Positions 1 through 51,724 of a stretch of DNA of 51,724 nt are shown one piece after another. Both the position numbers and the translations under genes were made by a program. The DNA is taken from contig CASERQ010000008.1 in NCBI GenBank assembly GCA_949290395.1, forward strand, positions 1 through 51,724, read 5' to 3'. Positions within the stretch are counted from its first letter, which is position 1. The number at the start of each line of letters is the position of its first letter. The DNA is from an uncultured bacterium. Its GTDB lineage: Bacteria > Bacillota_I > Bacilli_A > RFN20 > CAG-826. The notes beneath the pieces were generated by a model. It had not been told where the DNA came from. It worked only from the letters and a program-made list of their open reading frames with translations, and searched no databases.

Positions 1-1
1 T

Positions 2-565
2 GTTTGGGAGCAGTGTTATTTATAAGACTTCCAAAACTAAAATTATGAAAACAAGTAAAACAATAAGGTTTGGGAGCAGTGTTATTTATAAGACTTCCAA
101 AACATAGTTAATCCACCTACTTTAATCTTACCTGTTTGGGAGCAGTGTTATTTATAAGACTTCCAAAACAATTGAAAGAGCTCAAGCAGTCAAGAATATG
201 TTTGGGAGCAGTGTTATTTATAAGACTTCCAAAACCTTTTGTAACTAAAGAATTAAGTGAAAACAGTTTGGGAGCAGTGTTATTTATAAGACTTCCAAAA
301 CAAGAACGAATATGATGTTTGAATATGATAAGTTTGGGAGCAGTGTTATTTATAAGACTTCCAAAACAGTGGCGTTGGTATGACAGCACTAGGAGTAGTT
401 TGGGAGTAGTGTTATTTATAAGACTTTCAAAACACAAGGTCAAGAATTAGGAATTATCATGTCGCTTGGGAGCAGTGTTATTTAAAAACTTTATAACAAG
501 GGACAATACTCCACCAGGTGTTTATTTTAGTTTGGGATAGCGGTATCTATAGAATTTTTAAAGAA
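2..565 (+). CRISPR. CRISPR array, type II-like, nine 36-bp repeats (left end outside window)
   Basis: Repeats start at 2, 68, 134, 200, 266, 332, 398, 464 and 530, so the period is exactly 66 bp: 36-bp repeats and 30-bp spacers. Repeats 1-6 are identical (beginning GTTTGGGAGCAG, ending CTTCCAAAAC); repeat 7 has two substitutions; repeats 8 and 9 are strongly degenerate. The repeat begins GTTT, ends CCAAAAC and resembles the streptococcal Cas9-type repeat, so a type II system is inferred. Decay on the right implies that the leader and newest spacers lie to the left, beyond the window, as would cas9/cas1/cas2. The spacers look unrelated to one another. No tracrRNA or cas gene is in the window. 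Confidence 0.96.
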
Positions 566-594
566 ATAAGTTCTTGCCATTTCTTGCTAGATAT

Positions 595-630
595 TTTTGA
601 AAATAGCATTATTTGATATGCTTCCTAAAA
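595..630 (+). repeat. fossil tenth CRISPR repeat
   Basis: A 36-nt stretch matches the array repeat at about 22 of 36 positions, including the blocks TTTG, TTATTT and CTTCC followed by AAAA. It lies one base from the position (596) predicted by the 66-bp period. It is best read as a decayed repeat at the ancient end of the array. The remainder of 566-736 holds no gene I can support. Confidence 0.6.
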
Positions 631-736
631 ATTGTAAAACATACATATATTGTCTCTCATCTTTTTACTTTTATCTGATAAAATTAGTAGACTTTTCATT
701 ACACTTTTATTAGAAAATAAGAGATAATTTTTGGTG

Positions 737-2176
737 ATGTCAAATTTAGTAATAAAAAAAGAAGAATTCACTCAGGAGAGACTAAACTTATACAAAAGTT
801 TATACTCTAGCATTATTGGTAAATATAAAAACAATGTTTTTACGCTGGCTCGTAAAACTGAGAATACTTTTTATTACATTGTTTATACTAATAAACTTGA
901 TGTTTATGAAATTCGTGATCTTGGTGATACTTTAGATATAAAATCTTTATATTGTAATTTTCTTGATAATGATTGTGTAAAACTTTTATCTTTTCTTTAT
1001 AAGAAAGAAAATTTAATAGACGCAAAATTAAGATTTAGCCACGAGGATTTTTCACTTGATCTTGAACGAATATTTTTCGTTAAAGATTATTTTAACAGCA
1101 ATCAAGATTTAGTTACAAAATTAGAATTTGAAACCATACTTATTTATTTAAAGCATTTTGCTTCACTTAAAGATAGGCAAGAAATTTTAAAAGATTATGA
1201 TATATTTTTAGATTACTTTGAAAAATATATTGAGTTAAATCTTTTAATTGATATTGATTATAAAAAAATTCTAAGAAAATACTTAAATCTTTGTTTTTTT
1301 GATGAGACGGTTAATGAACTTATCGAAACGAAGATTATGAATTATTTTTCAAGCTTTAATTTGGTAGAAGAGAAAGTAAATAGGATTATTCGTGAAGTAC
1401 AAAAAAGTGCTTACTACACTTATTATGATAAAACATATGCTCTTCATGAGGTTGTTATTGAACATGAAGATTTAGATGCTGATGAATACCTTGCACTAAT
1501 AAAAACGTTCTCCGATTTACATAAAAAGAATCTTCCTTATTTTTGGTTAAATGAATATCTTATAAGAGAATTTCCTATTGATTATCGACTTATAAAAATC
1601 GCTACAAATTTAGGTGATCTTAAAGATGAAAGTAGCGAAAGAGAAGTTCTTCGTTTGATTTTAAGCTTCTTTAATAAAGCAGATAAAAGATATGCTGATT
1701 ACCTTATTGAAGATATTGAAGTTCATCCATTTTTTAAATTTGCTTTAACTATAATTTATCCAGAAATTTTTTCTGATAGTGAAAAGAAATTAGCAATTAA
1801 TTCTTTAATGGAAGCACTGCCAAGGTTTAGAGAAGTTTTAACTAAGGAAAAATTTATTCAATCGAGTCTTTCTGGTCTTAATAAAATTGAGCAATATATT
1901 CTTGCCCATTATTTCAAAAATAAAGATAGAGAAGCTTATAAAAAGATATTAGAAAAAAATATCAAAACTGAAACAAACAAGAAAAATATTGATATTATCG
2001 TAGATTCTTTTTTATATGAGTATTATAGAAACGAAAGAATTTCTTACGAACTTTTTGTAAAAGGCAACAATAAAGTTCAAGAGTATTTGGCAGATAAGAA
2101 TCTTGATTTGACTTTTGATTTATTATCTAAATATAAAGATGGCAATATAAAGGAATCGGGGTTTAAGGCTTTTTAA
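737..2176 (+). CDS. conserved hypothetical protein, partner of SNF2 helicase
   Basis: The product is 479 residues and I recognise no family. It is rich in Lys, Glu, Tyr, Phe and Leu, apparently helical, and lacks a signal peptide or membrane segment. The gene stops one base before the SNF2 helicase start, so the two are probably co-transcribed and co-translated. In other Firmicutes an SNF2 gene is often preceded by a SWIM zinc-finger protein, but I see no CxC...CxH pattern here, so that identity is not supported. The reading frame also opens at TTG 731; I chose the ATG at 737, preceded by a purine-rich AAGAGA about 12 bases upstream. A cytosolic helicase accessory role is inference from position only. 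Confidence 0.75.
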   Translation: MSNLVIKKEEFTQERLNLYKSLYSSIIGKYKNNVFTLARKTENTFYYIVYTNKLDVYEIRDLGDTLDIKSLYCNFLDNDCVKLLSFLYKKENLIDAKLRFSHEDFSLDLERIFFVKDYFNSNQDLVTKLEFETILIYLKHFASLKDRQEILKDYDIFLDYFEKYIELNLLIDIDYKKILRKYLNLCFFDETVNELIETKIMNYFSSFNLVEEKVNRIIREVQKSAYYTYYDKTYALHEVVIEHEDLDADEYLALIKTFSDLHKKNLPYFWLNEYLIREFPIDYRLIKIATNLGDLKDESSEREVLRLILSFFNKADKRYADYLIEDIEVHPFFKFALTIIYPEIFSDSEKKLAINSLMEALPRFREVLTKEKFIQSSLSGLNKIEQYILAHYFKNKDREAYKKILEKNIKTETNKKNIDIIVDSFLYEYYRNERISYELFVKGNNKVQEYLADKNLDLTFDLLSKYKDGNIKESGFKAF

Positions 2177-2177
2177 T

Positions 2178-5100
2178 ATGTTTTTAGAAGGAATAAAAAT
2201 AGCAAATTTTTTTGCCGAGCCAAGAGATCTAGGACTTACTCACGATATTTTTTATAAGTATGATGATAAGTTATCAGTTTTAATTTTTGTTGCTATTGAA
2301 AAAGATTATAAGGATGAATTTCTATTTAATAACGAATCAATTATAAAGATCACTTTAGATGCTAATTCTACTAAACATTATATGTATGAAAACGTCAATG
2401 AAGCAGAGCTCCATAATTATATTGTTTCAAAATATGAAAAAATGAGTTATGAAGAAAAGGATGAATTTTATAAAAAAATTGGGTTTTCTTATGATGAAAT
2501 TCTCATGTTAAATCCTGAAGAATTTTCAAAAAGAACTCAGATTAGAAGGGAATTTAGTGAATTTGTTGTTAATCTTAAAAACAAACAAAAACTTTTAGAA
2601 GACAAAGTGCGCCTTGAAATTTCTCCAAGATTTGAAATAGTTCAATACGAAAATGAACTTAAAACAAAAGTTGTGTTTCGTCTTTATAAAAATGGTAGAA
2701 ATATTACTGATTATGTTTCAGGTGATCAACTTTACGAATTTTTTATAACTAGCGAAAGAAGTAACGATCCTGACGCCAATATTAATAATCTTGATGATTT
2801 TAATAAAAAACTATTAAACATAATTAAAAGTTTCAGAATTTTTAGAAGAGGATCATATTACGATTATTTTGATTATTCTCTATTCAGCGATTTTTTAGAA
2901 GCATTGAAATTTGTAAAAGAAAATTTAAAGGACTACTTTGTTGTGATCTCAGCAGAACGGGCTTCTAGTAAAGATGTAGAATTAATCGATTGTGGTAATT
3001 TTGATATTGGAATAGATGATAATGGCTTACTTTATTCAAAAGTTTTTAATGAACTTAATAAGAAAAAAGCTAAATTTATTAAAGATAGAAATTATTTAGT
3101 TACTTTTGAAAGATTAGGATTTGAGAAGTTTACAATCAAATATGCAAAAATTAATACTTATTTTGAATATCTGATCGCAGATTTTTTAATCGAACACCGC
3201 TTTGAGAAATTAGATTTTTTAAATGACATTGTTGAAGAAAAATTACTTCCTATAGCTAAAAACAAAGTTACTTTAAGCGAAAAACAAAAAGAAAAACTCG
3301 AAGCAGGCACTTTAAAATTAAGAATTTATGCTGAATTTAATAACAAAAACGAACTTTTAATAAATTCAAAATTCTTTGTAAACAAACAAGAAATCCCTGA
3401 GCTTAATGTGTTAGAAGATTCTAAATTAGTAAGTGAATATAACGAATATAAAAATTTCTTAGAATCTTTTAAGTTAGATTTTAAATGCACTATTAATGAT
3501 GAAGACCAAATTGTTGAATTTTTAAAAGAAGATATCGAAAAAATCGAACTTAAAGCTGATGTTTATTTAAGTGATGAAATAGTTAAAGTTCAAAAAAGTA
3601 GTAGAGCAAAGTTTAGAGTTAACTCAATTCTTTCTCAAGACTGGTTATCTCTATCTTTAAGTAGCGAAAGTTTAACTGATGAACAAGTTAAAGAGGTACT
3701 TTCTAAATATAAAAGAAGAAAGAAGTTTATCCGTTTAAATGATAATTCTTTAATTTACTTAGATAAAAACGATATTGAGATTTTAAATTCTTTACAAGAT
3801 GACTTTGGATTTAATGAAGAAAACGAAGAAGTTGAACTTCCTCTTTATGAATTATTTAAAGTTTCTTCTTATAAAGATCAAGTCGATTTAAATTACGATG
3901 AAAAACTATTAGATATCTTAAATAATATAAAAGAGTTTAGATCTGCAGTGTTTTTACCTGATAAATGCTTCGATAATACATTAAGAAATTATCAAATTGA
4001 TGCTTTTAAATGGTTATCTATTTTAAGAAAATATAAACTTTCAGGTATCTTAGCAGACGACATGGGTTTAGGAAAAACGCTTGAAACAATCTCTTTTATA
4101 ACTTCTTTAAAAGAAGAAGAACCAATTTTAATTGTCTCTCCAAAAAGCTTAATTTATAACTGGGAGAATGAATTTAAAAAGTGGAACCCTAATTTAAAAG
4201 TTAAAGTTGTAAGTGGAAGTCGCGAAGAACGTCATGAAATTTTAAGCAATTTAAAATGGAAAGAAAAAATTATTTATGTTACAGCTTATGATTCATTAAG
4301 AGTCGATTTAGATTATTATACTCATGGCGAGTTTAGTTTAGTTATTCTTGATGAAGCGCAGTTTATTAAAAATACTCATGCTCAAAAAACTAAAGCCACT
4401 AAATCATTAAAAGCAATTACTCGTCTTGTTTTGACTGGTACGCCTATTGAAAATTCTTTAAGCGACCTCTGGTCAATTTTTGACTTTTTGATGCCAAGAT
4501 ATTTATATTCTTATCAAAAATTTAAAGATGAGTTTGAAACTAAGATTCTTGATAAAGATAAATTAGCTGAAGAAAGATTAAATGGAAGAATCGCCCCATT
4601 TATTCTAAGAAGAGTCAAAAAAGATGTTTTAAAAGATTTGCCACCAAAAATTGAAGAATCACTCATCGTAAATATGAATGATGAGCAAAGAGCGCTTTAT
4701 GATTCTTATTTAAAAGAAGCACGTGAACTATCCTTAAAAGAAGATTCTAAATTTATTTTACTAAGTGCTCTTGTTAGACTTAGACAAATCTGCGTTGATC
4801 CATCAATGTTTTTAGAAAATTATAATGGTGTTAGCGAAAAATTAGAAAATACGGTAAGCCTAGTAAAAGATGCTATGGAAAATGGCCATAAAATTTTAAT
4901 TTTCTCAGTTTTTACAAAATCTTTAGAACATTTAATTAAACTTCTTAAAAAAGAAGGCATTAAATCTTATTATATATGTGGAAAAACGCCAGCTAAGGAA
5001 CGTTTAAAGATGGTGGATGATTTTAATAAAAAAGATGATATTAAAGTTTTCTTAATCTCTTTAAAAGCAGGTGGAACTGGTTTAAACTTAACGGGTGCTG

Positions 5101-5345
5101 ATTTTATTTTGCATCTTGATCCATGGTGGAACGTGGCAGCTGAAAATCAAGCAAGTGATCGTGCTCATAGAATTGGACAAACGCGAACTGTTAACGTTAT
5201 TAAAATGGTTTGTAAAGATTCTATTGAAGAAAAAGTCCTTAAACTTCAAGAAGCCAAAAAAGACTTAATGGATAAGTTTATTGGAGAAGGCGGAAAAGGT
5301 GTTGTTGGTTTGACAGACGAAGACATTAAATTCTTATTATCTTAA
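2178..5345 (+). CDS. SNF2/SWI2-family DNA helicase/translocase
   Basis: A 1055-residue ATP-dependent DNA translocase. The C-terminal half carries the full SNF2 helicase core: motif I DDMGLGKT near residue 627, motif II DEAQ near 725, motif III LTGTPIEN, then in the RecA2 lobe motif V (LKAGGTGLNL) and motif VI (ASDRAHRIGQ). The roughly 600-residue N-terminal region fits the bacterial SNF2-associated extension but has no motif I can name. It is likely to remodel protein-DNA complexes or assist transcription and repair; the substrate is unknown. It is the second gene of a pair and sits 11 bp upstream of argS, so it may be transcribed with the argS-purBA-glyA run. Nearness to the CRISPR array is probably incidental. 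Confidence 0.93.
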   Translation: MFLEGIKIANFFAEPRDLGLTHDIFYKYDDKLSVLIFVAIEKDYKDEFLFNNESIIKITLDANSTKHYMYENVNEAELHNYIVSKYEKMSYEEKDEFYKKIGFSYDEILMLNPEEFSKRTQIRREFSEFVVNLKNKQKLLEDKVRLEISPRFEIVQYENELKTKVVFRLYKNGRNITDYVSGDQLYEFFITSERSNDPDANINNLDDFNKKLLNIIKSFRIFRRGSYYDYFDYSLFSDFLEALKFVKENLKDYFVVISAERASSKDVELIDCGNFDIGIDDNGLLYSKVFNELNKKKAKFIKDRNYLVTFERLGFEKFTIKYAKINTYFEYLIADFLIEHRFEKLDFLNDIVEEKLLPIAKNKVTLSEKQKEKLEAGTLKLRIYAEFNNKNELLINSKFFVNKQEIPELNVLEDSKLVSEYNEYKNFLESFKLDFKCTINDEDQIVEFLKEDIEKIELKADVYLSDEIVKVQKSSRAKFRVNSILSQDWLSLSLSSESLTDEQVKEVLSKYKRRKKFIRLNDNSLIYLDKNDIEILNSLQDDFGFNEENEEVELPLYELFKVSSYKDQVDLNYDEKLLDILNNIKEFRSAVFLPDKCFDNTLRNYQIDAFKWLSILRKYKLSGILADDMGLGKTLETISFITSLKEEEPILIVSPKSLIYNWENEFKKWNPNLKVKVVSGSREERHEILSNLKWKEKIIYVTAYDSLRVDLDYYTHGEFSLVILDEAQFIKNTHAQKTKATKSLKAITRLVLTGTPIENSLSDLWSIFDFLMPRYLYSYQKFKDEFETKILDKDKLAEERLNGRIAPFILRRVKKDVLKDLPPKIEESLIVNMNDEQRALYDSYLKEARELSLKEDSKFILLSALVRLRQICVDPSMFLENYNGVSEKLENTVSLVKDAMENGHKILIFSVFTKSLEHLIKLLKKEGIKSYYICGKTPAKERLKMVDDFNKKDDIKVFLISLKAGGTGLNLTGADFILHLDPWWNVAAENQASDRAHRIGQTRTVNVIKMVCKDSIEEKVLKLQEAKKDLMDKFIGEGGKGVVGLTDEDIKFLLS

Positions 5346-5356
5346 GGAGAGAAGTT

Positions 5357-6997
5357 ATGAAAGATTTAAATATTGAAATTAAAAATGCATTAAAAGAATC
5401 AATTGATAAAGTTTTTTCTTATGATGCTACTAGTGATATCGTTATTGAAATTCCTAAAGATAAGAGTCACGGGGATTATGCAAGTTCAGTTGCAATGAGA
5501 CTTGCACGTGCTTTAAAGAAAGCACCTCTTGAAATTGCAAAGTCAATTTTACCTTTATTAAATGGATATTCTTTTATTGAAAAAGTCGAAATTGCAGGAC
5601 CTGGATTTTTAAACTTTTATGTCAAAAAAGAAAATTTAACCGAACTTTTGCACGATATTTTAACATTAAAAGACAAATATGGATCTTCTGATTTTGGAAA
5701 AAAAGAGAAGATTATGGTTGAATATGTCAGTGCTAATCCAACAGGGGATTTACATTTAGGCCATGCTCGTGGTGCAGCATATGGCGATACTTTAACCCGT
5801 ATTCTTTCCTTTGTTGGCTATGATGTTTTAAGAGAATATTACGTCAACGATGCTGGTAATCAAATTGAAGTTTTAGGTAACTCACTTTATGAAAGATATA
5901 AAGAAGCTTTAGGTTTACCTTTTGATTTAGAAGCAATCGGTTATCAAGGAAAAGACGTTATTACATTAGCCAAAAAGATTGCTAAAGAAGATGGCAATAA
6001 ATGGGTCAATGATAACTCAGAAAAAAGAAAAGATTATTTTAAAGACGTTGGTATTAAACTTGAACTCGACAAGATTAAGGTTGATTTGGATTTATATAGA
6101 GTTCATTTTGACCATTATCAAAGTGAAAGAGCTCTTTATAGAGAAGGAAAAGTTGAAAGCGCCTTAAAAGTTTTAAAAGAAAGTCCATATTATTTTGAAA
6201 AGGAAGGCGCAACTTGGATTAAGACAACTGAATTTGGCGATGACAAAGATAGAGTTATTATTAAAAGCGATGGAACTTATACTTATTTCACGCCAGACAT
6301 CGCCTATCATAAAGATAAATTCGATAGAGGCTACACTAAACTAGTCGACATTTTAGGTGCTGACCATTATGGCTATATTGCTAGATTAAAAGCTGGCATT
6401 AAAATTATGGGGTATAACCCAGATAATCTTGAAGTTAAGATTATTCAAATTGTTCGTTTAATGGAAAATGGACAAGAAGTTAAAATGTCAAAAAGAACTG
6501 GAAACGCCATTACCATTAGAGAACTTTGTGAAGATGTTGGAGTTGATGTTGCTAGATATTTCTTTATTTCAAAACCTATCATTTCGCACCTCGACTTTGA
6601 TTTAAATCTTGCTCGTAATCAATCAAGTGAAAACCCTGTTTATTATATTCAATATGCTTACGCAAGAATGTCTTCAATTTTAAAGAAAAGATCTGATTTT
6701 GAAGTAAAAGAAAATTATCCACTTTTAACAAATCCAAAAGAAGTTGAATTAATCAAACATTTGGGTGAATTGAAAAATGTATTAATTGATATCGCAAAAG
6801 TTAAAGAAGTTAATATTTTATGTAACTACGCTTATAAACTTGCTCAATTATTCCATTCTTACTATAACGACAACAAAGTTATTGATGAAGAAAATGAAGA
6901 ATTAACAAAAGAAAGACTTGCTCTTATTAAAGCTTCTTCAATTGTCTTACATACCGTTTTAAATTTATTAGGTTGTGAAGCTAAGGAGTCCATGTAA
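5357..6997 (+). CDS. argS: arginyl-tRNA synthetase
   Basis: Class I aminoacyl-tRNA synthetase that charges tRNA-Arg with arginine using ATP. The 546-residue product has an N-terminal Add1-like tRNA-contact domain, the HIGH signature as HLGH within NPTGDLHLGHARG near residue 133, the KMSKS loop as KMSKRTGN near 376, and a C-terminal DALR anticodon-binding domain ending in the YAYKLAQLFHSYYN-type helix typical of ArgS. AAGGAGAG lies nine bases upstream of the ATG. It is followed after two bases by purB, so translation is probably coupled. Length and motif set are complete. Confidence 0.97.
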   Translation: MKDLNIEIKNALKESIDKVFSYDATSDIVIEIPKDKSHGDYASSVAMRLARALKKAPLEIAKSILPLLNGYSFIEKVEIAGPGFLNFYVKKENLTELLHDILTLKDKYGSSDFGKKEKIMVEYVSANPTGDLHLGHARGAAYGDTLTRILSFVGYDVLREYYVNDAGNQIEVLGNSLYERYKEALGLPFDLEAIGYQGKDVITLAKKIAKEDGNKWVNDNSEKRKDYFKDVGIKLELDKIKVDLDLYRVHFDHYQSERALYREGKVESALKVLKESPYYFEKEGATWIKTTEFGDDKDRVIIKSDGTYTYFTPDIAYHKDKFDRGYTKLVDILGADHYGYIARLKAGIKIMGYNPDNLEVKIIQIVRLMENGQEVKMSKRTGNAITIRELCEDVGVDVARYFFISKPIISHLDFDLNLARNQSSENPVYYIQYAYARMSSILKKRSDFEVKENYPLLTNPKEVELIKHLGELKNVLIDIAKVKEVNILCNYAYKLAQLFHSYYNDNKVIDEENEELTKERLALIKASSIVLHTVLNLLGCEAKESM

Positions 6998-6999
6998 AA

Positions 7000-8298
7000 A
7001 TGATTGAAAGATATCAAGTTAAAGAGATTGAAGAAATATTTTCTTTAAAAAACCGATATGAAACCTTTTTAAAGGTAGAACTTAGTGTTTTAAAAGGCTA
7101 TGTTGAGCTTGGAATTGTCCCAAAAGAGGACTTTTTGAAGATAAAAGAACACGCTCATGTTGATTTAGATAAAATTAATGAACTTGAACTTGAAACAAAG
7201 CACGACGTTATTGCTTTTACTCGCTCTTTATCTCTTGAACTTGGTAATGAAAAAAAGTGGATTCACTATAATTTAACGTCAACTGATGTAGTTGATACTG
7301 CTTTAAGCATAAACATTAAAGAATCTAATGAGATTATCTTAAAAGCTTTAAGTGGTCTTGAAGAAACTTTAAATAATTTAGCAAAAAAATATGAATATAC
7401 TCCAATTATTGGAAGAACCCATGGTATACATGGTGAAGTTACATCTTTTGGTCTTAAGTGGGCCCTCTTTTTAGATGAACTCAAAAGAGACATTACTAGA
7501 CTTAACGAAGAAAAAAAATACGTTGAAGTTACTAAAATTAGTGGCACAGTTGGTAACTTCGCTAATCTTCCTTATGAACTTGAAGAGTTAGTTGCTAATG
7601 ATTTAGGACTCAATAGACCTAATATTTCAACCCAAGTTTTAAGCCGTGATCGCCTTGCAGGATATGTTAATGTTTTAGCTTTAATTGTTTCTCTTTTTGA
7701 AAAAATCGCCACAGAAATTAGACATTTATCAAGAACTGAAGTAAATGAAGTCAATGAATATTTCTCTAAAAACCAAAAAGGCAGCTCCGCGATGCCTCAT
7801 AAAAGAAACCCAATAAGTTCAGAAAATATTTGTGGATTATCGCGTATTGTTAAATCAAGTGTAACTATAGCTCTTGAAAATAATATCTTATGGCACGAAA
7901 GAGATATTTCTCATTCCTCAAACGAAAGAATTTATCTTCCTGATGATATAAGTTTAGTCATTTATCTTGCTAGAAGATTAAATAATGTTTTAAAAAATCT
8001 TGTCGTTCATGAAGATAGGATGAAAGAAGATATTTTTATGACTTATGGCGTTATCTTTTCAGGAAAAGTCATGAATTATATCATTGAAAAAGGCGAAGTA
8101 AGCCGCGAAGAAATCTATGATGAAGTTCAATCTTTAGCTTTTTTAGCAATGGAAAAGAAAGTTCAATTAAAAGAACTCATGTTGGGAAACAAGCTTATTA
8201 TGACTTATCTTTCAAAAGAAGAATTAGATGAATTATTTACTTATGATTATGTTTTTAAAAACATTGATAAAATTTATAAGAAAGTGGGGATTAAATAA
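7000..8298 (+). CDS. purB: adenylosuccinate lyase
   Basis: Cleaves adenylosuccinate to AMP plus fumarate, and SAICAR to AICAR, in purine synthesis. The 432-residue protein carries the fumarase/aspartase superfamily signature SSAMPHKRNP near residue 264, including the catalytic serine loop, and the upstream TRTH-like segment GRTHGIHGE, which supplies a catalytic histidine. Its Shine-Dalgarno AAGGAG lies inside the end of argS. The stop codon overlaps the ATG of purA, the next enzyme of the AMP branch in reverse order, which supports co-translation. Confidence 0.96.
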   Translation: MIERYQVKEIEEIFSLKNRYETFLKVELSVLKGYVELGIVPKEDFLKIKEHAHVDLDKINELELETKHDVIAFTRSLSLELGNEKKWIHYNLTSTDVVDTALSINIKESNEIILKALSGLEETLNNLAKKYEYTPIIGRTHGIHGEVTSFGLKWALFLDELKRDITRLNEEKKYVEVTKISGTVGNFANLPYELEELVANDLGLNRPNISTQVLSRDRLAGYVNVLALIVSLFEKIATEIRHLSRTEVNEVNEYFSKNQKGSSAMPHKRNPISSENICGLSRIVKSSVTIALENNILWHERDISHSSNERIYLPDDISLVIYLARRLNNVLKNLVVHEDRMKEDIFMTYGVIFSGKVMNYIIEKGEVSREEIYDEVQSLAFLAMEKKVQLKELMLGNKLIMTYLSKEELDELFTYDYVFKNIDKIYKKVGIK

Positions 8299-9575
8299 TG
8301 AAGTCAATTGTTGTTGTAGGTAGTCAATGGGGAGATGAAGGTAAAGGAAAAGTTACTAATTACTATTCATCAAAAGCTGATATTGTTGTTCGTTATCAAG
8401 GGGGGAATAACGCAGGACATACTGTTAAATTTAATGGAAAAGAATTCCATCTACAAACAATTCCAAGCGGCATTTTCAATGAAAAAACTTTAAATATTCT
8501 TGGGAATGGCATGGTTATTAATCCAATTAGCTTATATTCTGAAATGCATGTTTTGCTTGATGCAGGTTTTAAACTTGATAACATGATTATCTCTTCAAGA
8601 GCAAATGTTGATTTAAATTATCATCTTGAACTTGATGGATTAAAAGAAGCCCATTTAAAAGATAAAAAGATTGGTACAACTAAAAAAGGAATTGGACCAA
8701 CTTATACAGACAAAGTTGCTCGTGATGGCATTCGTTTTTGTGATTTTATTGATGAAGACTTCCCAAAGATTTATGCAGAGCATTTAAAAGAGAAAAATGA
8801 GGAAATTGAACGATATGGTGGAAATAAAATCGACCTTGAAAAATCTTTAGAAGAATACAAAAAGATTGTTGAATTTTTAAAGCCATACGTTAAAGAAACA
8901 GTTTCTATTCTTGCAAAAGCAAAAAAAGAAAATAAAAAGATTCTTTTTGAAGGTGCTCAAGGAACAATGCTCGATATTGATTTTGGAACTTATCCATATG
9001 TTTCTAGTTCAAATTCCTCTGCCGGAGGCGCGTTAACTGGTTCTGGAATTGGCTTTGGCTATATTGAAAACGTTGTTGGTATTGTAAAAGCTTATACAAC
9101 AAGAGTTGGCGAAGGTCCTTTTGTTACTGAACTTTTTGATGATTTAGCAGATACTATTAGAGAAAAAGCTCATGAATATGGAACAGTCACTAAAAGACCA
9201 AGAAGAATTGGCTATCTTGATTTAAATCAACTCCGTTATTCTCGTAATGTTAATGGTTTTGATTATTTTGCTTTAATGCTTTTAGATATTCTTTCTGGAC
9301 TTAAAGAAATTAAAGTTTGTACTCATTATGAACTTGATGGAAAAAGCATTGATTACGTTCCAGCAAGCTTAAAAGAAACATATCGCTGTAAACCAGTTTA
9401 TGTAACGCTTCCTGGGTGGGATGAAGATTTGTCTCACGTAAGAAAGTTTGAAGATTTACCGATAAACGCGCAAAACTATGTTAAATTTATAGAAAAAGAG
9501 ATTGACGCTAAGGCTTGTTTAATCTCGGTTGGCCCAGACCAAAAAGAAACAATTATAAAAGAAGATATCTTTTAG
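8298..9575 (+). CDS. purA: adenylosuccinate synthetase
   Basis: Converts IMP and aspartate to adenylosuccinate with GTP, the first step of the AMP branch. The 425-residue protein starts with the diagnostic P-loop-like GSQWGDEGKGK and the following GGNNAGHT, has the mid-protein FEGAQGTMLDIDFGTYP block, and ends with the GPDQKETI nucleotide-binding segment. It overlaps purB by one base and precedes glyA by 10 bp. The purB-purA pair completes IMP to AMP conversion; no other purine genes are in the window. Confidence 0.97.
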   Translation: MKSIVVVGSQWGDEGKGKVTNYYSSKADIVVRYQGGNNAGHTVKFNGKEFHLQTIPSGIFNEKTLNILGNGMVINPISLYSEMHVLLDAGFKLDNMIISSRANVDLNYHLELDGLKEAHLKDKKIGTTKKGIGPTYTDKVARDGIRFCDFIDEDFPKIYAEHLKEKNEEIERYGGNKIDLEKSLEEYKKIVEFLKPYVKETVSILAKAKKENKKILFEGAQGTMLDIDFGTYPYVSSSNSSAGGALTGSGIGFGYIENVVGIVKAYTTRVGEGPFVTELFDDLADTIREKAHEYGTVTKRPRRIGYLDLNQLRYSRNVNGFDYFALMLLDILSGLKEIKVCTHYELDGKSIDYVPASLKETYRCKPVYVTLPGWDEDLSHVRKFEDLPINAQNYVKFIEKEIDAKACLISVGPDQKETIIKEDIF

Positions 9576-9585
9576 AGGATGATTA

Positions 9586-10803
9586 ATGAATAGAGATGAA
9601 TTACTTTTTTCTTATTTAGAACTTGAAAATAAAAGACAAAATGATGGTATTGAACTTATTGCTAGTGAAAATTTTGCTAGTAAAGAAGTTCGTGCTTTAT
9701 GTGGATCAATTTTAACCAATAAATATGCTGAAGGATTTCCTGGTAAAAGATATTATGGTGGCTGTGTTCATATTGATGAGATTGAAAATAGGGCAATTGA
9801 ACTTGTAACCAAACTTTTTGATTGTAAATATGCATGTGTTCAACCTCATTCAGGAACTCAAGCAAATATGGCAGCATATTATGCTTTGCTTAATACTGGA
9901 GATAAAATTCTTTCTTTATCTCTTGATGAAGGTGGGCATTTATCACATGGTTCAAAAGTAAGTTTCTCATCTCGCTACTATAATGTTGAATTTTACCATT
10001 TAAATAAAGATGGGCGAATTGATTATGAAGCTTTAAAAGAAAAAGCGGTAGAGTTTAAACCTAATTTAATTCTTGCTGGATTTAGTGCTTATCCTTTTGA
10101 AATTGATTATCAAAAAATAAAAGATGTTGCTAAAGAAGTTGGCGCCTACTTTATGGTTGATATGGCTCATATTGCCGGGCTCATAGCCGCTAAAGAATTA
10201 GACAATCCATTAACGTATGCTGATATTGTAACATCAACTACCCATAAAACTTTAAGAGGACCAAGAGGCGGAATTATTCTTACAAATGATGAAGAAATAA
10301 TTAAGAAAGTTAATAAGGCTTGCTTCCCTGCTTTACAAGGCGGACCTCTTGAAAATATTATTGGTGCAAAAGCAGAATGCTTCTATGAAGCTCTTCAACC
10401 TGAATATAAAGAATATATAAAGCAAGTTAAGATTAACACTAGGGCTTGTTCAGATGAATTCACTCTTTTAAATGATGTTAACACTGGAACTGAAAATCAT
10501 CTTTTCCTTTTAAATACAAAAAAGAGTTTTGGTGTAACCGGAAAAGAAGCACAAGAGATGCTTGAAGAAATTGGAATTACTTTAAACAAAAATATGCTTC
10601 CTAACGATGATGAAAAGCCAAGTGTTACAAGCGGAGTCAGAATCGGTTTTGCTGCTGTTACAACTCGAGGTGCAACCAAAAATGATGCTATAGAAATTGC
10701 TAGAATTATTGACGGATATTTAAAGAAGAACATCGATAAAGAAGAAGCAAAATCTCGTGTGAAAACATTAACAAGTCAGTGGAAAAAAATAGAAGAAATT
10801 TAG
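9586..10803 (+). CDS. glyA: serine hydroxymethyltransferase
   Basis: PLP enzyme interconverting serine plus tetrahydrofolate with glycine plus methylene-tetrahydrofolate, the main source of one-carbon units for purine and thymidylate synthesis. The 405-residue product has the IELIASENFAS start typical of the family, the substrate loop NKYAEGFPGKRYYGG, and the PLP lysine in STTHKTLRGPRGG near residue 223. GAGGATGATT upstream acts as ribosome-binding site. It is the last gene of the argS-purBA-glyA cluster and is followed by a strong terminator. Confidence 0.97.
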   Translation: MNRDELLFSYLELENKRQNDGIELIASENFASKEVRALCGSILTNKYAEGFPGKRYYGGCVHIDEIENRAIELVTKLFDCKYACVQPHSGTQANMAAYYALLNTGDKILSLSLDEGGHLSHGSKVSFSSRYYNVEFYHLNKDGRIDYEALKEKAVEFKPNLILAGFSAYPFEIDYQKIKDVAKEVGAYFMVDMAHIAGLIAAKELDNPLTYADIVTSTTHKTLRGPRGGIILTNDEEIIKKVNKACFPALQGGPLENIIGAKAECFYEALQPEYKEYIKQVKINTRACSDEFTLLNDVNTGTENHLFLLNTKKSFGVTGKEAQEMLEEIGITLNKNMLPNDDEKPSVTSGVRIGFAAVTTRGATKNDAIEIARIIDGYLKKNIDKEEAKSRVKTLTSQWKKIEEI

Positions 10804-10864
10804 AAGAAAATTTTTTGATTTTTCACAGAAAATTGCTAAAAAAGCTCGAAAATTATTTTACTAG

Positions 10865-10892
10865 AAAAATGCGATAGTTATCGCATTTTTTT
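10865..10892 (+). terminator. Rho-independent terminator after glyA
   Basis: AAATGCGAT / ATCGCATTT form a 9-bp stem with an AGTT loop, followed by a run of T. It closes the argS-purBA-glyA transcription unit. Confidence 0.9.
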
Positions 10893-10941
10893 AATGTTTT
10901 GAAATGATGGTTTTCACAAATTTATTAAATTCAAAAATTTT

Positions 10942-11014
10942 TTGTTGTATTTTAAAAAAAATAAGAATATATTTTTATCGTTTTAAAAAGCATTGAAAGA
11001 ACTTTACTTTCAAT
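10942..11014 (+). promoter_or_regulatory. candidate promoter and leader inverted repeat upstream of potA
   Basis: TTGTTG at 10942-10947 and GAATAT at 10965-10970 are spaced by 17 bp and could be -35/-10 boxes. Downstream, ATTGAAAG (10992-10999) and CTTTCAAT (11007-11014) form a perfect 8-bp inverted repeat with a 7-nt loop just before the TGGGGG ribosome-binding site. It could be an operator or an mRNA hairpin that controls access of ribosomes to potA. The inverted repeat is certain; the promoter call is weak. Confidence 0.45.
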
Positions 11015-11030
11015 AAATGGGGGTTTCTAT

Positions 11031-12704
11031 ATGGAAAACAACTATATTATTGAACTTAAGAATGTTAGTAAAATCTTCGATGATGATACTATAGCAGTTG
11101 ATAACTTCAATCTTTATGTACGAAAGGGAGAATTTATAACATTTTTAGGTCCTTCCGGATGTGGTAAATCGACTACACTTAGAATGATTGCAGGATTTGA
11201 ATTTCCTTCTAAAGGAGAAATTTTGCTCAATGGTAGAGACATTTCCAATCTTCCACCTAATAAAAGACCAATTAATATGGTCTTCCAAAGGTACGCTCTT
11301 TTTCCACACTTAGATGTTTATGATAACATCGCTTTTGGTTTAAGACTTAAACGTATACCAGTTCCAAAAAAAGATAAAGAAGGTAACTTAGTTTTAAAAA
11401 TTGATCACAAAAAGATCAGAGAACTTAAAAGAGAATATTCTCTTATAAAAAGAAATAGACACCTTGAAGAAGATGTTAAAGAAGCTAAGTTAAATGAAAT
11501 TGAAAAAAAGATAGAACAAATTAAGTCAACACCAACTCAAAGTTATTCTTATACAAAACTTTCGAATAAGGAAATTGATAAAAAAGTTGCTCGAGCTTTA
11601 AAAATTGTTGACCTTGAAGCACTTGAAGATAGAGATATCTCAACTCTTTCTGGTGGTCAACAACAAAGAGTTGCTATTGCTAGAGCAATTGTTAATGAAC
11701 CTGAAATTCTTCTTTTAGATGAACCACTTGGTGCTCTTGACCTCAAGATGAGAAAAGATATGCAACTTGAACTTAAAGAAATGCATCAAAAACTTGGCAT
11801 TACCTTTATTTATGTTACTCATGATCAAGAAGAAGCTTTGACTATGAGTGATACAATCGTTGTTATGAAAGATGGAGTTATTCAACAAATTGGAACTCCA
11901 AAAATGATTTATGATGAACCAAAGAACGCTTTCGTTGCTGATTTTATTGGTGAATCTAATATTTACAATGGAACAATGATTGCAGATAAAAAAGTTAGAT
12001 TCCTTGATTATAACTTTGTTTGCTTAGATGATTATCCATTAAACGAGAAAGTTGACGTTGTTGTGCGTCCTGAAGATATTCACTTTGTTAAAGAAGAAAA
12101 AGCGATGATTAAAGGTGTTATTGCTAATAAAATCTTCAAAGGTATGAACTATCAATACACCATTATGATAGGTAAAACCGAAGTTATGGTTAAGTCAACA
12201 GCAAGTTATGAAGTTGGAAGCACAGCAAATCTTTCGATTAATCCAGATGGAATCCATATTATGAAGAAAGATTTTACAACAAACGTCTACACTGATGCTT
12301 GGGTTAATAAAAATAACGAAGTTATGATTGATGATAAACCATTTGCTTGTGAAATCACTCAACTCGTTCCAGATTCAACTTTAGATGAAGATGGAAATGT
12401 TGTTTCAAAAGACGGTAAACATAAATATAACTTTAATGATGCAGATGTTGTTGCTGAAATTGCTTTAGATAAGATTGATGTAATCGATAATATTGATAGC
12501 GAAGAATGTGAAGCAATTGGTGAAATCGTTGACTCCATTTATGTTGGTGACCACTATCGTTATATTTTAAGAACCGAAAACGAAGAAGACTTCGTTTTCG
12601 TAAGTCCATATTCATATAACCTCAATGATAAACTTGGTATTAGTGTTAAAAAAGAGGATATAAAGTTACGTCTTAAAAAAGAGGTAAACGAATATGAGAT
12701 TTAG
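11031..12704 (+). CDS. potA: spermidine/putrescine ABC importer, ATPase subunit (long mollicute-like form)
   Basis: ATPase of the polyamine importer, peripheral to the membrane. Walker A is GPSGCGKS, the ABC signature LSGGQQQR, Walker B EILLLDEP, and the switch histidine lies in YVTHDQEEA. At 557 residues it is far longer than the roughly 370 of Escherichia coli PotA. An insert of about 80 charged residues sits between the Q-loop and the signature, and the C-terminal TOBE region is followed by a further 150-residue segment that looks like a second TOBE-type domain. From memory, mycoplasmal PotA is of similar size. Overlaps potB by 11 bp. Substrate is inferred from the four-gene context. Confidence 0.93.
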   Translation: MENNYIIELKNVSKIFDDDTIAVDNFNLYVRKGEFITFLGPSGCGKSTTLRMIAGFEFPSKGEILLNGRDISNLPPNKRPINMVFQRYALFPHLDVYDNIAFGLRLKRIPVPKKDKEGNLVLKIDHKKIRELKREYSLIKRNRHLEEDVKEAKLNEIEKKIEQIKSTPTQSYSYTKLSNKEIDKKVARALKIVDLEALEDRDISTLSGGQQQRVAIARAIVNEPEILLLDEPLGALDLKMRKDMQLELKEMHQKLGITFIYVTHDQEEALTMSDTIVVMKDGVIQQIGTPKMIYDEPKNAFVADFIGESNIYNGTMIADKKVRFLDYNFVCLDDYPLNEKVDVVVRPEDIHFVKEEKAMIKGVIANKIFKGMNYQYTIMIGKTEVMVKSTASYEVGSTANLSINPDGIHIMKKDFTTNVYTDAWVNKNNEVMIDDKPFACEITQLVPDSTLDEDGNVVSKDGKHKYNFNDADVVAEIALDKIDVIDNIDSEECEAIGEIVDSIYVGDHYRYILRTENEEDFVFVSPYSYNLNDKLGISVKKEDIKLRLKKEVNEYEI

Positions 12705-13491
12705 ATTTCAAAGAAAATATCTTTGTATTCCATATTTTCTTTTTCTCATCTTATTTGTAATTATTCCAATATTTTTTATTGTATTTTATGCATTTACTGA
12801 TGGAAGTGGTCAATTTTCATTTGATTCAGTTGTAGAATTTTTTACAACAACCAACAAAATCAATGTTTTAATTCAATCACTTTTATTCTCGACTCTTAAT
12901 ACAATAATTTGTTTACTTTTAGGCTATCCTGTAGCCTATATTCTTGCTAGTTCTAAATTAAAATCAAGTTATGTCATTGTTTTATTATTTGTTATGCCAA
13001 TGTGGATTAACTTTGTTTTAAGAACTGGTGCAACACGTGACGTTTTAACTTGGATTGGAATAAATGGTGGAACAAATCCATATTTAGCGACAATGATTGG
13101 TCTTGTTTATAACTATCTCCCATTTGTTATCTTACCTTTATATACAACAATGCTTAAACTTGATAAATCTCAAATTGAAGCAGCAATTGATCTTGGTTGT
13201 AATAGAGTTCAAGTTTTTACTAAATCGATAGTTCCTCAAACTATTCCAGGAGTTGTAGCAGCAGCACAAATGGTTTTCATGCCAACTATGTCAAGCTACG
13301 TAATTCCTGAAACTTTATCAGAAGGAAAAATTGTCTTATTTGGTAATTCTATCTATTTAGGATTTGCTAATAATCAATGGAATTCTTCTTCGTTTATGGC
13401 AGTGATTATGCTCCTTATTATTGGAATAACCATGCTAATCACACGTAATTTTACAGAAAAAGATAATTCTAAGGAGGAAACAAAATGGTAA
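12694..13491 (+). CDS. potB: spermidine/putrescine ABC importer, permease PotB
   Basis: Inner-membrane permease of 265 residues with about six hydrophobic helices. The cytoplasmic EAA coupling loop is visible as QIEAAIDLGCNRVQVFTKSIVPQ, followed by a helix and the SYVIPETL segment typical of PotB. The start overlaps the end of potA; AAAGAGGTAAACGA lies upstream. It overlaps potC by 7 bp, with an AAGGAGG ribosome-binding site for potC inside its 3' end. Confidence 0.92.
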   Translation: MRFRFQRKYLCIPYFLFLILFVIIPIFFIVFYAFTDGSGQFSFDSVVEFFTTTNKINVLIQSLLFSTLNTIICLLLGYPVAYILASSKLKSSYVIVLLFVMPMWINFVLRTGATRDVLTWIGINGGTNPYLATMIGLVYNYLPFVILPLYTTMLKLDKSQIEAAIDLGCNRVQVFTKSIVPQTIPGVVAAAQMVFMPTMSSYVIPETLSEGKIVLFGNSIYLGFANNQWNSSSFMAVIMLLIIGITMLITRNFTEKDNSKEETKW

Positions 13492-14345
13492 AAAAGATTC
13501 TTTCTTATAGTTATATTTATATTCTTCTTCTTTTAATGTATGTTCCAATTTTAGTGCTTATTGTTTTTTCTTTTACAAACGCAACTTATATTGGAACATG
13601 GAATGGTTTTTCTTTTGATTTGTACGTCGCACTTTTTGAGAGTGAAGAAATAATGATTGCGGTTGGAAACACCTTAATCATTGCTGTTATAAGTGCAGTT
13701 TGTTCAACAATTTTGGGAACTTTAGGCGCTGTAGGTGGTCATTATTTAAAAAGAAAAAGTAAAGCAGCCCTAGAAAACATAAATCAAATTCCAGTTGTTA
13801 ATGCAGAAATTGTTATGGCTTTATCTTTAGTAGTTATGTTTGTTTTTATTGGGAACATGATTTTTGGCGGAGCCAATTTATTCTCATTTTGGACTTTACT
13901 TGCTGGACACATTGTAATTAGTGCCCCATTTGTTTATTTAAATGTTAAGCCAAAACTTCAACAAATGGATCCTTCTTTATATGAGGCGGCTTTAGATTTA
14001 GGTTGTGCACCTCGTAAAGCGCTTTATAAAGTTGTAGTTCCACAAATTCTTCCAGGAATTTTTAGCGGATTTATGCTTGCAATCACTTTATCACTTGATG
14101 ATTTTATTGTTACTGCATTTACTAGAGGTTCAGGGTTATTAAGTGGAGCAAATAACATTGAAACAATCTCAACTCTTGTTCAAGCAAAAATTAAAAAAGG
14201 ACCAATTCCTCCAGAAATGCGTCCATTAACAACTATTATCTTTATTGTTGTTTTACTTGTTGTTATTGGAATTACTATCTATAGAAATAAAGGCGCTAAA
14301 CATAAGTCTCTTGCAAGACAAAAGTTTAGAGCAAGAAAGGAGTAA
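13485..14345 (+). CDS. potC: spermidine/putrescine ABC importer, permease PotC
   Basis: Second permease subunit, 286 residues, about six membrane helices. The EAA loop reads YEAALDLGCAPRKALYKVVVPQILPG, and the LSLDDFIVTAFTRG segment is diagnostic of PotC. A basic tail of about 20 residues is cytoplasmic by the positive-inside rule. potC is separate from potD, unlike the fused PotCD known in some mollicutes and streptococci. Three bases separate it from potD. Confidence 0.93.
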   Translation: MVKKILSYSYIYILLLLMYVPILVLIVFSFTNATYIGTWNGFSFDLYVALFESEEIMIAVGNTLIIAVISAVCSTILGTLGAVGGHYLKRKSKAALENINQIPVVNAEIVMALSLVVMFVFIGNMIFGGANLFSFWTLLAGHIVISAPFVYLNVKPKLQQMDPSLYEAALDLGCAPRKALYKVVVPQILPGIFSGFMLAITLSLDDFIVTAFTRGSGLLSGANNIETISTLVQAKIKKGPIPPEMRPLTTIIFIVVLLVVIGITIYRNKGAKHKSLARQKFRARKE

Positions 14346-14348
14346 AAT

Positions 14349-16067
14349 ATGTCTAGATTTCTTAAAAACCTTGCAGTTTCAGCTTCTTTTGTTGCTTTGC
14401 TTGCACCAACTTTGACTTCATGTTCAAGTAGTGGAGACTATGATTATTATATTTATGCATTGAACGCTGAAGATTATATCGATGAAGAACTCATAACTTC
14501 TTTTGAAGAAATGGTCTATGAAAGAGATCAAAAAAGAGTAAAAGTTGTTTATGAAACTTATGATACAAATGAAACAATGTATAACACTTTAAAAACAGGT
14601 AAACAAACTTATGATTTAATCTGTTGTAGTGATTACATGATTCAAAGACTTGCTAGAGAAGGAATGATTACTTCTTTTCACGATGCAATCGAAAAGGATT
14701 TAATTCCTAACTACATGAATAACGTTTCTGATTATTTAGCAACTTATGATGGAAGTAACTTTGGAAAACTTGACACAATCGAAGTTGATTTAGGAGAAAA
14801 AGGGAAAGACACATTAAACTACTATACAGTTGGTTATATGTGGGGAACTCTTGGAATTCTCTTTAATCCAGAGCTTGTTGTTTCAAGAAATTACGATTTA
14901 TTTGCACAAAATGAACGATATTCTTCTTTAAGTGATGAAGAAAAAGTTGCTCAAGTAATTGAGGATTTCTCTTCTCTTGATGGGTATTCCTATCTTTGGG
15001 ACCCACTTTTTAAGGGAACTCAATCTATTAAAGATAGTATGAGAGATACTTATGCTATTGGAATCATGGAGTATTTTAAAGATTATTTTGATAGAGAAAG
15101 TGAAAGTTTCATTACTGACTATGATGAAAGAAACGAACTATTCAATAGATGCGATGATGAAACTATCAAAAACGTTCAAGATACTTTAATTAATTTAAAA
15201 GAAAATATCTTTGGTTTTGAAGTTGATAGTGGAAAAGACGACATTGTTACTAGGAAAATTGCTGTAAATATTGCTTGGAGTGGCGACGCTGTTAACTCAA
15301 TTGGCAGAGGATTTTATGCTGATGATGATTGGGAAGACGAAAGAAGTGACGAAGATAAAGTAAATTTATATTATGTTGTTCCTGAAATCGGCGCCAATGT
15401 TTGGTTTGATGGATGGGCTTTACCAACTCATGATGAAGCATACTATTCAAGTAAAGAATATTATTATTCCTTAGAATTTTTGGATTATTTGAACGCTCCA
15501 GAAAACGCTGTAGCTAATATGTCTTATAATGGTTACACCTCCTTTATTGGAAGTAGTAACAACGATTTATCAGTTCTTGAATATATTCTTTATTCTTATG
15601 ACACAAGTGATGGCGTTGGCGACACTGAAACATATGATGAATACGATTTAAGTTATTATTTTAATTTTGTTGATGAAAACGGTGAGCCATTAAAAGAACT
15701 TGAAGTTACATTATCTGAAGAAGATGATGATCGTTCATTTAAATTCATCGATGAAAATAACGATGGTAAACTTGATATTAAGATCAAAACTGATTTAGAT
15801 AGCTACGAAGGAAGAAGTTTAGTTGCTCAATATCCTGAAGAAAAGAACATTGATTATCTTTATGTTATGAGAGATTTTGGTTCTCAAAATAACGCAATTG
15901 TCTCCATGTGGGAAAATGTTAAAGTTAATCCGCTTCCTACCTTGGTTGTTGTAATTTTAATTATCTTCCTTGTTGGACTTGTAGCTTATTTAGGATCTTA
16001 TAAAATTATTAGAAACTATAAAATCAAGAAAAGAAAAGAATTAAGAAATGAAAACGAGAATTCTTAA
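14349..16067 (+). CDS. potD: spermidine/putrescine-binding lipoprotein PotD with insert and C-terminal membrane helix
   Basis: Extracellular polyamine-binding protein of 572 residues. A lipoprotein signal ends at Cys25 (lipobox LTSC), followed by the bilobal solute-binding fold with DLICCSDYMIQRL and the conserved AVNIAWSGDAV segment. The normal PotD C-terminus (RDFGSQNNAIVSMWENVK) is preceded by an extra acidic stretch of about 70 residues containing DENNDGKLDIKI, which resembles a calcium-binding EF-hand or dockerin-like loop. A membrane helix (about 533-556) and basic tail close the protein, so it is anchored at both ends. Length is about 200 residues above the family norm. It overlaps the next gene by one base. 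Confidence 0.9.
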   Translation: MSRFLKNLAVSASFVALLAPTLTSCSSSGDYDYYIYALNAEDYIDEELITSFEEMVYERDQKRVKVVYETYDTNETMYNTLKTGKQTYDLICCSDYMIQRLAREGMITSFHDAIEKDLIPNYMNNVSDYLATYDGSNFGKLDTIEVDLGEKGKDTLNYYTVGYMWGTLGILFNPELVVSRNYDLFAQNERYSSLSDEEKVAQVIEDFSSLDGYSYLWDPLFKGTQSIKDSMRDTYAIGIMEYFKDYFDRESESFITDYDERNELFNRCDDETIKNVQDTLINLKENIFGFEVDSGKDDIVTRKIAVNIAWSGDAVNSIGRGFYADDDWEDERSDEDKVNLYYVVPEIGANVWFDGWALPTHDEAYYSSKEYYYSLEFLDYLNAPENAVANMSYNGYTSFIGSSNNDLSVLEYILYSYDTSDGVGDTETYDEYDLSYYFNFVDENGEPLKELEVTLSEEDDDRSFKFIDENNDGKLDIKIKTDLDSYEGRSLVAQYPEEKNIDYLYVMRDFGSQNNAIVSMWENVKVNPLPTLVVVILIIFLVGLVAYLGSYKIIRNYKIKKRKELRNENENS

Positions 16068-16627
16068 TGAATACTTTAAAGATATTTTTTCCAGGAAGAA
16101 GATATAGCGTTGATAGAAGTTATCTTTATTTTTTAGATAAATATATTGATGGTGAATCAATCTATTTAGAATATGACTTTAAAAGATGGAGTAATCCTTC
16201 TTTATGTTTAGAAGATAACATTAAAATGGCTTATGAAGTTGCTTTAAAAAAGTTAGAAAATATTGATTTTTCTAAGTATAACGAAATTATTTTTATTGCA
16301 AAAAGCGTTGGTACAGTAGTAGCTGCAAAACTTAGAAACGAGTTAAGGCTTTTTAGAGCACGTTTAATTTTATTAACACCACTTACAGAAACCATTCCAT
16401 TTTTAAGACAAACTGATTTTATCGTTACAAGTTTTAAAGATGAATATATTGATGCTAGTGTTCTTAAAGAAAACGAAAATAGATTTCCGTTTTTAACCAT
16501 CTATAAAGATGTTCATCACTCACTTGAATTCCCTAATGATTTAAAAAGAACTATTGATTTAATCTATGAAATAGTTGAACTTGCCTTAAATTATTTAGAT
16601 ACTGCTTATAAAGACATTTTAGAGTAA
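16067..16627 (+). CDS. small alpha/beta-hydrolase-like protein
   Basis: A 186-residue soluble protein. IFIAKSVGTVVA near residue 79 matches a nucleophile elbow (G-x-S-x-G type with the first glycine replaced), and a C-terminal DVHHSLE could supply the catalytic histidine. The order strand, elbow, helix and late histidine fits a compact alpha/beta-hydrolase. The substrate is unknown. It overlaps potD by one base and is the last gene of the pot operon, so a link with polyamine or envelope metabolism is possible but unproven. Confidence 0.6.
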   Translation: MNTLKIFFPGRRYSVDRSYLYFLDKYIDGESIYLEYDFKRWSNPSLCLEDNIKMAYEVALKKLENIDFSKYNEIIFIAKSVGTVVAAKLRNELRLFRARLILLTPLTETIPFLRQTDFIVTSFKDEYIDASVLKENENRFPFLTIYKDVHHSLEFPNDLKRTIDLIYEIVELALNYLDTAYKDILE

Positions 16628-16711
16628 AAAAGTTGAGTTTTGCAGGGATTTTGAAATAATAAATAAAGTTTCAGCTCTTAAAAATCGCAAAAATAACAAC
16701 TAAATTTCAAT

Positions 16712-16740
16712 AAAAAACACGGCACACGAAGGCCGTGTTT
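16712..16740 (-). terminator. terminator of tRNA-Cys (minus strand)
   Basis: AAACACGGC (16715-16723) pairs with GCCGTGTTT (16732-16740) around an 8-nt loop. On the minus strand the stem is followed by six T residues, so it terminates the tRNA-Cys transcript. It may also stop the pot operon, although the plus-strand T tract is short. Confidence 0.85.
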
Positions 16741-16750
16741 GCATTTAGTT

Positions 16751-16825
16751 TGGAGCATCCTAGCGGATTTGAACCACTGATCATTGAGTTGCAGTCAATT
16801 GCCTTACCAACTTGGCTAAGGATGC
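16751..16825 (-). tRNA. tRNA-Cys (anticodon GCA)
   Basis: The reverse complement folds as a standard cloverleaf: acceptor stem GCATCCT/AGGATGC, U discriminator, encoded CCA, anticodon stem ATTGA/TCAAT with loop CTGCAAC giving anticodon GCA. It is 75 nt long. U73 is the expected identity base for cysteine tRNA. Confidence 0.95.
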
Positions 16826-16836
16826 GTTGCTTAATA

Positions 16837-16865
16837 ATATTATCAAAGAGTGTAGTTATTGGCAA
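16837..16865 (-). promoter_or_regulatory. promoter of tRNA-Cys
   Basis: On the minus strand TTGCCA (16865-16860), exactly 17 bp, then TAATAT (16842-16837). This sigma-A-type promoter would start transcription about five bases before the tRNA. Confidence 0.8.
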
Positions 16866-16953
16866 GATAAGAATTTTGGAAAAATTCAAAAAGTTTAAAA
16901 TAATCCTTTACGCAATAATTTCTTTATGATAGTATAAATAACGCGCGAAAGAA

Positions 16954-17030
16954 CGGGGCGTAGCGTAGCTTGGTATCGCGTCTGCTTTGGGAGCAGAAGG
17001 CCGCAGGTTCAAATCCTGTCGCCCCGACCA
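16954..17030 (+). tRNA. tRNA-Pro (anticodon TGG)
   Basis: Acceptor stem CGGGGCG/CGCCCCG, discriminator A, encoded CCA; anticodon stem TCTGC/GCAGA with loop TTTGGGA gives anticodon TGG. It is 77 nt. The upstream sequence has TATGAT and TATAAA boxes at 16925-16938 that could serve as -10, without a convincing -35. Confidence 0.96.
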
Positions 17031-17043
17031 CTAGATTATTATC

Positions 17044-17107
17044 GTTTAATGTTGATGTTACATTAAACTTGCTATATAGGTCCGAGTAATCGGGCGTTTT
17101 TTATTTT
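17044..17107 (+). terminator. hairpin plus terminator after tRNA-Pro
   Basis: GTTTAATGT / ACATTAAAC (17044-17068) is a perfect 9-bp hairpin. It is followed by GTCCGA-GTAA-TCGGGC (17080-17095) and a T-rich tract, an intrinsic terminator. The second hairpin has the same design as the terminators at 38642, 48224 and 50636. Beyond it, 17108-17199 shows no gene. Confidence 0.8.
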
Positions 17108-17199
17108 TAGGAGTTTTCTCTGCTAAGGAATTTAAGCTTGAACGGCCAAAATTTAAGAAAAGCAAGGCGGTTATAAAGCATAGATTTAATTGAATGCAA

Positions 17200-17310
17200 A
17201 ATACTTTAAAATCTCTATAGCATTTTTTTGATTTTAAACTGATAAACTTTTTTTTAAAGTATTGTACAAACTAGTTTTCAATAAATTGAACTTATTTTTA
17301 AAGTATTGTA
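17200..17310 (+). repeat. operator-like repeats upstream of the DUF3990 gene
   Basis: The 16-mer TTTTTAAAGTATTGTA occurs at 17251-17266 and again at 17295-17310, spaced by 44 bp (about four DNA turns). An inverted copy of its core (AATACTTTAAA) lies at 17200-17210. Spacing and position just before a gene with an N-terminal helix-turn-helix suggest autoregulatory binding sites. Confidence 0.6.
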
Positions 17311-17335
17311 AAATCAAGTTATAAGGCAAGTCTTT

Positions 17336-18190
17336 ATGAATTTAACGAACGAAATTACAATTATAGGTGAAGTCTTGCAACTGGATGAATCAGATTTTGC
17401 AAAAAAGTTAGGCGTTTCTCTAGAAACGGTTAATAATTGGAAGTTTGGAAGAACAAGCATTGAATTAGCAAATCTAGAGAAAATATATTCTTTCGCTTAT
17501 GAAAATAAGATAAGTCTAAATGGTATTTATGAACTACTTTTGAAGGAAGAAAATGAAAAAGATAATAATATTATTTTGTTTCATGGCGCTAAAAGGTCGT
17601 TCTCTATGCCGATAGACTTTTTTGCTAATTCAAAGCCAACTAATGATTTTGGAATTGGTTTCTATCTTTGCGAGACTTTTGAACAAGCAGCTAATTATAT
17701 TTCGGTTATAAATCGAAATTTTGTATATTGTTTCAAATTAAATTTAGATGGGTTAAAAACTTATAAATTTAGTGTGGATAATGAGCGGATGATTGCTATT
17801 GCTTATTTTAGAGGATGGCTCAACGATTATAAAGATAGTCCTTTAATACAAAATCTTATTAACAAACTATTAGATTATGATGTTATTATTGCTCCAATTG
17901 CTGATAACCGTATGTTTGATATCATCGCTGAATTTGTTGGAAACGAAATTACGGATGAACAATGTCTACACGCGCTTGCTGCAACTAATTTAGGTTATCA
18001 ATATGTTTTGAAAACGAGTCAATCACTTTCAAATATTGAACTTCTAAAAGAAATGTTTGTTTGTCAAAAAGAAAAAGATGATTGCCTAAAAAACAGAGCT
18101 TCTTTAACAAATAGCGGATCTCAAAAAGTCAAAGTTGCTCGCATACAATATAAAAATCAAGGTCGATATATTGAGGAAATACTTAAATGA
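17336..18190 (+). CDS. HTH-DUF3990 protein, putative ADP-ribosyltransferase-like toxin
   Basis: A 284-residue protein. The first 60 residues form a Cro/C1-type helix-turn-helix (FAKKLGVSLETVNNWKFGR). Residues from about 78 match the DUF3990 family: an early IILFHGAK segment, then NDFGIGFYLCETFEQAANY, the pattern of ADP-ribosyltransferase-like folds in which His and Tyr bind NAD. That DUF3990 belongs to the ART superfamily is recalled family knowledge. It overlaps the next gene by 4 bp (ATGA), the arrangement of a two-gene toxin-antitoxin operon, and is preceded by repeated operator-like sites. The DNA-binding domain on the putative toxin rather than the partner is somewhat unusual. No direct evidence for toxicity is available here. 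Confidence 0.75.
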   Translation: MNLTNEITIIGEVLQLDESDFAKKLGVSLETVNNWKFGRTSIELANLEKIYSFAYENKISLNGIYELLLKEENEKDNNIILFHGAKRSFSMPIDFFANSKPTNDFGIGFYLCETFEQAANYISVINRNFVYCFKLNLDGLKTYKFSVDNERMIAIAYFRGWLNDYKDSPLIQNLINKLLDYDVIIAPIADNRMFDIIAEFVGNEITDEQCLHALAATNLGYQYVLKTSQSLSNIELLKEMFVCQKEKDDCLKNRASLTNSGSQKVKVARIQYKNQGRYIEEILK

Positions 18191-18993
18191 CGCCACTTAG
18201 TTATATTGAAATTAAATTATGTCAGGCTCAAGCGAAAATATTTGAAGCATCAGTAACTAGAACTAGTTATAGTTCGCCTATTTTTATTAGACGCTTTATT
18301 TATTCTTCTATTTCTAAATCTTTTGATAATAAAACATACTTATATTCTTTTAATACAATTGAGGACGTTTTTGAAATACTCGATGATGAATTTGGATATA
18401 GCGAATATGGCGACATAAAATATAGTCCTGACGAGATGTTTTGGATAGGCTATATCTATAGATGTCTTTGCATTAAATATAATTTATCAAGTAAAAGTGT
18501 TTATAAACTTTTCAATGCTAAAGAAATCGTTAAGTATTACAACATTTATCATACTTTTGATATTGTTGATGCTGCTGAACGAATGATGGAAAGTATAAAT
18601 TACGATAATTCGTCCAATCAAGAGAAAGCTTATAAGGTGGCTAAGCGATTATTTTATACTCAAAAACTGAAAAATTTAATAGGACAAAAGGTAAGAGTGT
18701 TTGTGGATCGACCAATAGGATACGAACATAATGGAACTACTTATCCTTTAAACTATGGTTATATCAAAGAACTTAAGTCTTTAGATGGTGAATTTCAAGA
18801 CGCTTACATTTTAGGAATTGATAAGCCAATTGAAACATTTGATGGAAAAGTTTTAGCAATAATAAATAGAAAAAATGATATTGAAGATAAGTTGGTTGTT
18901 TGTCCTGAAGAGGAAGAATATTCTAAAGAAGAAATTAAAAAAGCCGTGAACTTTATGGAAAAACACTTTAAAAGTAAAATAATTTTGGATTAA
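18187..18993 (+). CDS. fusion of antitoxin-like domain and inorganic-pyrophosphatase-like domain
   Basis: A 268-residue protein with two parts. Residues 1-150 contain KYSPDEMFWIGYIYR followed by SSKSVYKLFNAKEIVKYY, a pattern I associate with proteins found beside DUF3990 and other toxin-like genes. From about residue 160 (LIGQKVRVFVDRPIGY) it resembles the small pyrophosphatase-like family: YPLNYGYI, GEFQDAYILGIDKP and VLAIINRKNDIEDKLVV align with pyrophosphatase landmarks, including the DAYILG metal-site region. It overlaps the DUF3990 gene by 4 bp. Likely cytosolic partner or neutraliser, possibly acting on nucleotide-derived products; that is inference. It is not a housekeeping pyrophosphatase because the domain is short and fused. 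Confidence 0.65.
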   Translation: MTPLSYIEIKLCQAQAKIFEASVTRTSYSSPIFIRRFIYSSISKSFDNKTYLYSFNTIEDVFEILDDEFGYSEYGDIKYSPDEMFWIGYIYRCLCIKYNLSSKSVYKLFNAKEIVKYYNIYHTFDIVDAAERMMESINYDNSSNQEKAYKVAKRLFYTQKLKNLIGQKVRVFVDRPIGYEHNGTTYPLNYGYIKELKSLDGEFQDAYILGIDKPIETFDGKVLAIINRKNDIEDKLVVCPEEEEYSKEEIKKAVNFMEKHFKSKIILD

Positions 18994-19009
18994 AATTAAT
19001 TTGACTCAT

Positions 19010-19042
19010 GCATAACTTAAACTCGGAAGTTATGCTTTTTTG
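19010..19042 (+). terminator. terminator after the DUF3990 pair
   Basis: GCATAACTT / AAGTTATGC (9 bp, loop AAACTCGG) followed by six T residues. Confidence 0.85.
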
Positions 19043-19044
19043 TT

Positions 19045-19401
19045 TTATCCAAAAAGAATTACAAGTTTATAAACCATGACTTTTTGAATAAGTTTTCTAC
19101 TTTGTTTTATTAAAAATTTATCGATTATTATCAGGAAAAAAATGTTTACATTTAAATTACAAGACCAAAAACTCCCAAAGAATATTGTGTAAAAATAATT
19201 TTTTCCTGTTCCTTCGAAAACAAGTCTTTTTCCATCATAAACCGTATGTTTTGTGTTCCATCTTTGATATGTGCAAACTAAATACCATAGTGCTAGACCA
19301 AATGTAAGAATAGTTAGTAAAAAACATCCAATTAAAATTAGTTTTTCAACTAGAGTTGAGCCATCAAAAGTGCTTTCTTTTGTCCTATTATTTGTACTCA
19401 C
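19045..19401 (-). pseudogene. DUF898/YjgN-like membrane protein, probably frameshifted
   Basis: The open frame encodes 118 residues. The first 65 fit a small membrane family: FDGSTL, a hydrophobic helix, TFGLALWYLVCTYQRWNTKHT, then VYDGKRLVFEGTG, the hallmark that normally precedes a second helix of the type TIxTLGIYGLW. Here that second helix is lost in the given frame, but the +1 frame from about 19180 reads SLGVFGLVI and then hits a stop. A frameshift near 19175-19185 is therefore likely and the residues after about 75 are probably not native. Alternatively it is a short functional variant. Confidence 0.5.
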
Positions 19402-19552
19402 TTTTTTATTTTAATATTTTGAATTACAATCTTTATTTTTTATTAATAAATGTCAGTAATAAAAATTTTTAATTTTGAATTTTTTGATAGTTTTTGACTT
19501 TTAAGCAAGGTTAAAATTATGCATAAATAGGCTCTTTTAAGCACTTTTTTCT

Positions 19553-19580
19553 TTTTCACTATTTTCGATAATGTTAAAAT
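19553..19580 (+). promoter_or_regulatory. promoter of corA, apparently leaderless
   Basis: TTTTCA (19553-19558), 16 bp, TAAAAT (19575-19580); the ATG of corA begins seven bases after the -10 box and has no Shine-Dalgarno, so the mRNA may start at the ATG. A stronger -35-like TTGACT lies at 19494-19499 with TATGCA 18 bp further, which could be an alternative upstream promoter. Confidence 0.5.
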
Positions 19581-19586
19581 ATCTAC

Positions 19587-20552
19587 ATGATAACAGTATT
19601 CAAAGAGAGCGGAAAAGAAGTTGTAAAAACTGATTTTGAAAGCGCAAAAGATATTGAACTAGAAAGCGGAAGTTGGATTCATATCTCAGATCCAGATGTT
19701 GATTCAATTAACGAAGTCGCTAAACTTACTTCAATTTCTAGCGAGCTTCTTTTATGTGCACTTGATGATGAAGAATCTGCTCGTATTGATACTGATGATG
19801 GCGACACTCTTATAGTTTTAGATACTCCTCTTGTTGAAGATGAAGAAAACGCAATTTATACAACAGTCCCATTCATCATTGCTTACAATAGAAGTTTTTA
19901 TGTAACAATTTGTAAATATAATGTTGAATTAATCACTGAACTTTTTAAAAGAGTTAAAACCGTTGAACCACACAAACACGTTAGATTAACTTTATATCTT
20001 GTTTATCGCTTAGCAACTTTATTTATTAACTATCTTAAAAAGATTAACGCTCATACTGAAGTTCTTGAAAATAAATTACGTACTTCAACAAAAAATAAAG
20101 AGCTTCTTGAACTTATGGATATAAATAAAACTTTCATTTATTTTTCAACTGCATTAAATGCTGATAAAGGTGTTCTAAGTAGACTTCTTAGGAGTCAAAC
20201 TTATAAAAAATTTGAAAGCGATTTTGACTTGATGGAAGACACAGAAGTTGAAATGGATCAAGCTATTGAAATGTGTTCGATTTATAGAAACATTCTTTCT
20301 GGTATGATGGATGCATTTGCTTCAATCATAAATAATAACATGAACATCATCATGAAAACTCTTGCTGTTGTTACAATTGTTATCTCTTTACCAACTCTTG
20401 TTGCCTCTATTTACGGCATGAATTTTACCAATATTCCACTTGATGATAATCCTAATGGTTTTTGGATTGTACTAGGGATTTGCGTGGTTTTTGCTATAAT
20501 TGGTACTATTATTTTACTTTTAATTAGTAACGGAAATAAAAGAAATAAGTAA
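19587..20552 (+). CDS. corA: CorA-family magnesium transporter
   Basis: Membrane Mg2+ channel of 321 residues. The long N-terminal cytoplasmic domain is followed by a charged helix and two C-terminal membrane helices; the first ends in the signature YGMNF near residue 276, which forms the ion-selective entrance, and a basic NGNKRNK tail closes the protein. It is monocistronic, with its own promoter and terminator. There is no ribosome-binding site before the ATG. Confidence 0.95.
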   Translation: MITVFKESGKEVVKTDFESAKDIELESGSWIHISDPDVDSINEVAKLTSISSELLLCALDDEESARIDTDDGDTLIVLDTPLVEDEENAIYTTVPFIIAYNRSFYVTICKYNVELITELFKRVKTVEPHKHVRLTLYLVYRLATLFINYLKKINAHTEVLENKLRTSTKNKELLELMDINKTFIYFSTALNADKGVLSRLLRSQTYKKFESDFDLMEDTEVEMDQAIEMCSIYRNILSGMMDAFASIINNNMNIIMKTLAVVTIVISLPTLVASIYGMNFTNIPLDDNPNGFWIVLGICVVFAIIGTIILLLISNGNKRNK

Positions 20553-20582
20553 AAAATATTTCTCTTAAATTAGAAAAGTAAT

Positions 20583-20616
20583 AAAAAATTCGCATTCGTA
20601 AATATGCGAATTTTTT
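20583..20616. terminator. bidirectional terminator between corA and the methyltransferase gene
   Basis: AAAAAATTCGCAT / ATGCGAATTTTTT form a long stem with A and T tracts on both sides, so it can stop the convergent transcripts from both strands. Confidence 0.88.
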
Positions 20617-20637
20617 AATATATAATAAGAGTTAATT

Positions 20638-21708
20638 TTAATCAAGAAGAAGATTTTTAATGCTTTTATCACTTAATAATTCTATTAAATCTTCTTTAGA
20701 ATTTATTTCTTTGTCTTTTAATTTGAAGTAAAGTTCATTAATTAAAGAATCATAGAAATTATAAGAAGATTCATAATCTTTATCTTTATAACCTTCTAAG
20801 TTTTCTTCAAGTAAAGTGATGATGGCTCGTCTTAAAGCGGCAATTAAAGAATCTTCAATCCAATAATTAGTTTTAACTTTAAACTTAGTGAGTTCCCTAA
20901 AAAGTTTTACATAAAGTTCAAGACCATCTTCTACGTTATGCCATAAATCAACAAAAATATAATCATATTTTTGAATAGCATTTTCTTTAATAAAATTAAT
21001 TGCTTCGCTTTTATAAACTTTTATTTTTTCTTTCTTTTCAAATTGAGGATAGATGTTTTCATTAAAGATTTTAATGATATCTTCGTTTAATTCGATGATG
21101 TCAATTGAAGTAACGTTTTCTTTTAAAGAAGCAATATAAGGATAATAGCCAAGTCCTAAACCAAGAACTAAAACTTTGCCATTAACTTCATTTAAACTTG
21201 CTTCCATTGTCTCAATTTCGTGAGGTGTAATCGACATCCAAGTTGTATTTTTCTCAACTAAATCAAAAAAGGAAAAACTATTTTTAAAATATCCAAGATG
21301 ATTAATTTCACGATAATAATCGTCTTTTTTAACACTTAGATCTTTGTATATAAAAGCTTGATAAGGTTTATAAGTAGATTTTGTTAAAAGAAGATTTTTA
21401 TATTTAATATCCTTAATAAGTTTGATGTTTTTATAGTAAGGATTGGCTAAATATTTTGTTTCTTTAAGTTCATCAAACTTTTTTAAATAAGCTTTATAGG
21501 CTAAAGCATTGAAATCTTTATCGTCTTCATCAATTTCTAACTTTTTTAAGAATAAGGAGTAGTAGCTTTTTAAATTTTGGAATTCATTTTCACTAATATC
21601 TCGCGAAAAATTCTCAAAAAAATCATTATAAATGTTGTCGATTAAGATATTTTCATCTCGAACTTTAATGAATTCGTTAACTATTTTCTTTGATAAATTT
21701 AATTTCAT
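20638..21708 (-). CDS. class I methyltransferase-fold protein (spermidine-synthase-like)
   Basis: A 356-residue cytosolic protein. Residues around 155-235 contain the SAM-fold nucleotide motif (VLVLGLGLGYYPYI), an acidic strand (IDIIELNEDIIKIF), and a motif IV-like DYIFVDLW, the pattern shared by spermidine synthases and Rossmann methyltransferases. The N-terminal 130 residues and the C-terminal helices are not recognised. The frame opens at GTG 21714; I prefer the ATG at 21708, because TAGGTG lies just before it, although the spacing is short. Transcribed divergently from the flavodoxin gene. A real spermidine synthase is not claimed. Confidence 0.7.
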   Translation of the reverse strand: MKLNLSKKIVNEFIKVRDENILIDNIYNDFFENFSRDISENEFQNLKSYYSLFLKKLEIDEDDKDFNALAYKAYLKKFDELKETKYLANPYYKNIKLIKDIKYKNLLLTKSTYKPYQAFIYKDLSVKKDDYYREINHLGYFKNSFSFFDLVEKNTTWMSITPHEIETMEASLNEVNGKVLVLGLGLGYYPYIASLKENVTSIDIIELNEDIIKIFNENIYPQFEKKEKIKVYKSEAINFIKENAIQKYDYIFVDLWHNVEDGLELYVKLFRELTKFKVKTNYWIEDSLIAALRRAIITLLEENLEGYKDKDYESSYNFYDSLINELYFKLKDKEINSKEDLIELLSDKSIKNLLLD

Positions 21709-21726
21709 AGACACCTAGCATTTTTA

Positions 21727-21754
21727 TTGAAACTAGAGAAATTATATATAAAAT
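21727..21754 (+). promoter_or_regulatory. promoter of the flavodoxin-copA genes
   Basis: TTGAAA (21727-21732), 16 bp, TAAAAT (21749-21754). The ATG follows after eight bases without a Shine-Dalgarno, so the transcript is nearly or fully leaderless. Confidence 0.6.
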
Positions 21755-21762
21755 AAGTTTAT

Positions 21763-22320
21763 ATGAAAACATTACTTATTTATAAAACTGAAACTGGTTA
21801 CACAAAAAAATATGTAGATTTGCTTAAAGCGCGAATTCCTGATCTTGAAATTGTTGATATTAAACATTTTAGAAGAAAAATGGTTAAAGAAAATGACGTC
21901 ATTTTCTATGGAGGACCACTTAGAAATAATGTAATTAGTGGTTTAAGCAAATTTTTAAAAGCAAACAATCTTTTTGAAGGAAAAGATATCTTTGTTTTTG
22001 CAACAGGAATCCAACCTGTTGATGATGAGAAGAAAGAAAATGTAATTAACGCTAATGGGCTTGAGTTTTATCATGTAAGACTCTACCTTTTACCAGGTGG
22101 TTTTAATTTAAATGCAATGGGAAAATTTAAGCAAAAGTTATTCCGTTTTATGATGAATAAAGCGATGAACTCCAACGAACTTCCAGCCGGAGTTGATAAA
22201 ACAATGTTTCAATCACGTTTTGAAAATCCAATTGATTTAGTTGATCCTAACGCTATCAATAGAATGGTTGAAGTTTATAACGTTGTTAGAGGAAAGAGAC
22301 TTAATGGAAAAGATATTTAA
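21763..22320 (+). CDS. flavodoxin-domain protein
   Basis: A 185-residue soluble protein with the flavodoxin N-terminus: strand MKTLLIYKTETGYTKKY, where the TETGYT loop would bind FMN phosphate, then VIFYGGPLRNNVISGL and IFVFATGIQP at the isoalloxazine loops. The family resembles the Flavodoxin_5/HemG-like group, acting in electron transfer or reduction. The 3' end overlaps the copper ATPase gene by 17 bp, so the two are co-transcribed, suggesting a redox task tied to metal handling. Confidence 0.8.
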   Translation: MKTLLIYKTETGYTKKYVDLLKARIPDLEIVDIKHFRRKMVKENDVIFYGGPLRNNVISGLSKFLKANNLFEGKDIFVFATGIQPVDDEKKENVINANGLEFYHVRLYLLPGGFNLNAMGKFKQKLFRFMMNKAMNSNELPAGVDKTMFQSRFENPIDLVDPNAINRMVEVYNVVRGKRLNGKDI

Positions 22321-24604
22321 TTCCAATATGCACTGTGCGGGTTGTAAGGGTAACATTGAATCCGCACTTAAAAAGTTAGATGGCGTTTTAGAAGTTAACG
22401 CTAATTTAGTAAATAACGTCGTAAAAGTCCGCTATAATGAGAAAAAAATAAGTGAAGAAGACATCATAAACACTTGTAAAAGTGTTGGATATAAACTTGA
22501 AGTTATTGATGAAGATGATCAATATTCAAAAGAAAAAAGTTATAAATGGGAAATCATAAGACTCATAATTGGAGTAGTATTACTTGTTCCTTTAATGTTC
22601 TTTTCAATGAGTGATATGTATCCCCATTTAATAAGTGATGCTTTAAAAGAACCAATTTATCTTCTTCCAATTATTGAGCTTGTTTTGACGCTTATCATAA
22701 TTGGTTTTTTCTTTAATTATTATATTAGTGGATTTAAAAGTTTGATTAAGTTATCGCCAAATATGGATAGTTTAATATTTTTGGGTTCTTTATTTTCTTT
22801 AGTTTATTCTATTTATTTTATTATTAAACTTATTGTTGCGCCTGGCGATTATTTTATTTACGAAAATATCCCAGGAAAAATCATGTTCCATACTTATCTT
22901 GATAGTGCCGCGATGATTCTTGTTATCGTTTCAATTGGAAAATTAATTGAAAACTTATCAAAAAGAAAAGCCAGAAGTACTATCAAAGAATTATTAAAAC
23001 TTCGTCCAAAGTACGCAAATTTATTAAAAGATAATGAAATTGTTCAAGTTGAAACTAAATATTTAAAATCCGGTGATAAAATCATTATTAAAGAAGGCGA
23101 AACTATTCCTCTGGATGGCATGATTTTGAATGGTTCAACAAGTGTTGATGAATCTTTACTCACTGGAGAATCGCTTCCTATATATAAAGAAGAAGGCGAT
23201 AAAGTAATTGGTGGAAGTGTAAATAAAGATGGATCAATTACAGTTTTAATTGATAAAAACAAAAAAGATAATGTTTTAAGTAAAATTATTTCACTTGTTA
23301 TGGAAGCAAGTAACATGGATACTAATTTAACAAGAAAAGTTGATAAAGTATCTCGTATTTTTGTTCCAGTAATTTTAGCGATAAGTTTAGTCGTTTTTCT
23401 TATTTGGATTAGCATTGATTATGGGGTAAATTCAGGAAATGCATTTTTAACATCACATTTTGTAAATGGTTTTGATGAAGCTTTCTCGTTTGCAATTAGT
23501 GTTATGGTTGTTTCTTGTCCTTGTGCTTTAGGACTTGCAACTCCAATTTCACTTTTAGTCGGTTCTTCAATCTTTGCAAAAAATGGAATTCTTGTAAATA
23601 AGAGCGAAGCAATTGAAAGTATGAAAGAAATTGATTGCTTAGTTTTAGACAAAACAAATACTATTACAAATGGAAAATTAACTGTTAATGATAGTGTAAT
23701 TTTTACTAAAAACCCTGCAAAACTCAATCGAATATTTACAATTGAGAAATATTCTACTCACCCATTGAGTGAAGGAATTGCAAGTTTATTAAGTAAACAA
23801 GCAAGTCTCGATAAAGAATTTACAATGATTTCTAATGTACCTGGGAAAGGCGTTAAAGGCATTTATAAAGATGAAACAATCTATATTGGAAATGAATCTT
23901 TACTTAACGAATTTTATAAAGGAGAGATTCCTAGTGAACTTACTTTAAAACTTGATGAATATAAAAAAGTAGGCACTCTTCCAATTATTGCTTTTGTTGA
24001 AAATGAAATTTATTCTCTTTTCTCTTTAAAAGATGAACTTAAAAAAGACGCAAAAGAGTTTATTAAAGAAGTCAAAAAGAGTTTTAAAAAAGTTGTTCTT
24101 TTAACAGGTGATAATGAAATCATTGCAAATAATATTGCTAAAGAAGTTGGTATTGAAGAAGTTATTGCTAATGTTAAACCTGATGGAAAAGGCGAAGTAA
24201 TTAAGCGCCTTAAAGAAGAAGGTTATAATGTTATGATGGTTGGAGATGGCGTAAATGATTCAATCGCGTTAACTTTAGCTGATGTTGGAGTTGGAATCGC
24301 TAAAGGAAGTGATGTTGCTTTAGCAAGTAGTGATTTTATATTAATGAATGATGATCTTTTAGATATCTTAGACATCATTAAAATTTCTAAAAAGATTAGA
24401 ACGAATATAAACTTTAACTTACTCTGGGCATTCTTATATAACGTTATCTTTATTCCAGTTGCAGCAGGCGCATTCTCGAGTTTAGGTTTTGTCCTTTCGC
24501 CAATGTATGCTTCGATGCTTATGGCTTTAAGTAGTGTAACTGTTTGTATAAATGCATTAACTTTATTTTTATATAAAAGAAAATCCAATAAAATAAATAA
24601 GTAA
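22304..24604 (+). CDS. copA: P1B-type heavy-metal (copper-type) ATPase with variant DKTNT motif
   Basis: Membrane metal exporter of 766 residues. Order: N-terminal HMA domain with MHCAGC (CxxC metal site), membrane helices, actuator motif TGES, the CPC metal-binding motif in CPCALGLATP, the phosphorylation site, YSTHPLSEGI (HP motif) and GDGVND near the hinge. The phosphorylation motif reads DKTNTIT instead of the near-universal DKTGT: Asp is kept, Gly is replaced by Asn. I start at ATG 22304, preceded by AGAGGAAAG; the frame is open further upstream inside the flavodoxin gene. CPC plus CxxC favour Cu+ over Zn2+. Confidence 0.9.
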   Translation: MEKIFNSNMHCAGCKGNIESALKKLDGVLEVNANLVNNVVKVRYNEKKISEEDIINTCKSVGYKLEVIDEDDQYSKEKSYKWEIIRLIIGVVLLVPLMFFSMSDMYPHLISDALKEPIYLLPIIELVLTLIIIGFFFNYYISGFKSLIKLSPNMDSLIFLGSLFSLVYSIYFIIKLIVAPGDYFIYENIPGKIMFHTYLDSAAMILVIVSIGKLIENLSKRKARSTIKELLKLRPKYANLLKDNEIVQVETKYLKSGDKIIIKEGETIPLDGMILNGSTSVDESLLTGESLPIYKEEGDKVIGGSVNKDGSITVLIDKNKKDNVLSKIISLVMEASNMDTNLTRKVDKVSRIFVPVILAISLVVFLIWISIDYGVNSGNAFLTSHFVNGFDEAFSFAISVMVVSCPCALGLATPISLLVGSSIFAKNGILVNKSEAIESMKEIDCLVLDKTNTITNGKLTVNDSVIFTKNPAKLNRIFTIEKYSTHPLSEGIASLLSKQASLDKEFTMISNVPGKGVKGIYKDETIYIGNESLLNEFYKGEIPSELTLKLDEYKKVGTLPIIAFVENEIYSLFSLKDELKKDAKEFIKEVKKSFKKVVLLTGDNEIIANNIAKEVGIEEVIANVKPDGKGEVIKRLKEEGYNVMMVGDGVNDSIALTLADVGVGIAKGSDVALASSDFILMNDDLLDILDIIKISKKIRTNINFNLLWAFLYNVIFIPVAAGAFSSLGFVLSPMYASMLMALSSVTVCINALTLFLYKRKSNKINK

Positions 24605-24618
24605 ATCGTATTTAAGGT

Positions 24619-25137
24619 ATGGGTGGGACTGACTATAAAGAACTTATCGTCGAATTTAAGAAGGGGGATTATTCTAGATTCTCATCATTTTACGATGAAA
24701 TTAAAAACCCAGTGTTTTATAACATCTATTCTTTAACGCACGATAAGGATTTAAGTGAAGAACTGCTCCAAGAAACTTTCACTAAGTTTTTAATGAATAT
24801 TAAAAATGTTGATGAAAGTGAAAACATCGTTGGATTTTTAATTTTGATTAGTCGAAATATTACTCTTGATTACTTTAAGAAACACGGAAGAGTAAGAGGT
24901 TTTATGGAGCATGAAGAAGTTCATCATCACGATGAGCAAGACATCGATAAGATTCTTCTCCTTGATAAGATTAGTCAAATTTTAAATGAAAAAGAGTTAG
25001 AAATTTTTACACTTCATGTTCTTAGTGAATTAACTTTTGAAGAAATTTCTAAAATTAAAGGAAAAGCACTTGGAACTATACTTTGGAGTTACAATAACTC
25101 AATCAAAAAATTAAGAAAGAACCTTGAGAACGTATGA
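24619..25137 (+). CDS. ECF-type RNA polymerase sigma factor
   Basis: A 172-residue sigma-70 family protein. Region 2 (FSSFYDEIKNPVFYNIYSLT, then DLSEELLQETF) and region 4 (LNEKELEIFTLHVLSELTFEEISKI, a helix-turn-helix) are separated by a short linker, as in extracytoplasmic-function sigma factors. A His-rich patch (HEEVHHHDE) lies between them. The start codon is followed four genes... two genes later by a lipoprotein gene; it overlaps the putative anti-sigma gene by 4 bp, the usual arrangement. AAGG lies too close to the ATG to be an ideal ribosome-binding site. Confidence 0.88.
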   Translation: MGGTDYKELIVEFKKGDYSRFSSFYDEIKNPVFYNIYSLTHDKDLSEELLQETFTKFLMNIKNVDESENIVGFLILISRNITLDYFKKHGRVRGFMEHEEVHHHDEQDIDKILLLDKISQILNEKELEIFTLHVLSELTFEEISKIKGKALGTILWSYNNSIKKLRKNLENV

Positions 25138-26282
25138 AAAAGATTGATGATAAGGACATATTAGAGAAGTTCTCTAAAGTAAAGGATTACGAAGTTAAGT
25201 CAACATCAGACGATGTACTTAATAAGTTTTTACTTGCTCAGCAAGCTGAGAAAGCTAGACAAGAAGAAAAAACCACAAGCAAAAAGAAAGTCTGGATTTT
25301 TGGTGGCGCAACTTTTGGAACTCTTGCTGTTACAGCCGCAACTTTAATTACGGTCTTTAGTTTGCAACCAAAAGATGATCCGATTGGTCCTGGGCCAGGT
25401 CCTGATCCTATTACTCCAAGTTTTTCTTCTATTGAAGGCAATATTTTAGCAAACGAATTTTTGACTTTCTCAAGTTTTGGATGTTTTGGCGATTCAAGTT
25501 CTCAAGTTTTAAGTCTTAATAACAGAGTTTTTAAAGCTCCAAACCTTAAAGATAGTGATTTTGAAAGAATTGTTAACGACTATGATTCAATTCAAAATGG
25601 CGTTATTGATATTTTAAACAAAGATTCATCTATAAAGATGATTAAAGAAAAAGAATTTAATGAAGAAATAAACGGTGAAACATATCTATATGTTGATGAA
25701 TATTATTCTTCAAGCGATGATTTTAAAACGCCATTTATGTATTTTTACTATAATGACAAAAATGTTGGTGAATCATTAGATAACGAAGAAGTTCAAAATG
25801 GTGTTTTAAAATTTGAAGATGAAATTTATTCCTGCTCAATTCAAAAAGAAAGTGAAATTGAAAGCGATGAAAAAGAAGAAGAGATTTCAATTTTCTTAAG
25901 AAATGATAAAAACATTATTCATATTGAAAATGAAAGTGAATATGAAGGTCACGAAAGTGAGAATTCTTATTCTATTTATTATTATGATAGCGATTCATAT
26001 CGAAATGATGACGATGATAACTTTATTTACCATTTAAGCTACGAAATTGAAAATGAAGGAAGTGAAGAAGAATTAGAAATTTCTGTTGAAACTCAAAATT
26101 CTCAATGTGAATTCCAAAATATCTCTTTAATTGATGAAGACCCTTTAACTTATTCTTTTGGTGTTGAGTATGAAGACGAAAGAAATGATATTGAAGTTGA
26201 GGACTTAAAAGTTACTTTAACCTATCAAAATAATGAGAGAATTTACGAAACTACAGGTTTAGAAAAAATTATTAAAAAATAA
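25134..26282 (+). CDS. single-pass membrane protein, putative anti-sigma factor
   Basis: A 382-residue protein. The N-terminal 55 residues are charged and cytosolic, a membrane helix follows (about 56-76, GGATFGTLAVTAATLITVF), then a Gly/Pro-rich linker and a large acidic extracellular domain. Topology and translational overlap with the ECF sigma gene make it a plausible anti-sigma factor that senses an envelope signal. No zinc-binding ZAS motif (HxxxCxxC) is visible, so it would be a non-classical type. The extracellular domain shares acidic beta-like repeats (ENEGSEEELE type) with the following lipoprotein. Confidence 0.7.
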   Translation: MKKIDDKDILEKFSKVKDYEVKSTSDDVLNKFLLAQQAEKARQEEKTTSKKKVWIFGGATFGTLAVTAATLITVFSLQPKDDPIGPGPGPDPITPSFSSIEGNILANEFLTFSSFGCFGDSSSQVLSLNNRVFKAPNLKDSDFERIVNDYDSIQNGVIDILNKDSSIKMIKEKEFNEEINGETYLYVDEYYSSSDDFKTPFMYFYYNDKNVGESLDNEEVQNGVLKFEDEIYSCSIQKESEIESDEKEEEISIFLRNDKNIIHIENESEYEGHESENSYSIYYYDSDSYRNDDDDNFIYHLSYEIENEGSEEELEISVETQNSQCEFQNISLIDEDPLTYSFGVEYEDERNDIEVEDLKVTLTYQNNERIYETTGLEKIIKK

Positions 26283-26351
26283 TCCAATAATTTAAATCCC
26301 TTGTTCGTATTTATTGCATAAAAAGAAAATCAAACAAAGGAGATTTAAATT

Positions 26352-27263
26352 ATGAAGAAAAGTATTTTATTTAAAACTAGTTTATTAGCCGTTTCATTAG
26401 GTATCTTAAGTGGATGTTCAACAAATCCAGAAAAGAATAATGACCCTATCATTAACGGAGGAAGTGAATCTACAGTTACTCAACAAGCTAAAAGTGTTCA
26501 AACCTTACAAGCTGTTACTGGTATTAATTTAGTAGATAATTTAGGTTTATCTAGTAGTAATTTAGCAGTCAAAAAGTCTGATGATTTTAGAAAAACCTCG
26601 CAAAAGACCGATGTTTCTGAAGTTTTACCTCAACTTGATCTTTTATTAAGTAGTGATAATTTAATTACATCTAAAGTTGAAGAAGTTGAAACTGTTGTTG
26701 GCGAAGAGACATTCGCTTTTAAAGAAACCATCACCTTTAAAGATGTAAATTTAGATGATGTTACTTATAACTTAGTCTATAACCAAAAAACTTTTGAAGA
26801 AAAAGATGATGATGAAATTGAAAAATTTACAAAGATGGATGGCTTAGTTTTATTAAATGAAACCGATGTTTATCCATTTGAAAGTAGATTAAGTGAAGAA
26901 ACAGAAGATGATGAATTTGAACAAGAAAGATTCTTCAAAATTAAAACCGATGATAGAAATTATGTTTTAGTTGAAGAAAGCTATGAAAATGAAGGAAGTG
27001 AAGTTGAAAGAGAATTTGAATACACTCTTATAAAAGATGGAAGAAAAGAACTTGAATATTCTATCGAAATCGAAAAAGAGAGATTTGAAAACGATATTGA
27101 ATTTGAAATCGACGATCTTGAATATAAAGTTGAAAAAGTAGTAAAAGACGACAAAGAATATTTCTTAGTAAAAATTAAAGATGATGACCACTTTATTGAT
27201 TTCCAAAAATTTGAAAAGGTCATAGCTGAAGATGGTTCTGTAAGCTATATCGAAATCGAATAA
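26352..27263 (+). CDS. acidic lipoprotein of the sigma/anti-sigma module
   Basis: A 303-residue secreted lipoprotein: signal peptide, lipobox LSGC with Cys22, then a very acidic mature domain with repeated strands such as ESYENEGSEVEREFEYTL. This sequence style matches the outer domain of the preceding membrane protein, and the two may be homologous or contact each other. AAAGGAG lies eight bases upstream of the ATG. The 70-bp gap upstream could hold its own promoter, perhaps a target of the sigma factor; I cannot define boxes with confidence. Confidence 0.75.
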   Translation: MKKSILFKTSLLAVSLGILSGCSTNPEKNNDPIINGGSESTVTQQAKSVQTLQAVTGINLVDNLGLSSSNLAVKKSDDFRKTSQKTDVSEVLPQLDLLLSSDNLITSKVEEVETVVGEETFAFKETITFKDVNLDDVTYNLVYNQKTFEEKDDDEIEKFTKMDGLVLLNETDVYPFESRLSEETEDDEFEQERFFKIKTDDRNYVLVEESYENEGSEVEREFEYTLIKDGRKELEYSIEIEKERFENDIEFEIDDLEYKVEKVVKDDKEYFLVKIKDDDHFIDFQKFEKVIAEDGSVSYIEIE

Positions 27264-27275
27264 AAAAGATATACT

Positions 27276-27309
27276 CCCTGCAAAATACCCCCGTTTTGCA
27301 GGGTTTTCT
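27276..27309 (+). terminator. terminator after the lipoprotein gene
   Basis: CCCTGCAAAA / TTTTGCAGGG, a perfect 10-bp stem with an 8-nt loop, followed by TTTTCTT. Confidence 0.88.
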
Positions 27310-27342
27310 TATTTAAATAGAGAATTTAAGCAGAATATAAGT

Positions 27343-27393
27343 AAGGCCTATTTGTTTATTTATATAGAAAGAAAGGCCTTTTTATTCTATAAT
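27343..27393 (+). promoter_or_regulatory. hairpin and -10 box before smpB
   Basis: AAGGCCT (27343-27349) and AGGCCTT (27374-27380) could pair across a 24-nt loop and are followed by five T. Directly after comes a perfect TATAAT (27388-27393), seven bases before the smpB ATG, which lacks a Shine-Dalgarno. A leaderless transcript is likely; the -35 region is weak. Confidence 0.5.
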
Positions 27394-27400
27394 CTTAAAC

Positions 27401-27859
27401 ATGAGCGAAAGCGGTATTAAAATTATTACAACAAATAAAAAAGCCTCTTTTAATTATTTCTTATCCGACTTTATTGAAGCTGGTATTGTTCTTCAAGGAA
27501 CGGAAATAAAGTCTTTAAGAGCTCACAATGTTTCACTTAATGATTCTTACGTTGTTTTTAAAAATCATGAAGCATTTATTTTAAATATGAACATTAGTGA
27601 ATACGAAAAAGGTAATATTTTTAATCATGATCCTTTAAGAACAAGAAAACTTCTTTTAAATAAAAGAGAAATTCTAAAATACGAGCAAAAAGTAATTAAA
27701 GAAGGTTACACAATCGTGCCAACAAAAATTTATTTAAAAAAAGGAAAAGCGAAAGTAGAAATTGCCTTAGGAAAAGGCAAAAAGCTATTTGATAAAAGAG
27801 AAACGATCAAAGAACGTGATGATAAGCGTAACATGGAAAGGGCAATTAAACGTAATTAA
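27401..27859 (+). CDS. smpB: SsrA (tmRNA)-binding protein
   Basis: Partner of tmRNA in ribosome rescue. The 152-residue protein has the SmpB OB-fold landmarks: NKKASFNYFLSDFIEAGIVLQGTEIKSLR at the start, the NHDPLRTRKLLL RNA-contact segment, and the KGKAKVEIALGKGKKLFDKRE basic strand before the tail. The C-terminal tail, which enters the mRNA channel, is short and basic (NMERAIKRN). It overlaps the ECF S-component gene by one base, an unusual partner. No ssrA gene is visible in the window. Confidence 0.96.
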   Translation: MSESGIKIITTNKKASFNYFLSDFIEAGIVLQGTEIKSLRAHNVSLNDSYVVFKNHEAFILNMNISEYEKGNIFNHDPLRTRKLLLNKREILKYEQKVIKEGYTIVPTKIYLKKGKAKVEIALGKGKKLFDKRETIKERDDKRNMERAIKRN

Positions 27860-28689
27860 TGCATAAAATGTCTTTGTTATACAAAATAAGCTATAGTGCA
27901 CTTTTTATAGCTTTAGGTATTATTCTTTCAAGGTTTGTTAGCTTACCTGCTCTTTTTGGTTTGCCTTTTTTAAAGATTTCACCTGCGAATAGTGTAGTCA
28001 TGTTTTCTAGCTTTTATCTTGGACCATTTTTTGGCTTTGTTGTCGGAACTTTAGTTGATACACTTGGCGCTTTATTATTCCCAACTGGTCCATATAATCC
28101 ATTATTTACGATCGCTGCAAGTTTAACAGGTTTAATGCCATATTTATGTTATGTTGCTATTAGAAAAACTCATATTGAAGATAAATTCCCGTTTATTTCT
28201 TTATTTATGGTTGTTCTTTTAAATGTTTTACTTGCGATCTTTTTTATATTTAATGATGAAATTTATAGTGAAAGTGGTAAAACCGCTTACGTTTTATATC
28301 CTTGGTTAAAATGGACAATATCTTCTGTTTGTTTTGCTCTTTCAATTGTGTTTTTTATAGCTTTATATCTTTTAAATAAGAAGTATAAAGATAAAAGATT
28401 CTCGAAGCATTACAAGATTAACTTAATTGCCAGTAGTGTCTTTATTACATATTTTGTTTTTAAGATTCCTGTTGGAAGTTTAGTTCAAGCGCTTGTATTA
28501 AACTGGGAATTTTTAATAATTATGGCTGTAAGAATGCTTGCTGGATTTATCATGGCTTTTGTCCATATTTTCTTAATATCTATTGCTTTAGATGTATCTT
28601 TGAACTTTAATGTAGAAGGCGCTTTATTAAGTGAAAATACTTTCTTTAAAAGAATCAAAGGAAAACTAAAAAATAAAACCGCGGAGTAA
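27859..28689 (+). CDS. ECF transporter S component, folate-type
   Basis: Membrane vitamin-binding subunit, 276 residues and about six helices. The pattern SALFIALGIILSRFVS, then FFGFVVGTLVDTLGALLFPTGPYNPLFTIAASLTGLMP, is typical of the FolT-like family of S components that bind folate. It would use the shared energising module EcfA1A2T encoded at 32679-35285. It is longer than usual by a charged loop and a C-terminal tail. Folate as substrate is probable, not certain. Confidence 0.78.
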   Translation: MHKMSLLYKISYSALFIALGIILSRFVSLPALFGLPFLKISPANSVVMFSSFYLGPFFGFVVGTLVDTLGALLFPTGPYNPLFTIAASLTGLMPYLCYVAIRKTHIEDKFPFISLFMVVLLNVLLAIFFIFNDEIYSESGKTAYVLYPWLKWTISSVCFALSIVFFIALYLLNKKYKDKRFSKHYKINLIASSVFITYFVFKIPVGSLVQALVLNWEFLIIMAVRMLAGFIMAFVHIFLISIALDVSLNFNVEGALLSENTFFKRIKGKLKNKTAE

Positions 28690-28692
28690 ATT

Positions 28693-28881
28693 ATGGAAGA
28701 AAAGAATAAAGATGAAATTGTTGAAACGGAAGCAGAAGTAGAGCAAGAAGTTATCGATCATAATGAATCTAAAAAAGATACTTTTAAGAAAATTAAATGG
28801 GGAAAATTAGGATATATAATTTTCTTTGGAATCTTATTTATCTTAATTATTGTTTGTTTAATAGTTTTACTTGTTTTGTAA
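28693..28881 (+). CDS. small tail-anchored membrane protein
   Basis: A 62-residue protein: acidic, soluble N-terminal part with a KKIKW linker, then one strongly hydrophobic helix (about 39-62) at the extreme C-terminus. GCGGAG upstream is a fair ribosome-binding site. It lies 3 bp after the S-component gene. Function not known. Confidence 0.6.
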   Translation: MEEKNKDEIVETEAEVEQEVIDHNESKKDTFKKIKWGKLGYIIFFGILFILIIVCLIVLLVL

Positions 28882-28960
28882 ATTAAGTGGACTTTTGCAA
28901 TGTTTTTAAAATTTCTAGAAGTTATTTAGTCGATATTTAGGAGTTAATTAGTATAAATTT

Positions 28961-29578
28961 ATGGATAAAACTAAACTAAAAGATAGCTTAGGTCTTATTC
29001 TAGGGACTTCAATTGGAACAGTACTTTTAATCGTTGGTATTGTTATTTTTTGTGTTTATTTTTTTACAACTCCAAACTATCTCTTAATTAAAAATAATCA
29101 GATAGTTATTGATTTAGATAATAAAAGCGAAAACGGGGATATTAATAAAGATAAATATTATACATTCGATGATTCTCTATTAACTTTTGAAGAGAGTGAA
29201 AATATTATTTCTTTTTCAATTGATGTTGATAAATTATATTCTCTTAACTCAAATTTTAAGGACTTCAAATTGGATTTTAATTTTGAGCTCAATGCATCCT
29301 CTGATAATTTAGAAAACGTAGTTTTGCTTGATGTCGGACTAGAAGTAAAAACAATTAATTCAAATAATGAAGAAACATCTATATCAAAAATTGCTTATAA
29401 TTCATATTCTTCAAAAACTATAAATTATTCTTATACTTTTAATGAAGATACGAAAGAAAGCGTTAAAGAATTAAAGTTTGAGACTTATGGTAATATAAAA
29501 GACGTAGAAGGAAACTCAGTTGGCTCGATTTATATCAGAAACAATTTATACATGAGTTTATTAGGTATTAAAATATGA
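28961..29578 (+). CDS. single-pass membrane protein of unknown function
   Basis: A 205-residue protein with an N-terminal membrane helix (LGTSIGTVLLIVGIVIFCVYFF, about 13-34) and an extracellular beta-rich, Asn/Ser/Asp-rich domain. No family recognised. TAGGAG is 17 bases before the ATG and a TATAAA lies only three bases before it, so the exact 5' end is unclear. It overlaps pepT by 4 bp (ATGA). Confidence 0.65.
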   Translation: MDKTKLKDSLGLILGTSIGTVLLIVGIVIFCVYFFTTPNYLLIKNNQIVIDLDNKSENGDINKDKYYTFDDSLLTFEESENIISFSIDVDKLYSLNSNFKDFKLDFNFELNASSDNLENVVLLDVGLEVKTINSNNEETSISKIAYNSYSSKTINYSYTFNEDTKESVKELKFETYGNIKDVEGNSVGSIYIRNNLYMSLLGIKI

Positions 29579-30768
29579 CGATTTTAGAAAGATTTAAAAA
29601 GTATATTGCAATTGATACAGTAAGTGATGAAAATTCAAACACATATCCATCTACAAGTACCCAACTTGCTTTTGGTGATGTTCTTTTAAATGATTTAAAA
29701 GAATTAGGAATTGAAGACTCATTTAAAGATGAGCATGGCCTTGTTTATGCTCATATTGATAACAAAAAAGAAAAAACCATTGGGTTAATTGCCCATATGG
29801 ACACGGCACCAACTATTGAAGGCGGCATAAAAAATCCTCGTTTAATTAAAAATTATGCTGGCGATGAAATCATTTTAGATGATACTTACAAAATGTCTCC
29901 TGAAGAATTTCCTGTTTTAAAAACTGTAATTGGGGAAGATCTTCTTGTAACTGATGGCAAACACCTTTTAGGAGGAGATGATAAAGCAGGAGTTGCTATA
30001 ATTTTTGATTTTGCAAAATATTATTTAGCTCATAAAGATGAATTTAATTATAACTTAGCAATTGCTTTTACTTGTGATGAAGAAATCGGAAGAGGTGCTT
30101 CTAAGTTCGATGTTAAGAAAATGCATGCCGATATTGCTTATACTCTTGATGGTGAATCAATTTATGAAGCAAGTTTTGAAAATTTTAATGCAGCAAGCGC
30201 AAAAGTTGTGATAGAAGGCGTAGGAGTACATCCGGGAAACGCAAAAGACATAATGATTAATGCAGTTTTACTTGCGATGGAATTTAATGCTTTGCTTCCA
30301 AAAGACATGATTCCTAGTAAAACTGAAGATTATGAAGGATTTATTCATCTTGATGAAATGAAGGGTGATGTTGAAAAAGTTGAAATGCACTATATTTTAA
30401 GAGATCACGACGCTTCACTTTTAAAAGATAAAAAAGAAATGTTAATAAAAGCAAGGGATAAAATTTTAACAAAATATCCTAAAGCAAAAATTAATTTAGA
30501 TATTTATGATGAATATAAAAATATGCGTGATTATTTTATTAAAGATATGAGTGCAATCTCTTTAATAAATAAAGCCTATCTCAATTTAAAACTTCCAATT
30601 AAGTATTCACCAATTAGAGGTGGAACAGATGGAGCAACCATCACTTACATGGGTCTTCCTTGTCCAAATCTTGGAACAGGAGACTTTAATCCTCATGGAA
30701 GATTTGAGTTTGTAAGTGTAACACAAATGGAAAAGATGGTTGAAATATTAAAAGAATTATTTAAATAA
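29575..30768 (+). CDS. pepT: peptidase T (tripeptidase)
   Basis: Dizinc M20 aminotripeptidase, 397 residues. Metal and catalytic motifs are in order: GLIAHMDTAP (first zinc His and catalytic Asp), LLGGDDKAG (bridging Asp), TCDEEIGRGA (catalytic Glu pair) and YTLDGE; a dimerisation-domain segment VHPGNAKDIMINA follows; a late PNLGTGDFNPHG supplies the last His. Hydrolyses N-terminal residues from tripeptides in the cytosol. Length is close to the family norm of about 408. Confidence 0.95.
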   Translation: MTILERFKKYIAIDTVSDENSNTYPSTSTQLAFGDVLLNDLKELGIEDSFKDEHGLVYAHIDNKKEKTIGLIAHMDTAPTIEGGIKNPRLIKNYAGDEIILDDTYKMSPEEFPVLKTVIGEDLLVTDGKHLLGGDDKAGVAIIFDFAKYYLAHKDEFNYNLAIAFTCDEEIGRGASKFDVKKMHADIAYTLDGESIYEASFENFNAASAKVVIEGVGVHPGNAKDIMINAVLLAMEFNALLPKDMIPSKTEDYEGFIHLDEMKGDVEKVEMHYILRDHDASLLKDKKEMLIKARDKILTKYPKAKINLDIYDEYKNMRDYFIKDMSAISLINKAYLNLKLPIKYSPIRGGTDGATITYMGLPCPNLGTGDFNPHGRFEFVSVTQMEKMVEILKELFK

Positions 30769-30797
30769 AATTGTGGAGTAAAAACTCCACAATTTTT
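30767..30797. terminator. bidirectional terminator after pepT
   Basis: ATTGTGGAGT / ACTCCACAAT form a perfect 10-bp stem with flanking A and T runs, placed between convergent pepT and the CBS gene. Confidence 0.88.
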
Positions 30798-30821
30798 AAT
30801 AAAAACACTAGTTTTGCAAGA

Positions 30822-31220
30822 TTATCGATTTAAATATAAGTAATTTATGATCGATTTTCTTGTAACAATTCCAATAAAATTCATTTGATCGTCAATTACT
30901 GGAACGAAGTTTTGGTTGATTGCGTTTGATATCAAATCACTCATTTCAATATCAACTTTTATAGGTAAATAATCTTTATATCTTTTTACCTCTAAAATGT
31001 TGTGTTCATCTAAATCATTGAGATTACAGAAAGGATGATTTTTAAGATAAAAAAGTAAATCGCCTTCACTTATTGTTCCAACAAGTTTTCCATCTTTTGA
31101 AAGTAAAGGAATTGTTGAATATCTATGAAAATCCATTACTTCAAGAGCTTGGCGGACAGTCATTGATTCGTCAATGAATTTTACTTGGGATTTTGGTGTC
31201 AAGAAAAATAAAACATTCAT
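30822..31220 (-). CDS. CBS-domain pair protein
   Basis: A 132-residue protein made of two CBS repeats (for example TVRQALEVMDFHRYSTIPLLSKDGKLVGTIS type, and FVPVIDDQMNFIGIVTRKSIINYL), like the small CbpB proteins that bind adenine nucleotides. The frame is open to TTG 31235; I start at ATG 31220, because on the minus strand a GATAAT box (31233-31228) lies seven bases upstream with TTGGAC 18 bp before it and there is no Shine-Dalgarno. This suggests a leaderless mRNA. Confidence 0.8.
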   Translation of the reverse strand: MNVLFFLTPKSQVKFIDESMTVRQALEVMDFHRYSTIPLLSKDGKLVGTISEGDLLFYLKNHPFCNLNDLDEHNILEVKRYKDYLPIKVDIEMSDLISNAINQNFVPVIDDQMNFIGIVTRKSIINYLYLNR

Positions 31221-31300
31221 ACTTATAATTATCAATCATTCTTTAGATTAAGTCCAATATGAAAATGAGCTGCTTAATTATTGTGAACGATTATTTTTTT

Positions 31301-31323
31301 AAAAAGAAGATTTTTATCATCTT
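31301..31323 (-). terminator. weak terminator after yidD (minus strand)
   Basis: AAGAT / ATCTT with a 7-nt loop, followed on the minus strand by CTTTTT. The stem is short. Confidence 0.4.
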
Positions 31324-31329
31324 AAGATA

Positions 31330-31785
31330 TTAAGGATAATCGTACCCTCCGTTTGGACTTTTGCACCTTTTAAGTCTGTTTATGCCTTTTTTGATTCCCT
31401 TTATAACCCCAAATTTTTCGATTGCTAATCTCATATATTGAGAGCACGATGGTTCAAAACGACATCGCATTCTAATTTTGGTAGGAGCTAGAATCTGGTA
31501 TAAATCGATACAAAAGAACAAAAAAGATTTGATCCTAAGAAGAATATTTATGAAAACATAAAATAGAGCAATTAATATAGCTAATGATAGATTATTAGAA
31601 AACCTAATTGTTAAATAAATAAATAAAAACAATAAAGCTATATAAGTAAGTGCTTGAAAACTTAAACTGACCCAGTTAATTTTTGGATAGTATAAATGTC
31701 GATTATAAAATATTGATCTAGGATCTTTTGTATTATCTATTTGACTAATTGTTTCTTGTTTCTCTTTATTACTCATCTTTTTCAA
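31330..31785 (-). CDS. yidD: membrane protein insertion efficiency factor YidD, with membrane extension
   Basis: A 151-residue protein. The C-terminal 70 residues are a clear YidD domain: RCRFEPSCSQYMRLAIEKFG, then KRCKSPNGGYDYP. YidD assists YidC-dependent insertion of membrane proteins. The N-terminal 80 residues, with about two hydrophobic helices, are extra relative to the usual 70-90 residue YidD. It overlaps the upstream DUF4177 gene by 17 bp. Usual partners rnpA and rpmH are not adjacent. Confidence 0.88.
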   Translation of the reverse strand: MKKMSNKEKQETISQIDNTKDPRSIFYNRHLYYPKINWVSLSFQALTYIALLFLFIYLTIRFSNNLSLAILIALFYVFINILLRIKSFLFFCIDLYQILAPTKIRMRCRFEPSCSQYMRLAIEKFGVIKGIKKGINRLKRCKSPNGGYDYP

Positions 31786-31969
31786 AGATAAGCATATACA
31801 TATTAGTCGCAGTTGGTTGTTTTAAGCACCCACCCTTATCAGTTTGTGTAATTGTTTCCATTGAATGGTAACGCCAACCTTCCTTTGCATATTGATTAAT
31901 TAAAGTTTCAAAAAGATTGCAAGGATCTCCTTCGACTGCTTTTGGACCTTTGACTACTTTGTAAATCAT
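31769..31969 (-). CDS. DUF4177-like small protein
   Basis: A 66-residue soluble protein beginning MIYKVV and ending MYMLIFEKDE, with NQYAKEGWRYHSM in the middle: the pattern of the DUF4177 family. A good GGAGGA ribosome-binding site precedes the ATG. First gene of a two-gene operon with yidD. Confidence 0.7.
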   Translation of the reverse strand: MIYKVVKGPKAVEGDPCNLFETLINQYAKEGWRYHSMETITQTDKGGCLKQPTATNMYMLIFEKDE

Positions 31970-31992
31970 AAAATATTTCCTCCGTTAATTTA

Positions 31993-32021
31993 ATTTTCGG
32001 TTAGCGATTTTTTTTGGTCAA
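31993..32021 (-). promoter_or_regulatory. promoter of DUF4177-yidD
   Basis: On the minus strand TTGACC (32021-32016), 17 bp, GAAAAT (31998-31993), about 25 bases before the ATG. Confidence 0.6.
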
Positions 32022-32100
32022 CTGTTTTTTCAAATATAGCAACATATTGAATGAATATGTCATTGAAAATGATAATTTCAAAAATATATAGTTAAAATAA

Positions 32101-32128
32101 AAATAATATTTTTCGGAAAATATTATTT
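32101..32128. repeat. perfect 12-bp inverted repeat
   Basis: AAATAATATTTT and AAAATATTATTT flank a TCGG tetraloop in the divergent region upstream of the dCMP deaminase gene. There is no T run, so an operator or mRNA hairpin is more likely than a terminator. Confidence 0.6.
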
Positions 32129-32211
32129 ATGGTAATGACATTTTAAGTAAATATATAAAGTGTTTTATGTCCTTTTTTGTAGTAAAATATTTCTCACGAA
32201 AGGAAAGGCTT

Positions 32212-32679
32212 ATGGGAGTTATTAATTGGGACGAGTATTTTATGGGGATCGCTTTATTAAGCGCAAAAAGAAGCAAAGATCCTAATACTCAAGTTGGCGC
32301 ATGTATCGTTGATGAAGATAAAAAAGTTGTTTCAATCGGCTATAATGGAATGCCAAGAATGGTTGATGAAAGTAAACTCAGTTGGAATAAAGGTGAGGGA
32401 CTTGATTCTAAATATCTTTATGTATGCCACGCTGAATTTAACGCGATCTTAAATATTAGAAATGGTGCAAGTTTAAAAAACTGCACAATTTATGTAACTC
32501 TTTTTCCTTGTAATGAATGCGCAAAGGCCATTATTCAAACAGGAATCAAAAAACTTGTTTATTTAAGTGATAAATATAATGGCTCAATTGAAAATTTAGC
32601 TAGTAAAAAACTTTTAGATTTAGCTGGCGTCACTTACGAAGAATATAAAGGAAGATATAAAGAAATCGATTTTAAATAA
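32212..32679 (+). CDS. deoxycytidylate (dCMP) deaminase
   Basis: Zinc enzyme converting dCMP to dUMP, feeding dTMP synthesis. The 155-residue product has the zinc and catalytic residues in CHAEFNA (His73, Glu75) and PCNEC (Cys100, Cys103), plus the DPNTQVGACIVD and IGYNGMP family motifs. The frame opens upstream at 32167, but that ATG lies within the promoter region; AAAGGAAAGG three bases before 32212 and TAAAAT at 32183-32188 fix the start at 32212. It overlaps ecfA1 by one base. Confidence 0.93.
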   Translation: MGVINWDEYFMGIALLSAKRSKDPNTQVGACIVDEDKKVVSIGYNGMPRMVDESKLSWNKGEGLDSKYLYVCHAEFNAILNIRNGASLKNCTIYVTLFPCNECAKAIIQTGIKKLVYLSDKYNGSIENLASKKLLDLAGVTYEEYKGRYKEIDFK

Positions 32680-33512
32680 TGAGCAAAGCACTTGAAGTTA
32701 AAAATTTAAATTTTAGTTATGACAACACAAGTGAAGGACCTCAAACTTTAAAAAATATCTCTTTTTCTGTTGAAGAAGGGGAGTATGTTGCGCTTGTTGG
32801 TCATAATGGGAGTGGCAAATCAACTCTTGCTAAACTTTTAGCGTACCTACTTGAACCAACAAGTGGTGAAGTTTATTTAAATGGCGAATTGGAAAGTGAA
32901 AAAAATATAAAAAAGATTAGAGAAACAATTGGTGTTGTTTTTCAAAATCCTGATAACCAATTTATTGGTTCGACTGTGGAAGGTGATATTGCTTTTGGTC
33001 TAGAAAATAGGGCTATTCCAAGAGAAAAAATGATTGAACTTGTTCATAAATATTCTCATCTTGTTGGAATGGACAAATATTTAAATAAAAGCCCTGAAGA
33101 ACTTAGTGGCGGACAAAAGCAAAGAGTCGCAATTGCTGGAATCTTGGCTTTAAATCTTAAAATTATTATTTTTGATGAAGCAACTTCGATGCTTGACCCA
33201 GAAGGCGTTGAAGACATTATGTCTTTGATTCACGAGATGAAAAAAGAAGATCCAAGTTTAACTTTTATTTCAATAACTCACGATATTGAAGAAGCTTATT
33301 TAGCAGATAGAGTCATTATTTTAAATAATGGTGAAATTATTGATGAAGGAAAGCCAGAAGACGTTTTCCTTGATGAAGAAAAAATAACACGAATTGGTTT
33401 AGATATCCCATTTGTATTAAAAGTTAAGAATGCTTTGAAAGAAAAAGGCATCGAAATTGATAAATCTATTAAAACATTAGAGGAATTAAGTTCATATTTA
33501 TGTGTCAAATAA
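32679..33512 (+). CDS. ecfA1: energy-coupling factor transporter ATPase EcfA1
   Basis: ATPase of the shared vitamin/metal uptake module, 277 residues. Walker A GHNGSGKST, Q-loop VFQNPDNQFIGSTVEGDIAFG (typical EcfA1), signature LSGGQKQR, Walker B IIIFDEATSMLDP and H-loop ITHDIEEA are all present. It overlaps ecfA2 by 13 bp. The module serves S components such as the one at 27859. Confidence 0.95.
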   Translation: MSKALEVKNLNFSYDNTSEGPQTLKNISFSVEEGEYVALVGHNGSGKSTLAKLLAYLLEPTSGEVYLNGELESEKNIKKIRETIGVVFQNPDNQFIGSTVEGDIAFGLENRAIPREKMIELVHKYSHLVGMDKYLNKSPEELSGGQKQRVAIAGILALNLKIIIFDEATSMLDPEGVEDIMSLIHEMKKEDPSLTFISITHDIEEAYLADRVIILNNGEIIDEGKPEDVFLDEEKITRIGLDIPFVLKVKNALKEKGIEIDKSIKTLEELSSYLCVK

Positions 33513-34405
33513 AAACTAACAATGTTTCATATGTCTACGATAAAAAAGATCCTAATCGTTATGACGCTTTAACTGATGTCAACCTTGAAATAAAAAAGGG
33601 TGATTTAGTATGCATTGTTGGAAAAACAGGAAGTGGAAAATCCACCCTTGTTCAAACTTTTAATGCACTAATTAAACCAACTTCCGGTTACACTGAAGTT
33701 GAGAATTTTTATATTACAAGTGATAAAAAACTTTTAAAGTCTTTACTTAAAGATAAGTCCAAGGAAATTAAAGATGATAACAAAAACATTTCTAGACTTA
33801 GAAAAAAAGTTGGAATGGTTTTTCAATTCCCTGAATATCAACTTTTTGCTGAAACAATTTTAAAGGACGTCATGTTTGGTCCTAAAAACTTTGGGCTCGA
33901 GGAAGAAGAAGCAAAAGAAGTTGCTAAAAAAACTTTACTTGAAGTTGGCATTCCTGAAAGCTATTTTGAAAAATCCCCTTTTGAACTTAGTGGCGGAGAA
34001 AAAAGGCGCGTTGCAATTGCTGGAATTTTAGCAAGTGATCCAGATGTTTTAGTGCTTGATGAACCTACTGCAGGACTTGATCCAAATGGCAAAAAAGAAA
34101 TCTTAAACTTAATTAAAAAATTCCACGAAAAAAATAACAAAACAATTATTATCGTAACTCATGATATGGACCTTGTTTTGAATTTTGCAAAGACTGTTGT
34201 TGTTCTTCATGATGCAAAATTAATTGAAGTGACAAGTGCTGAAAAACTATTTAATTCACCTAATTTAAGTAAATATTCTTTAGAAATTCCTACCTTATTT
34301 AAATTTATAAATTTATTAAAAAATGGGTGTTTTGCAGGGAATTTAGATGATATTTACTCTTTTGATGAACTTATTAATAGAATTAGCGAGGTAAAACATG
34401 TCTAA
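33500..34405 (+). CDS. ecfA2: energy-coupling factor transporter ATPase EcfA2
   Basis: Second ATPase, 301 residues. Walker A GKTGSGKST, Q-loop VFQFPEYQLFAETILKDVMFG (the EcfA2 hallmark), signature LSGGEKRR, Walker B VLVLDEPTAGLDP, and VTHDMD. A lysine-rich insert of about 20 residues follows the first beta sheet. Overlaps ecfT by 8 bp. Confidence 0.95.
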   Translation: MCQIKTNNVSYVYDKKDPNRYDALTDVNLEIKKGDLVCIVGKTGSGKSTLVQTFNALIKPTSGYTEVENFYITSDKKLLKSLLKDKSKEIKDDNKNISRLRKKVGMVFQFPEYQLFAETILKDVMFGPKNFGLEEEEAKEVAKKTLLEVGIPESYFEKSPFELSGGEKRRVAIAGILASDPDVLVLDEPTAGLDPNGKKEILNLIKKFHEKNNKTIIIVTHDMDLVLNFAKTVVVLHDAKLIEVTSAEKLFNSPNLSKYSLEIPTLFKFINLLKNGCFAGNLDDIYSFDELINRISEVKHV

Positions 34406-35285
34406 TGTTTTTGGAAAATATACGCCATACAATACGATTATTCATCGTTTAGATCCTCGTATTAAATTCTTTGCCCTCATTGCTCTTATGGTAATGTGTT
34501 TTTTGCCATATGGAAATTATGCTAATAGATTTATAGTTTTAGGAGTTTTAGCTTTAATCATTATCGGGATTATGGTTTTAGCAAAAATTAATCCTTTAAA
34601 CATTTTTTCAAGCTTAAAATCTTTATGGGTAATGATGATATTTTTACTCATTATTTTTGTGTTTGTGCAGCAAGGGGTTGATGTAGAATCATTACACCCA
34701 ATGATTATTTTTCCAAATGGATACACAATCTATTGGGAAGGACTTTTTCAAACTTTACACGTCTTTTTAAGACTTATTTTAATGATATGTTTGACTCTAG
34801 TTTTGACTTCAACAACAACGCCAATGGATATAACTTATGCTCTTGATTGGTATTTATATCCTCTTAAATTAATTAAATTCCCAACTCAAATTGTCACGAT
34901 GATTATCTCTCTTGCTTTAAGATTTATTCCAACTTTACTTGATGAATCTCAAAGAATTATGAAAGCTCAAAAAAGTAGAGGAGTCGATTATAATCGTGGT
35001 TTCCTTTCTAAAAAAATTAAATCAATCACAACACTTATTATTCCTCTTCTTGTAAGTTGTTTTTCTCGAAGCGTTGAATTATCGCTTGCAATGGATGCTA
35101 GAGGATATGATCCTTATGGGACAAGAACTAGTTATAAAATTTTAAAATTTGAAGTAAGAGATTTAATTAGTTTAATTATAACTTTATTAATTATGGCCTT
35201 ATTTATAACAATGTGCGCGTATTCTTCTTTCTATCCTGGAGCCGATAATTTCTTAAAATTACTTTTTGGAGTTGATGCTTTTTAA
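34398..35285 (+). CDS. ecfT: energy-coupling factor transporter transmembrane protein EcfT
   Basis: Membrane coupling subunit, 295 residues, about five or six helices. The two cytoplasmic coupling helices end in the Ala-Arg-Gly type motifs AQKSRGVDY and AMDARGYDPYG, which contact EcfA1 and EcfA2. It overlaps truA by one base, giving the classical Firmicute order ecfA1-ecfA2-ecfT-truA. Confidence 0.95.
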   Translation: MSNVFGKYTPYNTIIHRLDPRIKFFALIALMVMCFLPYGNYANRFIVLGVLALIIIGIMVLAKINPLNIFSSLKSLWVMMIFLLIIFVFVQQGVDVESLHPMIIFPNGYTIYWEGLFQTLHVFLRLILMICLTLVLTSTTTPMDITYALDWYLYPLKLIKFPTQIVTMIISLALRFIPTLLDESQRIMKAQKSRGVDYNRGFLSKKIKSITTLIIPLLVSCFSRSVELSLAMDARGYDPYGTRTSYKILKFEVRDLISLIITLLIMALFITMCAYSSFYPGADNFLKLLFGVDAF

Positions 35286-36019
35286 TGAAATATAAGATCG
35301 TTTTTTCTTATGATGGTCTTGCTTTTTATGGCTATGCTAAGCAACCAAACTTAAAAACAATTCAAGGCACTCTTGAAAGTAATTTATCTTTAGTTTTAAA
35401 CGAAAATATTGTCTTAAGTGCAAGTGGAAGAACTGATAAAGGAGTGCATGCCTTAAATCAAGTTGCTTCTTTTGTAGTTTCTAGAGAAATTAGTAATCTT
35501 GATAAGTTTCTTTATTCTATGAATAAATTGTTGAACGAAGAAATTTATATTAAAGAAATTAAAAAAGTAAAAGATTCTTTCGATGCTCGTTTTTCAGCTA
35601 AGAAAAAGTCTTATTTATATCTTATAAATGTTGGTGAGTTTAATCCTCTTAAAAGAAATTATGAATTATTTCTTAATAATTCAAAAAATGATTTTGAAAA
35701 ATTTAAAGAAGCATCAAAATTATTTATTGGGACACATAATTTTCAAAATTATTGTTCAAAAGAAGAAGATGAAGAAAATTTTGTTCGCACAATTTTTAAA
35801 ATCAATATTAAAAAGAAAAAAGATTTAATTGAAGTTAGACTTATTGCTAATGGATTTATGCGTTATCAAGTGAGAAAAATTGTCGGAACTATGATCGCTT
35901 ACTCACTAAACAAAATAACTTATCAAAAAATGGAAGACTATTTAAATAAAAAAGAGCGAGATATCGTTCCTTTTACAAGTGAGCCTCACGCTTTATATTT
36001 AGAAAAAGTTTATTATTAA
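35285..36019 (+). CDS. truA: tRNA pseudouridine(38-40) synthase TruA
   Basis: Modifies U38-U40 of the anticodon arm. The 244-residue protein has SYDGLAFYGYAKQP at the start, the catalytic Asp in SASGRTDKGVHA near residue 52, FDARFSAKKKSYLY, and the NGFMRYQVRKIVGTM segment typical of TruA. Tail-to-tail overlap of 4 bp with the DUF3737 gene on the other strand. Confidence 0.96.
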   Translation: MKYKIVFSYDGLAFYGYAKQPNLKTIQGTLESNLSLVLNENIVLSASGRTDKGVHALNQVASFVVSREISNLDKFLYSMNKLLNEEIYIKEIKKVKDSFDARFSAKKKSYLYLINVGEFNPLKRNYELFLNNSKNDFEKFKEASKLFIGTHNFQNYCSKEEDEENFVRTIFKINIKKKKDLIEVRLIANGFMRYQVRKIVGTMIAYSLNKITYQKMEDYLNKKERDIVPFTSEPHALYLEKVYY

Positions 36020-36861
36020 TCTTTTTCAATAATTTTTGTTTCAAATGGGTATTTAGAATCTTTTGTAATGATTAATTTATCAATTTTTTTAGCACGAATT
36101 ACTCCTTTATAAGGATTTTTTACCGAATCAATTGAAGAGTTAATATCAGCATCAACTTCGCTATATTCAAAAGCGAGGTCAGTTTTTTCCATTGTGCAGT
36201 TTATTAACTTTAATTTTTTGCAATAGCAGAATGGTTGCGTGCCTATGATCTTGCAGTTTATAAAAGTTACATTATCTGAATACCAGGCAAGATATTCGCC
36301 CTTAACAATGGAGTCTTTAATAACGACGTTTTTAGAATGCCAAAAGCAATCTTTTGTATCAAGTTTACTGTCTTTAATAGTTACATTATCACAATATTGA
36401 AAAGAGTATTTCCCTTTAAATTCAAGGTTGTCTAAAGTGATATCGTGAGATTCAAAAAATGCGTACTCACTATCAAGTTTTAGATTTTTAGACTTGATTT
36501 GCAGGCTTTTCCAAGCAAACTCAGGTGAAATTGATTCAATATTATTAAGTTCAATATTCTTGCATTCTCTTAAAGCTTTGATTCCATTTAGTTTAGAATT
36601 CTCAATTTTGACGTTATATGAATACCAAATTGCGGCTCGAGAATTTTCGCTAAAAACTGATTTATTGATCTCAAGATTATTTACATGCCATAAAGGATAG
36701 CGCAAGTTAAAATAAGAGGTTTCAACAATAATGTTTTCGCTCTCTTTTAATGCGGATTCTCCATCTTCTACGCCATCAAACTTACAGTTAATAAGTTTTA
36801 AATCTTTTGAAGCATATAAATCTCTTTCCTTTGGAAATGTTTGGCTCTTAATAACTTTCAT
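36016..36861 (-). CDS. DUF3737 beta-helix protein
   Basis: A 281-residue protein of repeated strands of the type LINCKFDG, NIELNNIES, VTIKDSKLD, VVIKDSIVKG and VTFINCKIIG. This is the DUF3737 family, predicted right-handed parallel beta-helix, cytosolic, function unknown. Repeats of about 20 residues with buried Ile/Val and outward Asn/Asp are visible throughout. GAGGATG lies 11 bases upstream of the ATG. It is convergent with truA and has no terminator between them. Confidence 0.85.
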   Translation of the reverse strand: MKVIKSQTFPKERDLYASKDLKLINCKFDGVEDGESALKESENIIVETSYFNLRYPLWHVNNLEINKSVFSENSRAAIWYSYNVKIENSKLNGIKALRECKNIELNNIESISPEFAWKSLQIKSKNLKLDSEYAFFESHDITLDNLEFKGKYSFQYCDNVTIKDSKLDTKDCFWHSKNVVIKDSIVKGEYLAWYSDNVTFINCKIIGTQPFCYCKKLKLINCTMEKTDLAFEYSEVDADINSSIDSVKNPYKGVIRAKKIDKLIITKDSKYPFETKIIEKD

Positions 36862-36948
36862 TTTCTAAAACATCCTCAATTTTTGTATCAATATTTTTAT
36901 TTATAATTGGCACTTTGTCAATTAATTTACTTATGAATATCACAAATT

Positions 36949-36990
36949 CTTTCATAAACCTTGTTTATGAAGGTCTAGAAGTAGTAAAAT
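36949..36990 (+). promoter_or_regulatory. yebC promoter overlapped by an inverted repeat
   Basis: TTGTTT (36961-36966), 18 bp, TAAAAT (36985-36990). The inverted repeat CTTTCATAAA / TTTATGAAGG (36949-36973, one wobble) covers the -35 box and could be an operator. Confidence 0.55.
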
Positions 36991-37018
36991 TTAACAGAAC
37001 AAAAGGAGATTTTTTATT

Positions 37019-37723
37019 ATGGGTAGACACTTTGAAGTAAGAGCTGCTTCCATGGCAGCAACCGCTAAGAAAAAGAGCGCAATTTATATGAGAGCCTCTA
37101 AAGAAATTTACATGGCTGCAAAAAGAGGTGTCCCTGATCCTAATTCTAATCTTGCTTTAAGAGCTGCAATTGATAAATACAGAAAACAATGTCCAAAAGA
37201 TGTTATTGATAGAGCAATTAAAAAAGCACAAGGTGGAGAAGCAACAAACTATATCGAAGGTAGATATGAAGCCTATGGACCAGCCGGATCCTACTTAATT
37301 ATTGATACATTAAGTGATAATTCTAATAGAGCACTTGTTAATGTTAGAACAATTATCACTAAAAAAGGCGGTCACTTAGGTGATGTTTCTTATAACTTTG
37401 AACAACTTGGTGTTTTAGATTTTGCTTATACTGGAACAAAAGATTCTTTAGAAGAAGCTTTAATCTTAGGCGATGTTGATGTTAGAGAAGTCGATGTTGA
37501 AGATGGAATCGCTGAAGTCATTGTTGAACCAGGCGCATTTGATAAAGCTAAAGAAGTTTTAAAAGAAAACGGCATTGAAGAATATGAATTTGCTGAAGTT
37601 ACAATGAAAGCAAATGACAATATTACTTTAGAAGGCGAAGAATTAACAAAATTCAAAGAATTACTTGATATGTTAGATGATTGTGAAGACGTTCAAAACG
37701 TATATCACAACGTTGAGTTATAA
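37019..37723 (+). CDS. YebC/PmpR-family regulator
   Basis: A 234-residue protein of the YebC/TACO1 family. It starts with GRHFEVRAASMAATAKKKSAIYMR-like sequence, contains the family core YEAYGPAGSYLIIDTLSDN and GGHLGDVSYNFEQLG, and ends with the ferredoxin-like third domain. The group includes DNA-binding regulators and ribosome-associated factors that relieve stalling at proline runs; which applies is not decidable here. AAAGGAG precedes the ATG. Confidence 0.92.
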   Translation: MGRHFEVRAASMAATAKKKSAIYMRASKEIYMAAKRGVPDPNSNLALRAAIDKYRKQCPKDVIDRAIKKAQGGEATNYIEGRYEAYGPAGSYLIIDTLSDNSNRALVNVRTIITKKGGHLGDVSYNFEQLGVLDFAYTGTKDSLEEALILGDVDVREVDVEDGIAEVIVEPGAFDKAKEVLKENGIEEYEFAEVTMKANDNITLEGEELTKFKELLDMLDDCEDVQNVYHNVEL

Positions 37724-37749
37724 TTAAGTTATAAATATGGAGGTCTTTT

Positions 37750-37977
37750 ATGGCAGTTGAAAAAACAGAAAAAGCCGCCCCTAAAAAGAAGGTCTACCAT
37801 TTAAAAAAAGTTGATGGGGAGTGGCAAGTTATCTTACGTGAAGGTGAAAAAGTCATCAAAAAGTTTAAGACTAAAGAGGAAGCTATGGCTTATAGCGAAG
37901 CTTTAGCTGAAAGACAAGGTGGAACTTTACTCGTTCATGCTTCAAAAGGCAAAAACAAGGGAAGATTCATTAAATAA
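37750..37977 (+). CDS. DUF2188 domain protein
   Basis: A 75-residue basic protein; the core KVYHLKKVDGEWQVILREG, a lysine-rich turn and KFKTKEEAMAYSEALAERQGGTLLVH matches DUF2188. The N-terminus is a lysine/alanine tail. GGAGGT lies seven bases upstream. Often found near nucleic-acid-related genes; function unknown. Confidence 0.8.
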   Translation: MAVEKTEKAAPKKKVYHLKKVDGEWQVILREGEKVIKKFKTKEEAMAYSEALAERQGGTLLVHASKGKNKGRFIK

Positions 37978-38056
37978 ATAGACTTTCTAATATCTTCATT
38001 CACGTAAAACTTTTTATAAAAGTTCAGTTTTTATTTTCTTAAAAAGGAGTGTAAAT

Positions 38057-38479
38057 ATGTTAATTGACACGATTAAAAAAGAAAATTTATTGGCTTTAAA
38101 GAATCATGATGATGTTCTTAGAGCTGTTTATAGTATCTTGGTTTCTAAATATAATCTTGAAGGATATGAAGCAAAAGCTAAGGGCAAAGAAATTGGCGAT
38201 CCTGAGATGATTAAGATTATTCAAAAGACTTTAAAAGAACTTGAAGAAGAAAAAGCAAGTTATGAAAAAGGCGCAAGAGAAGAAAAGGTAAGCGAAATTA
38301 CTCGTCAAATCGAAGCAATTAGTGGCTATCTTCCAAAAATGATGTCCGAAGAAGAAATTAAAAACGTCATTTTAGGACTTGAAGATAAATCAATTCCTGC
38401 AGTTATGAAGCATTTTAAAATAAATTACGCTGGAAAATGCGACATGGCTCTTGTAAATAAGGTCCTTAAAAGTTTATAA
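38057..38479 (+). CDS. GatB/YqeY domain protein
   Basis: A 140-residue all-helical protein with the YqeY pattern: KNHDDVLRAVYSILVSKYN, then EKVSEITRQIEAISGYLPKMMSEEEIK and a C-terminal NYAGKCDMALVNKVLK in place of the usual GxAxGKxVxxxVK. It resembles the tail domain of GatB, which binds tRNA. AAAGGAG precedes the ATG. It lies before tRNA-Trp. Confidence 0.85.
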   Translation: MLIDTIKKENLLALKNHDDVLRAVYSILVSKYNLEGYEAKAKGKEIGDPEMIKIIQKTLKELEEEKASYEKGAREEKVSEITRQIEAISGYLPKMMSEEEIKNVILGLEDKSIPAVMKHFKINYAGKCDMALVNKVLKSL

Positions 38480-38481
38480 TT

Positions 38482-38507
38482 GTTGAGCCTTTTTGAAAAG
38501 GCTTAAC
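38482..38507 (+). terminator. hairpin between yqeY-like gene and tRNA-Trp
   Basis: GTTGAGCCTTTT pairs with AAAAGGCTTAAC (one G-T pair) around a very small loop. No T tract follows, so it may be a processing hairpin or a weak terminator. Confidence 0.5.
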
Positions 38508-38514
38508 AAATTAA

Positions 38515-38588
38515 GGGAGTTTGGTTCAATGGTAGAACAGCGGTCTCCAAAACCGTTGATAAGGGTTCGATTCCTTTAACTCCCGCCA
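38515..38588 (+). tRNA. tRNA-Trp (anticodon CCA)
   Basis: Acceptor stem GGGAGTT/AACTCCC, discriminator G, encoded CCA, anticodon stem GCGGT/ACCGT with loop CTCCAAA giving anticodon CCA. It is 74 nt. The accessory region begins right after it, as is common for tRNA-associated insertion sites. Only a CCA tRNA-Trp is seen, in line with TGA as stop. Confidence 0.96.
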
Positions 38589-38597
38589 CTTTATGAG

Positions 38598-38690
38598 TAA
38601 CATTTTGATACAAAGCAATGATATTAAAGTGAACGATATTTGCTCGAGAAATCGGGCATTTTTTAATTTTTGGCGTTTTGCTAGTAGATG
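38598..38690 (+). repeat. intergenic element B (GATACAAA / GAAA-loop terminator / CTAGTAGA)
   Basis: Starts with TAACATTTTGATACAAAG, then GAACGATATTTGCTCGAG, and contains an intrinsic terminator GCTCGA-GAAA-TCGGGC plus T run (38642-38664), then GCGTTTTGCTAGTAGA. The same order of blocks is found at 48181-48270 and in part at 50592-50658. In this copy it follows tRNA-Trp and would end the tRNA transcript. Confidence 0.75.
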
Positions 38691-38728
38691 AAAACTCGTT
38701 CGAACTGAGGAATTTTTAAAAATTAGTT

Positions 38729-38792
38729 CTACTAGAAAAATGAAAGCCTACTAGATAAATGTTTAGCTACTAGAAAAACGACACCCTACTAG
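38729..38792 (-). repeat. four CTACTAG repeats at a 19-bp period
   Basis: CTACTAG begins at 38729, 38748, 38767 and 38786, exactly 19 bp apart. Between the cores lie variants of a GAAAAACGACACC-like sequence. On the minus strand the unit reads GGGTGTCGTTTTTCTAGTA, the same unit as in elements C and D, so this block is inverted relative to them. The exact spacing recalls iterons, but a decayed mobile-element end is equally possible. Confidence 0.65.
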
Positions 38793-38892
38793 TGTCAATA
38801 ACATTTAAATTTTCCCCAAAAATCCCGCTGGAATTTCCCCCAGCTATTTGTTTTTAATAACTATATAATCACCTCTCTCTTTAAGTCTATAA

Positions 38893-38985
38893 CTATCGTC
38901 TTACTGCTTTTCTTTCAATACCATAAATTCTCGCAATTTCGTATATAGATTATTTTTTAATGTAATAATCGTGTTTAATATTCAT
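38893..38985 (-). pseudogene. degraded transposase N-terminus (IS21/IstA-like)
   Basis: On the minus strand GGAGATT precedes an ATG at 38985; translation gives MNIKHDYYIKK, a stop, then SIYEIARIYGIERKAVRR and a second stop. This is the helix-turn-helix start typical of IstA-type transposases, interrupted by two stops. No other part of the insertion sequence and no IstB are visible. Confidence 0.5.
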
Positions 38986-39447
38986 CCAATAATCTCCTTA
39001 TAACATGTTCAACTCCTTCCTTAAATCTTTTTATTAATTATAGAAGGTGTCCCTTTTTCAGATGTGATTATTGGGGATTTTATCAATATTATTTACAATC
39101 ATAGCAATGGGTTTGGCCTATGGAAAGCAAGCGGCATTTTTATATATCTTGGCGATCAATATTATGAGTGGTCTATGAGGTGTTTAAGTAGAAGCGCATG
39201 GAAGTAATTCAAGCTATCAAAAATGATGCTTAAAGACATGAAAGAACATCCGTTTCGTTTTCCCGAAGCATGATTTGGGACAAATATTGGGACAGAATTC
39301 AACCGTATTAAAATATGTGGTAAGATTAATGCGCAGCAGGAGCAAGGATATTAGTTGTTTCCATTGCGACACCTATGTTGATTTATCAAGGAGTGGTGTG
39401 CTGCACTTAGTTTAATTAAACAATTAATGAGTACGAGAGGTTTATGT
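38986..39447. other. gene-poor stretch at island left edge
   Basis: No intact gene. All frames are closed within about 50 codons. TTGGGACA occurs at 39275-39282 and again at 39287-39294, a 12-bp direct repeat of unknown meaning that could be a recombination site. Short protein-like traces such as GLAYGKQAAFLYILAINIM suggest relics of a membrane protein gene. Confidence 0.5.
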
Positions 39448-40410
39448 ATGACTAGAGAAATTTTCGACTATAGTAAGTCAAATCCAAATGACTATGAATA
39501 TTATGGCTTCCACATAAAAAATGGAAGATATCATATTGATACTAAAAGACTAAAAAAACTTCACTGTGATGGATGTTTTCCAGAAGAACTTTTTACTACT
39601 CCGAGAAACACTCATTATTTTGTTCCTAAGCACAAAAATTATTCAGATTATGCAATCAATATTATGAGAGAGCAACTTAATAGATTGAGTAGCGATTGGA
39701 ACACAGAATATAAGACTATTATTAATAAAATTACTACACCTAAAGAAATCCAAGACAACGTTCGTTTGGAAGAAATTGCATATACCTCATCACTAGATGA
39801 TCTAGATGATATTGAATTTGATGCTTTGTTGGCTGGAATTCGACGTGAAGCAAAATATGATGAAGTTATTAAGAGTATTCATCTTCAATACCTTCAAAAA
39901 ATTTTCACCGAGTTCTTTAGAACCATTCTTTTGGTTATTAAGGATAGGGGATATGAAAACACTATCGATTTCACATATAAGTATTTCTTCCAACATGTTC
40001 AAAGCAAATTTAATGCAGAAACCAAAAGAGCAAACCCTCTTTATAGGCTTCCACATTATAAGTATTTCGATGTTCTCAATAAAATTGACAATTTCTTAAA
40101 ACATAATACTGTTATGGCTTATAATTCATTAGCCAATAATGCTTTTGAAAAAGATGAAAAGCTTAAAAAGTTCCAATCGAAATTTGTGTATTCAGAAAAA
40201 GAGGCTGGCCATCCATATGAAAATGGCATGTACGCAGGAAGTTGGGTTAAAATTAAGCCATCATTTGTAGATGAAATGCTTAATAATCTTCAAGAGTTCG
40301 CCAATGAGTTCTGTAAGCTTATGTATGATGAAGACTCAAAAGAAGCATATTGGAATTCGGATGAATCACTTGTAAAAATTTTAAGAGATAACTTTTTCGA
40401 TTTTATGTAA
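39448..40410 (+). CDS. hypothetical protein, first intact gene of the island
   Basis: A 320-residue soluble protein, not recognised. It is helical and basic/acidic mixed, with an early Cys pair (LHCDGCFP) and a helical region ending in KIDNFLKHNT, which faintly recalls the polar motif of HEPN-like proteins; I do not claim that family. The frame opens at 39427, but AGAGG seven bases before 39448 marks the better start (MTREIF). Followed after 55 bp by the XRE regulator gene with its own ribosome-binding site. Confidence 0.65.
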   Translation: MTREIFDYSKSNPNDYEYYGFHIKNGRYHIDTKRLKKLHCDGCFPEELFTTPRNTHYFVPKHKNYSDYAINIMREQLNRLSSDWNTEYKTIINKITTPKEIQDNVRLEEIAYTSSLDDLDDIEFDALLAGIRREAKYDEVIKSIHLQYLQKIFTEFFRTILLVIKDRGYENTIDFTYKYFFQHVQSKFNAETKRANPLYRLPHYKYFDVLNKIDNFLKHNTVMAYNSLANNAFEKDEKLKKFQSKFVYSEKEAGHPYENGMYAGSWVKIKPSFVDEMLNNLQEFANEFCKLMYDEDSKEAYWNSDESLVKILRDNFFDFM

Positions 40411-40465
40411 AATATAAGAGCAACAAATAATCGAGCCTCAGCTTTATATGGAGGAGGTCAAGATT

Positions 40466-40669
40466 ATGAATAGTTGCTACTCTTCCAATAAAGTTATGGA
40501 AGAAATCAAGTGTCGCATTAAAGACAAGTTCAAAAACCAAGAAAACTTTGGCAAAGAACTTGGTGCAAGTCGTAAGACCGTGAGTCGAATCTTAAATCAT
40601 GGCACCGACATTGTCACTTTCTTCAGAATATGCAAGATACTTGGTATCGACGGAATATCAATTGACTGA
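40466..40669 (+). CDS. small XRE/Cro-type helix-turn-helix regulator
   Basis: A 67-residue protein: EEIKCRIKDKFKNQENFGKELGASRKTVSRILNHGTD is a Cro/C1 helix-turn-helix occupying nearly the whole protein. A strong GGAGGAGG eight bases upstream fixes the start at ATG 40466. Likely regulator of the downstream operon. Its last codons form the left arm of a terminator, and just past it TTTGTA-CC / GG-TACAAA (40680-40702) is a candidate operator. Confidence 0.8.
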   Translation: MNSCYSSNKVMEEIKCRIKDKFKNQENFGKELGASRKTVSRILNHGTDIVTFFRICKILGIDGISID

Positions 40670-40682
40670 TATTCCTTTTTTT
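40652..40682 (+). terminator. terminator embedded in the XRE gene end
   Basis: GGAATATCA / TGATATTCC, a perfect 9-bp stem with loop ATTGAC, followed by seven T. The stop codon TGA is the first part of the right arm. It separates the regulator gene from the structured leader and operon. Confidence 0.9.
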
Positions 40683-40702
40683 GTAACCATTTTGGGTACA
40701 AA
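40680..40702. promoter_or_regulatory. palindromic operator candidate
   Basis: TTTGTA..CC and GG..TACAAA form an imperfect palindrome directly upstream of the leader region, suitable for a small dimeric XRE protein. It partly overlaps the terminator T run. Confidence 0.45.
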
Positions 40703-40786
40703 AACTGATTTTTCAATTGTTGTATGCTAAAACTACTAGAGTTAAACCAATTACTATAGTATATTTGGATTAATAATGACTCTTTG

Positions 40787-40989
40787 TGAGGTAAATACGC
40801 GAGAAATAAAACGTCGGAGCGTTAGTTAACTAATCAACGATTTATATTAAAAAACTGTGGCCTGAATTACCTCAAAACAGTCGAACTGTAAATATGAAAA
40901 TACAGGTACACAGCATAGTTAGATTATACCCGGGAAAGGAAAAGTTATCTAATCACTAAATCCGGGTACGATTAGATAATACGTACACT
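40787..40989 (+). ncRNA. structured leader or noncoding RNA candidate upstream of the island operon
   Basis: Within 203 bp with no gene there are several perfect pairings: TGAGGTAA (40787-40794) with TTACCTCA (40867-40874); ACAGT (40877-40881) with ACTGT (40885-40889); CTGTA (40886-40890) with TACAG (40901-40905); TTATCTAATC (40945-40954) with GATTAGATAA (40970-40979); and TACCCGG (40927-40933) with CCGGGTA (40962-40968), which lies in the loop of the previous stem, giving a possible H-type pseudoknot. Some pairs exclude each other, as in a switch. It ends ten bases before the first operon gene, which has no Shine-Dalgarno. It could be a riboswitch-like leader or a trans-acting RNA; no known class is recognised. 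The gap 40703-40786 holds nothing clear. Confidence 0.45.
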
Positions 40990-41391
40990 ATGAATGTTAA
41001 AGTTTATGCTTTAATCGAAAGACTTATAGTTTGTTGGGATGAAGTTAAGAATGCTGCTGTTTATCATGTTCATCTTCTTATTGGTGATTGGAATAGGCGC
41101 ATAGAAGTCATTAATGGCATTCAAACTGTAGTCGAAGATAAAAAGCAGAAAATGCAAGAAATAGCATTAATTCATGCTGATAGAAATTATAAATACTGTT
41201 CTTTTAAGAATTTAGCTAGAATCCATGTTACAGATACTTCAACAACATACGGGTGTATGAAAAAAGAAACTGGGCTAGAATACTATGTATTAGTAGAAGC
41301 AGAAGATAGACAACGAAATGTAATTGACTCTTCTGATAAGGTAAGTGGAAGAGTTTTATCGATGGATAACGGTTATGCTACACAGGGTTAA
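40990..41391 (+). CDS. FN3-like domain protein, first gene of the island operon
   Basis: A 133-residue soluble protein. It consists of one beta-sandwich-like domain: early LIVCWDEVKNAAVYHVHLL and late YYVLVEAEDRQRNVIDSSD. The pattern (Trp, then ALxYxVxL, then a Val-rich strand and AEDRxxNxI) recurs in the next two proteins and resembles fibronectin type III. Starts at ATG 40990 without ribosome-binding site, directly after the structured leader; the frame is closed upstream at 40957. Three bases before the next gene. No enzymatic motif. Confidence 0.7.
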   Translation: MNVKVYALIERLIVCWDEVKNAAVYHVHLLIGDWNRRIEVINGIQTVVEDKKQKMQEIALIHADRNYKYCSFKNLARIHVTDTSTTYGCMKKETGLEYYVLVEAEDRQRNVIDSSDKVSGRVLSMDNGYATQG

Positions 41392-41394
41392 TTT

Positions 41395-42396
41395 ATGAGT
41401 TGGGAAAAAGTAAACTTATTTGAATATCTTGGAAGACGGGTTTTTATGGATGAATACGGCTTTTGCCGTAGTGAATTGAACGGTGTTTTTATTAACGATA
41501 TTAATATATCTGAGTTGTACGCATATAACGATGAAAGTAAAAGATATGAAAGAATTAGATTTGGCAATAAAGGGAATTATGCCCAATCTTTAGCTGATCT
41601 ATTTGCGTTGGATATCGCGCAATGCAGCCTACGCTATTATAATTACCGTCACCACAATGAATATTTAACTAGTGATCAAGCCGTAAGCGTTGAATCCAAA
41701 ACTATCAAGGTTAATTTAAAAACTCATTACTATGTAGCTTTTAGATATAACGGTTGTAGTGGCGAACAACATGCCGATGATGTTATTGAACTTAGTTCAG
41801 CAAAAGATGTTAGCAAATATTTTTGCTGGTTTGAAGAAGGCGCTAGCACATCCTCATTCAAAATGGCTATTTTGCCTGAAGTCAAAGTAGACGACGAATT
41901 GTATCTTGTTGGCGTGGGCAAAGTTAAGGTATCGAACCTTGTTGAATATCCAAATAAAGATGATGTTGTCTGTGAAGCTATTGATGTAGAAGGCAAAAAA
42001 CAAAATATTAAAATGGAGTCTGAGGTTTTTTACTTACCATACAACAAAGCTGTCGACGAATATGAAGATGTTAATAAATCGCTTAATGAATTAAAATTGT
42101 CACCTTATGTCATACGCAGTAGGGAACAGAACCATATTTACAATATTTATTGGAACAAAATTGAGGAAGCAAGCTGCTATCATGTTATTCTCTACAAATA
42201 TATTGAGTTAAGAAACAGAAGACGTATTTTGAAAATTGTAGATTACGAAGTCGATAGAAACACTAGCTTTTTATCATTAGATAAACTAGTTGGTGCCAAC
42301 TTCATTTTTAAAGTCAAAGCCGAAGATAGAAGTGGAAACATAATTGCTGAATCAAGAGGAGCTATTGATGGCTCGCCATGTGATTTCAAAAAATAG
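41395..42396 (+). CDS. unknown N-terminal domain plus FN3-like C-terminal domain
   Basis: A 333-residue protein. Residues 1-230 are not recognised; they contain FNGKGNYAQSLADLF-like and a beta-rich part (KVDDELYLVGVGKVKVSNLVEY). Residues about 240-325 repeat the FN3-like domain: IYNIYWNKIEEASCYHVILY and FIFKVKAEDRSGNIIAES. No signal peptide, so it is cytosolic. It follows the previous gene by 3 bp and precedes the next by 9 bp with a GGAGG site. Confidence 0.7.
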   Translation: MSWEKVNLFEYLGRRVFMDEYGFCRSELNGVFINDINISELYAYNDESKRYERIRFGNKGNYAQSLADLFALDIAQCSLRYYNYRHHNEYLTSDQAVSVESKTIKVNLKTHYYVAFRYNGCSGEQHADDVIELSSAKDVSKYFCWFEEGASTSSFKMAILPEVKVDDELYLVGVGKVKVSNLVEYPNKDDVVCEAIDVEGKKQNIKMESEVFYLPYNKAVDEYEDVNKSLNELKLSPYVIRSREQNHIYNIYWNKIEEASCYHVILYKYIELRNRRRILKIVDYEVDRNTSFLSLDKLVGANFIFKVKAEDRSGNIIAESRGAIDGSPCDFKK

Positions 42397-42405
42397 GAGG
42401 TATTT

Positions 42406-42780
42406 ATGCCAGTAATTGATAAAACCGCAGCAGGAATCCGTCTTGAATTAGGTGCAGTTAAAACAGAACTTGAAAAGTTGAACTCTAAGGTTGATAAGTT
42501 ACTAAAGAGTGAAGAACCAGGTCAAGTTAGAACCGAATACTCAAATGGGTTTGAATTAAAAACTAAAGATAGAGTGGTTTGGTGGACTAAAGTAGATAAT
42601 GCTGCAAGGTATCGTCTCATTTTAAACTTCAATATTGATGAAGTTGGTTCTTTAGATTTAGATAGAGAAACTAGATTCTACGTGTTTGATAAAATGCCAA
42701 AAGGCATTTATATCTTAGTTAAAGTAATTGCTGAAGATAGAGAAGGAAACGAAATTGTTTCTGCATCGATTGGACTTTAG
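42406..42780 (+). CDS. coiled-coil plus FN3-like domain protein
   Basis: A 124-residue protein. A short heptad helix at the N-terminus (IRLELGAVKTELEKLNSKVDKLL) suggests oligomerisation; the rest is the third FN3-like domain (RVVWWTKVDNAARYRLIL, ILVKVIAEDREGNEIVSAS). Preceded by AGGAGG. The coiled coil could join several FN3-like modules into one assembly. Confidence 0.72.
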   Translation: MPVIDKTAAGIRLELGAVKTELEKLNSKVDKLLKSEEPGQVRTEYSNGFELKTKDRVVWWTKVDNAARYRLILNFNIDEVGSLDLDRETRFYVFDKMPKGIYILVKVIAEDREGNEIVSASIGL

Positions 42781-42791
42781 GAGGTTCGTTT

Positions 42792-44396
42792 ATGAGATAC
42801 TACGAAGAAGAATTAGAAATACTAATTAAAGCAGGCGCAAAAGTTGTTGAAGTTGCATCTTTTGAATGGGAAAGAGTGCACGGCTTTGCTAATTATGTCG
42901 CTGAAGACTTAGGAATCGATTGGTACTCTTGGAGCAGTGTTTCCGGATTGAAAGTTTGGGATGGGAAAGGATTTAAAGTAATTAATCCTGATTGCCAAAC
43001 TCTAGCGGCAGTTTTAGATTATTACATTCAAAATGAGAACGATATGCTTCTAGTATTAGAAGATTTCCACCCATATAGTGAAGCTCAAAACCCCATAAAT
43101 ATTAGATATTTAAGAGAAATGATGAGACCACAAAACTATTCTCCAAAATATAAGAAGGCCATCATTTTAAGTTCTCCTAACAAATTTGTTCCTGAAGAAT
43201 TATCTAAGGAACTTCCTGTAATTGAAGTTGAATTACCAGACAGACAAACTATTGAAGTTATCGCTAATAGTGTTGTTGAAGAATATAATGAATATTGTAT
43301 GGAAAGTGAAATCACTTCTAAACTTTTAGAATCTGCTTTAGGTTTGACCGTTATGGAAGCAAGATTAGCTTTTGCTAAAGCAATTATTACAAATAGAAAA
43401 TTAACTGAAGAAGAAATCCCGCTCATCATTAGCGAAAAAGAACAAATTATTAAGAAGAGCGGACTTCTCGAATATTTCCATCCAAAAGAATTCTTATCCA
43501 GCATTGGTGGTCTTGAGAATTTAAAGGAGTGGATTCATAGACGCGGTAACGCTTATAGTGACGAAGCCAAAGACTTTGGTTTGAATACTCCACGTGGTGT
43601 GTTGTTACTTGGCGTTCCGGGCTGTGGTAAATCATTAACCGCTAAAGCTATCGCTAATGAGTGGAAATTTCCATTATTAAGATTTGATTTAGGTAAAGTA
43701 TTTGGTGGCATCGTTGGTGAATCTGAAAGAAATATTAGATATGCTCTTGATGTTGCTAAAACCATTTCGCCATGTGTCCTTTGGATTGATGAAATTGAAA
43801 AAGGATTAAGCGGATCACAAAGCAGCGGCAGAACTGATGGTGGAACTAGTGCTCGTGTTTTTGGAACATTCTTAACTTGGATGCAAGAAAAGAAAGAGCC
43901 GGTCTTTGTTGTCGCTACAGCAAACGATATCAGCTCATTACCACCTGAGTTACTACGTAAAGGTAGATTCGATGAAATCTTCTTTGTTGATTTACCATCA
44001 GCAAAAGAAAGAGATAACATCTTTAGAATTCATCTCGGAAACAAAGGTAGAGATGCCGATAAACTTGGTTTAGATATGAACAAACTAGTTAAGTTAAGTG
44101 AAGGTCTCTCTGGCGCAGAAATTGAAGAAGTTGTTAATGAAGCATTATTCAATGCGTATGCAAACGGCCAAAAAGATTTAGAAATGAAGAATCTTGTCGA
44201 ATGTATTGAAGCAACTTCTCCATTATCTAGAACAATGGCCGAAACAATTGCTAACTTGAGAAAGTGGGCTGAGCAAAGAGCAAGATTGGCCAGCTCTGAA
44301 AAACCAGAAGAAGTTAAGGATCTCGGTGCTGATGTTCCAAGACTTCAACAAGAATATAAGAATCCATTTATACCAAAGAAACACGATGATAAGTAA
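42792..44396 (+). CDS. AAA+ ATPase, Ycf46-like
   Basis: A 534-residue cytosolic ATPase. The N-terminal 230 residues, with EWERVHGFANYVAEDLGIDW and a degenerate P-loop-free region (LLVLEDFHPY), match the layout of Ycf46-type proteins. The C-terminal AAA+ module is complete: Walker A GVPGCGKS near 274, Walker B LWIDEIEKG near 330, sensor 1 VVATAND near 375, arginine finger in RKGRFDE near 390, and a lid domain with LSGAEIEEVVNEA. It is likely a hexameric remodeller or unfoldase that feeds on the neighbouring proteins. It overlaps the next gene by 11 bp. Ycf46 genes in cyanobacteria lie close to Ycf35/DUF1257 and DUF2997 genes, as here. Confidence 0.9.
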   Translation: MRYYEEELEILIKAGAKVVEVASFEWERVHGFANYVAEDLGIDWYSWSSVSGLKVWDGKGFKVINPDCQTLAAVLDYYIQNENDMLLVLEDFHPYSEAQNPINIRYLREMMRPQNYSPKYKKAIILSSPNKFVPEELSKELPVIEVELPDRQTIEVIANSVVEEYNEYCMESEITSKLLESALGLTVMEARLAFAKAIITNRKLTEEEIPLIISEKEQIIKKSGLLEYFHPKEFLSSIGGLENLKEWIHRRGNAYSDEAKDFGLNTPRGVLLLGVPGCGKSLTAKAIANEWKFPLLRFDLGKVFGGIVGESERNIRYALDVAKTISPCVLWIDEIEKGLSGSQSSGRTDGGTSARVFGTFLTWMQEKKEPVFVVATANDISSLPPELLRKGRFDEIFFVDLPSAKERDNIFRIHLGNKGRDADKLGLDMNKLVKLSEGLSGAEIEEVVNEALFNAYANGQKDLEMKNLVECIEATSPLSRTMAETIANLRKWAEQRARLASSEKPEEVKDLGADVPRLQQEYKNPFIPKKHDDK

Positions 44397-46239
44397 TAAG
44401 CTCGTCACAATTGTCAAAGACAATCAGTTTGATAAGGGTTGGACACTTTTTTCTCTAACCTCTTTTGAGATTGAAAGAAACTGGGCATTTAAGAAAGCTG
44501 ATTTATCTAATGTCGTTAAATTAATTACATTTTCTACTCAAGTGAATTTAATCTTATGTGAGACCTGTCTTCCATCTAGGGTAATAAATGAATTGGAGTG
44601 GTCTAACAAATACATCAAAATTAACATAATTGCTAAAAGCAAAGAGGTGCTTGAAAGATATAAAAGATTCTCGTTCAACTCCTCCAAGGTTGACGAAACA
44701 GTGAACATCAACTACATAGGGATAACCGGTAAAAGCAATGGTTTTTATATGCTTGGCGATAATCTAAGTGAAATTGATGATTCAATTGAAAAAATATATT
44801 TTGGTTCAGCAAACGAAGTCGACAAATACTCCTCTTTGGAAAATGCAAAAACATTAATTGTTTGTAGCAACAGTAAGCATCAAGGTTTTAATAATCTTCT
44901 TTCTCTGGTTGCAAAATACGGATTGAGTTGTCGCTATGTTTTAAATAGCAAATATTTTGATAGAGATGCGTATGATTATGCAAAGAATAACAAACTTGAA
45001 TTATTTATCTCAGACTATGTTGATGATGTAGTGCTTGTACTCAATAAAGATAATTCAATTTGCAGGATGTCTGTTATAAATGATGGACATCTTGTTCTAT
45101 ATCCAATTGATAGAATAAGCAGCTATGTTAGTGAGCTTTATAAAAACTTGTTTTTAAAGGACACTATTGAAGTAGATAAGATTCCAGCAGATGTCTATTC
45201 TTGCTTCGGCGGAAAAAATAAAAAGCTAAATATCAACGATGCGTACGTTGTTAAAAAAGACGTCAGCATTAGTGAGATGTCTGATTTCGTAAATGAGAGA
45301 TTTGATAAGTCGATAGTTGAGAAGCATAACGATTATTCGAATAAAGCAAGAAGAACTCAGTATTTCTTTACATTAATTCCTCCTTTGTTTGATTCTTCTT
45401 ATTGTGAATCATTAATATATGCCTCAATACATGAACTACATTCGGAATGGTTATCTATTAACAAAATCAAGCTTGATAGAATTATTAAAGATTATCGCGA
45501 GTTCATGAATAAGGATGCTAAATTAATTGCGTTTATTTCTTATTCACAAACCCTTTCTAGCAAGCTTGAAAAAATGATTAGCGGCTGTTCATACTTTGGC
45601 TATTATTCTACTTTAGATGATGCTATAAAGACCTTTGAAGAATATCAAAACTATTTATTCGATGACTGCGCTTTCATATTTAATGAAGTTAATTCAGAGA
45701 GCTCTGGTACAAAGTTTGATAAATTCGATGCAGAAGTCGAAGGATACAGAAAAACGATCAAAGAAAAAGAAGTGCTCGTTTTCATGGGTACAGATGTTTT
45801 AAGTAACAAGAGAAGAATAGAAATTCTTAACAAGAAAATCGAGGACCTGTTAGCGTTAAAAGAAAAATTCGAAGGTAGTGCAGCAACTCGCTCAAGCAAG
45901 GAAGCTGAAACATTTGTTGCATATTGCAAAAAACTTATTGGTGGTGTTTCTTCTTCAAACGATGATTCAGATTCTATTGGCAAGATAGTTAACACCAGTG
46001 AGGGGTCAAAATTGGTTAAATTGAACAGTTTTGTATCTAACTATCTAAAACAAATTAGCGACTATTTAATTAAGTGCATCGCTTGTTTGAAAAGCTTAAG
46101 AGATATACATATTCCAGAAGATTATCCGGTGTTTGAAAAAGAGAACCAAAAATATATCGTTTTGAATGAATTGAGCGAGTTTGATTCCGCGAAAGAATTA
46201 TGCAAAGAATTCTCGCTAAAGTGCTTAGCAAGGAGGTAG
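44386..46239 (+). CDS. large hypothetical protein of the island operon
   Basis: A 617-residue soluble protein, not recognised. It has alternating alpha/beta segments in the first 250 residues (KLVTIVKDNQFDKGWTLFSL; EKIYFGSANEVDKY; TLIVCSNSK), a mixed middle part, and a helical, coiled-coil-prone part around residues 465-540 (NKKIEDLLALKEKF). No catalytic motif or membrane segment is visible. The frame is open to 44326, but ATG 44386, inside the end of the AAA+ gene, is the natural start in a coupled arrangement. Three bases separate it from the next gene. Confidence 0.72.
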   Translation: MISNKLVTIVKDNQFDKGWTLFSLTSFEIERNWAFKKADLSNVVKLITFSTQVNLILCETCLPSRVINELEWSNKYIKINIIAKSKEVLERYKRFSFNSSKVDETVNINYIGITGKSNGFYMLGDNLSEIDDSIEKIYFGSANEVDKYSSLENAKTLIVCSNSKHQGFNNLLSLVAKYGLSCRYVLNSKYFDRDAYDYAKNNKLELFISDYVDDVVLVLNKDNSICRMSVINDGHLVLYPIDRISSYVSELYKNLFLKDTIEVDKIPADVYSCFGGKNKKLNINDAYVVKKDVSISEMSDFVNERFDKSIVEKHNDYSNKARRTQYFFTLIPPLFDSSYCESLIYASIHELHSEWLSINKIKLDRIIKDYREFMNKDAKLIAFISYSQTLSSKLEKMISGCSYFGYYSTLDDAIKTFEEYQNYLFDDCAFIFNEVNSESSGTKFDKFDAEVEGYRKTIKEKEVLVFMGTDVLSNKRRIEILNKKIEDLLALKEKFEGSAATRSSKEAETFVAYCKKLIGGVSSSNDDSDSIGKIVNTSEGSKLVKLNSFVSNYLKQISDYLIKCIACLKSLRDIHIPEDYPVFEKENQKYIVLNELSEFDSAKELCKEFSLKCLARR

Positions 46240-46242
46240 GGC

Positions 46243-46980
46243 ATGAGCTGTGAAAGAACTATTAAAATTTTTGAAACCGTTGAAGTTAAAATCGACACAT
46301 GCAATAAAAAAGAACTAGAAGAGCTTGAAAAAAGTATAGTTTCTGCAATTAATCAAAAGTTAGCAAAACTTAATATTCTAATTAGAAATTGTGATATTTA
46401 TTCCAACGGAAACTGCATTATTGTGCATGATAGATTTAATATCTGCTCTAGTTTAAAAGAAGTGGCGGAAGCATTCGGCTTAGAATGCGAATTAGTCAAT
46501 TTTTCCTTAAGAGGGAAAACTTATTTAATTGCCGATCAACTTCTACGTGTATTAAAACAAATAGATGTCCAGTTTAACTTTGGCTCCAATGTTGCCAATA
46601 AAGAACTTAATGGTGAAATAGAAGACATAATGGGAGAATTTGGAATTACCAAAATCGATGCAGGCATTTTAGAAATGGTTAGAAACATCAAAAAGAATGG
46701 TGTTTATACAACTACAAAAACAAGAGAAGTGTTTCAAACATTTTATGATGGTAGATTAATTGACCACTCTGAAAGCGGTTGGTCTACTGATGAAGGTGCG
46801 ATTAGAGATAGACTTCTAAATATGTCTAAGGAAGCCGAAAACGTTGTTAAGAAAACCAATGCGTATTTACGAGATGGCACAACAAAGCTGATTTATGCAA
46901 GAGCAAGACAAATGGGATATGCTGTCCAAGAAGTTAAAAAAGGAACTCAAACCCAATTAGTTTTAGTGAGGTACGAATAA
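46243..46980 (+). CDS. DUF1257/Ycf35-like protein
   Basis: A 245-residue protein. The C-terminal LIYARARQMGYAVQEVKKGTQ followed by LVLVRYE matches the end of DUF1257 (Ycf35) proteins, where a Tyr-Ala helix is followed by GYxV and a final strand. The middle segment, GKTYLIADQLLRVLKQID, fits the domain as well. The N-terminal 90 residues are beta-alpha with a cluster of Cys residues (five in the first 70), which might bind metal. The identification is supported by the next gene, a DUF2997 protein, its usual neighbour. One-base overlap with that gene. Confidence 0.68.
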   Translation: MSCERTIKIFETVEVKIDTCNKKELEELEKSIVSAINQKLAKLNILIRNCDIYSNGNCIIVHDRFNICSSLKEVAEAFGLECELVNFSLRGKTYLIADQLLRVLKQIDVQFNFGSNVANKELNGEIEDIMGEFGITKIDAGILEMVRNIKKNGVYTTTKTREVFQTFYDGRLIDHSESGWSTDEGAIRDRLLNMSKEAENVVKKTNAYLRDGTTKLIYARARQMGYAVQEVKKGTQTQLVLVRYE

Positions 46981-47180
46981 TGCCAGAGATGAAAATTGTT
47001 GTAAATATCAGTGATACCGGCGAAATCGATGCCGAAACCTTTAACATGGAAGGCACTGAGTGTCTTGAAGAATTGGATAAGTTATTAAAGGATTTGGCTC
47101 TTGAATCTGAAACTACAAAGAAACCAGAGTTTTTTAAGAACTCTAAAAAGGTTGACAACACAATCAAAGTTAAGAAATGA
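46980..47180 (+). CDS. DUF2997 protein
   Basis: A 66-residue protein: MKIVVNISDTGEIDAETFNM, then GTECLEELDKLLKDL and KKPEFF. This is the DUF2997 pattern (strand, turn, strand, Gly-x-x-Cys helix, then a Lys-Pro-Glu-(Tyr/Phe) tail). The conserved Cys29 is retained. Overlaps the radical-SAM gene by 4 bp (ATGA). In other bacteria DUF2997 occurs beside DUF1257 and often a ferredoxin or Fe-S protein. Confidence 0.8.
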   Translation: MPEMKIVVNISDTGEIDAETFNMEGTECLEELDKLLKDLALESETTKKPEFFKNSKKVDNTIKVKK

Positions 47181-47749
47181 TTAACATTCAAAGAATGATG
47201 CTTGTTGATAATGAGCATCTTTATGGTCCAGGCAAAAGGCTACTTACATACTTAAAAGGCTGTTCTATTCATTGCGAGGGATGTATTAATCCACATCTAT
47301 GGTCTTTTGATGGTGGGACACCTCTATCATCCGATGACATCTTAAAGATTCTTTTAGATAATAATCTAGATGGTGTTACTCTTCATGGCGGTGAACCGCT
47401 AGATCAAGCGGATGAACTACTGAAGATTGTTAAAGATATTAAAGCAAATGGTAAAACAGTCATCTTATTTACAGGGTATATAAAGAAAGAACTAACCGGT
47501 AATAGATTAAAGATATGGAACTTAGCAGATATAGTAGTGGCTGGAAGATTCCAACTTAAAAAAAGAAATGTCTATCTCCAATTCCGCGGTTCAACAAATC
47601 AAAGGGTATATACCCACAAAGGAAAATATAAGAACTATAAACTTAAGGATGGATATACAACAGCTATGTTCACAATTGATGAAAATGGTGACATGGATGT
47701 TAATGGTTTCTTAACTGAAGATATAGCTGAATTAATGAAAAATAAATAG
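47177..47749 (+). CDS. radical-SAM activase-like 4Fe-4S protein
   Basis: A 190-residue short radical-SAM protein. The cluster motif is CSIHCEGC (Cys29, Cys33, Cys36; CX3CX2C), preceded by YGPGKRLLTYLKG; the SAM motif HGGEPLDQ lies at 70-76. This is the NrdG/PflA-like single-cluster architecture used to make glycyl radicals in partner enzymes. No NrdD or other glycyl-radical enzyme is in the island, and no RVxGY-like motif is seen in its proteins. It is the last gene of the operon; its stop codon is one base from a severed ABC transporter gene. Confidence 0.88.
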   Translation: MINIQRMMLVDNEHLYGPGKRLLTYLKGCSIHCEGCINPHLWSFDGGTPLSSDDILKILLDNNLDGVTLHGGEPLDQADELLKIVKDIKANGKTVILFTGYIKKELTGNRLKIWNLADIVVAGRFQLKKRNVYLQFRGSTNQRVYTHKGKYKNYKLKDGYTTAMFTIDENGDMDVNGFLTEDIAELMKNK

Positions 47750-47750
47750 T

Positions 47751-47921
47751 CTGATAGTTATTGCTCATAAGATGAGGACTATTGAAAATGCTGATAAAGC
47801 AATTGTTTTAAATGAAGGAAAAGTTGTAGAAGAAGGTAGCCCTCAAGAATTAATTAAGGAAAAAGGTCAATTTACAAAAATGGTAAGTTTACAAAAAGAA
47901 GCAGCAAATTTTAATATTTAG
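47751..47921 (+). pseudogene. severed C-terminus of an ABC exporter ATPase
   Basis: 57 codons in frame: LIVIAHKMRTIENADKAIVL, then NEGKVVEEGSPQELI and a short tail, then stop. This is the H-loop (IAHKMRT) and end of an ABC exporter nucleotide-binding domain of the YbtP/YbtQ-like type. Everything upstream, including Walker A and B, is missing; the sequence jumps to the radical-SAM stop. The same subfamily of exporter starts at 51426. It lacks a start and ribosome-binding site. Confidence 0.85.
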
Positions 47922-47942
47922 TTCATCATAAACAAAAAAATT

Positions 47943-47973
47943 GTCACCTAGGTTTTGAGCTGGGTGACTTTTT
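47943..47973 (+). terminator. terminator of the former ABC exporter gene
   Basis: GTCACCTAG / CTGGGTGAC (one G-T pair) with loop GTTTTGAG and five T. It now also ends the island operon. 47974-48092 shows no gene. Confidence 0.88.
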
Positions 47974-48092
47974 AAGCTAATCAATTGATAACAATATGTA
48001 TATAAATTTAGGATTTTTTGCAATGAGAATTTATATTTAATAAACAAACATTTTCAAACGTAAGCAAAAGCGTGGCATTAAACATTAATTAA

Positions 48093-48270
48093 GGGGTTTC
48101 GTTTATCTAGTAAGGGTTTCGTTTTGCTAGTAGGGGTGTCGTTTTGTATCAAAGCGATAGCACAAAGACATCTTATAACTAACATTTTGATACAAAGTAA
48201 GGGTCTCAAAATGAACGATATTTGCTCGAGAAATCGGGCTTTTTTTCACTTCAAGCGTTTTGCTAGTAGA
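48093..48270 (+). repeat. intergenic element C
   Basis: Two and a half 20-bp CTAGTA units (cores at 48107 and 48127), then TTTGTATCAAA (48143-48153) forming a perfect 11-bp inverted repeat with TTTGATACAAA (48186-48196), then the GAACGATATTTGCTCGAG block with terminator GCTCGA-GAAA-TCGGGC (48224-48246), then GCGTTTTGCTAGTAGA. The right half is nearly identical to element B; the left half to element D. 48271-48392 shows nothing further. Confidence 0.75.
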
Positions 48271-48392
48271 GAAAAATTAGTTAAAGGCGACGTTATTTTA
48301 GGTTAAAACCGAAAGTCAATATTAGTTTATTAATTGTTTGTAAAACGAAACTTACTATTTCAATTATCTCTTACAGATTTTGTTGAACAAAA

Positions 48393-48437
48393 TATCTACC
48401 ACTTTATCTACCACTTTATCTACCAATATGATATAAT
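48393..48437 (+). promoter_or_regulatory. 12-bp tandem repeat and extended -10 promoter
   Basis: TATCTACCACTT is repeated at 48393 and 48405 with a third partial copy at 48417. Immediately after it TGATATAAT (48429-48437) is an ideal extended -10. The ATG of the next gene is seven bases beyond the box, without a Shine-Dalgarno. The repeats cover the -35 region and may be binding sites. Confidence 0.7.
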
Positions 48438-48443
48438 TTGAAC

Positions 48444-49850
48444 ATGATTAAAATGAACTTGATTGATGTTGTTAATGATCTAATTAAAAGAAGTGATGAA
48501 GAAGAATGGTTTGAATTTAAGGTAAATTGGTTTGAAGAGGAAAAAATAGGTCAATATATATCTGCATTATCTAATTCTGCATCCATTTTGGGAAAGGAAT
48601 ATAGTTATTTAGTTTGGGGGATTGATGATAAAAAACATGATGTTATAGGAACTAACATAAATCCATTTTGTAGTTATAAAAATGAACCATTTCAAGAATA
48701 CTTGGCAAGGAATCTTAAGCCTTCCATAGCTTTTCAGTTTGATGAAATTTTTATAAATAACGAAAGATTAATAGTTTTAACTATTCCCTGTGCGAAAAAC
48801 GTACCGACATCTTTCAATAAAATACGATATTCAAGAATTGGTTCAAGCATTGCTTCATTAGAAAAATATCCAGAAAGAGAAGGTTTACTCTGGAATGTAT
48901 TAATCAAAGGTTACCCTACAATGATTAATACCGAATCGCCAATACAAGATTTAACTTTTTCACAGTTAAAAAATTATTATTTAGGCAGAAATCTAATATT
49001 TAATGATGAAACATTTAAAATAAATATGCACTTGCTGTGTGATAATGGAAAATATAACATGTTGGCGTGCTTTTTAGCCGACAATGGTTCTATTCCAGTT
49101 AGAGTATCAATTTTTTCGGGACTAGATAAATCAAAAAAACTGTTTTCTGTAAAAGAATTTGGAAATCAAAGTTTAGTATCGGTTATAGACAGAATAATTG
49201 ATTATGCCGATTCCATTAATATGACTAAATCTATAGAAGATATCCATAGTGGAACAAGAACAGATGTCCCTCTTTTTAATCAAGATTGTTTTAATGAGGC
49301 TGTAAAAAATGCTTTTATTCACAATAATTGGCTAAGAAGAGTTGCTCCTATGATTACTTTTTTTGAAGACAGAATTGAAATAACCTCTTTTTCGTCCCTT
49401 GCTCCAAAACAAACCATTGAAGGCTTTTACAAGGGATACAGCATACCAGTTAATGAAGATTTATCTTCCATTTTTCTTGCAACTCATTTAAGTGAAAGAA
49501 CGGGTAAGGGAAATCCTTTGATTGTTTCTAATTACGGAAGAAAAGCTTTTAAAATTAACGAGGATTCTATAATAGTTACTATCCCTTATAACTGGATTCG
49601 TTCATTTAAAGATTTGGTAGATAATGCGGTAGATAAATTGGCAGATAAATTAAACAAAACAGAATTAAAAATACTGTATGCAATTAAAGAAAACCCTAAA
49701 ATGTCACAAATTGGAATAGCAAACATAACGAATACTGGTAAAACCACAGTTCAAAATACCATTGTTAAGTTAAAACACTTATCTTTGATTAAACGTATTG
49801 GCTCAAACAAAACGGGCTATTGGCAAATTATTGACAATAATGATTATTAA
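48444..49850 (+). CDS. AlbA/Schlafen-like ATP-binding transcriptional regulator
   Basis: A 468-residue protein of the family with an N-terminal AlbA_2/Schlafen domain (EEWFEFKVNWFEEEKIGQYISALSNSA), then a GHKL-type ATP-binding region (DCFNEAVKNAFIHNNW; GRGNPLI-like segment TGKGNPLIVS), and a C-terminal winged helix (KNPKMSQIGIANITNTGKTTVQ). The combination is common in regulators near accessory and defence genes. It starts at ATG 48444 (the frame opens at TTG 48438); the transcript is probably leaderless. Regulated genes unknown. Confidence 0.82.
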   Translation: MIKMNLIDVVNDLIKRSDEEEWFEFKVNWFEEEKIGQYISALSNSASILGKEYSYLVWGIDDKKHDVIGTNINPFCSYKNEPFQEYLARNLKPSIAFQFDEIFINNERLIVLTIPCAKNVPTSFNKIRYSRIGSSIASLEKYPEREGLLWNVLIKGYPTMINTESPIQDLTFSQLKNYYLGRNLIFNDETFKINMHLLCDNGKYNMLACFLADNGSIPVRVSIFSGLDKSKKLFSVKEFGNQSLVSVIDRIIDYADSINMTKSIEDIHSGTRTDVPLFNQDCFNEAVKNAFIHNNWLRRVAPMITFFEDRIEITSFSSLAPKQTIEGFYKGYSIPVNEDLSSIFLATHLSERTGKGNPLIVSNYGRKAFKINEDSIIVTIPYNWIRSFKDLVDNAVDKLADKLNKTELKILYAIKENPKMSQIGIANITNTGKTTVQNTIVKLKHLSLIKRIGSNKTGYWQIIDNNDY

Positions 49851-49884
49851 TTTAATTAGGTAATTTTAAGTTTGGCGAAAACGC

Positions 49885-50439
49885 ATGGAAACTTTAACTC
49901 ATGTATTAAAATATGGTACTAATGATTTTTTCAATTTTATCCGCAATATTGATTACGGATATATGGATGTTAAAGGAAAAATTCATAGAATTTCACCGAA
50001 TGATGATTACTCAAAACAAGGCGGTGAGCCCTATGTTTTTTCCTCTCCTTATCAAGTAGTCGCGAACAATTGCGGTTGGTGCTGGGATGTTGCTGAGCTT
50101 ATTCGTTTATGGTGCCAAACAAATAATGTTGAATGTAAATATATATTTTTTGAATATCTTTCTAATGATTTTCATAAAACGCATACTCAAGTATTTGCTA
50201 AATGGAATAACAAATGGTGTGAATGTCCTGATAATACATCGCCAATTGTGTTTGGCGAAAATTGCTATGATAAATTTGAAACTTGTATTAATGATTTTGT
50301 TAATCTATTTAAGAATTATTTAAAGAATCTACTTGGAAATAAATATGTCTCATCCAATTTACTTGTCAAAGAAATAACTAAACCTTTGATTTCTGGAATG
50401 TCAGTTGAAGAATATTTAGAGACTGCGAGAAAGTATTAG
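49885..50439 (+). CDS. transglutaminase-like cysteine protein
   Basis: A 184-residue protein. NNCGWCWDVAELIRLWC with a candidate nucleophile Cys, then HKTHTQVFAKWNNKW with a conserved His and a following Asp (CECPDNT) give the Cys-His-Asp order of the transglutaminase-like superfamily. It is small and cytosolic, without signal peptide. Function and substrate unknown. After the stop the +2 frame stays open for 24 codons (TELEIMIEDDFFPK), so a frameshifted longer C-terminus is possible. Confidence 0.65.
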   Translation: METLTHVLKYGTNDFFNFIRNIDYGYMDVKGKIHRISPNDDYSKQGGEPYVFSSPYQVVANNCGWCWDVAELIRLWCQTNNVECKYIFFEYLSNDFHKTHTQVFAKWNNKWCECPDNTSPIVFGENCYDKFETCINDFVNLFKNYLKNLLGNKYVSSNLLVKEITKPLISGMSVEEYLETARKY

Positions 50440-50510
50440 TGTTACCGAATTAGAAATAATGATTGAAGATGATTTCTTTCCGAAAACATTGATAAAATAC
50501 GCACTCCTTT

Positions 50511-50658
50511 AGGGTTTCGTTTATCTAGTAAGGGTTTCGTTTTGCTAGTTGAGGTGTCTTTTGTATTGTAGCGATGAAAAAAGATATTTTAACTAACATT
50601 TTGATACAAAATAATGGTGAAAATTCATTATATATGTCCGAGAAATCGGGCATTTTTT
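50511..50658 (+). repeat. intergenic element D
   Basis: AGGGTTTCGTTTATCTAGTA, a second unit ending CTAGTT, a degenerate TTTGTATTGTAG, then TAACATTTTGATACAAA and the terminator GTCCGA-GAAA-TCGGGC with a T run (50636-50658). It is the left half of element C plus a diverged right half. The rest of 50440-50695 has no gene; GTTAGT-AAAT-ACTAAC at 50673-50688 is a small palindrome. Confidence 0.72.
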
Positions 50659-50695
50659 ATGAAAACATTTTAGTTAGTAAATACTAACATAATTG

Positions 50696-50735
50696 TTGTT
50701 GCGTATTTATAACAGTGTTATAATAACACCGTTAT
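50696..50735 (+). promoter_or_regulatory. tetR promoter with 27-bp palindromic operator
   Basis: TTGTTG (50696-50701), 17 bp, TATAAT (50719-50724). The palindrome ATAACAGTGTTAT-A-ATAACACCGTTAT (50709-50735, one mismatch) is centred on the -10 box, so the TetR protein is expected to repress its own operon. Confidence 0.85.
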
Positions 50736-50748
50736 AGGAGGAATTTAA

Positions 50749-51429
50749 ATGAACGAAGAAATAATGGAAGAGATTCTTAAAGCAGCCAAGGAAGAATTTT
50801 TATCTCTTGGATACATTGATGCTTCAATGAGAAATATTGCTAAGAAAGCGAAGCTAACAACAGGATCTTTATATTATCGTTTTTTAGATAAAGCCGAAAT
50901 GTTAGATGCAGTCGTTGGAAATGAGGCAGAAGGACTTTTAGCAACTTTCAAACAAATTCAAAATAATTTTGCTAAAAAAGAAATCAAGCGTCAAATAAAT
51001 GAAATGACAATCTATACAGAAAACGGTTTACACATTCTTTTAAATTATATCTATGATCACTATGATGCATTTAAGATTATTGTTTGCAAAAGCAAAGGTT
51101 CTAAATACGAATTTTATCTTGATAGCTTAGTAGATGTAGAAGTAGAAAATACTTATCGCTTTATTAATGAATTAAAAGCTAAAAATATAAAAGTTAATGA
51201 ACCAAGTGAACATTTGATACATATTTTGTGCACGTCATTTTTTGCAAGTATTTTTGAAGTTGTTCATCATGATATGAAAAAGGAAGAAGCTTTAAAATAC
51301 GCTGATGAAATTTATGCTTTTAACCAAGCTGGATGGTCTGTTTTATTAGGATACGCTGATGAAATTTATGCTTTTAACCAAGCTGGATGGTCTGTTTTAT
51401 TAGGTTTAGATTTTAAGGAGGGGTTATGA
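50749..51429 (+). CDS. TetR-family regulator with duplicated C-terminal helix
   Basis: A 226-residue repressor. The N-terminal helix-turn-helix (SMRNIAKKAKLTTGSLYYRFLDKAEML) is canonical. The C-terminal ligand domain ends in two identical copies of an 18-residue segment (YADEIYAFNQAGWSVLLG), caused by a 54-bp tandem duplication, so the protein is 18 residues longer than its ancestor. AGGAGG lies seven bases before the ATG. Overlaps the ABC exporter gene by 4 bp (ATGA), implying control of that exporter. The extra helix may alter dimerisation. Confidence 0.92.
   Translation: MNEEIMEEILKAAKEEFLSLGYIDASMRNIAKKAKLTTGSLYYRFLDKAEMLDAVVGNEAEGLLATFKQIQNNFAKKEIKRQINEMTIYTENGLHILLNYIYDHYDAFKIIVCKSKGSKYEFYLDSLVDVEVENTYRFINELKAKNIKVNEPSEHLIHILCTSFFASIFEVVHHDMKKEEALKYADEIYAFNQAGWSVLLGYADEIYAFNQAGWSVLLGLDFKEGL
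51298..51405 (+). repeat. 54-bp perfect tandem duplication in tetR
   Basis: Units 51298-51351 and 51352-51405 are identical except for the last base. The duplication preserves the frame. Zero divergence points to a very recent event, or to an assembly error. Confidence 0.95.
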
Positions 51430-51724
51430 AAAAAGAAAAAGTATTTCCACGCTTAATGCATTATGCTGGCAAGCATAAATTTCTTACATATTTATCGCTT
51501 ATTTTATCGGCAATAAGTGGCGTTCTTGCTATTATGCCATTTGTTTATATTTATTTTATTATTCGTGATGTAGTGCAAGTTGCACCAGATTTCTCAAAAG
51601 CTACTAATTTGGTGTTTTATGGATGGATTGCTGTTATGTTTGCTATTCTTACTATCCTTATTTATATTGGGGCTTTGATGTGTTCACATATTGCAGCTTT
51701 TAGAATTGCTGGAAATATGAGAAT
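51426..51724 (+). CDS. ABC exporter, N-terminal part (cut by window end)
   Basis: The first 99 residues are in the window: a basic start (MKKEKVFPRLMHYAGKHK), two membrane helices (about 19-45 and 65-90) and the beginning of the coupling region (IAGNMR). This is the N-terminus of a fused membrane-ATPase half exporter; this group often occurs as two adjacent genes after a TetR regulator. The severed tail at 47751 is of the same subfamily. Confidence 0.85.
   Translation, partial: MKKEKVFPRLMHYAGKHKFLTYLSLILSAISGVLAIMPFVYIYFIIRDVVQVAPDFSKATNLVFYGWIAVMFAILTILIYIGALMCSHIAAFRIAGNMR

What the first reader, a model, noticed from the sequence alone, without database searches (positions are those of the whole stretch)
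40787..40989. Candidate structured RNA with alternative pairings and a pseudoknot
Five perfect stems, two of them mutually exclusive, and a 7-bp pairing into the loop of a 10-bp hairpin occur in 203 bp just before the operon. The preceding regulator gene has its own terminator, so this RNA would begin a separate transcript. The first operon ATG has no ribosome-binding site; AAAGGA lies inside the structured part. It may be a new leader element or a functional RNA component.
Basis: partly seen in the sequence, partly recalled or inferred. Interest (0 to 1): 0.75.

Follow-up and report, generated by a model that had tools for sequence, protein, structure and literature searches.

The report
Transposon end carrying spare ribosome site
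The 'leader RNA' is the leftover end of an RNA-guided jumping gene (IS110 family) that cuts in between a gene's ribosome-binding site and its start codon; that end carries a knotted RNA with a new ribosome-binding site, which would let the interrupted gene go on being translated.

Summary
The structures are real, but they are not one leader RNA. Window 40792-40984 is a transposase-less remnant of an IS110-family element inserted between the Shine-Dalgarno (SD) sequence and ATG of the operon's first gene. A relative's orthologous operon is empty there, the genome holds a second 97% copy, and full copies carry an IS110 recombinase. Two opposite-strand parts are superimposed. (2) Plus strand, the last ~57 nt: an H-type pseudoknot holding AGAAAGGAG, complementary to the 16S tail, with strong two-sided covariation; a start codon follows in 47 of 51 copies. 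It looks like a 'split' ribosome-binding site as in T4 genes 25/38 (PMC3014915), resupplying the SD that the insertion displaced. All 14 SD-targeting IS110s examined carry it and 0 of 5 others do. Copies precede essential-type genes (infB, rbgA, cmk), and element-free versions lead lipoprotein genes. Start-site targeting is known (IS900); a transposon-borne structured replacement SD was not found in the papers searched. Function is inferred, not assayed.

The parts
40786..40791 (+). Host Shine-Dalgarno GTGAGG, the target half left on the far side of the insertion
   Evidence: Orthologous empty site TTGTGAGGGAACACTATG in L141
40792..40984 (+). IS110-family left-end remnant; core-like GT at both borders (40791-40792 and 40983-40984); recombinase gene and right end deleted
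   Evidence: 97% second copy at G000:C2:309485-309649; 96% identical copy next to a recombinase fragment in L009/L041; full elements L045, L046, L049
40923..40928 (-). -10 box TATAAT for the bridge RNA
   Evidence: Promoter scan, 10 of 12 matches; present in all subtypes
40793..40915 (-). Bridge-RNA gene remnant (5' end about 40915, inferred from the -10 box; 3' part truncated)
   Evidence: Wobble pairs of its stem fall on the minus strand only, 5 versus 0; loop architecture and guides as in IS621
40890..40902 (-). Left target guide TATTTTCATATTT (contains CAT, the complement of ATG)
   Evidence: Guides match their own start-codon flanks better than others': 1 of 20,000 permutations, n = 31
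40865..40876 (-). Right target guide TTTGAGGTAATT (SD-like)
   Evidence: Guides match their own SD flanks: 0 of 50,000 permutations, n = 15; 8 of 50,000 without the non-SD element
40820..40839 (-). Putative donor-binding loop CGTTGATTAGTTAACTAACG
   Evidence: Contains TAGTTAAC, identical to the right-end sequence of L054; other half not identified
40927..40933 (+). Pseudoknot arm A (TACCCGG)
   Evidence: Pairs with 40962-40968; all 6 A pairs counted show changes on both sides
40934..40940 (+). Element-borne Shine-Dalgarno GAAAGGA in loop 1 (AGAAAGGAG in other subtypes)
   Evidence: Present between A and B in nearly all copies and in the 14 SD-targeting IS110s examined
40944..40954 (+). Pseudoknot arm B (GTTATCTAATC)
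   Evidence: Pairs with 40970-40980; 7 of 8 B pairs with changes on both sides, 4 of 11 on alignment A1
40962..40968 (+). Pseudoknot arm A' (CCGGGTA)
40970..40980 (+). Pseudoknot arm B' (GATTAGATAAT), ending 3 nt before the element's end
40990..41391 (+). First gene of the operon (133 aa, no Pfam match), the gene whose SD and ATG were separated

Best explanation
Window 40792-40984 is the immobile remnant of an IS110-family insertion sequence. Its bridge RNA (minus strand) guided insertion between the SD and ATG of the downstream gene; the recombinase gene and right end were later lost. Because its target is a translation start, the element's left end carries in mRNA sense a replacement ribosome-binding site: an extended SD held in loop 1 of an H-type pseudoknot. 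Helix B:B' folds away about 37 nt, so that the SD, 49 nt from the ATG linearly, comes to roughly 12 nt from it, as in the 'split' RBS of T4 genes 25 and 38. The interrupted gene therefore stays translated, and the left end persists as a leader after the rest is lost. Shown by sequence: insertion, empty site, guide-target matches, pseudoknot covariation, sense polarity, position before start codons. Inferred: translation from the element's SD, the role of stem A:A', and the mechanism of deletion.
For: Second copy and family-wide copies with the same 3' end. Full elements with PF01548 + PF02371 recombinase. Empty orthologous site. Start codon at a fixed 7-14 nt position in 46 of 51 copies, a 47th lying beyond a tandem second end. 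Guide-flank permutations. Covariation in both stems, 60 two-sided cells versus 13.9 shuffled. Wobbles G-U on plus 12 versus 2. SD-targeting IS110s 14/14 with, non-SD-targeting 0/5. Left ends directly before infB, rbgA/ylqF, cmk, ribBA, and the module before plsX. L178 lost the loop SD but has AAAGGAG next to its ATG. Split RBS precedent in T4.
Against: No expression data. Subtype C copies (L021, L022, L027) have a weaker SD (AGAAAGTAAA, AGAAAGAAA). Bridging needs only B:B', so conserved A:A' has no proven job and could even restrain the SD. Module pieces for the joint covariation count were placed in register by hand, and the plus/minus wobble numbers are small. L073 is the only close relative with a plainly different target; the other non-SD elements are more distant, so the 14 versus 5 contrast partly follows phylogeny.
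Confidence: 0.82

Rival explanations
1. The pseudoknot is a true regulatory switch (riboswitch or protein-bound leader) of host genes, captured by IS110 ends; stem A:A' locks or frees the SD in response to a signal.
For: Element-free modules conserved before lipoprotein and secreted-protein genes in several genera (L097, L099-L101, L179, L184-L186, L190, L195-L200). The strictly kept A:A' stem is not needed for simple bridging.
Against: Genes behind the copies are unrelated (IF-2, CMP kinase, 1-phosphofructokinase, permease), loop 2 and loop 3 are not conserved as a ligand pocket would be, and no Rfam family matches.
Confidence: 0.25
2. The end structure acts as DNA or in the transposition cycle (donor hairpin, junction promoter), and the AAAGGA and its place before ATGs are by-products of the target choice.
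For: B' overlaps the donor end and a possible -10 (TATTAT) for a junction promoter with the right end's TTGACT (inference).
Against: Wobbles are G-U in mRNA sense; element-free leaders keep the module although they cannot transpose; the loop is the complement of the 16S tail; IS110s with other targets lack it.
Confidence: 0.12
3. A stable leader or small RNA proper to this operon, as first proposed.
For: It lies between a terminator and the first gene.
Against: The orthologous operon lacks it; copies stand before unrelated genes in 50 of 273 genomes of the order; the 40793-40915 part has bridge-RNA architecture on the other strand.
Confidence: 0.02

Closest known systems
IS110-family insertion sequences with bridge RNA (IS621, PMC11208160; seekRNA, PMC11187229)
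   Same: DEDD recombinase, long 5' non-coding end with an RNA whose internal loop has a left guide equal to the top strand and a right guide complementary to it; guides track targets
   Different: Gene-sense strand of the end carries an SD pseudoknot; the window copy has no recombinase or right end
IS900 of Mycobacterium avium subsp. paratuberculosis (PMC8141618; Doran 1997 cited there)
   Same: IS110 family; inserts between start codon and SD (motif CATGNNNNNNTCTCCTT), recombinase gene antisense to the target gene
   Different: Reported for IS900 is a hed ORF using the host signals; a replacement SD pseudoknot was not among the passages read. IS900 ends were not examined here
Split ribosome-binding sites of phage T4 genes 25 and 38 (PMC3014915)
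   Same: Structure between SD and AUG brings a distant SD to working distance (27 to 11 nt, 22 to 5 nt)
   Different: Simple hairpins fixed at one gene; here a pseudoknot, carried by a transposon, before many genes, 49 to about 12 nt
H-type pseudoknots in translational leaders (T4 gene 32, E. coli rpsO; PMC3014915)
   Same: Pseudoknot near a translation start
   Different: Those bind a repressor protein; none is known here

Membership tests
IS110 family (IS110 group) | DEDD_Tnp_IS110 + Transposase_20 recombinase | tested here: met
   Full relatives L045, L046, L049: PF01548 E about 1e-34, PF02371 E about 1e-19 to 1e-24
IS110 family (IS110 group) | Recombinase present in the window copy or its genome | tested here: not met
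   None in the window; none in the 96%-complete genome: a remnant, not an active element
IS110 family (IS110 group) | Bridge RNA upstream of the recombinase with target-binding loop matching the insertion site | tested here: met
   Guides versus flanks; architecture as
IS110 family (IS110 group) | Donor-binding loop matching both element ends | tested here: inconclusive
   Right-end half identical over 8 nt (TAGTTAAC); left-end half not identified
IS900-like start-site targeting | Insertion between SD and start codon in fixed orientation | tested here: met
   46 of 51 ends have a start codon at the fixed distance (47th behind a tandem end), SD at the other flank, empty orthologue
Split (structure-bridged) ribosome-binding site | Strong SD too far from AUG, with a conserved helix between them | tested here: met
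   SD 49 nt from ATG; B:B' covariation
Split (structure-bridged) ribosome-binding site | Mutations in the helix reduce translation | not testable with these tools
   Needs a reporter assay
Known Rfam families | Covariance-model match | tested here: not met
   Gathering scan of the window gave tRNAs only; evalue scan of L045, L046, L097 gave nothing

The most novel reading that the evidence does not exclude
RNA-guided transposons have evolved ends that replace exactly the expression signal their guide displaces: an SD pseudoknot in the SD-targeting clade, and, in a second IS110 clade of the same order, what looks like a -10 box placed just before the ATG of apparently leaderless genes. Such ends spare the host, survive as scars and become ordinary gene leaders.
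Probability: 0.5. Interest if true: 0.85.

Novelty: new variant of a known kind. Interest (0 to 1): 0.72.

Why it matters
It links target choice by a guide RNA with repair of the damage done at the target: the element selects translation starts and brings a folded ribosome-binding site along. If confirmed, it explains how IS110 elements can sit between SD and ATG of essential genes, gives a portable, context-insulated RBS of about 57 nt, and offers a route by which transposon ends turn into gene leaders. It also warns that covarying 'leader RNAs' in raw sequence can be overlapping parts on opposite strands.

Tried and rejected
Rfam: no family. BLAST of the element in phage and plasmid records: nothing. 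Single-sequence folding: only weak support and misleading, since it mixes two modules on opposite strands. Alternative TTAGAT:B pairing: not conserved. PADLOC: the operon's AAA protein resembles IetA only in the ATPase part, which does not bear on the element. Orthologues of the second own copy's gene were too distant (about 43% identity at best) to show an empty site. A lone repeated leader was the first idea; it was dropped when divergent IS110 starts appeared next to full copies. An origin of the truncated copies by recombinase action (core-like GT at both borders in window, L002, L011, L024) fits but is not proven.

Full report
1. Observation. The region 40787-40989 holds three perfect inverted repeats of 7 bp or more, including a 10-bp one (1 of 300 shuffles has one as long), and a 7-bp pairing into that hairpin's loop. 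As a single fold it is unremarkable (z = -1.63). Rfam finds nothing there. The regulator's terminator (40652-40675) is present.

2. It is repeated and inserted. The genome holds a second copy, 97% identical over 165 bp, between two unrelated genes of another operon. Related copies occur in 5 of 26 genomes of the genus and 32 of 224 of the family, often at contig ends as repeats do. All share the 3' end ..ATAATACG. In 47 of 51 a start codon of an unrelated gene follows in the same orientation: in 46 of them at a fixed place 7-14 nt from a point in the end, and in the 47th (L033) behind a tandem second end. The orthologous operon in genome G059 reads TTGTGAGGGAACACTATGAATGTT where the window reads TTTGTGAGG[T...ACGTA]CACTATGAATGTT. 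So the whole finding is an insertion between SD and ATG, and the promoter region upstream is shared with the empty orthologue.

3. It is an IS110 end. Full copies continue upstream into a divergent 390-aa recombinase with PF01548 and PF02371. The window's genome has no IS110 recombinase. In recombinase orientation the end carries a TATAAT box, then a stem with a symmetrical internal loop of about 12 + 12 nt. One strand holds CAT, the other GGAG-like sequence. This is the IS621 arrangement: left guide equal to the top strand, right guide complementary to it (PMC11208160). Guides fit their own flanks better than those of other copies: left side 1 of 20,000 permutations (n = 31); right side 0 of 50,000 (n = 15), 8 of 50,000 without the non-SD element, 235 of 50,000 when the two truncated copies are also left out. 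The stem's wobble pairs exist only on the minus strand (5 versus 0). IS900, of the same family, is known to insert between start codon and SD (PMC8141618).

4. The end also carries a module in the opposite sense. Parsing the copies gave one layout: A, loop 1 with AGAAAGGAG, B, A', B', then 3 nt to the end of the element. Loop 1 is the complement of the usual Bacilli 16S tail CCUCCUUUCU (general knowledge; the tail was not read in this genome). Shuffled sequences do not give such a pseudoknot (0 of 200 for nine of ten copies, 2 of 200 for the tenth). On 20 distinct versions 13 of 14 pairs change on both sides, 98% of cells pair, and the covariation score is 0.715 against 0.24 shuffled and at most 0.21 slid (pieces set in register by hand). 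On an automatic alignment helix B alone gives 0.371 against 0.223, with no slid version above 0.113. Wobbles are G-U in mRNA sense, 12 against 2. A covariance model found about 100 matches in 50 of 273 genomes of the order and two genomes beyond it, one with a further two-stem variant CCCAAG/CTTGGG + ATTATTTAATT/AATTAAATAAT. Matches near the E-value limit (for example L212) are probably chance.

5. Function. In the window the SD ends 49 nt before the ATG; with B:B' closed the path is 3 + 9 nt plus the helix. T4 genes 25 and 38 use the same trick with hairpins (PMC3014915). Elements whose guide targets an SD carry the module (14 of 14); elements with other targets do not (0 of 5; Fisher p = 9e-5), L073 being the closest control (guide TTTTTGTCAATTT, target TTGTCAAT). 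Ends sit directly before genes for IF-2 (L208), YlqF (L106), CMP kinase (L026) and RibBA (L017), and the module before plsX (L181), where loss of translation would hardly be tolerated. L178 lost the loop SD and has AAAGGAG next to its ATG. Modules without other element sequence stand before lipoprotein and secreted-protein genes and are conserved across species (L097, L099-L101, L179, L184-L186, L190, L193-L200): either domesticated scars or the source from which IS110 took the module. The direction is open.

6. Truncated copies. Window, L002, L011 and L024 join the SD flank directly to internal element sequence, with a core-like GT at both borders. This suggests recombinase-made deletions, but is unproven. 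All keep the pseudoknot.

7. Verdict. Identity as an IS110 remnant is near certain. The replacement-RBS role is well supported by comparison but untested. Regulation through A:A' remains possible.

Noticed in passing
L116, L120, L127, L129, L130, L132, L136 (also L137, L138): A second IS110 clade, recombinase in the same sense as the target gene: in copies where the downstream sequence is held (e.g. L127, L130, L132, L136) the right end ..TTGATAATTGTAGGT abuts the ATG (RimM, a LytTR-type regulator, an SDR by eye) and several left flanks end near a -10-like box. It looks like insertion into leaderless start regions with a replacement -10.
   Followed up: partly
window 40990-47749: Operon of small proteins without Pfam matches, an AAA+ ATPase (IetA-like in its ATPase part), a further large protein and a 4Fe-4S radical-SAM activase-like protein; the first gene has an orthologue (71%) in only one other genome of the family.
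   Followed up: partly
L007 5489-10267: Run of six paralogous secreted proteins beside a signal-peptidase-like gene; the second copy of the element sits between two of them.
   Followed up: no
L099-L101, L179, L197-L200: In one genus the pseudoknot before lipoprotein genes is preceded by another conserved hairpin (CATCTTAA..TTAAGATG), so the whole leader may be one larger RNA.
   Followed up: no
L187, L188, L206 (G154): Variant with an extended loop 1 (GTAATGAAAGGAGATG), at least three copies in one genome.
   Followed up: no
window 48438-49850: Schlafen/AlbA_2 protein with a weak PADLOC hit (PDC-S50) downstream of the operon.
   Followed up: no
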